Assembly (NCBI GenBank): GCA_003979035.1
Contig: RXOA01000009.1
Coordinates: 1-33,379, forward strand
Reading direction: 5' to 3'
Source of the DNA: Candidatus Bipolaricaulota bacterium
GTDB taxonomy: Bacteria > Bipolaricaulota > Bipolaricaulia > UBA7950 > UBA9294
Length of the DNA: 33,379 nt
Shown: in pieces, positions 1-33,379 of the stretch
How positions within the stretch are numbered: the stretch's first letter is position 1
Layout: each line of letters starts with the position of its first letter
Position numbers and translations under genes: made by a program
Notes under the pieces: generated by a model
Database searches by the model: none
Told to the model about the DNA's origin: nothing
Seen by the model: only the letters and a program-made list of their open reading frames with translations

Positions 1-587
1 GATTGGTCAACGCATTGACGCTTGCCGGCAAGCTGATCGGCGCGCTGCCGCAGCACGCCCATACGCCGGAGACATCGAGCGAGCGGCAGGGTTTTATCCA
101 TCTCTCGAGTATCGAGGGGAACGCCTATCGCGCGGAGCTTCGGTTCATCTTGCGAGCATTCGAGATGGATGAACTGAACGGATACGGGGAGTTCTTGTCG
201 GCTCTCGTTGATGCGCTTTCGAAGAGTGAACCGCGGGCTCGCTTCGACATCCACACGCGAGCGCAGTACCGAAACATGCGCTACTGGTTGGAGAACGACA
301 TGCGGCCGGCCGATCTGGCGATCGAAGCGATTCGTCGCGTCGGGCTGACTCCCCGAGTCACCCCGATACGCGGCGGCACCGATGGGTCACAACTGACCGA
401 GCGCGGTCTGCCTACACCGAACCTGTTTGCCGGAACGCACAACGCTCATGGCCCGCTGGAATGGGTGGCTCTCGAAGACATGGCCAAGGGAGTCGATGTC
501 TGCGAGCAGCTTGTGCGGCTTTGGGCAGGGCAGGACCGGGACCGGGCGACGGGCGATAGGCCGCAAGGCCTGAGAGACGCTGCGTGA
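1..587 (+). CDS. pepT: Peptidase T (M20 family tripeptidase), C-terminal part
   Basis: This is the C-terminal ~195 residues of a cytoplasmic zinc tripeptidase that removes N-terminal residues from tripeptides. The reading frame is open to the left edge, so the listed first codon (TTG at base 3) is internal and the N-terminal metal-binding half lies outside the window. The visible part follows E. coli PepT closely: a 'LPQHAHTPETS' stretch, the block 'GFIHLSSIEGNAYRAEL' of the lid domain, then 'PIRGGTDGSQLTERGLPTPNLFAG' with the conserved GGTDG motif, and 'EWVALEDM' near the end. The H in 'THNAHGP' matches the late metal-ligand histidine region. Its stop overlaps the start of the next gene, suggesting co-translation. 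Identification is firm; only the truncation limits it. Confidence 0.92.
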   Translation, partial: LVNALTLAGKLIGALPQHAHTPETSSERQGFIHLSSIEGNAYRAELRFILRAFEMDELNGYGEFLSALVDALSKSEPRARFDIHTRAQYRNMRYWLENDMRPADLAIEAIRRVGLTPRVTPIRGGTDGSQLTERGLPTPNLFAGTHNAHGPLEWVALEDMAKGVDVCEQLVRLWAGQDRDRATGDRPQGLRDAA

Positions 588-889
588 TGGGCGTTCTCGA
601 AGCGTTTATGCTTGCCTGTTTCGCCGTGAGTTGGCCGATCTCAATTGCCAGGGCGCTTCGAACCAAGCGAGTGGATGGGAAGAGTCCGCTGTTCATGATG
701 TTGATCTGCATGGGCTACGCATTCGGGATCGCCAACAAGCTGCTGGGCCGCCTCGATTGGGTGACGGCGCTGTATGCGTTCAACATGGTTCTTGTGCTCG
801 TGGATCTTGTGTTGTGGTTCCGCTATCGCACCGGAAAGCTTCTGTGGATTGCGCCGCGGTCAAGCGGCCGAGAGCGCGATCACCTCTAG
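587..889 (+). CDS. SemiSWEET / PQ-loop-like small membrane protein
   Basis: A 100-residue, very hydrophobic protein with about three membrane segments (near residues 3-20, 33-52 and 58-80), the architecture of one SemiSWEET/PQ-loop triple-helix bundle. The segment 'SWPISIARALRTKRVDGKSPLFMM' resembles the 'WP-x-S-I ... GKS' signature of bacterial small PQ-loop proteins, which act as dimers and may move sugars or other small molecules. ATG at 587 shares its A with the pepT stop (TGATG overlap), so I prefer it over the GTG at 584; translation is probably coupled to pepT. Substrate cannot be told from sequence. Family assignment is likely but rests on a short motif and topology. Confidence 0.7.
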   Translation: MGVLEAFMLACFAVSWPISIARALRTKRVDGKSPLFMMLICMGYAFGIANKLLGRLDWVTALYAFNMVLVLVDLVLWFRYRTGKLLWIAPRSSGRERDHL

Positions 890-1453
890 ACGTTTCCCGA
901 CTCGCTGTTCGCCGCTCAGCCAGGGGACGCTCAAGTTGGACCGCGCGGGTTGTGGGTGCGAGGAGTAGGAAAGGCGTGACGACACGCCAAGTGCGAACCC
1001 CTTTGGGATCCTCGCCGAAGACCCCTGACGAGCGACCTAGTTTTCCCCAACGTGTTCGGCTGACGGACGGATGTGTGAACGGTCCGGCCGACGACTGGCA
1101 GCCAATAGGCCGCTCCAATGACAATCCGGGGGCGACCGACGCCATTCGCCCGGTGGGAGCGTCTCGAAGATGACGTTGTGAGAGTGGTCAACGGTCCTGA
1201 TCTTGATACCGGTTCAAGCGCGGTCAAGCCGACCGGGTTCGTCGTGGCCGAGTGAATGACCGCGCACGGCGCCGGCTGGATGGCGGCTTGCATGGGCCCG
1301 GAGCGTCGTCGGTTCGGGTTGTCTAGGAAGACCCCTTTCGCGGAGTGGAGACAACGGAGATCCCCGCCGCCGAACTGAAACGGTGTGCCGCCGTCATGTG
1401 CTGCGTGGAGTGCACAAACGGAGTAGACTCCTTGCTTCCCAAAGGAGGCAGCC
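890..1453 (+). other. Intergenic region, no gene seen
   Basis: About 560 bases between the SemiSWEET-like gene and the S9 peptidase. The ORFs on both strands look like chance frames in GC-rich DNA. The only clear signal is the strong ribosome-binding site AAAGGAGGCAGCC just before base 1454. Confidence 0.5.
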
Positions 1454-3490
1454 ATGCGCAGTCCCGAGCACACCGCAGCGGAAACCGAAACGCCACGTGG
1501 CGTACAGATAGAAGATCTGCTCCGCTATCGCTTTCTCTCCTCGCCCAAGGTCTCGCCCGATGCAAGGTGGTCGGCGTTTGTCGTGAAGCAAGCAAGCGCC
1601 GATTCCAAAGGCTACGACAGCAATCTGTTTCTCGTCGATCTGGAAGGCGGCGGCGTCCGACAGCTGACTTCGTCGGGGAAAGACGGTGTGTTCGTCTGGT
1701 CCGAGGATTCCCGGTCGATCATCTTCGCATCGAAGCGGGATGAGAAGACAGGGGAGAACGGGGCCAAGAGAGAGCCATCAACGGATCTGTATCGAATCTT
1801 CCTGAACGGCGGCGAAGCGCTGCCGTTGGCCACAGTCCCGCTCGCTGTCGAGCAGCTTCGATTGGCCGACGACCACCGACTGTTGATCATGGCGCGCATG
1901 GCTCCGGGAACGAGCGAACTCGGGGGCGGAGACAATCCAACCTCCGACGGGGATGACTACGAGGTGCTGGACGAGATCCCCTATTGGCAGAACGGAATTG
2001 GATTCACCAACCGCCGCCGCGTTCATCTGTTTGTCTACGATCTGGAGACGAGCGAAACCGAAGAGCTTCTTCGCGAAGAGGGCGATCTGGAAATCGCTTC
2101 GTTTGATGTGCTCGGCGGAGTTGTCGCCGCCACCGGACGGAGGTTTGGCGGGAAGGCCCCGGTCACGGACGAACTCTGGACCGTCGATGTCGATGAAGGC
2201 CGAACGCGTTGCCTGTCGCGAGACACCCTCAGCCTGGGCGAACCGCGGTTTCTCACGCAGGATCATGTCGCCGTCCTCGGCACGGACATGGGTGTGTACG
2301 GCTTGAATCAAAGCCGTGAGGTCTATGTCGCGGAGCTTGCATCGGGGACACTGGGATCGATCACGCCGGATTGGGAACGGATGCCCGGGAACCGCGTCAC
2401 CGGCGATTGCCGCCACGGCGGCGGGCCGACGCTGCTTGCCCACGGCGGGTCACTGTATGTCGTGGTCACCGACGGCGGAAACGCGGTGTTGGAGAAAGTC
2501 CTGCGCGACGGCAACGTGGAACGGATGGCGGACATTGAAGGTTCGATCGATGCATTCGATGTCTGCGATCGCGGCTTGGTGTACGTTGCGCTCCGCGCCG
2601 ACTGCCTCCAGGAGCTGTACATTCGGCGCGGCGATCGAGAGACAAGACTCACGTCGATCAACGGCGAAGCTCTTGTCGCGGATCTTCCCCTTCCCGAGGC
2701 GTTTTCGGTCAGGACCGCAGACGGGACGGAGATCGATGCGTGGATGATCCGGCCGGTGGAGTTCGAGTCCGGTCGATCGTATCCGTCGGTCCTCGAGATT
2801 CATGGAGGGCCTAAAACGGCGTACGGGACGGTATTTATTCACGAGATGCAAATGCTGGCAGCGCATGGGTACGCTGTGATCTACTGCAATCCACGCGGGT
2901 CGGCGGGCCGAGGCGACGAGTTCGCGGAGATTCGCGGCAAGTACGGGACGGTCGACTACGAGGACATCATGGCCGTAGTGGATCATGCGTTGACCGCCTA
3001 CCCGTTCCTTGATTCGGATCGGATCGGCGTGACCGGCGGCTCGTACGGCGGTTACATGACCAATTGGATCATCGGTCACACCGATCGTTTTGCCGCGGCA
3101 TGCTCACAGCGCTCGATTGCCAACTGGGCCTCGATGATGTGTACCACCGACATCGGGTACTTCTTCACGCCGGATCAGATCGCCGCGTCCCCATGGGACG
3201 AAGGCGGCGTCGGAGCGGACAAGCTGTGGTGGCATTCCCCGCTGAAATATGCCGACAAGGCGGCGACGCCGACGCTGTTCATCCACTCCGAGCAGGATTA
3301 TCGCTGTTGGCTCACCGAGGGGCTGCAGATGTTCACCGCATTGCGCGCCCACGGCGTCGACAGCCGGCTCGTGATATTCCGCGGCGAGAACCACGAACTG
3401 TCGCGCAGCGGCAAGCCGCTCCATCGAATCCGCAGGCTCCAAGAGATGCTGGACTGGTTCGACAAGTATCTGAAGGGGAATGACGTCTGA
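1454..3490 (+). CDS. S9 family peptidase (acylaminoacyl-peptidase / prolyl oligopeptidase type)
   Basis: A 678-residue serine peptidase that cleaves short peptides or removes acylated N-terminal residues, probably in the cytoplasm since no signal peptide is visible. The first ~400 residues read as a beta-propeller ('SPDARWSAFVV', 'WSEDSRSIIFAS'), which in this family limits access to the active site to small peptides. The C-terminal alpha/beta-hydrolase domain begins near residue 420 with 'SYPSVLEIHGGPKTAYG'. The catalytic triad is Ser530 in 'GGSYGGYMTNW', Asp615 in 'HSEQDYRC' and His647 in 'GENHELSRSGKP', all in the expected order. Length is normal for the family. The start is fixed by AAAGGAGG eight bases upstream. 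It appears to be a single-gene unit ended by a strong hairpin. Exact substrate preference is unknown. Confidence 0.93.
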   Translation: MRSPEHTAAETETPRGVQIEDLLRYRFLSSPKVSPDARWSAFVVKQASADSKGYDSNLFLVDLEGGGVRQLTSSGKDGVFVWSEDSRSIIFASKRDEKTGENGAKREPSTDLYRIFLNGGEALPLATVPLAVEQLRLADDHRLLIMARMAPGTSELGGGDNPTSDGDDYEVLDEIPYWQNGIGFTNRRRVHLFVYDLETSETEELLREEGDLEIASFDVLGGVVAATGRRFGGKAPVTDELWTVDVDEGRTRCLSRDTLSLGEPRFLTQDHVAVLGTDMGVYGLNQSREVYVAELASGTLGSITPDWERMPGNRVTGDCRHGGGPTLLAHGGSLYVVVTDGGNAVLEKVLRDGNVERMADIEGSIDAFDVCDRGLVYVALRADCLQELYIRRGDRETRLTSINGEALVADLPLPEAFSVRTADGTEIDAWMIRPVEFESGRSYPSVLEIHGGPKTAYGTVFIHEMQMLAAHGYAVIYCNPRGSAGRGDEFAEIRGKYGTVDYEDIMAVVDHALTAYPFLDSDRIGVTGGSYGGYMTNWIIGHTDRFAAACSQRSIANWASMMCTTDIGYFFTPDQIAASPWDEGGVGADKLWWHSPLKYADKAATPTLFIHSEQDYRCWLTEGLQMFTALRAHGVDSRLVIFRGENHELSRSGKPLHRIRRLQEMLDWFDKYLKGNDV

Positions 3491-3524
3491 TCTCTCGATC
3501 AATCCTCGACCATCGGAACCTGAA

Positions 3525-3555
3525 CTCCCGCTTGGGGATCAGTCCCAAGCGGGAG
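3525..3555. terminator. Hairpin between convergent genes (likely bidirectional terminator)
   Basis: CTCCCGCTTGGG and CCCAAGCGGGAG form a perfect 12-bp stem around a 7-base loop, lying between the S9 peptidase (plus) and the ZIP transporter (minus), which converge here. There is no clear T-tract on either side, so termination efficiency is uncertain, but the position and stem fit a shared terminator. Confidence 0.7.
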
Positions 3556-3592
3556 CTTGAGCGATGGAACCCGATACACCAACGACCAAGCC

Positions 3593-4303
3593 CTATCCCA
3601 GCAGCTTCTCGCCGACCACTCCCACGATGAATCCTAACGTCGCTCCCAGTGCCGGGGTCCAGTGGCGCTTCATCTTCGCCAGCGGAGCGATGTCCTGGAA
3701 GACCAGATAGAGGATGCCTCCGCCCGCGACAAGCATCAACGCACCGACCGGGACTTGCTTCGATTGAAGGAAGAAGTACCCGAGAAGTCCTGCGGCGGGT
3801 CCCAGGAAACTCAGCGCGAACATCATCCCAAGAACTCGTCGGGCAGTTGCCCGGCCCGCGATGAGTTCTCGATAGGCATTGAACCCTTCGGGAAGATTCT
3901 GCGCGCCGATGAAGATGGCGAGCAGCACGCCGAGCCGGGGGTTGTGAGGAAACACGGCTCCCAGAGAAACCGCTTCAGGAAGGAAGTCGAGCAACATCGC
4001 CATGAACTGTGCCCTGGATCCACCACAACAGGAGAGCTTCTCGTCGATCAGCATGAACAGGCCAGATCCGGAGCAAAACAGCAGGATCCCTAACCACAGC
4101 GGAAGAGAATCCAGGCCCATCGGAACCAGAGCGAACGCAACGGCCGCGATGAGCACGCCGCCGCCGAATGCGACGACAGCATGGATGGCTTCCTTGACGG
4201 CTTCATCCTTCTTGACCGGAAGAGACTTCGCGGCCAGCGCCCCAAGGATCATCGTCAATCCTGCGGCCCAGCAATACATGGCGATAGAGAACGGCTCCCG
4301 CAT
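3593..4303 (-). CDS. ZIP family divalent metal transporter
   Basis: A 236-residue inner-membrane protein with about eight hydrophobic segments, of the ZIP (ZupT-like) family that imports zinc and related divalent metals. The two signature helices are visible: 'LDFLPEAVSLG' (residues ~105-115) and 'GAQNLPEGFNAY' (~133-144), the second carrying the N-x2-PEG motif of the metal path. The ORF track gives 271 residues, but ATG at 4303 (MREPFSIAMYCW) is preceded by GGGAGGAAACGTG on the minus strand and starts just before the first membrane helix, so I use it. It stands alone between convergent and divergent neighbours. Metal specificity cannot be judged. Confidence 0.88.
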   Translation of the reverse strand: MREPFSIAMYCWAAGLTMILGALAAKSLPVKKDEAVKEAIHAVVAFGGGVLIAAVAFALVPMGLDSLPLWLGILLFCSGSGLFMLIDEKLSCCGGSRAQFMAMLLDFLPEAVSLGAVFPHNPRLGVLLAIFIGAQNLPEGFNAYRELIAGRATARRVLGMMFALSFLGPAAGLLGYFFLQSKQVPVGALMLVAGGGILYLVFQDIAPLAKMKRHWTPALGATLGFIVGVVGEKLLG

Positions 4304-4571
4304 CACGTTTCCTCCCATCCAAGAAGCTCTCGCCGAACCAAGACCTTCTCCCCACACTAGTTGCCCTGGACGGACGAAGCAAGCGATAGCGAGCAGCGGC
4401 TGGGTCACGCCATCTTGCGTCGTACGTCAGCAACCTCGGCTGCATCGGCTCGCGACGTGCGCTGGCGTGGAAGCATGCAGCGATCGGATTGTATACTCTG
4501 CAAATCCAAGTGCCGGATGTGGCTCCGTGTGGGTGCGGGGTGCATCATCCCGCAATGCAGAAGAGGCCGCG

Positions 4572-5522
4572 ATGGTTCAGATTTTCCCTCTCCCTGTTTC
4601 ACAGCCACTCGTGCCGGAAGACGCGGAACGGCAGACACTTTCCGGCTTCGTGCTTGGGGCTATTCGGCAGAATGGGTTGATCGTGGAGTCCGGTGACGTG
4701 TTGTGTCTGAGTTCCAAGATTGCGGGCCTGTACGAGGGCCGTACCGTCCGTTTGGATTCCGTCGTCCCATCCCGGCGCGCAAGATGGTTGGCCCGGATCT
4801 TCGAGAAAGATCCGCGCAAGATGGAACTGATGATTAGAAGCGGGAAAGTCGCCGGCGTGATGCCCATGCGGCGGATGGCCACGAAACGTGGCGGTGCCCA
4901 GGCCATGGACCGGCTTGCCACCGACCCGCGAACCCGCAGTCGGGCCCTTGCACTCGTTGAGCGGTTCGAATTCTTCATGGCGATGCACGGCGCGCTCATT
5001 AATGAGGCCGGCATCGACATCATGAACTCGCCGCCGGGCTACGTCAGTCAGCTTCCCGAGGCACCGGGGCGCACCGCGGCCGACCTGCGACGCACACTGA
5101 AGGACGCTTTGGGCTTCAGTGTCCCCGTCATCATTACCGACACGGTGGCCCCAATTGGCCGTCTTGGCACAGTCGACGTCGCGATTGGATTCTCCGGGCT
5201 CGCTCCTGTCGAGCGGAAGCTGATTGCCGAAGATCTTTTCGGGGATCTTCGGCCCGGGGGAGCGAACATCATCGTTGACTCGATTGCGGCCATTGCTGGC
5301 GCCGTGATGGGGCAAACGACCGAGATGACTCCGATGGCCCTTGTGCGAGGTTGCGACTACACCCCCGAAGAAGAAGACGACTTCTCATCCGCCGAGCGGT
5401 GCATGGAGAGATTGAGCTACCCGCAGGGAACTGTTGTGTCCGGGACGCTGCTCACCGTCCTTTGCACCGTTTGGTACCACCTGGTGAGCTTTGTCGTCTC
5501 GGGCCCTCGATTCAAGCGGTGA
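4572..5522 (+). CDS. CofE-like F420-0:gamma-glutamyl ligase family protein
   Basis: A 316-residue homologue of coenzyme F420:L-glutamate ligase (CofE/FbiB N-terminal domain), which in F420 producers adds gamma-linked glutamates to F420-0 using GTP. Matching features are 'GDVLCLSSKIAGLYEGR' (41-57), 'HGALINEAGIDIMN' (139-152), 'VPVIITDTVAPIGRLGTVDVAIG' (184-206) and 'IIVDSIAAIAGAVMG' (233-247), in family order. The ORF track extends to 4002, but the first 190 residues there run antisense to the ZIP gene; ATG 4572 begins the homologous part. Several core positions differ from canonical CofE (no RP-W-R after the SDT-like block), and no other F420 gene lies in the window, so its true substrate may be another small acid. 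The family call is good; the function is uncertain. Confidence 0.78.
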   Translation: MVQIFPLPVSQPLVPEDAERQTLSGFVLGAIRQNGLIVESGDVLCLSSKIAGLYEGRTVRLDSVVPSRRARWLARIFEKDPRKMELMIRSGKVAGVMPMRRMATKRGGAQAMDRLATDPRTRSRALALVERFEFFMAMHGALINEAGIDIMNSPPGYVSQLPEAPGRTAADLRRTLKDALGFSVPVIITDTVAPIGRLGTVDVAIGFSGLAPVERKLIAEDLFGDLRPGGANIIVDSIAAIAGAVMGQTTEMTPMALVRGCDYTPEEEDDFSSAERCMERLSYPQGTVVSGTLLTVLCTVWYHLVSFVVSGPRFKR

Positions 5523-6246
5523 CGTGCAGCCCTTTGGTTGACCGGACGCACTCCCCTCGCAGCGAGGCCCGGTCGGATGTCGCATGACCGTGTGTTCCGC
5601 CGCGACGGGTTCCGGGATGTCTGTGAATGTCAAGCGGGCCCTCAGACGTCGATCGATTCGAAACGCAGCATCAGGGAGTGTCTCACGCAGGCGACATCAT
5701 TCTGGTCAAGCGAATCCGGCGCGCCCCACCTGGTAGCAATCGTTGGCTGCACCTGCGCCATCGCTCACGAGGTGCCTCGTGTGCGTGTGCGTCGCCGGGA
5801 GAAGCAGAGGTGCCGGAGGGCCATCCATCGGCCCTGTCAGCCAATGCTCACCGGGTAGGCAGAGGGTCGGTCGAACATCGGGCTCGTCGTGTATCGCCGA
5901 AACAGGGACTTGCGCCTGCGCAAGATCCCCACGCCCGGAAGGTATGGCCTGACGCTGTGACCCATTGTCCATCCCTGCCGTGAGCCGGCGACTCGGCATT
6001 CGCCCTGCGCCGCACCCTGCGGAGAGGGGTGTCCAATCGCGAAAGGGCGCCAACACTTCAAATCCTGCTGATGATGTTGTTCGCGGACTGCTCCTCAGAG
6101 GGGCTCGGGAGGCGCGTCGCGTGGTCCGGCAGCCCCGGCGCGAACACTGGAAGCTAAAGCCCGCAGGGTATGAAGCGATCGACAGTCGCCCGCGCGGGCT
6201 TGAATGCAGTATCTTGGAGCATCACGGCGGTGGACGGGAGATCCCG
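5523..6246 (+). other. Long intergenic region, no gene seen
   Basis: About 720 bases without a convincing coding frame; ORFs on both strands are arginine/proline-rich shadows. A hairpin GACCGG...CCTCGCAGCGAGG...CCGGTC (5540-5574) follows the cofE-like stop and may end that transcript. A smaller inverted repeat, CTTGCG-CCTG-CGCAAG, lies near 5909-5924. Nothing else is recognised. Confidence 0.45.
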
Positions 6247-7179
6247 ATGCGACAGGCGATTGACTGGCTCAGCGAAGTCACCGGCTTCGATCCCCAAACG
6301 ATCAGCAATCTGCTGCTCACGGCGGGGATTGTCGTCGCCCTGTGGTTGATCCGCTGGGCGTTTCTCGCGGTGATGAACCGGAGAGCGGCCGATCCGCGGG
6401 TCCGCTATCGCTGGAGGAAGATCGCAACGTACTCGGCGTCGATTGTCGGGATCATTCTCGTAGGTCGGGTTTGGCTCGAAGGGATTCAATCGCTGGTGAC
6501 CTACTTCGGGCTTCTGTCGGCGGGAATCGCCGTGGCGTTGAGAGATCCTATCGTCAACTGGTTTGGGTGGGCGTTTATCGGTTGGCGACGCCCATTCACC
6601 ATTGGAGATCGAATCCAGATCGGGTCGCTTGCCGGCGACGTGATCGACATCGGCGTGTCGACATTCTCCGTGCTCGAGGTTACATCGCCGGAGTCCGGAG
6701 AGCAGATCACCGGGCGGATCGTTCACGTGCCGAACGGGAAGGTCTTCGTGGAGCCGGTCGTCAACATCACGCAGGGATTCAATTACGTTTGGAACGAAAT
6801 TCCGATTATCGTTACGTTTGAGTCCGACTGGCGCCGGGCGAAGCGGATGATCGAGGAGATCCTGAAGAAGCGGGTGGAATCGGTGACAGACGAAGCTGCC
6901 CGTTTTATCCGGGAAGCGTCAAGGAAGTTCCTGATCCATTCCGCAAACGTCCATCCTGTTGTCTACACGCACATCTCGAGCGACGGCATCGAATTGACGG
7001 CCCGCTACATTTGTGAAGCCAGGTCGAGGAGAAAGACGTCCGAAGCCGTCAGCGAAGCGATCCTGGAGGCGTTTGCCGCCGAGCCGGCAATCGACTTCGC
7101 CTACAAGACCTCGCGTGTCTTCCGCCAAACTGAGGAAGGGAAAGAAGCCCTCCGCACGCAGCCTCCGTCCGGTGGTTGA
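6247..7179 (+). CDS. Small-conductance mechanosensitive channel (MscS family)
   Basis: A 310-residue inner-membrane channel that opens under membrane tension to release solutes during osmotic downshift. Three hydrophobic segments lie near residues 18-40, 58-76 and 80-100. The third includes 'YFGLLSAGIAVALRDPIVNWFGWAFI', the glycine/alanine-rich pore helix, followed by 'RRPFTIGDRIQIGSLAGDVIDIG', the beta-domain hallmark, and 'GRIVHVPNGKVFVEPVVN'. The C-terminal part is the soluble vestibule domain. The ORF track starts at 5965, but the first 94 residues are low-complexity and unlike MscS; ATG 6247 follows GGACGGGAG and begins right before the first helix. The family call is strong. Confidence 0.9.
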   Translation: MRQAIDWLSEVTGFDPQTISNLLLTAGIVVALWLIRWAFLAVMNRRAADPRVRYRWRKIATYSASIVGIILVGRVWLEGIQSLVTYFGLLSAGIAVALRDPIVNWFGWAFIGWRRPFTIGDRIQIGSLAGDVIDIGVSTFSVLEVTSPESGEQITGRIVHVPNGKVFVEPVVNITQGFNYVWNEIPIIVTFESDWRRAKRMIEEILKKRVESVTDEAARFIREASRKFLIHSANVHPVVYTHISSDGIELTARYICEARSRRKTSEAVSEAILEAFAAEPAIDFAYKTSRVFRQTEEGKEALRTQPPSGG

Positions 7180-7679
7180 GATCGCGTCTCACAAGGCATT
7201 CCTATGACGATCTCACCGTCGATCGGATCGAACCCTGTATCACGCGTCGGGATTGGTTGGGGGATGGAGCCCCGTCCGAATTCATGGGACGACGCGAGAT
7301 GGCGGGAAGATGTCACGGCCACACACAAGGAGAGGATGATTGGCCTGCCGTGGCGAGTTCCGCGCAAGCCGCATGAGCGGACTGCCCCCTCACGAGAGAA
7401 CTGATGAGCTTGGGAACCCTTGATCGGCCATCTGCAGTTGAGCTTGAAAGGATGCTTCGACGTGAACCAAGGTTTGTTCTTGTCGAAACGGGATTCATCG
7501 ATGCCCATCAGGAATCCGCGACCTGCCCCCCCCCGTCACATGCCTTCGCGACAACCACAGCGTGCTCGTAGGAAGACGGCACAATCGCCAGAGCCGATCG
7601 CGGCATCGGCACTCAGAGGATGCGGCGGATCGAGCCAGCCATTGAATCGCAGCGGCCGCGACGGTCGGGGGGCTCGTGA
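7180..7679. other. Intergenic region, no gene seen
   Basis: About 500 bases between the convergent MscS and flavodoxin genes. It contains a run of nine C residues near 7527-7535. I see no coding frame with family resemblance and no strong terminator. Confidence 0.45.
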
Positions 7680-8237
7680 CTACGGCTTGCACACCGCGAG
7701 CACGTTCCTTGCGAAGCTTCTTGCCGCTTCAAGATCCTCCGGGGTGGGATGTCGGCGCGCATCCTCGATGTATGTGATCCACTGTTTTTCGTCGGGAATC
7801 ACGCTGTTGCGGATGAACGTTTCGATTTCCGGTGACGGCGCTCCCTGGCAGCTGAAGAATCCGAGGAATTCAATGCCCTTCTCTCGGCAGGCGTCTTCGA
7901 ACGAACCCGGACATCTGCCGGCCCAACGTTCGTGCATCTCCTTCTTCCACGCAGTGCCCTCCGGCATCATCGTCGAGTGCGTGACGAAGCCGGCGAGTCT
8001 CAGGGCTGAGCCCGCCGGGATCCGAGCGAGGAATTCCTTTGCCGGAGCTGCAATGTCGGATGAATGGCACGTAGACCCGAGGAAGACAATCTCGAAGCTC
8101 GGAAGGACATCCACGTCCACATCGCCAATCGAAGCGACACGCACCTTGTGGGCTAGGGCTTTCGCCTCTTCACCGATGGATGTTGCGATTCTCTTGGTAT
8201 TCCCCGTTTCGCTGAAGTACGCAACCAGGATCTTCAC
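7680..8237 (-). CDS. Flavodoxin-family protein
   Basis: A 185-residue soluble protein with the flavodoxin fold. The N-terminus 'MKILVAYFSETGNTKRIATSI' contains the FMN-phosphate-binding loop S-E-T-G-N-T, and 'EIVFLGSTCHSSDIAAPAKEFLARI' corresponds to the second FMN-contacting loop region. Such proteins carry electrons or act as NAD(P)H:FMN-type reductase partners in the cytoplasm, often in anaerobes. The ORF track begins at 8528, but the upstream 97 residues show no resemblance; GTG 8237 follows AGGGAGGCAGGTCT and starts the first beta strand directly. The C-terminal ~40 residues (HPTPEDLEAARSFARNVL) form a predicted helix typical of the 'flavodoxin family protein' group. Partner and reaction are unknown. 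Confidence 0.83.
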   Translation of the reverse strand: MKILVAYFSETGNTKRIATSIGEEAKALAHKVRVASIGDVDVDVLPSFEIVFLGSTCHSSDIAAPAKEFLARIPAGSALRLAGFVTHSTMMPEGTAWKKEMHERWAGRCPGSFEDACREKGIEFLGFFSCQGAPSPEIETFIRNSVIPDEKQWITYIEDARRHPTPEDLEAARSFARNVLAVCKP

Positions 8238-8754
8238 AGACCTGCCTCCCTGTTCTTGAGGATGACGGTAGTGTACGGGTGCCGCGCTGAGTGCGGAAGC
8301 TTCAGCTGTCGATCCGTTGTCCTCCGAAGCCGACGGTACCTGGATCGGCATCCTGTCTAATCCGCTCAAGCGAACGGACGATGGAGCGAATCCGGGCGAC
8401 ACGGCGACGCAGTGCTCGTAGGTCGTCGACGCGATGATCCACCAGGAGATCCAATCGGCAAGCATGTTTTCGAATCTCCCCGGGTCGTTCAAACCTACAT
8501 CAAGCAACGTCGGAAGCGCCGCCATCATCCGTTCACAGGTGTGTGGAGAGGATGTCCTTCATCGTTCAGGCGTCCTTTGCTGCGGCAGACTCGCATTCGG
8601 CGGAATCGATACCGGAGCCGTGCTCCAATTCTCCCGCGCTGCGCGGATGGCTTCGATCAGACAGGAGGCACGCGTGATTCTGTTTCCTGCGCTTCCCGTG
8701 TAAAGACGCGCAAGCTCAGCAGGACGGCAACAGCGGACGAATCGGGCCTGTAGT
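8238..8754. other. Intergenic region, no gene seen
   Basis: About 515 bases between two minus-strand genes. ORFs are short and look like chance frames. The only signal is the ribosome-binding site of the flavodoxin gene at its left end. Confidence 0.4.
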
Positions 8755-9642
8755 TCAGAAGCCCTCGAGAACTCTCACAAGGATGATGGCGAAGCCGATC
8801 AGCCCGCCGAGCAGGAGCCACTCTGCTATGCTCGAGGACGGCTCTTCCGATTGACCTTCGGCAGTCGTCTCGGGATCTGTCACGGGTTCCGTTTCAGAAT
8901 CTGCCTCTTGGTCCACCTCTGGATCGATGACGCCGGCTTGAGCGAGCCAGGATGCGTCGGGAGCAATCTCTGCCTGGCTGCAGAGCTGCACTGCACGAAC
9001 GGCGTCGATGTCAGAACAATTCGACCCAAGGCGCGCATCGAACTGAGGCTTGGTCAGATTCTCTTGGGCGATCCAGACAGCCGCCTGGATCGCGCAGGCG
9101 CCTGGGTGCTCATCTTGTCGGACGGATTCGCGAAGCACACGCTCGACAGGGGCAGATGCCATCCCCAGGATTCGATAGATCGTCCCCGCATCCGGCAGAC
9201 GTTGGCTTGCGTCAAGGCAGTAGGCTTCAAGCCCCACCGACCGTGTTTCATCCGGCTTCAATTCGATGAATCGGGATGCCTCCATGTTGATGGCGACGTT
9301 GAACTCCACCGGGGAACGAACCACAAGCCGTTGAACTCCGGCTATGTCGCATCCCAGAAGCAGCCCAGGATTGATGGTTACGGCAAGCGTGATGTTCAGC
9401 GTGGACGTGATCGACATATCGATGGCAGCACCGATGCTCCCGGTGGCCTCCAGCTCTACGTCAACGTATCCTCGATTTGCGGCCTCAAGAAGCGTGATCC
9501 GGTTCTCGATCCAGGCGATGCTCTCATCTGCGGATGCGGCCGATCCGGAAACGAACAACAGGAGAATCGCGGCGATGCAGGCAGATACAACCGCAACCGC
9601 CGATACCGAGCACTTCTGCCGAGCGACCTTGCTTCCCACCAC
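8755..9642 (-). CDS. Secreted, C-terminally membrane-anchored protein of unknown function
   Basis: I do not recognise the family. From GTG 9642 the protein is 295 residues. It has a basic N-terminus and a hydrophobic signal segment (VVSACIAAILLLFVSGSAASA) with a plausible AxA cleavage site. The ~200-residue exported domain has four cysteines that could form disulphides. An acidic Glu/Asp/Thr/Pro-rich spacer (PEVDQEADSETEPVTDPETTAEG) follows, then a C-terminal membrane helix (WLLLGGLIGFAIILVRVL) with few residues after it. This looks like a surface protein held by its C-terminus, with the acidic spacer acting as a stalk. The start is uncertain: GGGAGG lies rather far (about 14 bases) upstream of the GTG pair at 9642/9639, and the ORF is open to 9768. 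Confidence 0.6.
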   Translation of the reverse strand: MVGSKVARQKCSVSAVAVVSACIAAILLLFVSGSAASADESIAWIENRITLLEAANRGYVDVELEATGSIGAAIDMSITSTLNITLAVTINPGLLLGCDIAGVQRLVVRSPVEFNVAINMEASRFIELKPDETRSVGLEAYCLDASQRLPDAGTIYRILGMASAPVERVLRESVRQDEHPGACAIQAAVWIAQENLTKPQFDARLGSNCSDIDAVRAVQLCSQAEIAPDASWLAQAGVIDPEVDQEADSETEPVTDPETTAEGQSEEPSSSIAEWLLLGGLIGFAIILVRVLEGF

Positions 9643-9987
9643 GATCAGCGAGCACACCTCCCGCAGGTGTGAATCACCCCAGCATAGCACGGATTGGCGC
9701 ACAAAATCCCGCAGCGCGAAATCGGGGGACAGAAAACCAAGATTCCGGTCCCTGGCGAGGCGGGACAAGCCACGACGCGCGTTCCGGATTCAGTCCGCAG
9801 GTTCTTTTCCGTGGCGGCTCCCTCGGCGAACGTCTCCTGGGCCACCTGTCGATCTTGTCCCGCACACCGCTGAACGCAGCGAGGCTCTCTTCATCCGATC
9901 CGTTGGCCTCGAACGGATCGGATGGACTCCGCGATGCCAGACTTGCATCCCTGTTGGATGCGTGAAGACGGGAAGTCTCCAAACAAG
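9643..9987. other. Intergenic region left of the island, no gene seen
   Basis: About 345 bases between the secreted-protein gene and the distal 49-bp repeat. No coding frame resembles a known family. Confidence 0.4.
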
Positions 9988-10036
9988 AAACCCTTCGACC
10001 TGGTGGCCGAAGGGCGCGTTTCGAACGATTGGCACC
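9988..10036. repeat. Distal 49-bp direct repeat (putative att site copy)
   Basis: This segment matches 13900-13948 at 47 of 49 positions. On the minus strand it reads GGTGCCA, the last bases of a tRNA including CCA, then ATCGTTC, then the terminator hairpin CCCTTCGGCC-ACCA-GGTCGAAGGG followed by a T-rich tail. Identity stops at the tRNA acceptor, so this copy has only the very 3' end of tRNA-His plus its terminator, as expected for the far attachment site of an island inserted at a tRNA 3' end. Confidence 0.8.
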
Positions 10037-10118
10037 CCGTGGTTGACTACTTTCGAACGACTCCGGCAATTAGCAGCGCCAGCCGATTCTTTCCTACAGG
10101 GTCTCAGAAGGAGGCGCA

Positions 10119-10178
10119 GTGACCGTTCGCATCTCGCTGGAGGCATCCGGACTGTTCAACTTCACGGTAGGGAGGTAA
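10119..10178 (+). CDS. Possible 19-residue leader ORF
   Basis: AAGGAGG (10108-10114) precedes a GTG that opens MTVRISLEASGLFNFTVGR and stops at TAA, four bases before the ATG of the next gene. The last codons of this small ORF contain the GGGAGGT ribosome-binding site of the next gene, a layout seen in translationally coupled leaders. It could equally be the remnant of a longer gene. No family is recognised. Confidence 0.3.
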   Translation: MTVRISLEASGLFNFTVGR

Positions 10179-10182
10179 CAGC

Positions 10183-10977
10183 ATGTCGCCAGATTGTAAC
10201 TCCAAGTACATTGGTGCGCTTGGAACAATGCCCATGCACTTGCACTTCACTCCATATATACTACTTGGTATGACTGTCGTAGCCATGTGGTATGAGGATA
10301 GAGGACGCAGACGGGAATTGGCAGTGGTTAGTGACAGGCGGATGTTGGCAAAGGACCTGCAAACTGGTGAGGCCGAAATCGATGATGATAGCCATCTGAA
10401 GAGTATTGCCTCTGGAGAGTGTTGTGTCGCCTGTGCTGGAGGGGTGATCTTGTCCGATGCTTTGTTCTGTGCTCTAGCCGGGCGAAAGGATTGGCTTGAA
10501 GAATCGACGGATTGCCATTTTGACGTAGCGCGGCGCATCGAAGAGACGCCGCATCTGGTTCGCTTCTCGTTTGATGATGCTGTTTCGATCGTGAATCAGG
10601 AACTACCCAAGCTGCTAGATGCCATCCCGCGTAACACGCTTCTCGGCGACGCTTTGCTGCATGAGACAGGTGTGCTTGTGGCTGGAAGAAGCGGTGGGAA
10701 GCCGCTCATTGTCGAATGGTCATCCGAGAACGACTTTGCCGCAAGCCCGAAGCCTGACAATCGTGATGGCGGCATCCTCCTGCGTTGGCCGAAGAAATAT
10801 GGGAACGAAGCCGCGGCGAGATTTCGGAGAAAGCTGACTCCCCAGAATGGTCTTCCTGTCGAGCTTCGTGCGAGAAACGCTGTGAAGTACGCGAGCTCTC
10901 TTGGTCTCCTGGTTTCTCCAAGCTACTCATTGCGCCTGATGTCAGAGGGTTTTGCATTGCATGAGGGCTCCTGCTAG
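10183..10977 (+). CDS. Proteasome/HslV-like Ntn-hydrolase family protein
   Basis: A 264-residue protein whose segment 'MTVVAMWYEDRGRRRELAVVSDRRM' resembles the first strands of proteasome-beta/HslV-type N-terminal nucleophile hydrolases ('TT-V-hydrophobic ... ADSR'). Thr31, Asp51 in 'VSDRR' and Lys73 in 'HLKSIASGECCVACAGG' line up with the nucleophile Thr1, Asp17 and Lys33 of that fold, and 'ACAGG' with the conserved AG-G turn. The best ribosome-binding site (GGGAGGTAACAGC) supports ATG 10183, giving about 30 residues before Thr31; ATG 10270, directly before the Thr, has no good site. The extra N-terminus could be a removable propeptide. No unfoldase gene is nearby. The superfamily call is moderate; substrate and activity are unknown. 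Confidence 0.55.
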   Translation: MSPDCNSKYIGALGTMPMHLHFTPYILLGMTVVAMWYEDRGRRRELAVVSDRRMLAKDLQTGEAEIDDDSHLKSIASGECCVACAGGVILSDALFCALAGRKDWLEESTDCHFDVARRIEETPHLVRFSFDDAVSIVNQELPKLLDAIPRNTLLGDALLHETGVLVAGRSGGKPLIVEWSSENDFAASPKPDNRDGGILLRWPKKYGNEAAARFRRKLTPQNGLPVELRARNAVKYASSLGLLVSPSYSLRLMSEGFALHEGSC

Positions 10978-11091
10978 CCCTCAAGTGGGAATGGGCTTGT
11001 AGCTCCCTGTCATGGTGCCATGCTTTGAAGCCTTTGCTTGAAGTAATTGGCGCGAAGCTGCCGTTCTCCGTTGCAGGTCGTTGTGGTAGGC

Positions 11092-11808
11092 CTAGAACGA
11101 GTAGGTGCTGATCTCGTAGATCTCAATCGTCTCGATCCGCTCGTCCTCACCAATCCAAAGCTCAAACTCGAATGTTGCACCCGCAGTGATATCCGACAAC
11201 ATGTCACTTGAGCTATCGAGCACAACATTTGACGAATCAAGGATTCGCGCATGGATGAAGACGGTTCCTAGTTCGCGGCCACTCACGTTTCTGGCACGCC
11301 CGGTCAACGTCCATATCCAGCCTGACGTGTCGATTTCATGACTGAGGATGTCTATCTCGGACTCTGACGCAGTGATGATTACATTGATCCCCGACTGTGG
11401 CGGAGTTGGCTGCGGATTGTCAGGCGGGGTAGGTGTCGGATTGACGGGCGTGACCGGAGCAGCAGGCGGCGTCACCTGGACCGAGGAAGAAGTCATATCC
11501 GAAGCCCCGTCGTTGTCCGTGACGCTCAGGGATACCGTGTAAGAACGTGCCGTTGAGGTTTCGTATGTGTGGGTTGCTGTTGCAGTGTTCGCCCAGCCTC
11601 CATCTCCGAATTCCCAGTGATAGGTTGCGATCGATCCATCTGGATCATGCGAAGGATCTGCATCGAACGTGACGGGAAGGCCATCGATGGTCGTCGAGAA
11701 TGCGGCAATCGGGGATTGGTTGGAGTTGAAACAGCCTCCCAGGATGACTGCACAACCCACAACGAGCAACGCAGCGATAGTTCGTCTCACGCAGCTGGAT
11801 GCGCTCAC
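11092..11808 (-). CDS. PKD-domain lipoprotein with C-terminal FxLYD-like domain
   Basis: A 238-residue exported lipoprotein. Residues 10-26 form a signal peptide ending in the lipobox 'LGGC' (Cys26 is the lipid attachment site). Residues ~31-112 are a PKD domain with 'SHDPDGSIATYHWEFGDGG' and 'YTVSLSVTDNDGA', the usual WxFGDG core. A proline/threonine-rich linker follows (PVNPTPTPPDNPQPTPP). Residues ~143-235 resemble an FxLYD domain ('GRARNVSGRELGTVFIHARILDSSNVVLDSSSDMLSDITAGATFEFELW'). Both domains are extracellular binding modules, so it is likely a surface adhesion or scaffold protein. GTG 11808 follows GGAGGAAGCCAA and overlaps the stop of the upstream gene (GTGA), implying translational coupling. 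Confidence 0.8.
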   Translation of the reverse strand: MSASSCVRRTIAALLVVGCAVILGGCFNSNQSPIAAFSTTIDGLPVTFDADPSHDPDGSIATYHWEFGDGGWANTATATHTYETSTARSYTVSLSVTDNDGASDMTSSSVQVTPPAAPVTPVNPTPTPPDNPQPTPPQSGINVIITASESEIDILSHEIDTSGWIWTLTGRARNVSGRELGTVFIHARILDSSNVVLDSSSDMLSDITAGATFEFELWIGEDERIETIEIYEISTYSF

Positions 11809-11993
11809 TTGGCTTCCTCCTTCTCCAGGTATTGCAGAATTGCCTCAACAACGAGGTAGTTGACGGATCGATCACGCTTCTTCGCGAGCTTGATTGGCCG
11901 CGCGACGGGGCGTCGTCCATTCTCGCTTGAGGAATTTAGATGGAGAGCTTGTCTTCTAGCGCTCTTGGTTTCATAGCCACCCTTCCCGTGCAT
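11805..11993 (-). CDS. Small ribbon-helix-helix-like DNA-binding protein
   Basis: A 62-residue protein whose second half, 'IKLAKKRDRSVNYLVVEAILQYLEKEEAK', matches the helix-turn-helix part of the Arc/CopG ribbon-helix-helix fold ('RS-x2-YLV-x-EA-x2-YLE'), typical of small repressors and antitoxins. The expected N-terminal beta strand is not clear in this frame. In another frame, an ATG just downstream opens 'MKPRALEDKLSI' followed by a stop, which looks like the missing strand, so the gene may be damaged by a stop and frameshift. Its stop overlaps the start of the lipoprotein gene, suggesting one operon. No toxin is apparent next to it. Confidence 0.5.
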   Translation of the reverse strand: MHGKGGYETKSARRQALHLNSSSENGRRPVARPIKLAKKRDRSVNYLVVEAILQYLEKEEAK

Positions 11994-12027
11994 GAGAAAA
12001 TACGTAAGCAGAACACCTTAATGAAGA

Positions 12028-12056
12028 CTTATTCGACGCGATGCATCTTATGACAA
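12028..12056 (-). promoter_or_regulatory. Putative promoter of the RHH-lipoprotein pair
   Basis: On the minus strand TTGTCA (12056-12051) is separated by 17 bases from AATAAG (12033-12028), which would start a transcript about 28 bases before ATG 11993. It matches the sigma70-type consensus at 9 of 12 positions; not proven. Confidence 0.45.
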
Positions 12057-12169
12057 CGCGCGTTCGTGACGAAAGCAGTGAAGAGAAGAGCGTGTTAGAT
12101 GAAAAATCCACGGGAAGTATGACTTCGGCTACAATGTCGAAGAAACTTTGCAGGACAAGGAGGAGAGTC

Positions 12170-12676
12170 ATGCGCATGAAGACGATTGTAGTGGTCGGGA
12201 TTTGTCTCGCGTTGCTTACATTCGCGGCGCTTGGGAAAGGTGCAAACCGTGAGCGCTTCGAAGGAGAAGGCCTGCAAATCACATTTCTCGAAGAACCGTC
12301 AGAATACACAATATCAGCCGACGCTGAGTGTTGGGTCCGGCATGGCTGGGGACGATCAGAGACATATGGCCAGCCCGGCGCGAACAGCAGGTTTCTTCAT
12401 GAGACAGGGTGGGTCATTGTTGGCGGAGGTTATTTCAAGCTGTTCATCAATGGGGACGAAGTTAAGATGAACTTCAGGCATTACACCGATCCCCTAGATA
12501 CGCCGGGCCACTACGAAATGAATTGTGATTGGTATGTCCAGTTCCCGGCGGGATACTTCGTAGCCGGGGAGACATATGAGCTAACTGCCGAATGGGGTGA
12601 GAGGAACCCGCGCAATTCCGTGCAGAGCATTGGAGTGCCATACCGGGTCACACGGTGGCTGCACATTAGTCCATGA
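12170..12676 (+). CDS. Secreted protein of unknown function
   Basis: From ATG 12170, preceded by AAGGAGGAGAGTC, the protein is 168 residues. It begins with a basic N-terminus and a hydrophobic stretch (TIVVVGICLALLTFAALG) typical of a Sec signal peptide. The mature part is rich in aromatic residues and charged turns (SADAECWVRHGWGR, GWVIVGGGYFKLFINGDEVKMNF, YFVAGETYELTAEW), suggesting an all-beta domain. 'F.AGETYELTAEW' near the end resembles the closing strands of immunoglobulin-like sandwich domains, but I recognise no family. The ORF-track extension to 12041 is unlikely because it lacks a ribosome-binding site and would bury the signal peptide. Codon use is A/T-richer than the flanks, in keeping with the island. 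Confidence 0.65.
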   Translation: MRMKTIVVVGICLALLTFAALGKGANRERFEGEGLQITFLEEPSEYTISADAECWVRHGWGRSETYGQPGANSRFLHETGWVIVGGGYFKLFINGDEVKMNFRHYTDPLDTPGHYEMNCDWYVQFPAGYFVAGETYELTAEWGERNPRNSVQSIGVPYRVTRWLHISP

Positions 12677-12849
12677 GGATCGACTGAGAGCCACGCTATT
12701 GCCCACGTTGGGCGTGAGGCGTAGCCGCCCCCCCCCCCGGATCAGGAACAAACGTTACATCCTGTTGGTGCTGAAGGACCGTCAGCATCGATGTAACACA
12801 ATTGCCATTCGTGATGCTAGTCGTGTAACGGGACTGTGTGGCAACCGGT

Positions 12850-13050
12850 GTCATGCACTCGCGAGGTGAACGCGTCGTAGCAGGAACAAACTGAACCATG
12901 ATCCACATCGGTTTGCGTGACGACATACCCGGGAGACGTGAACGATCTTGACTGTCCCGGTGCGAGCTGCGAAATCTGCTCAAGCAAGCCGTCAAGTGGT
13001 CCTGCCACCTCGATGTCCTCAAGAAGCACATTGCCGGCGCTACGAACGCG
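12850..13050 (-). pseudogene. Fragment of a DUF11/DUF7507-type surface-protein repeat
   Basis: On the minus strand the frame reads 'VRSAGNVLLEDIEVAGPLDGLLEQISQLAPGQSRSFTSPGYVVTQTDVDHGSVCSCYDAFTS'. This follows the pattern of DUF11-like repeats of large cell-surface proteins (V-N-x-GN-x-L-x-DV-x-V ... LAPG-x-S ... YTVTQ-x-DVD-x-GSV-N-A-A). Only about one repeat is present, with no start, no signal peptide and no further repeats, and it collides head-on with the recombinase remnant at ~13040. Downstream, the frame breaks around an 11-C run (12728-12738). It is best read as debris from a larger gene. Confidence 0.6.
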
Positions 13051-13896
13051 TATTTGAGATCTATGCTCACCAAGATATCTCCCTTTCTCAGCTGGTTGGT
13101 GTTGCACGGGAGATGGGACTAAAGTCGAGACGCGGGCATGGCCCGGTTAAGGCAACGCTACACCGGATCTTGCAGCATCCGATCTATTACGGGGCGATCA
13201 GGTGGGAGGGAATCCTCTACACCAGCAATCATGAACCACTGATCAGCAAGGAGTTGTTCGATCGAGTTCAGGAACGGCTGAGGGGCGGGAGCTCCCCGTT
13301 GACGAAACGCTCCTTCCCATACAGGGGGATCCTCACGTGCGGCTATTGCGGCTGCAAGATCACAGCATCCCTTGCGAAGAAGCGGTACGTCTTCTACCAC
13401 TGCACCCATGGCCGTGGCAAATGTGAACAGCCATACATCCGCGAAGGAGCATTGAGTGACCTGTTGCTGCCTGTGGTGGAAGGCGTTCACATCTCAGAGG
13501 ACCTTGCCAAGGCCCTGCTGGACAGGATGTACGAAAGACACAAAGATGAGATCGAGAGGCGCGAACGGGAAGTTGGAGGGATTGCAGAAGGAAGAGCACA
13601 AGCTTCGTGCTAGGCGGGATCGTGCGTACGAAGACAACCTAGATGGCAAGATCACGGAAGAGCGATGGCTGCAGCTTGAGGGGCGATGGGGAAATGAGGC
13701 CCAGGGGCTTAGCCGCAGGATCACAGTTCTTGGGGAGGAAACCGGACCCGCAGTTGACGAGGCGCACGAAACTTTCGAACTCCTGAAACGCGCTCCCAGT
13801 CTGTATCTTCAGCAAAACCACGAGGAACGTGCTCGGCTACTCAGAACGCTACTTTCGAACTGTATCATCAAGAACGAAAGTGTAGATCCTGTCTAC

Positions 13897-13926
13897 AAAA
13901 AACCCTTCGACCTGGTGGCCGAAGGG
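13897..13926 (-). terminator. Rho-independent terminator of tRNA-His
   Basis: On the minus strand, CCCTTCGGCC-ACCA-GGTCGAAGGG forms a 10-bp stem (one G-U pair) with a 4-base loop, followed by TTTTTT. It lies 15 bases past the tRNA CCA end and probably ends the hisS-lyase-tRNA transcript. The same DNA on the plus strand encodes KKPFDLVAEG at the recombinase C-terminus. Confidence 0.85.
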
Positions 13927-13948
13927 CGCGTTGTGAACGATTGGCACC
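13900..13948. repeat. tRNA-proximal 49-bp direct repeat (putative att site)
   Basis: Pairs with 9988-10036 (47/49 identical). It spans the last bases of tRNA-His, the spacer and the terminator stem, and marks the junction between the island and the tRNA. Confidence 0.8.
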
Positions 13949-14019
13949 GGGGACGGGACTCGAACCCATGACCTCTTGGTCCACAGCCAAGCGCTCTAAC
14001 CAAGCTGAGCTACCCCGGC
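13942..14019 (-). tRNA. tRNA-His (anticodon GUG), without G-1
   Basis: A complete cloverleaf on the minus strand: acceptor GCCGGGG/CCCCGGT, D-arm GCTC-AGCTTGGTTA-GAGC, anticodon stem CTTGG/CCAAG with loop CTGTGGA (anticodon GTG), variable AGGTC, T-arm ATGGG-TTCGAGT-CCCGT, then G73 and an encoded CCA. The base before G1 is T, so the usual genomically encoded G-1 is absent; position 1-72 is a G-U pair and the discriminator is G instead of C. This departs from the standard bacterial tRNA-His (G-1:C73) and partly resembles the alphaproteobacterial type (no G-1, U72, but A73 there). It lies 64 bases past the lyase stop in the same direction and ahead of a strong terminator. Confidence 0.93.
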
Positions 14020-14082
14020 AGGTTCGAGCTGATGGTAGCCACGGGATTCGCGGTTGTCAATTGGATCGGCCGTCCGCTTCAG

Positions 14083-15888
14083 TCACTCCGGTAGAGCACG
14101 AATGGCCTTCCGAAGGACCGATCCGTCGGAGACGAGTCTGCGCATCGCCCCAATCAGATCGGACAGCGTGCGATCCTCGGCGATGAACGGGATTCCCGCG
14201 TCTCGCACCAGTGCGTGGACAGCGGCGGCGGACGCGCTGAGCGCGCTCGTGTCTCGGTTTGTCCGCAAGTCAAGTGCCTGCAGGGCACACAGCAGCTCGA
14301 TGGCGATCACCGTTTGGACGTTCCCGATCATCTGCCGTGCGTGGCGCGCGGCGATTGGCGCCATCGACACGTGGTCCTCGGAGTTGCTCGATGTGGGGAT
14401 CGAGTCTACGCACGCCGGATGGGCGAGCACCTTGTTCTCACTGACCAGCGCGGCGGCTGTGTACTGCGCCAGCATCAGCCCCGAATGGAGCCCCGGTTCG
14501 CCGGCGGAGAGATGCGCGCGGAGTCCGCGGTTGTGGTGAGGATCGAGAAGAAGCTGGCTCCGCCGCTCGGAGATGCTTCCCAGCTCGGCAACGGCCAGCT
14601 TGAGGTAATCGCAGGCAAGCGCCACTGGTTCAGCGTGGAAATTGCCGGCGGCGTAGGCGTTCCACAGGCACACCGTGGGATCTTCGGGAAACGCCGGTGT
14701 GCCGTCATCCACGAAGAACAGGGGGTTGTCGGTGACCGCGTTGATTTCGTCGGAAAGGATCTCCCACACGTGGTCGATCGCCCGCAACGCGGCGCCATGA
14801 ACCTGGGGGATGCAGCGCAGCGAATAAGAGTCCTGGACGTCGTGGGCCGTGTTGACAAGAGAGCTTCCCTGAAGGAGCGACGTGACCTGAGCCGCCGCAT
14901 CCATTTGCGGCTTGTTGGAGCGCGCCTGGTGGACGCGCGGATCGAGCGCGCGCGTGAATCCGCGCATTGCCTGGAGTGACATCGCGCCGGAGAGGTTGGC
15001 GGTCCCCAGCAGCATGTCGGCGTCGTAGGCGGCGAACACGGCGAATGCTGTGGAGAGGTTGGTTCCGTTGGTCAGCGCGAGGCCTTCCTTGGCTTCGAGG
15101 TGATCGAGCGGCGCGAGGCCTGCGGCAGTGAGCGCTTGACCGCCATCGGCGGGACATTGCCCAGGAGAGGGGGTTCCGATCCAAGCCTCGCCTTCGCCGA
15201 TTAGCACCAGGCCGAGGTGGGCGAGCGGGCAGAGGTCTCCGGATGCGCCGACCGATCCCTGTTCGGGGACGACGGGATGTACCTGCCGGTTGAGCATGTC
15301 GACCAACAACCGGACGATCTCCGGGCGCACGCCGGAGTATCCTTCGACGAACGCGCGGGCACGAAGCAACAGCATCGCGCGAACCACTTCGATCGGCGCT
15401 GGATTGCCGGCGCCGGCGGCGTGGCTGCGAAGGATGTTGACTTGCATTCGGGACACACTGTCGGGATCGAACAGCAGCCGATCGCGGTTGGCGCCGAAGC
15501 CGGTAGTCACGCCGTAGATGAACAGCGGCAGCTTGCTGGCGACATCGACCCCCGTCCGTTCCTTGATGGCCGCGACGATGGCCTCCTCGGACGCATCCTT
15601 TGGAAGAGAAGACAGCGTGTCGCGCGCCTCCCGCACGGCTGCGGCAATGTGCGCGTGGCTGGCGCGGCAGCGATCGGCCCAATCGCCGCAAAGCGAAACC
15701 TCTGCGTAGTTCCCTTGTGCATTTCCGCGGGCGACAGCAACCACGTCATGGATCGTCAGTGGCTGACCGGGGCAAAGCTCGATCGGCGCGGAAACGCCAA
15801 CGGCTGAGCCATGACGGGGGCGATTGGCGATCATGGACCTACAAGCATGACCGGAAGCATCATCGGCTGACGAAGCATGCGGTTTCAT
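14083..15888 (-). CDS. hutH: Aromatic amino acid / histidine ammonia-lyase
   Basis: A 601-residue MIO-dependent lyase that removes ammonia from histidine (to urocanate) or another aromatic amino acid, in the cytoplasm. The cofactor-forming Ala-Ser-Gly is residues 215-217 in 'GSVGASGDLCPLAH', and 'YGVTTGFGANRD' (125-136) is the active-site tyrosine loop. 'RSHAAGAG' (154-161) carries the Ser-His pair typical of histidine lyases, where tyrosine lyases have His-Leu and plant phenylalanine lyases Phe-Leu. It is about 90 residues longer than standard HutH: an N-terminal extension of ~35 residues and an insert before the tyrosine loop (DASEEAIVAAIKERTGVDVASK). ATG 15888 is supported by TAGGAGATTCG. 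It lies between hisS and tRNA-His, on the same strand. No other hut genes are present, so substrate is probable, not certain. Confidence 0.85.
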   Translation of the reverse strand: MKPHASSADDASGHACRSMIANRPRHGSAVGVSAPIELCPGQPLTIHDVVAVARGNAQGNYAEVSLCGDWADRCRASHAHIAAAVREARDTLSSLPKDASEEAIVAAIKERTGVDVASKLPLFIYGVTTGFGANRDRLLFDPDSVSRMQVNILRSHAAGAGNPAPIEVVRAMLLLRARAFVEGYSGVRPEIVRLLVDMLNRQVHPVVPEQGSVGASGDLCPLAHLGLVLIGEGEAWIGTPSPGQCPADGGQALTAAGLAPLDHLEAKEGLALTNGTNLSTAFAVFAAYDADMLLGTANLSGAMSLQAMRGFTRALDPRVHQARSNKPQMDAAAQVTSLLQGSSLVNTAHDVQDSYSLRCIPQVHGAALRAIDHVWEILSDEINAVTDNPLFFVDDGTPAFPEDPTVCLWNAYAAGNFHAEPVALACDYLKLAVAELGSISERRSQLLLDPHHNRGLRAHLSAGEPGLHSGLMLAQYTAAALVSENKVLAHPACVDSIPTSSNSEDHVSMAPIAARHARQMIGNVQTVIAIELLCALQALDLRTNRDTSALSASAAAVHALVRDAGIPFIAEDRTLSDLIGAMRRLVSDGSVLRKAIRALPE

Positions 15889-15940
15889 CGAATCTCCTAT
15901 TCACGTACTTGCCTGTCTTGGGTCGTGGGCGTTCTTGTGT

Positions 15941-17422
15941 CTAGGTGGCGTAGCGATCAAGGATCTCGCGAACTCTCGCAACGAGATCCGTACGGGCGAC
16001 GGTGATCTGCGCCGGCTGGCTGGCCAGCCACTCTTTGCGGTCCTCGATTCCCTGGGAGAGCTCCCTTCCCTGGCGCAGGTCCTTTAGCGCAACCTCATCA
16101 TTCTCCCGCTCATCCCCTCCGATGATGACGGCGACCGTCTTCCCGGTCTGGTCGCCGTACTTCAACTGGCGTCCGAAACGTCCGGCTCCGATATACAGTT
16201 CGGCGTTGATCCCCGCTTGCCGCAATTCGGCGGCCGCGGCCTGATAGTCGGACAGGTGATCGGGGTCCATCACCGTCACCAACACGGGCGCGGTGGCGAC
16301 GCGATCGGGGAGTCTGCCCAGCACGCGAAGCGCGTCGAGCAGCCGATCGACGCCAATCGACGCGCCGGTCGCCGGAATCTTCTTGCCGGTAAACCGTTGG
16401 ACAAGATTGTCGTAACGACCTCCGCCGAAGACGCTGCCGAATTGCTTGGCCTCGCCCTTCTCATCGCGGATCTCAAACATCAGCGTCGCTTCGTACACGG
16501 GGCCGGTGTAGTAACCGAGCCCGCGGACGATGGTTGAGTCGAATGCGACACGGTCTTCGCTGTAACCGGCCGCAGCCAGAAACGCGTCGATCTCGCGCAG
16601 TTCCTGCACACCGGCCTGCCCCAGCTCGGATCCTCCGACGAGCGTATCGAGGCGCTCGCAGAACTCTGTTCGGGAGGTGCGGGGAAGCTGCAGATAACGG
16701 TCCACCGTCTCGATCTGTGAAGGCTCGAGTTCGGCCCCAGGGGTGAAGTCGCCCGATTCGTCCAGCCGTCCTTTGCCGAGCAAGGCGAGCACGCCACTGC
16801 GGCCGATTCGGTCGAGCTTGTCGACGGCACGTAGCGCGGTCAGCGCTTGAGGCGATAGCTCGGCTCCCGGCTCGGCGTAGGCGACACCCGTCGCTTCGAG
16901 AATTCCCCCGAGGATCTTGCGGCTGCTGACGCGGACGAGGTACTCGCCTTGGCCGATGCCCAGCTCTTCGAGCGCATCGGAAATCAGACAACACGCCTCG
17001 GCGTCGGCAATCACGCTGGGAACGCCCACCGTGTCGAAGTCCATTTGATAGAACTCGCAGAAACGGCCCGGACCCGGCTTCTCCATGCGCCACACGGGAG
17101 CGATCTGGTAGCGGCGAAACGGAATCGGCAGGTCGGGATACGACGCGGCGACGCGCGACAACGGCGCGGTGAGGTCGTAACGCAACGCGACCCACTCCCC
17201 ATCCGCATTGCGCAGGGCGAAGATGCCTCCTTCGGGCGTGTCGCTTTCCGGCAAGTACTTGCCGAGCACATCCACGTATTCCAGAGCCGGCGTTTCCAGG
17301 GGAAGGAAACCGTAGCGCTCATAGACTTTGCGCACCGAATCGATCAGCTGTTGGCGGGCCGCGGCGAGTGCCGGTAGGGAATCCCGGAACCCCTTCAGCA
17401 AGCGTGGCTCGAGTGTTGTCAT
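15941..17422 (-). CDS. hisS: Histidyl-tRNA synthetase, divergent (alphaproteobacterial-like) type
   Basis: A 493-residue class II synthetase that charges tRNA-His with histidine. Visible: 'LLKGFRDSLP' at the N-terminus, 'ALRYDLTAPLSR' (79-90), motif 2 in 'RRYQIAPVWRMEKPGPGRFCEFYQMDFDTVG' (103-133), the histidine-binding 'RGLGYYTGPVYEA' (300-312), motif 3 in 'GASIGVDRLLDAL' (353-365), and a C-terminal anticodon-binding domain (~380-493). 'EKPGPGRF' and the 'ADAEACCLISDALEELGI' segment are, from memory, typical of the alphaproteobacterial HisRS clade; the protein is also longer than E. coli HisRS (424). It is the first gene of a unit with the lyase (52 bases on) and tRNA-His. Confidence 0.93.
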   Translation of the reverse strand: MTTLEPRLLKGFRDSLPALAAARQQLIDSVRKVYERYGFLPLETPALEYVDVLGKYLPESDTPEGGIFALRNADGEWVALRYDLTAPLSRVAASYPDLPIPFRRYQIAPVWRMEKPGPGRFCEFYQMDFDTVGVPSVIADAEACCLISDALEELGIGQGEYLVRVSSRKILGGILEATGVAYAEPGAELSPQALTALRAVDKLDRIGRSGVLALLGKGRLDESGDFTPGAELEPSQIETVDRYLQLPRTSRTEFCERLDTLVGGSELGQAGVQELREIDAFLAAAGYSEDRVAFDSTIVRGLGYYTGPVYEATLMFEIRDEKGEAKQFGSVFGGGRYDNLVQRFTGKKIPATGASIGVDRLLDALRVLGRLPDRVATAPVLVTVMDPDHLSDYQAAAAELRQAGINAELYIGAGRFGRQLKYGDQTGKTVAVIIGGDERENDEVALKDLRQGRELSQGIEDRKEWLASQPAQITVARTDLVARVREILDRYAT

Positions 17423-17764
17423 CGCTCCCCCTTCACCCGCCGTTTCACGGCAAGTCTCCTGTGATCCGATTGTCGTATCCGCGAGAATATAGTTCGACAG
17501 TGCTCTCCAGGCAACCGAGCCCGGAAAGAGATGCGCGGAGGATCATCGGAGACAGGCCGTGCCTTCGCCGGATCTCGAGGGTCCGAGAGAATGGTCACGA
17601 CTGCCGAAATCGTTCCCGGTTGCCGCCTGAGTGTTGGCGGATTACGCTTGGCCTGTGGCGTGGAATCGATCCAGTGATTGGATCGGGAGATATCGAAAGC
17701 GTGGTGTGGCATTGATCCGCGAGTCGGATTGAGGGACAACGGAAGCCAAGGAGGTTGGTAGAGG
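17423..17764. other. Divergent intergenic region hisS / M29 peptidase
   Basis: About 340 bases containing the hisS promoter. The right end holds the AAGGAGG ribosome-binding site of the M29 gene. I see no clear promoter for the plus strand and no structured leader. Confidence 0.5.
17486..17514 (-). promoter_or_regulatory. Promoter of the hisS unit
   Basis: On the minus strand TTGCCT (17514-17509), a 17-base spacer and TATATT (17491-17486) give a good sigma70-type promoter, placing the start of transcription roughly 55-60 bases before the hisS ATG. No convincing promoter is seen between hisS and the lyase. Confidence 0.65.
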
Positions 17765-18871
17765 ATGGATCCCCGTATCGAGAAAGTGGCGGATGTCCTG
17801 GTCGGATACTCGGTGGCTGTCAAACCGGGCCAGAAGGTGATGATCTCCGGGACAACGGCCGCTGAGCCGCTGATCAAGGCATGCATGATCAAAGTCCTGC
17901 AGGCGGGTGGGCATCCGTTCTTGCGGGTCAGCCTTCCCGAGGCGAGCAGCCTTCACTACGAGTACTCCTCGGACGAGCAGCTTGCGCACATCCCCGATCC
18001 GCTGAAGCTGGTGTACGAGAAGTACGATGCGCTAATCACCATCTTGAGTTCCACCAACACCAAGGAACTGAGCGAGGTCCCGCCGGAGAAGCTTCGGCTT
18101 AGCTCGCAAGCAAGTAAGGGCTTGTTCAAGACGATGATCGAGCGTACGGCAGCGGGTGACCTCAACTGGGTTCTTGCGATGCATCCCACCGATGCCTACG
18201 CGCAAGACGCGGCAATGAGCAGGCACCAACTTGAGGAGTTCGTCTACGGGGCGTGCCTTCCCGATCCGGACGATCCGATCGGGTATTGGCGAGAGTTCTC
18301 GACCTGGCAACAACGGATCGTCGACGCGCTTGATCCGTGCAATACGTTGCACGTCGTCGCCCCGAACGTCGATCTCAGGATGAACATCAAAGGAAGGATC
18401 TTCGAGAACTGTGATGGCAAGAAAAACATGCCCGACGGTGAAGTGTTCACCGGTCCGGTGGAGGACAGTGTCGAAGGCCACGTGAAGTTTTCGTATCCCA
18501 CGACCTACCAAGGACGGCGGCTCACCGGGGTCGAACTATGGTTCGAGAAGGGACGCGTCGTCAAGGCTCGAGCGGACAATGACGAGGCGTTTCTGCTGCA
18601 GATGCTCGATGCGGACGAAGGGGCGCGATACGTCGGTGAGTTCGCGATCGGGACGAATCGGGGCGTAAAGCGGGCAATCGGGAACACACTGTTCGATGAG
18701 AAGATCCACGGTAGCTTCCACATGGCGGTCGGGGCCGGGATGCCCGAGACGGGAAGCAAGAACGAATCGGCGATTCACTGGGACATGGTTTGCGATCTCT
18801 CGGCGGAAGGAAAGATCTACGCCGATGATGCGCTGGTGTACGAAAAGGGAGAGTTCCTCATCGGAGACTGA
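17765..18871 (+). CDS. M29 family aminopeptidase (AmpS/PepS type)
   Basis: A 368-residue cytoplasmic metallo-aminopeptidase that removes N-terminal residues from peptides using two metal ions. Metal-ligand regions appear in order: 'MPDGEVFTGPVEDS' (Glu, ~222-235), 'RYVGEFAIGTN' (Glu, ~288-298), 'HGSFHMAVGAGMPET' (His, ~315-329) and 'AIHWDMVCDL' (His and Asp, ~336-345). The N-terminal 'YSVAVKPGQKVMISGTTAAEPLI' is the standard opening of the family. The start is supported by AAGGAGGTTGGTAGAGG. Its stop overlaps the start of the phosphatase gene (TGATG). Together with PepT and the S9 enzyme it points to active peptide use. Confidence 0.92.
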   Translation: MDPRIEKVADVLVGYSVAVKPGQKVMISGTTAAEPLIKACMIKVLQAGGHPFLRVSLPEASSLHYEYSSDEQLAHIPDPLKLVYEKYDALITILSSTNTKELSEVPPEKLRLSSQASKGLFKTMIERTAAGDLNWVLAMHPTDAYAQDAAMSRHQLEEFVYGACLPDPDDPIGYWREFSTWQQRIVDALDPCNTLHVVAPNVDLRMNIKGRIFENCDGKKNMPDGEVFTGPVEDSVEGHVKFSYPTTYQGRRLTGVELWFEKGRVVKARADNDEAFLLQMLDADEGARYVGEFAIGTNRGVKRAIGNTLFDEKIHGSFHMAVGAGMPETGSKNESAIHWDMVCDLSAEGKIYADDALVYEKGEFLIGD

Positions 18872-19656
18872 TGGCGATCGATCCGGGCTTCAGCCGCTTG
18901 CTCGACGAGGTCGCGGGGCTTCTCTCCGAGGAGCCCCGTCGCCTTCGCCGGTTGCCCGAAGGCGAATCGATCGTCTTTGTCGGAGACACGCACGGCGATC
19001 GCGACGCGACGGAGCAAGTCTTCGCTCAGTTCCCTCCCGATCGTTTCGTCGTTGTGTTTCTCGGAGACTACGTGGATCGCGGATCGGAGTCATTAGAGAA
19101 TCTGAGACTCCTTTTCACCCGGAAGCTCGCCTCTCCCGATCGCGTAATTCTGTTGATGGGAAACCACGAAGGATGGAACACGGCTCCGTTCACCCCGGCC
19201 GATTTCTGGCTGGGACTTCCTGAGCAGGAGGCCGAGCGGTTGGGAGCGGTGTTGCTTCATCTTCCATTCGCAGCCTGGCATCCCGGTGGCGTGCTTGCCC
19301 TGCATGGCGGACTGCCGGACATCGCTTCGCTCGAAGCGTTTGCCGAGATCCAGCTCGGGGACGAGAACTGGCGCCGCATCACATGGGGCGACTGGATCGA
19401 TGAAGGGCTGATCGCCTCTCCCTGGAGGGTCCGGCCGGCATTGGATCGAACGGAGTTCGAACGAGTCATGGAACAGCTCGACATGAAGCTTCTGGTCCGG
19501 TCGCATCAGCCGGCTGCTCCCACGTATCTGTACGACGATCGTTGTCTGACGCTGTTCACGTCCTGTGCCTACGGTGACGGAAGGCGGCAGGTGGCCGTGC
19601 TGCGCCCGGATCGGCTCCTCAATACGGCGAAAGATCTCGACCTGATCGAAATCTAG
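18871..19656 (+). CDS. PPP-family serine/threonine protein phosphatase-like metallophosphatase
   Basis: A 261-residue calcineurin-like phosphoesterase with all PPP motifs: 'GDTHG' (38-42), 'GDYVDRG' (65-71), 'GNHE' (97-100), a downstream 'LHGGLPD', and 'RSHQP' near the C-terminus, which together bind two metal ions. Such enzymes remove phosphate from phosphoserine/threonine proteins or from small molecules such as bis(5'-nucleosyl) tetraphosphate. The GDYVDRG/GNHE/LHGG set favours the PPP protein-phosphatase group. ATG 18871 overlaps the M29 stop, so translation is likely coupled. No partner kinase is visible. Substrate unknown. Confidence 0.87.
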   Translation: MAIDPGFSRLLDEVAGLLSEEPRRLRRLPEGESIVFVGDTHGDRDATEQVFAQFPPDRFVVVFLGDYVDRGSESLENLRLLFTRKLASPDRVILLMGNHEGWNTAPFTPADFWLGLPEQEAERLGAVLLHLPFAAWHPGGVLALHGGLPDIASLEAFAEIQLGDENWRRITWGDWIDEGLIASPWRVRPALDRTEFERVMEQLDMKLLVRSHQPAAPTYLYDDRCLTLFTSCAYGDGRRQVAVLRPDRLLNTAKDLDLIEI

Positions 19657-19686
19657 CCGCACGCGGCGCGGGTGACAGGAGGCCGG

Positions 19687-20610
19687 GTGAACCCAGACCT
19701 AGACCTGAACGGCTCGACCCGCGTCCGTGAGATCGAGGCAAAGACGCTTGTCAGTCGCGTTCCTCGATCAAACGACGGCTCCTGGTACCGCACGGACTAC
19801 AACATGAACGTCTATCGGGGGTGCCAACACCGCTGCATCTACTGTAACTCCCGAAGCGCCTGCTATCGCATCGATCGCTTCGACGACGAAATCGTGGTCA
19901 AGAAGAACGCAGTGGCGTTGCTGGAGGACGAGCTTCGACGGAAGCGAAACAAGGGAATTGTCGGCACAGGGTCGATGAGCGACCCCTACATGCCGCTCGA
20001 GGGTTGCCGTCAGCTGACCCGTCAATGCTTGGCCGTGATCGCTCGCTACGGGTTCGGTGTGCACATTCATACCAAGAGCGATCTGGTCGTGCGGGATCTG
20101 GATCTTCTCACCAAAATCCGTCGAATCAGTGGGCATGCCGTTGTTGCCGTGACCTTGACGACGGGGGACGACAACCTTGCGGCGAAGGTTGAGCCCTTCG
20201 CGCCGTCCCCGTCACGGAGGCTTGCCGCGCTGAAAACGCTCGCGGCGTCGGGAATCGAGACATGGGTCACGCTGATGCCGGTGCTGCCGTTTATCGAGGA
20301 CAATCAACCGAACCTGCTCGGCCTGGTGCATGCTGCTGCGGACGCGGGGGTCTTCGGGGTCTTTCCGTTTCCCGGGATGACGCTTCGCGATCGACAACGC
20401 GCGTACTACTACGAGCACCTGGCACAGCTCTTTCCCGGCTTTCGGGAGCTGTACGCTCGAACGTACGGCTCGTCGTACATTTGCCGGTCGCCCGATGCCG
20501 ATCGACTCATGGAATCCGTCCGATCGGCGTGCCGCGCCGCCGGCATGAAGACGCGTCCGATTCCGGAACCTCGAGACTGCGCGAAGGGCGAACAGCTTTC
20601 TCTGCTCTAG
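19687..20610 (+). CDS. Radical SAM protein, spore photoproduct lyase-like (SPL) family
   Basis: A ~307-residue radical SAM enzyme. The cluster motif is C-x3-C-x2-C in 'GCQHRCIYC' within 'MNVYRGCQHRCIYCNSR', the opening usual for the SPL/Rv2578c-type group, which binds a 4Fe-4S cluster and cleaves S-adenosylmethionine. 'GTGSMSDPYMPLEG' and 'HTKSDLVVRDLDLL' continue the family pattern ('SDPYQP-E', 'TKS-L-RD-DLL'). The reaction is unknown; true spore photoproduct lyases have other features and no sporulation genes are seen. GTG 19687 follows AGGAGG (short spacing) and is preferred over GTG 19672, which lacks a site. It lies 30 bases after the phosphatase gene, so the three genes probably form an operon. 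Confidence 0.87.
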   Translation: MNPDLDLNGSTRVREIEAKTLVSRVPRSNDGSWYRTDYNMNVYRGCQHRCIYCNSRSACYRIDRFDDEIVVKKNAVALLEDELRRKRNKGIVGTGSMSDPYMPLEGCRQLTRQCLAVIARYGFGVHIHTKSDLVVRDLDLLTKIRRISGHAVVAVTLTTGDDNLAAKVEPFAPSPSRRLAALKTLAASGIETWVTLMPVLPFIEDNQPNLLGLVHAAADAGVFGVFPFPGMTLRDRQRAYYYEHLAQLFPGFRELYARTYGSSYICRSPDADRLMESVRSACRAAGMKTRPIPEPRDCAKGEQLSLL

Positions 20611-20930
20611 GCACCTTTCACCTTAACAAGACGCATGTCGCATCCACATGCCGTGAACGTTGTCCGACAGGACATTCGTCGGGGGAAGGCATAGGACAAT
20701 CAAGGGAAAGTGTAGTTGAAGATGATTTGCCGCCCTTCACGCGTCTCGAGGGGGCATTGTGGCGAGCGGAGCGGAAGCAGTAAAGTGAAGGTGCCGGGTG
20801 GATCCCCCCCATACGGGAAACCGGGGTCCAACGCAGGATTCGGATCGGATGGCCATGTCATGGTCAGGGGAGCAAGTGCAGGCGGAAGCCGCCACCAGAG
20901 GTTGAGCTTGCTCGACAAAAAGGGGGGAAA
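20611..20930. other. Intergenic region, no gene seen
   Basis: About 320 bases between the radical SAM gene and the kinase. A minus-strand frame is open throughout but is proline-rich, has no start and runs antisense into the kinase, so I do not call it. A GGGGGG ribosome-binding site lies at the right end. Confidence 0.4.
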
Positions 20931-21587
20931 GTGAGGGAACAGCGAACCATGATCCTCTTCGAAGGGAACATTGCCGCGGGGAAGAGCACGGTCGGGCGCC
21001 GGCTCCACGAATCGGAACTGTTCGCGTTCATCGAAGAGCCGGTGGGGGCGTGGCAGAAGGAATTCGCATCGAATTTGCTGGAGATGTTCTATTCGGATCC
21101 CAATCGATGGTCGTTCACGTTCCAGCTGGCGGCGTTCACCACGCGGGCGAAGACCTGGACCGAAGTGCTGGCGATGACCGATCACCGCAACGTGGTTCTG
21201 GAACGATCGATCTACTGTGATCGCTACGTGTTCGCGAAGAACTGCTATCAGTCGGGGTTGATGACCGAGTCCGAATGGCAGCTGTATTGTCGGCTGTGGG
21301 ACTGGCTGGAATCCAATTGGTGTACCACCCCGGACCACATCGTCTATTTGCGGACGCCGGCAGAAGTGTGCCACGAGAGAATCCGCGAACGCGGGCGAAG
21401 CGAGGAAGACTCGATTCCGCTTGAGTACCTGCGCGATCTTGAGCGGCTTCACGATGAATGGCTGCTCGACAACCCTGATGTCACGATTATCGATGGCCGC
21501 AAGCAATGGACGGCCGAGGCAATCCATGACGTGTTGCTTGATCGGGGAATCGAACTGGGGACGAGCGAGCCGGCGATGGCCGGCTGA
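20931..21587 (+). CDS. Deoxynucleoside kinase (dNK/dCK/dGK family)
   Basis: A 218-residue kinase that phosphorylates deoxynucleosides with ATP for nucleotide salvage. It has a P-loop 'FEGNIAAGKST', a substrate-site 'EEPVGAW' (base for deoxyribose 5'-OH), the 'ERSIYCDRYVFA' motif (ERS) and a lid region 'RERGRSEEDSIPLEYLRDLERLHDEWL', all in family order. GTG 20931 follows GGGGGGAAA at short spacing; ATG 20949, six codons on, is the alternative. Base specificity cannot be read off reliably. Stands alone on the plus strand. Confidence 0.88.
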   Translation: MREQRTMILFEGNIAAGKSTVGRRLHESELFAFIEEPVGAWQKEFASNLLEMFYSDPNRWSFTFQLAAFTTRAKTWTEVLAMTDHRNVVLERSIYCDRYVFAKNCYQSGLMTESEWQLYCRLWDWLESNWCTTPDHIVYLRTPAEVCHERIRERGRSEEDSIPLEYLRDLERLHDEWLLDNPDVTIIDGRKQWTAEAIHDVLLDRGIELGTSEPAMAG

Positions 21588-21749
21588 TCCTTCTCGCCGA
21601 CGGTTCGTGTGGTAATGGTGGAAGCGGAGGCGCTTGGCGCGCCTTCGCTTCGTCTTTGCTGTCCGTAGCCGAAGTGCATTCCTGGGCGGAGCGGAACCAG
21701 TGCCGAGGAGCTCGTTTCTCGTCCTCCCAGGTCCTGCGGGATGTTCCGC

Positions 21750-22502
21750 TTACCAAGCGAGCGGATCCTGTTGATAGTAACGAGCAAGGACGCGGTACAA
21801 CGTGGGGACGTAGCGTTTCACGGATCGGGGATCCAGGAAGAACGCTTCCGTGGCCACGGCGAACATCTCTGCGGGGCTCTTCAGGCCGTAACGATCGATT
21901 GGTGCGTGGTTCGCACCGCCGGTGTCTCGTTCAACGATTCGGCGGGCATCACGCATCGCCGCTGCCCACTCGGCGCGGGCCGTCGCTGACGCGAGCGGCG
22001 GTGTTCCGTCCATGTCTCCGGTCTGTGCGTCGAGCTGATGAACGAATTCATGGACGACAACGTTTCTTCGGCTTGCCGGATCCAACCCCAGCTCGACTTC
22101 GTCCCACGACAGGACGACGGCACCGTGAATCCACGACTCGCCGCTGCGGATCTCCTCGGCTTCGGTGACGAATCCGGCCGGATCGACGTGCTTGGTGGAT
22201 ACGAAGAAGTTGGCCGGATAGAGGATGATCGAGCGAAGCTTCGGGAAGTAGGCGCTTTGTCTGTGGAGCAGCAGGATCGAGGCTTGCGAGGCGACAAGCA
22301 GCGGCATCGGGGCGCGAATCTCGAATCCTGCCGCGGCTTCAAATCTCTTCTCGGCGAGCAGAACCCGGGCATGGGCCTCGGTTTCCCTTTGATCATGCGG
22401 GGGAAGCCTCCGATACAGGGGGATCCTCATCAGCGGTTCCCGCCATGACGGATCAGTGGGCTGATCGCGGAGTCTCTTCCGTCGAGCTCCTCTTCGCCAC
22501 AT
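21750..22502 (-). CDS. MtfA-like zinc-dependent peptidase
   Basis: A 250-residue protein of the MtfA (M90) family. The zinc motif is HExxH in 'NVVVHEFVHQLD', followed by 'SPAEMFAVATEAFF', which holds the third ligand glutamate region. The earlier stretch 'SIILYPANFFVS' and 'GAVVLSWDEVELG' are also family-typical. E. coli MtfA is a cytosolic aminopeptidase that also binds the Mlc repressor; this role cannot be assumed here. The ORF track starts at 22601, but ATG 22502 (MWRRGARRKR) follows GGGAGGTGGACCCC and is the better start. It lies just after the C45-like gene on the same strand. Confidence 0.85.
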   Translation of the reverse strand: MWRRGARRKRLRDQPTDPSWREPLMRIPLYRRLPPHDQRETEAHARVLLAEKRFEAAAGFEIRAPMPLLVASQASILLLHRQSAYFPKLRSIILYPANFFVSTKHVDPAGFVTEAEEIRSGESWIHGAVVLSWDEVELGLDPASRRNVVVHEFVHQLDAQTGDMDGTPPLASATARAEWAAAMRDARRIVERDTGGANHAPIDRYGLKSPAEMFAVATEAFFLDPRSVKRYVPTLYRVLARYYQQDPLAW

Positions 22503-22611
22503 GGGGTCCACCTCCCTTTCCCACGGGTTCGGATGAAACGGATTGCGGATGATCCTGGTTGCCGACCACGCCATCCTACACCGGATGAACGGCCGCGCCA
22601 CGGGCTGTTCC

Positions 22612-23728
22612 CTATTCGGCTAGCAACCTGGGAGAGGCCTCCCAAAGCCAGGGGAGCCTTCCCCAACGTCCCCGGCTTGCCGCCGGGAATCCGCCGAATG
22701 TGTAGAGCAGCTCGCCTGATTGGGGGCAAGCGACGATCGAGTAGACAGTCCCGGACGCACCCCTTTCCCTGTTCCACGGCGGGGTCGGCAAGAAGCTCGA
22801 TCAGTTGTTGGGCGATCCAGTCTCCCCTCTGATCTTGATCCTGATCCTGATCCTGATCTTGATTCCGGCAGAGCGCCGCTGCCTTGCCGATCAACGTGTC
22901 GAGGCGGGATCGTGAGCCGAGATCGGCCGCCACTGCCGTGCGACGATGGTTGGTGCCCGCGATCCACGGCTTGGGGTCGCGCAACGCGCGGTGGTTGACA
23001 CAGCCGCACTCGAACACGGCGCGTGCTCCGGTCTTGCCGTCAACCGCGAACAACAACATCGCTGCGGTTCGCTGCACCGCGGCAAGGCGGTCGACCACAT
23101 CCCGGAGCCGCTCACACGTCTCCAGAGCATCGGTGATCCACACAGAGAAGAGCTGTGCCGGCTTCCCACGGACGGGACGATCTTCGGTGGGAAGGAAGTG
23201 GGCGTGAAGCCACAGTCGCTCGCGATTCACGCCGGTGGCGCTGAAGGTCTCTCCTTCCATCCCGAACAGCAGTGTGGGCAGACGACCATCGTGGTCGATA
23301 TCGCGGATGGTGGCGAACCCCCACAGGCCCGGAGCCCACAGGTCGTTGTTGCGGGCAATCCAGGTCTTGCCTTGGGATTCGACCAGAATCGAGCTGCAGC
23401 CGAACGAGATACACGACTCGACAAACGTCCATTCGGCGATCCGACACAACGGAACGCCGGACCCTTCAGAGAGTCCTTCCATCTCATCGACAAATCGGGA
23501 GGGGAGCGTCTCGAGGAAGCGACCCGTTTCCTGGTCGAGTCTTGTCCAATTCACGGTCCCGAAACGCGCCGGTCCCTCGGCAACGTAGGTCGCAATCGTC
23601 ATCTCCAACCGCTTCCCGATCATCCGACCCAGCTGACAGCCGATCGCTCGGGGCGTGCCCGAAGCTCGCTGGATCCGGGATGCAGCGCCCGTGTTTGGCT
23701 CCGACAACCTGCGTGACGGACTGGACAT
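22612..23728 (-). pseudogene. C45-type acyltransferase/amidohydrolase-like gene with a frameshift
   Basis: From ATG 23728 (after GGGAGATTCGC) the frame reads 'GTPRAIGCQLG', 'GCSSILVESQGKTWIARNNDLW' and later 'GVNRERLWLHAH', matching the C45 group related to acyl-CoA:6-aminopenicillanate acyltransferase, Ntn-hydrolases whose N-terminal nucleophile is a Cys. After 'LIELLADPAVEQ' the ORF-track frame becomes arginine/proline-rich nonsense, but the +1 frame continues 'NRERGASGTVYSIVACPQSGELLYTFGGFPAAS', the family's usual C-terminus, ending in TAG at 22614-22612. A single-base change near 22775-22800, next to a CCCC run, therefore splits the gene. It may be a real lesion or a sequencing error. A (Gln-Asp)n repeat lies just before it. 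Confidence 0.75.
22830..22865. repeat. Hexanucleotide tandem repeat inside the C45-like gene
   Basis: Six near-identical 6-base units (GATCCT/GATCTT) encode Gln-Asp repeats on the minus strand. Unit number can change without breaking frame. Confidence 0.8.
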
Positions 23729-23840
23729 GCGAATCTCCCATCGTCGGCATCCCACAAGGATGGTCAGAGTGTACGCCGTGTGTGCGGCTTGTTTCACGCT
23801 GGCGCCTCCGCGTGCCGGATCGTGGTCGTGATGTTGAAGG

Positions 23841-23913
23841 TTGACGCCGGTAGGTGGATTGAGTATTCTCGGATTCCGAACGAACGTTCGGTTTAAAACG
23901 AACGTTCGTTCGG
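23841..23913 (+). promoter_or_regulatory. Promoter and palindromic operator of the TetR gene
   Basis: TTGACG (23841-23846), a 17-base spacer and TATTCT (23864-23869) form a strong promoter. Directly after it, CCGAACGAACGTTC and GAACGTTCGTTCGG flank a TTTAAA core (23876-23913), giving one large inverted repeat that contains two CGAACGTTCG palindromes. Its position over the transcription start, 14 bases before the regulator's ATG, fits autorepression by a TetR dimer (or two dimers). Confidence 0.85.
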
Positions 23914-23926
23914 AAGTGACTGCACT

Positions 23927-24601
23927 ATGAAACAGAGTCTGGAAGAGAAGATCGTGAGAAGCGCTGCCAAGCTCTTCGCACGAAAGGGGTTTCATACCTG
24001 TACGATGCGTGATATTGCTACGATGGCGCGTGTTTCCACGGGGGCGATCTATCACTACTTCCCCTCAAAGGAAGACATCTACCTGGCGATCGTTCGTCGT
24101 GAGTATGGGCGTCGCAAGGAGATGATCGAGGCCAAAAGGCTCGAAAACCCCACCACTGAAGATCTTGTACGCAGTGCGGTCATTCTGTTGTTCAAAATGG
24201 CGGAGGAGTACGGAAGAGCCGAGCAACTGGTCCTTCACTTGCGCGTCCCTGAAACGCCGCGGCTACGAAAAGAAGTTCAACAGCTTCGCGAGCAGTTGCT
24301 TCAGTATGTTGCCGACCTGATCGAGTCGGGCGTCCGAAAAGGCACGATCCGCTCGTGCGATCCGACGGTTGCCGCGACGGCTCTGATCGGAATGGGGGAA
24401 GCGGTCACCGGTCGTGCGTTGGCGGGGCCGGCTTCCGAGTACCTCATGCAGAGCGGGCCGGAGCAGTTGGCGACCATGGCGTGGCAGGCATTGCGCCCGG
24501 ATAGATGCGGCGGATCCTGCGCGGCGACGACGAACGCCGAGACGTCAGCTGCGGCTGCGGCAGCAGAAGAAAAAGATGATGCGGGGCGGGGGGGTTCCTG
24601 A
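23927..24601 (+). CDS. TetR/AcrR family transcriptional regulator
   Basis: A 224-residue repressor. The N-terminal helix-turn-helix is clear: 'IVRSAAKLFARKGFHTCTMRDIATMARVSTGAIYHYFPSKEDIYLAIV' (about residues 8-56) with the family's 'G-x-IYHYF-SKE' recognition helix. The rest is the helical ligand-binding domain; the C-terminal 25 residues are Ala/Glu-rich and probably disordered. It most likely binds the palindrome immediately upstream and so controls itself; the divergent C45-like gene and the downstream PrsW-like gene are possible further targets. Ligand unknown. Confidence 0.92.
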   Translation: MKQSLEEKIVRSAAKLFARKGFHTCTMRDIATMARVSTGAIYHYFPSKEDIYLAIVRREYGRRKEMIEAKRLENPTTEDLVRSAVILLFKMAEEYGRAEQLVLHLRVPETPRLRKEVQQLREQLLQYVADLIESGVRKGTIRSCDPTVAATALIGMGEAVTGRALAGPASEYLMQSGPEQLATMAWQALRPDRCGGSCAATTNAETSAAAAAAEEKDDAGRGGS

Positions 24602-25149
24602 CAGCATGAACATCATTACTCGCAACACCATGTCAGCACAGTTCACCCCAGATGATGGAGCCGCCTGCCCCGCCCCTTTCAAATCTCAGGCGAATCGGCG
24701 GTCAAGCCTGGTGATTTCGCGAGACGACGCTTGGGTTCCGCAGCGTTGTCGCAAGGGGGAGAAGCTATCCGGTCTGCTCTTGTAGCGGGACGGATTCCGC
24801 CACGGTGCGGTCCGTCTATGCGGACCGCCCCACCCTATTCCTGCCTATGACGGGCGTCGAAACGCTGCGAAGCGAACGGCGCCCGTCAATCTTGTTCTCC
24901 GGCCAAGCCGGCGAGGGCTTGCCGCAGGACTCATTTCGCAGAAGACAAGAGCCGGGGGGAAGCCTTCCGTCCATCAACGGAATCGTCCAACGCACCGTCG
25001 TCATGTCGAGTGACTGGGATCAGCGGGAGTCTGTGATTGGTTTGTTGCAGGTCATTCTGTACGATCCCACCCACGGATGCACTCGGGAGCGGCGATCCGC
25101 GATCTTGCCGGTGGAGAAGCCGGCGGTCGCCGAATGCGAGGAGGAGTCG
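24602..25149 (+). other. Long leader/intergenic region with two hairpins
   Basis: About 550 bases before the PrsW-like gene. I see no gene, but two stable inverted repeats stand close together: GCGGTCCG-TCTATG-CGGACCGC (24807-24828) and TGACGGGCG...CGCCCGTCA (24848-24888), the latter followed by a T-rich stretch. They could end the tetR transcript or be part of a structured leader. Confidence 0.45.
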
Positions 25150-25887
25150 ATGAACGTCCAATGGGGTGGAGCCCTGATCACAGGCATTGTCGTCCTTCTG
25201 CTGGTCTGGATCCTGCTGTTGCGCAATGCGGACCAACAGGAACGCCGACGCGGGATCGGAGGATTGGTCCTGGGGCTCGCGGCCGGGTTTCCGGTGGGCG
25301 GAATGATGCTTCTTCTCACACTTGTCATGCCGGATTCGCTGGGCCCGCTCCAGTCATCTCTCTATGGAGGCTTCGTGGGTTCCGCCTTGCCGGCCGAGTT
25401 GGGCAAACTGCTGATTCTTGTCATCTACATCAGGCGAGTCGGGCGCGGACGATCTCGCCGACACGGACTGCAGGCATTGGATGGCGTGCGCCTTGGGGCG
25501 GCGATTGGCTTGGGACTTGCGGCAGTCGAGAGCGCGTTCTACCTGGCGGTCGAAGGCGGGTGGGCGAGCATGGTTCTGCGGGCGTATCCGGGAGTCTTTA
25601 TCCAGACGGCTGCTGGGGCCGTGATTGGCTATGCGCTGACGCAGCGACAGACCGGAACGGCGGGTTCAAGTTCGAGCGGAATCCGGCGGGCATGGACCCA
25701 GGCACTGCTTCTTCATGGCGGATATGGCTTCGCCATCTTGGCCATGATCGAAGTTAGCTACTTTCAAGTCTACTCCAGCAGCAATCTGACCCCACTTGTC
25801 ATGGCGTTGTTCGTTTTGTTGGTCTTGGTCGCGGTGGTTGCGGGCAACCGTCTGCGGCGTGTGTTTCGGCTTGCGCGTTCGGAATGA
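25150..25887 (+). CDS. PrsW-like multi-pass membrane protein
   Basis: A 245-residue protein with about seven membrane segments. 'LPAELGKLLIL', 'GVRLGAAIGLGLAAVESAFYLAV', 'YPGVFIQTAAGAVIGYAL' and 'QALLLHGGYGFAIL' follow the spacing of PrsW-family glutamic intramembrane proteases (E-E-x2-K, G-x-G-FA-x2-E-N, H...G, H). However, the first glutamate of the EE pair is Ala and the histidine of the third block is not evident, so catalysis is doubtful. ATG 25150 follows GAGGAGG and starts just before the first membrane helix; the ORF track's 115 extra residues are discarded. It could be an inactive homologue or a related membrane family. Confidence 0.6.
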   Translation: MNVQWGGALITGIVVLLLVWILLLRNADQQERRRGIGGLVLGLAAGFPVGGMMLLLTLVMPDSLGPLQSSLYGGFVGSALPAELGKLLILVIYIRRVGRGRSRRHGLQALDGVRLGAAIGLGLAAVESAFYLAVEGGWASMVLRAYPGVFIQTAAGAVIGYALTQRQTGTAGSSSSGIRRAWTQALLLHGGYGFAILAMIEVSYFQVYSSSNLTPLVMALFVLLVLVAVVAGNRLRRVFRLARSE

Positions 25888-25913
25888 GGCACCGCGCCGT
25901 ACTCGGCTCGATC

Positions 25914-27575
25914 CTATCCCCGCGATGGAGACAAACGATCGTGGCGTTCGCGTTCGAGCAGGTGGCGCTTGATGTCGAGGCTGCCTGTCTTTGGAAACGG
26001 GTGGTTCGTGAGCAGGAGCTGGGAGCGACTCCGCAGCCGCTTGTAGGGCGCCAGCTGCTTCTGCCGTTCGCGAATCGCCGCCCACAGGCGGTCGAGCAAG
26101 CGCTCATGGTCCGAATCCTCGATCCCTTCATCCTGCATGCGCTGCCGATTCGGGAAGATGACCGCTTGCAGCGCGATGCGGCCTTGATGGAGTGCGGCGC
26201 GAACGAGGACCTCTTCGACGTAAGGAACCCGCCCGATCTGCCATTCGAGTTCTTCCGGGTAGATGTTCTTTCCGGAATCGAGAACAATGACATTCTTGGC
26301 GCGCCCTTTCAGGAAGATGTTCCCCTTCTGGTCGACGGTGGCAAGATCTCCCGTGTGGAACCAGCCGTCGCTGTCGACCACGCGCCCTGTCGCTTCTTCG
26401 TTGCGGTAGTATCCGGCCATCACGATCGGGCCCCGCACATGAAGCTCGCCAACGCCGTCGGGGCGCGGATCGACAACTCTCGTCTCTACAGACGGAATGG
26501 CCACGCCGACCGATCCCGGCAATCCGCGGTACGGATCGGTGAGGCAGACCACAGGAGAGGTTTCCGTGAGCCCGTAGCCTTCCATCATGCCGATCCCCAT
26601 TCGGCGGAACCCTTGCGCGACTTCGGCCGACAGCGGCGCCGATCCGGACACGAAGAACCTTAAGTCCTGCCCGGTGACGTTGCGCTTCACCTGCCGGCCA
26701 ACCAATCGCGGGGCAACGCGCCACAACGTGCGTCCGATCGCTGATCCTGTGACCTTGGCCATCAGCTTTTCGAACATTGCGTGGTACAGCTTGGGAACTG
26801 CGGCAAAGATCGTCACCCTGTGAGCTTTCATCAATTCCGCAATCCGCCGGAAATCGCTGGTGTGCATCGCGGTTGCGCCCGCGAACAGTGGCAGGAACAA
26901 GCCGGTTGTCAGTCCCATGATGTGATGCCATGGGGCGACAAACAGAATCACGTCCGACGGGGCGACGGGGATCGCTTTGGTCCCTTCGATGAGGTCGGCG
27001 GCGATGTTGCCGTGGGACAGCATGACCCCCTTGGGATCTCCGGTTGTTCCCGATGTATAGGCAAGGACGGCGATCGCATCACTGAGAACGTCCTGTTGTG
27101 ACGCGATCGTCCCACCGGGAGCGGCCGCGCCCTCACGGAGCAGCGATGTGTAGGTGGAGCCTGCGGTCGGATCATCATCGAGATCGACGATTGCGAGGTC
27201 CGCGGGGAGATGATCGCGGGATGAGCCGGGAGCAAAAACCAGCATCGGCTGACAGTGATTCAGCAGCGTTTGCGCTTCGGGGGCGGCAAGCGTCGGATCA
27301 AGCGGTACAAACCATGCTCCACAACGCATGGTGGCCAGCGCCACAGTCGCGAAGCGGATCCGAGGGGGTGAAAGGATGGCGACGCGATCCCCGATCTCCA
27401 CCCCACGAGCTGCCAATGCAGCGGCAAGCCGGGAAACCTCGCTCTCCAGTTCGGCGTACGAGATCTCACTGGGTTCGCCCATGTAGGTGGTCGTGTTGCG
27501 GATTGCGATCCGGTCCGGGAACCGGTGGATCGTACGTTCGAACAACTCGTTTAGCGTCGGATATGGACCTCTCAC
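25914..27575 (-). CDS. Long-chain acyl-CoA ligase-type AMP-binding enzyme
   Basis: A 553-residue adenylate-forming enzyme that activates a carboxylic (probably fatty) acid with ATP and CoA. The P-loop-like 'YTSGTTGDPKGVMLSHGN', 'GYGLTETSPVV', 'WFHTGDLATVDQKGNIFLKGRAKNVIVLDSGKNIYPEELE' and the C-terminal lysine motif 'PKTGSLDIKRHLL' are all present in order. GTG 27575 follows AAAGGAGATGAC. It converges on the PrsW-like gene (26 bases apart). Chain-length preference cannot be judged. Confidence 0.9.
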   Translation of the reverse strand: MRGPYPTLNELFERTIHRFPDRIAIRNTTTYMGEPSEISYAELESEVSRLAAALAARGVEIGDRVAILSPPRIRFATVALATMRCGAWFVPLDPTLAAPEAQTLLNHCQPMLVFAPGSSRDHLPADLAIVDLDDDPTAGSTYTSLLREGAAAPGGTIASQQDVLSDAIAVLAYTSGTTGDPKGVMLSHGNIAADLIEGTKAIPVAPSDVILFVAPWHHIMGLTTGLFLPLFAGATAMHTSDFRRIAELMKAHRVTIFAAVPKLYHAMFEKLMAKVTGSAIGRTLWRVAPRLVGRQVKRNVTGQDLRFFVSGSAPLSAEVAQGFRRMGIGMMEGYGLTETSPVVCLTDPYRGLPGSVGVAIPSVETRVVDPRPDGVGELHVRGPIVMAGYYRNEEATGRVVDSDGWFHTGDLATVDQKGNIFLKGRAKNVIVLDSGKNIYPEELEWQIGRVPYVEEVLVRAALHQGRIALQAVIFPNRQRMQDEGIEDSDHERLLDRLWAAIRERQKQLAPYKRLRSRSQLLLTNHPFPKTGSLDIKRHLLERERHDRLSPSRG

Positions 27576-27688
27576 GTCATCTCCTTTGCTGGCTCTCCCT
27601 ACACACAGTATGCGATCGGCAGCGACGCTGACAACCCACTTGACTGCCTGGACGACGCCAGGCCTGAATGCTGAGAGAAAGGCGCAAG

Positions 27689-27826
27689 ATGGAAGGGATC
27701 ATCTTCTTTTGGATCGCAGTTGCCGCTGCGGCCTTGGCGAGCCGACACGCCGGGCGGGAGTTGCGGTACGGATCGCCATCGTCGAAGCCCGGAGCCAAGG
27801 ATGGTGTTCTTGCTTCGTCATCGTGA
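27689..27826 (+). CDS. Small single-helix membrane protein (45 residues)
   Basis: Too short for the ORF track. ATG 27689 follows AGAAAGGCGCAAG and encodes MEGIIFFWIAVAAAALASRH..., one hydrophobic segment (residues 4-18) followed by a basic, hydrophilic tail ending at TGA 27824-27826. It lies alone between the acyl-CoA ligase promoter region and the next plus-strand gene, 60 bases before it. No family is recognised; the hydrophobic start plus a ribosome-binding site make it plausible. Confidence 0.45.
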   Translation: MEGIIFFWIAVAAAALASRHAGRELRYGSPSSKPGAKDGVLASSS

Positions 27827-27886
27827 ATCGGCCGCGCAAGAGCTTGATCTTGACCGGGCCTGCCGATTCCGTCCACACTGCGATCT

Positions 27887-28681
27887 ATGGTCTCGATCGG
27901 GAAGGCATCCGGTGAACTGGCGCTCGTACTCGCTGCCTTGTTGGTGGCGGTTTCGGGGTTTGCGGCCGCGAATGACGGAGCACCTGCTGGACCGGCCGGA
28001 AACATGGATCTCAGCGGGACTTGGTGGGAGGTGCAGCGCTTTGTGGATCGGGCGGAGATGCCGATCTTCGGCGAGCTGCGGCGCGAAACCACGGCGGTGA
28101 TGCGGGTCGAGATCGTTCAGAGCGGATCGCAGCTTGTGCTCAAGTCATCCTACTGCGGCGCCGGAGTCGAGACCGCCGTTCCCGGACTGAGGATGGTGTT
28201 TCCGGAAGCGTTCGTCCGCGCGCTCGTCTCGGGAGACCGGCACGCCCGACTGGAAGCGTCCGACGATTCAGCGTTGCTTGGCTTCGAGCAAGAGTGGTAC
28301 GTGGAGATCCGCGGTGCCACCGTTGCGGATCCGCTGCACGACCCCCTTCCTGAGTCGGCGGACGACCCACGGGTTGTAGATCAAGACGGCGACGGGCATC
28401 CGGGGATGACGGTGGGAGTCGATCTGCTGGGGTTGATTCGCGGCGAGGTGTATGTTGTCCAGCGCGTTCGCTACCGACTCGTTGGCTGGGTCGAACCGAA
28501 CGGAGGCTCGATCTCTGGCCGGATTGAGTGGAACGACGAGCAGGTCGTGCTTGGAGCAAGTTCGCCGCTTCTCCGTGTCGAATCGATTGGCGAGGCGATT
28601 TGGGAGGAGAGCTCGTTTCGATTCGAGCGAGCTGGTGCTGGACTTGGGTGTGAACAGGCGCCCGACGGAGGGCGTCGCTAG
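27887..28681 (+). CDS. Secreted protein of unknown function
   Basis: A 264-residue protein with a signal peptide (hydrophobic 'LALVLAALLVAVSGFAAA', then ANDG). The mature part begins with 'MDLSGTWWEVQRFVDRAEMPIFGELRRETTAVMRVEI', reminiscent of extracytoplasmic beta-barrel proteins ('GTW' start), and contains 'DQDGDGHPGMTV', a DxDxDG calcium-loop-like motif followed by a Gly/Pro turn. 'GWVEPNGGSISGRIEW' suggests further beta strands. Two Cys remain in the mature part. I recognise no family. The ribosome-binding site of ATG 27887 is weak, but later starts would remove the signal peptide. Confidence 0.65.
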   Translation: MVSIGKASGELALVLAALLVAVSGFAAANDGAPAGPAGNMDLSGTWWEVQRFVDRAEMPIFGELRRETTAVMRVEIVQSGSQLVLKSSYCGAGVETAVPGLRMVFPEAFVRALVSGDRHARLEASDDSALLGFEQEWYVEIRGATVADPLHDPLPESADDPRVVDQDGDGHPGMTVGVDLLGLIRGEVYVVQRVRYRLVGWVEPNGGSISGRIEWNDEQVVLGASSPLLRVESIGEAIWEESSFRFERAGAGLGCEQAPDGGRR

Positions 28682-28758
28682 CCGGTATTTGGGTCATCGC
28701 GCAGGCCGAGCACCGGCCGTCAACTTCGATCATGGCCGGTCATGAAGGAGAGAAGACC

Positions 28759-29196
28759 ATGCAGAGCCAGGAAGAGATCCGGCAGGAGGTCTGGGGCCAT
28801 CTGAAGAACTCGCAGTGCGCCTACTTGGGGACGGCGGAGGATGTTCAGCCTCGTGTTCGTCCGGTCACGCTGCTCAATGTGGATGAGAAGTTCTGGATCG
28901 CTACGGGAACGCGGAGCCAGAAGGCTCGTCAGATCCGCCGCAACCCCAATGTGGAAGTCTGTATCCCGCTGGGTGAGGAGACATGCAATGGCTACATCCG
29001 TGTTGCCGGCATGGCTTCGGCCGTTTACGACGATGCGCTGCGCAGGAGGATCGGAGACACATTCGGGTACTTCGGCGGCACCTGGTCAGGCCCCGAGGAT
29101 CCGGACTACACCCTGATTCGAATCCATCGCGTGGAAATCGAGTACCTTTGTCCGGGAAGCAACGAAGCGCACACCTTCATCGTCCACACGGCGTAG
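28759..29196 (+). CDS. Pyridoxamine 5'-phosphate oxidase-family flavin-binding protein
   Basis: A 145-residue split-barrel protein of the PPOX/FMN-binding superfamily, acting in the cytoplasm as an FMN- or F420-linked reductase or binding protein. 'CAYLGTAEDVQPRVRPVTLLNVDEKFWIATGTRSQKARQIRRNPNVEVCI' is the typical strand pattern with 'K-x2-Q-I-x2-NP-x-VE', and 'YIRVAGMASAVYDDALRRRI' follows. ATG 28759 has GAAGGAGAGAAGACC before it; ATG 28732 is a poorer choice. Because some members use F420, the CofE-like gene in the window is worth noting, but no link is shown. Confidence 0.82.
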   Translation: MQSQEEIRQEVWGHLKNSQCAYLGTAEDVQPRVRPVTLLNVDEKFWIATGTRSQKARQIRRNPNVEVCIPLGEETCNGYIRVAGMASAVYDDALRRRIGDTFGYFGGTWSGPEDPDYTLIRIHRVEIEYLCPGSNEAHTFIVHTA

Positions 29197-29549
29197 CGCC
29201 GACAGGGGGGAAGCGATTGACTCGGAAGCGGGGGCAAAAGCGCGCGGGTCTTTCCGGGACTCTATCGTGCTGACGGCATCCAATCGCGACTGGCGGCTTG
29301 TTGGCAGGGGCCTACGCCGCATGCGGCGCGGCGGGAGAATCCGCAGTTCCCGATCGGGCCGTTGCGGTGGGGTTCCCGTGTCTTCCTCCCAAGGAATTCG
29401 TGTTGCGAAACCTCAGGGAATGCGATAACGTTGTCAGACATCCGTAAGAACAGCACTGCGCCGAGCCGTCATTGACATGCCGAATGCTGTTGCGATACCA
29501 TGTCGGCGCATTTTGATGTGAGCAATAGCCAATCCAGGAGGTTTCGTTC
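29197..29549 (+). other. Intergenic region before rpsI
   Basis: About 350 bases. It ends with the rpsI promoter and AGGAGG. No gene is seen; a short GC-rich inverted repeat CGCCG-CATG-CGGCG lies near 29320. Confidence 0.45.
29472..29499 (+). promoter_or_regulatory. Putative promoter of rpsI
   Basis: TTGACA (perfect -35) and GATACC with a 16-base spacer lie about 50-80 bases before the rpsI start; the -10 is weak (3 of 6). Confidence 0.5.
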
Positions 29550-29993
29550 GTGGTTGAGAACGGCATCCAGAAGAGATTGCCCAAGCGTGTAGGCAACTAT
29601 ATGCACGCGATTGGGCGACGAAAGCGATCCACGGCTCGTGTCTATCTGAGCGAGGGAAGTGGAACGATTACGATCAACAAGCGGCCGGCGGAACAGTATT
29701 TCGCCCAGTTCCTGAACGCCTCCGATCACCTTGAGAAGACGCTGAAAGAACCGTTCTATCTCACAGGAACCGTCGGACGGTTCAATGTCATGGCGCGGGT
29801 TCGCGGTGGCGGGTACACAGGGCAGCTTGAAGCCGTGAAGCTGGGCATTGCGCGTGCGCTGACCGGCATCACCGAGGAGTACAGAGCGCCGTTGAAGAAG
29901 GCCGGCTGTCTCAAGCGGGATCCGCGCGAGGTCGAGCGGAAGAAGTATGGACGGCGAAAGGCCCGCAAGAGCGAGCAGTACTCCAAGCGTTAG
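29550..29993 (+). CDS. rpsI: Ribosomal protein uS9 (S9)
   Basis: A 147-residue small-subunit protein. It has the '[32 protein letters not shown]' opening, the central '[29 protein letters not shown]' and the C-terminal '[16 protein letters not shown]', whose last basic residues reach the P-site tRNA. GTG 29550 follows AGGAGGTTTCGTTC; the first ~17 residues before 'MHAIGRRKR' are an extra lead. The usual partner rplM (L13) is not upstream; rpmE follows 8 bases later instead. Confidence 0.96.
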
Positions 29994-30004
29994 CGGAGGA
30001 TTTG

Positions 30005-30220
30005 GTGAAAAAGGACATTCATCCCGAGGTGAAGAAGGCCGTGATTCGCTGTGGTTGCGGGGCCGAATTCGAAACCCTGTCCACGGTGCAAGATGTGCAC
30101 GTCGATATCTGTTCCAAGTGCCATCCGTTCTTCACGGGCGAGGAGCGGTTCATCGACACCGAGGGCCGCGTGGAGCGGTTCCGCCGCAAGTACGGACAGG
30201 ATCAAGCGGAGGGGAACTAG
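30005..30220 (+). CDS. rpmE: Ribosomal protein bL31
   Basis: A 71-residue large-subunit protein: '[26 protein letters not shown]' and '[31 protein letters not shown]'. Cysteines in C-x-C and C-x2-C show the zinc-binding (C+) type. GTG 30005 follows GGAGG with good spacing; the TTG at 30002 in the ORF track is less likely. It is part of the rpsI-rpmE-DUF1385 unit. Confidence 0.96.
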
Positions 30221-30223
30221 CGC

Positions 30224-31159
30224 ATGCCGCCTGTTGGCGGGCAAGCGGTCCTTGAAGGGGTTATGATGCAGAACGGCGATCGCATTGCGGTCGCCGTTCG
30301 TCGTCAGGACGATCAGAAGATTGTCGTTCGCGATCTTCCGATCAAGCAGGTCTTGCCGCGCCTCTCTAAGATTCCGGTGATCCGAGGTGTGTTTCGCTTT
30401 GTCAGCATGTTGGTGCTGGGGATCCGGGCGTTGAATCTGTCGGCATCTCTCGCCTTTCCGGATGACGAGCAGCTTGGCAAGGGCGGCACGGCAATCACGA
30501 TGATCGTCGCCGTTGCGATCGCGGTTGGCGTCTTCGTCGTGCTTCCACTGTTTGTCGTCAACAGCTTCGAATCGTTGCGAGCCGGGAATTCGGTTGTGTT
30601 CAACCTGATCGAAGGCGTGTTCCGGCTGGCGCTGTTTCTTGCCTACGTGTTCGCGATTTCCCGGATGAAGGAGATCAAGCGCGTGTTCCAGTACCACGGG
30701 GCGGAACATAAGACGGTCCATGCCTATGAAGCGGGGCTGGATCTCACCGTGGACAACGCACGAACGTACACGACACTGCATCCTCGATGCGGAACGGCGT
30801 TTCTGATGATCGTTCTTGTCATCGCCATCCTCGTCTTCTCCCTTGCCGGAAACCCGACGTTGTGGCTGAAGCTTCTATCGCGGATTCTCCTTCTGCCGGT
30901 GGTCGCTGGCGTTTCGTACGAAGTGCTCCAATACACAGGACGCCATGCGGATCGCCGCTTGGTCCGCGCATTCAGCGCCCCGGGGCTGTGGCTTCAGCGG
31001 CTGACGACGGCCGAGCCGACCGATGACATGCTTGAAGTGGCGATCGCGTCGCTGAAGCACGTTACCGAGACCGTGACGGAACGCGACAAGGCCGTTGCTG
31101 ACACCGCGGCCGGAGCTGATGATCTCGCCTCCGATCGCAATCCTGCCTGCGCAACCTGA
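30224..31159 (+). CDS. DUF1385 family membrane protein (YqhQ-like)
   Basis: A 311-residue predicted metal-dependent membrane protein. The N-terminus 'PPVGGQAVLEGVMMQNGDRIAVAVRR' is diagnostic, and 'YHGAEHKTVHAYEAG' holds the conserved histidines and glutamates; 'LHPRCGTAF' follows. Four hydrophobic segments are seen (~78-100, 125-145, 190-210, 218-235). It starts three bases after rpmE, an order common in many bacteria. Its biochemical role is unknown. Confidence 0.9.
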   Translation: MPPVGGQAVLEGVMMQNGDRIAVAVRRQDDQKIVVRDLPIKQVLPRLSKIPVIRGVFRFVSMLVLGIRALNLSASLAFPDDEQLGKGGTAITMIVAVAIAVGVFVVLPLFVVNSFESLRAGNSVVFNLIEGVFRLALFLAYVFAISRMKEIKRVFQYHGAEHKTVHAYEAGLDLTVDNARTYTTLHPRCGTAFLMIVLVIAILVFSLAGNPTLWLKLLSRILLLPVVAGVSYEVLQYTGRHADRRLVRAFSAPGLWLQRLTTAEPTDDMLEVAIASLKHVTETVTERDKAVADTAAGADDLASDRNPACAT

Positions 31160-31356
31160 GCCGGCGGTCAACCGTTGCCTGCCATCACCCTGGACCCGAA
31201 TCCGAACGGACTCTTGCCGGTAGTCCAGCGCTCTTCGACGCTTGTAGGGACCGATTCTCAAGGGAATCGCGGAGTACGGTGATGGCGGGATTTCTCCCCG
31301 TGGCGGGCGGACGCGAGCAACCGCCCATTGAAGGGCCTATCGGGTCGGGATGTGCC

Positions 31357-32418
31357 TCACCCTACACCACTGGATCGGAACGCGGGATCAACATCCAGGC
31401 CGAGATTCGGCTCCGGGGCGAGCGACAGGTTGTGGGATTGTCCCATCTCGTAGTGACGGAACGCAGCCGCGGCGGCGATCATCGCCGCGTTGTCCGTGCA
31501 GAGTGCGAGTGGGGGAACCCAGACGCGAATGCCGCGGCGTGAAGACGCTTCCTCCAAGTGGGTTCGCAGCGTCGCGCTGGCCGCCACACCGCCAACCACG
31601 ACAAGATTCTTGAGATGATGCCGGTGGGTGGCTTCGACGGACTTCGTGGCAAGCACATCCACAACGCTTGCCACGAACGATGCCGCAACATCGTTTGGAT
31701 CGGCGTGAGGTTGCTTTCGCAGGTAGGTCATGACCGATGTCTTCAATCCGGAGAAGCTGAAATCGAACCCGACGTGGGCCATCGGACGCGGGAAGACGAT
31801 CGCGGTGGGATTGCCGATTTGCGCTCGCCTGTCAAGTTCCGCGCCCGCCGGGTATGGAATGCCGAGCTTCTTCCCGACCTTGTCCAAGGCTTCGCCGGCG
31901 GCATCGTCGACGGTTGTTCCGACGGTCGTGTAGCGTCCGTACGCATCGACCCGGATGAGGAGTGTATGGCCGCCGGACACAATCAGTCCCATGAACGGCG
32001 GCGACACATCGGGATAGGCAAGCCGGTGGGCGAAGAGGTGTCCTTCAAGGTGGTTGATTCCAATGAACGCGGCATCCGCTCCGTAGGCGAACCCCTTGGC
32101 GTAGGACAGGCCGACCAACAGCGGACCGACAAGGCCCGGGCCGTAGGTGGAAGCGACCAGGCCGATATCCTCGCTGGAAATTCCCGTCGTGCTGAGCGCA
32201 TCGCGGACAAGAAGCGGAAGCTTCCGCAGATGGTTGCGGGACGCGACCTCGGGAATGACGCCGCCGAACTTGGCGTGGATCTCCGCCTGGGAGTAAACGA
32301 GGTTCGCGACCAGCTCCGGCGGCGACGAGCCGCGGACGATCGCCACAGCTGTCTCATCGCACGAGGTTTCGATGGCCAACGTCAGCGCGGAATGGGGGCT
32401 TGGCATGGGCATTGTCAT
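31357..32418 (-). CDS. tsaD: tRNA N6-adenosine threonylcarbamoyltransferase
   Basis: A 353-residue enzyme that, with TsaB and TsaE, transfers the threonylcarbamoyl group to A37 of tRNAs reading ANN codons. Visible: 'AIETSCDETAVAIV' at the N-terminus, the iron-binding 'NHLEGHLFAH' (~122-131), 'LIVSGGHTLL' and the C-terminal 'LCTDNAAMIAAAA' with the last metal-ligand Asp. ATG 32418 overlaps the hpt stop (ATGA), so it is translated from the same operon. Confidence 0.96.
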   Translation of the reverse strand: MTMPMPSPHSALTLAIETSCDETAVAIVRGSSPPELVANLVYSQAEIHAKFGGVIPEVASRNHLRKLPLLVRDALSTTGISSEDIGLVASTYGPGLVGPLLVGLSYAKGFAYGADAAFIGINHLEGHLFAHRLAYPDVSPPFMGLIVSGGHTLLIRVDAYGRYTTVGTTVDDAAGEALDKVGKKLGIPYPAGAELDRRAQIGNPTAIVFPRPMAHVGFDFSFSGLKTSVMTYLRKQPHADPNDVAASFVASVVDVLATKSVEATHRHHLKNLVVVGGVAASATLRTHLEEASSRRGIRVWVPPLALCTDNAAMIAAAAAFRHYEMGQSHNLSLAPEPNLGLDVDPAFRSSGVG

Positions 32419-32993
32419 TGGACTGCGGTGGGATCGAGGACACCGATATACGGGAGATTCCGATAAAGCTCAGCGTAGTCCATGCCGTAGCCGATGACGA
32501 ATTCATCCGATTCCAACGTGAAGCCGGCGTAGTCGACGTTGACCGACACGGCGCGGCGCGCGGGCTTGTCGATCAGCGCGCACACGCGAATTGACGCCGG
32601 TTGCCGCGCGGAAAAGACACGCAGCAGATAGTCGAGCGTGTGCCCTGTGTCGACGATGTCTTCGACAATGATGACATCGCGGCCGCGGATCGGCAGATCA
32701 AGATCCTTGACGAATCGGACCGCTCCCGGCGAGGTTCCGTTGCCGTAGGAAGACACGCAGATGAAATCGTATTGGATCTGGATCGGGATCTGGCGGGCAA
32801 GATCGGCAAGGAGCATGAACGCGCCGCGCAGCACGCAGATCAGGATGATCGGCCGTTTGTGCTCGTCACGGCCGACGTTGCCGGAACCGTAGTCTTTGGC
32901 AATCGTTCTCCCGAGTTCTTCGACTCGTGCATGGATTGCATCCTGCGAGAACAGCACGCGGGAAACACAATCCCTTGGGGCAACGTTGGACAC
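32415..32993 (-). CDS. hpt: Hypoxanthine phosphoribosyltransferase
   Basis: A 192-residue purine-salvage enzyme that makes IMP/GMP from hypoxanthine or guanine and PRPP. The PRPP motif 'VIIVEDIVDTGHTLDYLL' is exact for the family, with 'LICVLRGAFMLLADLAR' (PPi loop) before it and 'DYAGFTLESDEFVIGYGMDYAELYRNLPYIGVL' as the C-terminal block. GTG 32993 follows AAGGAG. It overlaps tsaD and starts 32 bases after the FBPase stop. Confidence 0.95.
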   Translation of the reverse strand: MSNVAPRDCVSRVLFSQDAIHARVEELGRTIAKDYGSGNVGRDEHKRPIILICVLRGAFMLLADLARQIPIQIQYDFICVSSYGNGTSPGAVRFVKDLDLPIRGRDVIIVEDIVDTGHTLDYLLRVFSARQPASIRVCALIDKPARRAVSVNVDYAGFTLESDEFVIGYGMDYAELYRNLPYIGVLDPTAVQ

Positions 32994-33025
32994 GATGGGA
33001 GCTCCTTGGCATAACGCGCGATGCT

Positions 33026-33379
33026 CTACGTGGAAACGGCAAAGCGTGTTTCGAGTGCTTCCATTCTATGCTTGATCCCGCCGTATTCAAGGTCGGGGTA
33101 GGGAAGCATCGCCGGCCCGGAGAATCCCTGCGCCCTCATCTCGGATGCTTTTCGTGACACGCGCTGTCGAATCCAGTCCCAATAGGGATGGTCGAACAGG
33201 TCCACGGGTTCGGAGAGGCAGCCGTTCCGAACGCTGAACGCAAGGCAGGAGACTCCCGGAGGGCCGTCGAAATACGACATGATCGTTTCCGCCCGCACCG
33301 GCATTAGCGGACCCGTGTGGCTGCCACGCATGAAGCCGGCCACGTGGTGGCCGATCCCGAACGGGGCAAGCACCTCACC
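33026..33379 (-). CDS. Fructose-1,6-bisphosphate aldolase/phosphatase (archaeal type), C-terminal part
   Basis: The last ~117 residues of a bifunctional gluconeogenic enzyme; the gene runs off the right edge. 'FGIGHHVAGFMRGSHTGPLMPV', 'SYFDGPPGVSCLAFSVRNGCLSEPVDLFDHPYWDWIR' and 'MLPYPDLEYGGI' match the C-terminus of the archaeal/class V FBPA/P, which makes fructose-6-phosphate from triose phosphates in one protein. It occurs in archaea and a limited set of deep-branching, mostly anaerobic or thermophilic bacteria. The ORF-track start (GTG 33373) is internal: the frame continues as 'GEV' to the edge. First gene of the unit with hpt and tsaD. Confidence 0.9.
   Translation of the reverse strand, partial: GEVLAPFGIGHHVAGFMRGSHTGPLMPVRAETIMSYFDGPPGVSCLAFSVRNGCLSEPVDLFDHPYWDWIRQRVSRKASEMRAQGFSGPAMLPYPDLEYGGIKHRMEALETRFAVST

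Follow-up and report, generated by a model that had tools for sequence, protein, structure and literature searches.

A tRNA-His without encoded G-1 and its histidyl-tRNA synthetase, probably imported together from a Planctomycetota-like donor

The window, i.e., the whole analysed stretch of 33,379 nt, carries on one strand genes for a histidyl-tRNA synthetase (HisRS) of the G-1-independent type, a lyase-like enzyme and a tRNA-His lacking encoded G-1 (Table 1). We consider it very probable that this cassette came from a Planctomycetota-like donor, replaced the host's pair and works in a Caulobacter-like way, with a later G73/Cys shift. The observations behind this reading are sequence features, a covariation of tRNA and HisRS type, phylogeny, linkage and native flanks.

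Under the transfer reading, HisRS, lyase-like enzyme and tRNA-His would have been acquired jointly by horizontal transfer, and the imported pair would have displaced the host's standard HisRS and G-1/C73 tRNA-His. RNase P would trim the tRNA-His to G1 with G-1 neither kept nor added, most likely as in Caulobacter, i.e., the mature tRNA would have no base at -1. The HisRS would charge this tRNA by reading its GUG anticodon together with the G1·U72 end and, in a relaxed manner, position 73, in place of G-1:C73. Later, in the window lineage, A73 would have changed to G73 along with the replacement of a motif-2 arginine (equivalent to E. coli Arg123) by cysteine. A native HisRS depends on G-1:C73, whereas the imported one can do without it. 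The two parts of the pair therefore have to be acquired jointly, which would account for their being linked.

Table 1. Coordinates of the features of the locus within the window.
Feature	Position	Strand	Basis
Terminator-like 11-bp hairpin and T run, directly 3' of tRNA-His	13902..13927	(-)	consensus scan; putative
Degenerate serine-recombinase relic, runs into the tRNA-His 3' end	12948..13971	(+)	Pfam PF07508, PF13408; frames
tRNA-His(GUG)	13942..14019	(-)	ARAGORN; Rfam RF00005 67.1 bits; sequence reading
Promoter-like site TTGACA-17-TACCAT, 12 nt upstream of tRNA-His	14032..14060	(-)	consensus scan; putative
Histidine ammonia-lyase-like gene (P0002), 601 aa	14083..15888	(-)	NCBIfam PRK09367 557 bits, above cut-off
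hisS, G-1-independent-type HisRS (P0001), 493 aa	15941..17422	(-)	TIGR00442 341 bits; identities; tree
Motif-2 loop R112-MEKPGPGRFCEFYQ-126 of HisRS	17045..17089	(-)	alignments; residue roles per PMC10100707
Promoter-like site upstream of hisS	17486..17514	(-)	consensus scan; putative
M29 aminopeptidase, native flank, divergent from hisS	17765..18871	(+)	61-65% to own-family members

Ends of the tRNA-His and motif 2 of the HisRS

Both ARAGORN and Rfam place exactly one tRNA-His (GTG) at the position given in Table 1. On the minus strand, the 5' side of the acceptor reads U-1, G1 C2 C3 G4 G5 G6 G7 and the 3' side C66 C67 C68 C69 G70 G71 U72, followed by G73 and CCA, which yields the pairs G1·U72 and C2:G71. 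The CCA is encoded in the DNA immediately 3' of G73 such that the numbering of position 73 is unambiguous. A sequence-only reading had claimed U at -1, a G1-U72 pair and G73, and both programs as well as the strand sequence agree with it. The tRNA thus carries U-1 and G73, in contrast to the encoded G-1 and C73 of the standard bacterial type and to the A73 discriminator of the Caulobacter-type system, in which A73 is regarded as a minor element (PMC5370408). G1·U72 is common to all aligned G-1-less tRNA-His; it is also present in the tRNA-His of the host's own family, which shares the GUG anticodon, too. G73 had also been called a new combination. It does, however, have a precedent: a phage contig (L345) encodes a tRNA-His with U-1, G1·U72 and G73 as well.

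The HisRS motif 2 sequence is EKPGPGRFCEFYQMDFD and bears the G-1-independent signature EKPGPGRF, which confirms the motif type previously ascribed to P0001 and is also reflected in the alignments. Where the standard type has Gln118 and Arg123 (E. coli numbering; residue roles taken from PMC10100707), the window enzyme has Gly (EKPG) and Cys122 (codon TGC, 17059-17057), respectively. An Arg is found at the latter position in 98/99 G-1-less enzymes of the alignment, and across the 105 columns that these 99 enzymes conserve, the window HisRS departs at only three, the R-to-C change being one of them. This change matches G73 in the tRNA and may be functionally related to it; the chance that one of three unusual changes falls among the handful of N73-contacting residues is roughly 10%. 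Among the relatives surveyed, no other genome with both G73 and Cys was found. Both features differ from the relatives' consensus by one base each (both transitions), and either single base, i.e., G73 or that of the Cys codon, may be a sequencing error.

Relatives of the pair and known systems

In the HisRS tree, the window enzyme does not group with standard enzymes but falls into the G-1-less clade (support 100/100), within which the Alphaproteobacterial enzymes form one branch. Judged by its sequence, it is foreign to the host's own line: among 100 genomes of the host's phylum, the type occurs in the window genome only, with the next best HisRS being 37% identical. The hisS genes of the own family are standard (TIGR00442 mostly ~480 bits vs 341 bits for the window HisRS; motif EKPQKGR-RQF), and in 32 of its members a standard HisRS and a G-1/C73 tRNA-His are present wherever either was found. 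For the GTDB contig search, a single-protein query gave no close relative and an alignment query was then used. The closest enzymes stem from Planctomycetota and from 'bacterium RA.bin91' of a small phylum (53-60% identity for most); identity to the Alphaproteobacterial type is 48-56%.

The Planctomycetota and RA.bin91-phylum genomes with this long HisRS show G1·U72 and A73 in 21/21 cases with a readable tRNA-His. The base at -1 varies among these, i.e., G-1 is not conserved, while G-1/C73 is retained in those Planctomycetota whose HisRS is short. That is, tRNA type covaries with HisRS type across the genomes surveyed, and the G-1-less kind extends beyond Alphaproteobacteria to Planctomycetota and the RA.bin91 phylum, there with A73. 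The tRNA-His lies directly upstream of hisS in nine of these genomes (four Planctomycetota and 5/5 of the RA.bin91 phylum), and a lyase gene follows hisS in three Planctomycetota. The window shares both links, but differs in its gene order, with the tRNA-His behind the lyase instead of in front of hisS, and in G73 and Cys vs A73 and Arg. A literature search of partial coverage revealed no prior report of a G-1-less tRNA-His in Planctomycetota or of a hisS/lyase cluster.

The known counterpart is the Caulobacter-type G-1-less tRNA-His with divergent HisRS of the RRCH Alphaproteobacteria (Ardell & Andersson 2006; Wang et al. 2007; Yuan et al. 2011, as far as summarized in PMC3937112, PMC9976931, PMC7590224 and PMC5370408). 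The window pair agrees with it in HisRS clade, Gly for Gln118, the lack of an encoded G-1 and G1·U72. It departs from it in G73, in the Cys at the Arg123 equivalent, in a host that flanking genes and bin assign to another phylum, and in the link of hisS to tRNA-His and lyase instead of hisZ-hisG. G-1 is also dispensable for the G-1-independent HisRS of eukaryotes and protists (Trypanosoma, Acanthamoeba; PMC9976931), as it would be for the window enzyme; their host groups are separate, and this comparison is drawn from the literature only.

Host genome, donor and alternative explanations

The host is a small-genome bacterium outside Alphaproteobacteria. Its bin (70.8% complete, 141 contigs, 3.8% contamination) holds no second tRNA-His among its other 24 tRNAs, all of which are non-His, such that the check across the bin yields no G-1/C73 tRNA-His. 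At a completeness of about 71%, the genome probably lacks a second tRNA-His. A native HisRS/tRNA-His could reside in the 29% of the genome that the bin does not cover, with both pairs in use or the foreign pair being accessory, and some surveyed genomes do have several tRNA-His copies. We nevertheless regard such coexistence as unlikely, since hisS and tRNA-His would both have to be missing (~8% if independent, by inference) and since the window hisS appears intact with almost all conserved columns retained.

Somewhat less probable still is a chimeric or misbinned contig, i.e., a hisS-lyase-tRNA segment of a Planctomycetota-like organism joined by assembly or binning. The Planctomycetota relatives of HisRS and lyase, the fragmentation and contamination of the bin and the poorer tetranucleotide fit of the left flank (r 0.562 vs 0.674 ± 0.079) would fit this. 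On the other hand, the right flank fits the genome (r 0.739 vs 0.770 ± 0.046), the bin is without any other tRNA-His or HisRS, and the M29 gene, only 343 bp from hisS, is of the own-family type. A metallophosphatase of the contig (49-60% identity) and TsaD (61-68%) match the own family as well, and the DUF1385-TsaD block has identical order in own-family relatives. The flanking genes are thus native, which makes misbinning unlikely. Judged by composition alone, a junction artefact at 17.4-17.7 kb may be present, which counts against the transfer reading. Together with the HisRS tree, the native flanks support the central claim of the sequence-only reading, i.e., a transferred G-1-less-type pair in a non-alphaproteobacterium.

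An Alphaproteobacterial donor is suggested by the shared clade and the identities given above, but we deem it very unlikely: the best HisRS matches are Planctomycetota, lyase and tRNA-hisS links occur in Planctomycetota or RA.bin91-type genomes, an annotated plasmid-borne Alphaproteobacterial hisS sits in hisS-hisZ-hisG, and a clade of window and Alphaproteobacterial enzymes has a p-AU of 0.032. A single clade of all non-Alphaproteobacterial members is not rejected (p-AU 0.173) and the tree therefore sets no direction for the Alphaproteobacterial transfer. An independent loss of G-1 from the host's own HisRS, as known from protists (PMC9976931), is contradicted by the placement of the enzyme in the G-1-less clade, by its ~24% identity to a standard own-family HisRS and by tRNA-His identities of 67-81% to G-1-less tRNAs vs 64-68% to own-family ones, and we give it hardly any credence. 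Of the earlier proposal of a second lineage with a co-evolved or transferred pair, the transfer thus stands, while an independent origin does not.

The G-1-less trait is held to have arisen only once in bacteria (PMC3937112), and transfer from eukaryotes as HisRS source is not supported (PMC5370408). A change of tRNA identity is seldom seen crossing phyla; in the present case, synthetase and tRNA seem to travel as a pair, which explains the import of a rule incompatible with the resident one. The G-1-less kind is wider than thought and appears to move between phyla. This is relevant to the unsettled question of where the Alphaproteobacterial HisRS came from, since the Planctomycetota relatives provide a specific candidate for its source or sister group. 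Tentatively, and with rather less than even confidence, we suggest that the G-1-less identity arose in Planctomycetota-like bacteria and spread over at least four phyla as a tRNA-His/HisRS cassette, often with the lyase, such that one transfer founded the Alphaproteobacterial rule and the window lineage later shifted to G73, read without the motif-2 arginine. In practical terms, new, putatively orthogonal HisRS/tRNA-His pairs are offered, one with a G73 rule.

Layout of the locus and its left side

The sequence-only reading did not name the lyase gene between hisS and tRNA-His. With respect to the hutH model TIGR01225, P0002 scores slightly below cut-off (537 bits). It clusters with Planctomycetota lyases (support 100/97), while the lyases of the host's phylum lie elsewhere in the tree. 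The nearest relative, a Planctomycetota lyase whose gene does not adjoin hisS, shares the N-terminal extension but is only 58% identical. Given this grouping and the lyase-hisS adjacency in three Planctomycetota, the hisS-lyase-tRNA cassette was probably transferred as such, and the lyase may have a role in it.

The three genes are separated by gaps of 52 and 63 bp. The claim that tRNA-His and HisRS form one unit therefore holds by position, but less so for a single transcript, since the tRNA-His has a promoter-like site and a terminator-like hairpin of its own.

The recombinase relic retains C-terminal Recombinase and Zn-ribbon domains, broken across two frames; neither Pfam search nor frame inspection found its catalytic domain. 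A repeat of the tRNA 3' end, as expected at the distal boundary of an integrated element, was not found elsewhere in the window, where the single 13-base match to the tRNA-His, at 8904, stems from the anticodon region and not from the 3' end. The region 10000-13900 is GC-poor (GC 0.543) and a tetranucleotide outlier.

The histidine pair of the window and its host

The tRNA-His/HisRS pair of the window is not the host's own system. A HisRS like it was found in none of the other genomes of the phylum (100 genomes searched), where the next best match is 37% identical. The hisS genes of the window's family are standard, i.e., they score mostly around 480 bits for TIGR00442 versus 341 for the window, show EKPQKGR-RQF as motif 2 and are accompanied by tRNA-His with G-1, G1·U72 and C73. 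The window's tRNA-His (5' to 3': U-1, GCCGGGG ... CCCCGGU, G, CCA) has G1·U72, C2:G71 and G73, the latter directly preceding the encoded CCA. This confirms the U-1, G1-U72 and G73 proposed by the sequence-only reading, and the EKPGPGRF-type motif 2 is likewise present, a signature in common with Alphaproteobacterial enzymes (48-56% identity).

Within the bin (1.38 Mb, 70.8% complete, the window being its contig C9) no tRNA-His, and thus no second, standard one with G-1 and C73, is among the 24 other tRNAs. The further HisRS-profile match listed for the bin lies in a 691-aa frame and is fragmentary and weak (E 2e-9). If independent, both native genes would be absent from a 71%-complete bin by chance in about 8% of cases.

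The flanks match the window's own family, in accordance with the earlier view that the surrounding genes do not look alphaproteobacterial. Identity to family members is 61-65% for the M29 peptidase gene (at a distance of 343 bp from hisS), 49-60% for the metallophosphatase accompanying it in window and family alike, and 61-68% for TsaD; gene order is kept in the block of TsaD, DUF1385 and neighbours. By tetranucleotide profile, the right flank agrees with the genome, while agreement is slightly low for the left 9 kb, yet within the observed range. The sole composition outlier is 10.0-13.9 kb (GC 0.543, tetranucleotide r 0.297).

Features of the window around the histidine pair
Feature	Position	Strand	Evidence or remark
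Degenerate (broken) serine recombinase	in GC-poor (0.54) stretch 10000-13971		runs into tRNA-His 3' end
tRNA-His	13942-14019	minus	ARAGORN + Rfam
Histidine ammonia-lyase-like gene, 601 aa	between tRNA-His and hisS	as both	PRK09367 557 bits; hutH TIGR01225 537 bits (cut-off 539)
HisRS gene (hisS), 493 aa	15941-17422	minus	

Regarding the proposed single unit, the common strand and intergenic gaps of 52 and 63 bp in the hisS-lyase-tRNA row are in its favor. On the other hand, sequence scans predict a promoter-like site 12 nt upstream of the tRNA and a terminator-like hairpin directly 3' of it, such that the tRNA may be transcribed alone.

HisRS relationships and tRNA type

Among the matches listed in a GTDB scan, three Planctomycetota MAGs (60, 57 and 58% identity) and 'bacterium RA.bin91' (56%) stand above all listed Alphaproteobacteria. 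The long, G-1-less HisRS occurs in 16/392 Planctomycetota genomes and in 5 of the 7 RA.bin91-phylum genomes examined. The HisRS tree unites all long enzymes in one clade (support 100/100), inside which the Alphaproteobacteria are a single branch (100/98), while short Planctomycetota enzymes fall outside. The window enzyme, grouping with the G-1-less and not with the short enzymes, sits amid the non-alphaproteobacterial members, its exact place there not being fixed by the tree: topology tests weakly reject a grouping of the window with the Alphaproteobacteria only (p-AU 0.032) and do not reject a union of all non-Alphaproteobacteria (p-AU 0.173). Since one clade holds window and Alphaproteobacterial enzymes, an independent second origin of the type is not upheld. 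The reading as a transferred pair is supported in its main part and now extends to Planctomycetota, the RA.bin91 phylum and a lyase link. On four IMG/VR contigs (L338, L339, L340, L343), which may be prophage flanks of Alphaproteobacteria, the encoded HisRS shares 45-51% identity with that of the window, i.e., in the range of the G-1-less type. The HisRS of Planctomycetota genome G220 (L268:4157-5851) is lengthened mid-protein by some 74 residues inserted in frame.

Across the genomes compared, tRNA-His type follows HisRS type. U72 and A73 are found in 16/16 long-HisRS Planctomycetota with tRNA-His read (G100, G101, G102, G130, G138, G163, G200, G218, G220, G229, G234, G235, G245, G260, G275, G289), with base -1 varying (T, C, A or G), and U-1 with U72/A73 in all five RA.bin91-phylum genomes with long HisRS. 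Short-HisRS Planctomycetota with parsed tRNA-His have G-1 and C73; for G277, pattern search found no tRNA-His. Some Planctomycetota A73 genes encode G at -1 (L185, L217/L256, L240, L261).

Gene linkage and probable transfer

The tRNA-His lies directly upstream of hisS, in the same direction, in G234, G218, G235, G220 and all five long-HisRS genomes of the RA.bin91 phylum. A lyase gene directly follows hisS in G220 and G138 and is near it in G101. G220 has both links, its tRNA-His being followed by hisS and this by the lyase gene, i.e., the window's three genes in a different order. In the lyase tree, whose deeper branches are weak, the window gene is paired with that of G102 (100/97), beside those of G220 (93/87) and G138 (82/90), and apart from own-phylum lyases, of which 13 group together at 100/100. 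Annotated alphaproteobacterial plasmid loci show hisS-hisZ-hisG order. We can only guess that the lyase hitch-hikes in the transferred block or trims free histidine.

A resident HisRS requires G-1:C73, both lacking in the imported tRNA, and the imported HisRS is of a type that does not use G-1. Paired with its resident counterpart, neither imported half would function, such that viable import would need both at once, which cassette linkage would make possible; the native pair would then be lost.

The GC-poor stretch with its broken recombinase is likely the relic of an element integrated at the window's tRNA-His. Serine recombinase genes, 27-32% identical to the relic, also lie beside tRNA-His in Planctomycetota G130 (L259/L364, G130:C520) and in G083 of the window's family (L078, G083:C69). 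G275 (G275:C627) has two 3'-half tRNA-His copies about 22 kb apart (L362, position about 922; L363, about 3057), enclosing, by eye, tyrosine-integrase-like and DNA-methyltransferase-like genes, apparently a mobile element that targets tRNA-His. Window relic, G130 recombinase and G275 half-copies suggest tRNA-His as an integration target, and integration there is a plausible, if unproven, vehicle of cassette transfer.

Position 73

With the Alphaproteobacterial type the window has enzyme clade and U72 rule in common, while that type has A73 instead of G73 and the window's host belongs to another phylum. G73 is the peculiar feature of the window's tRNA-His. In the window HisRS, Cys122 takes the place of E. 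coli Arg123, which together with Gln118 is described as reader of G-1 and C73 (PMC10100707). Arg is found there in 98/99 other G-1-less and 20/20 outgroup enzymes, and Cys122 is one of only three deviations of the window HisRS at 105 highly conserved columns. Seen in one genome, this is suggestive of G73 and Cys122 having changed together. According to PMC5370408, A73 counts as a minor element in Caulobacter, such that a switch to G73 may be mild; for one alphaproteobacterial HisRS, the G1:U72 pair with A73 was found critical (PMC7590224). The combination, initially considered new, is not wholly unique to the window: an IMG/VR phage contig of 121 kb (L345:8160-8234) encodes a tRNA-His with the same U-1, G1·U72 and G73. 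This phage contig carries at least 19 tRNAs within 12 kb.
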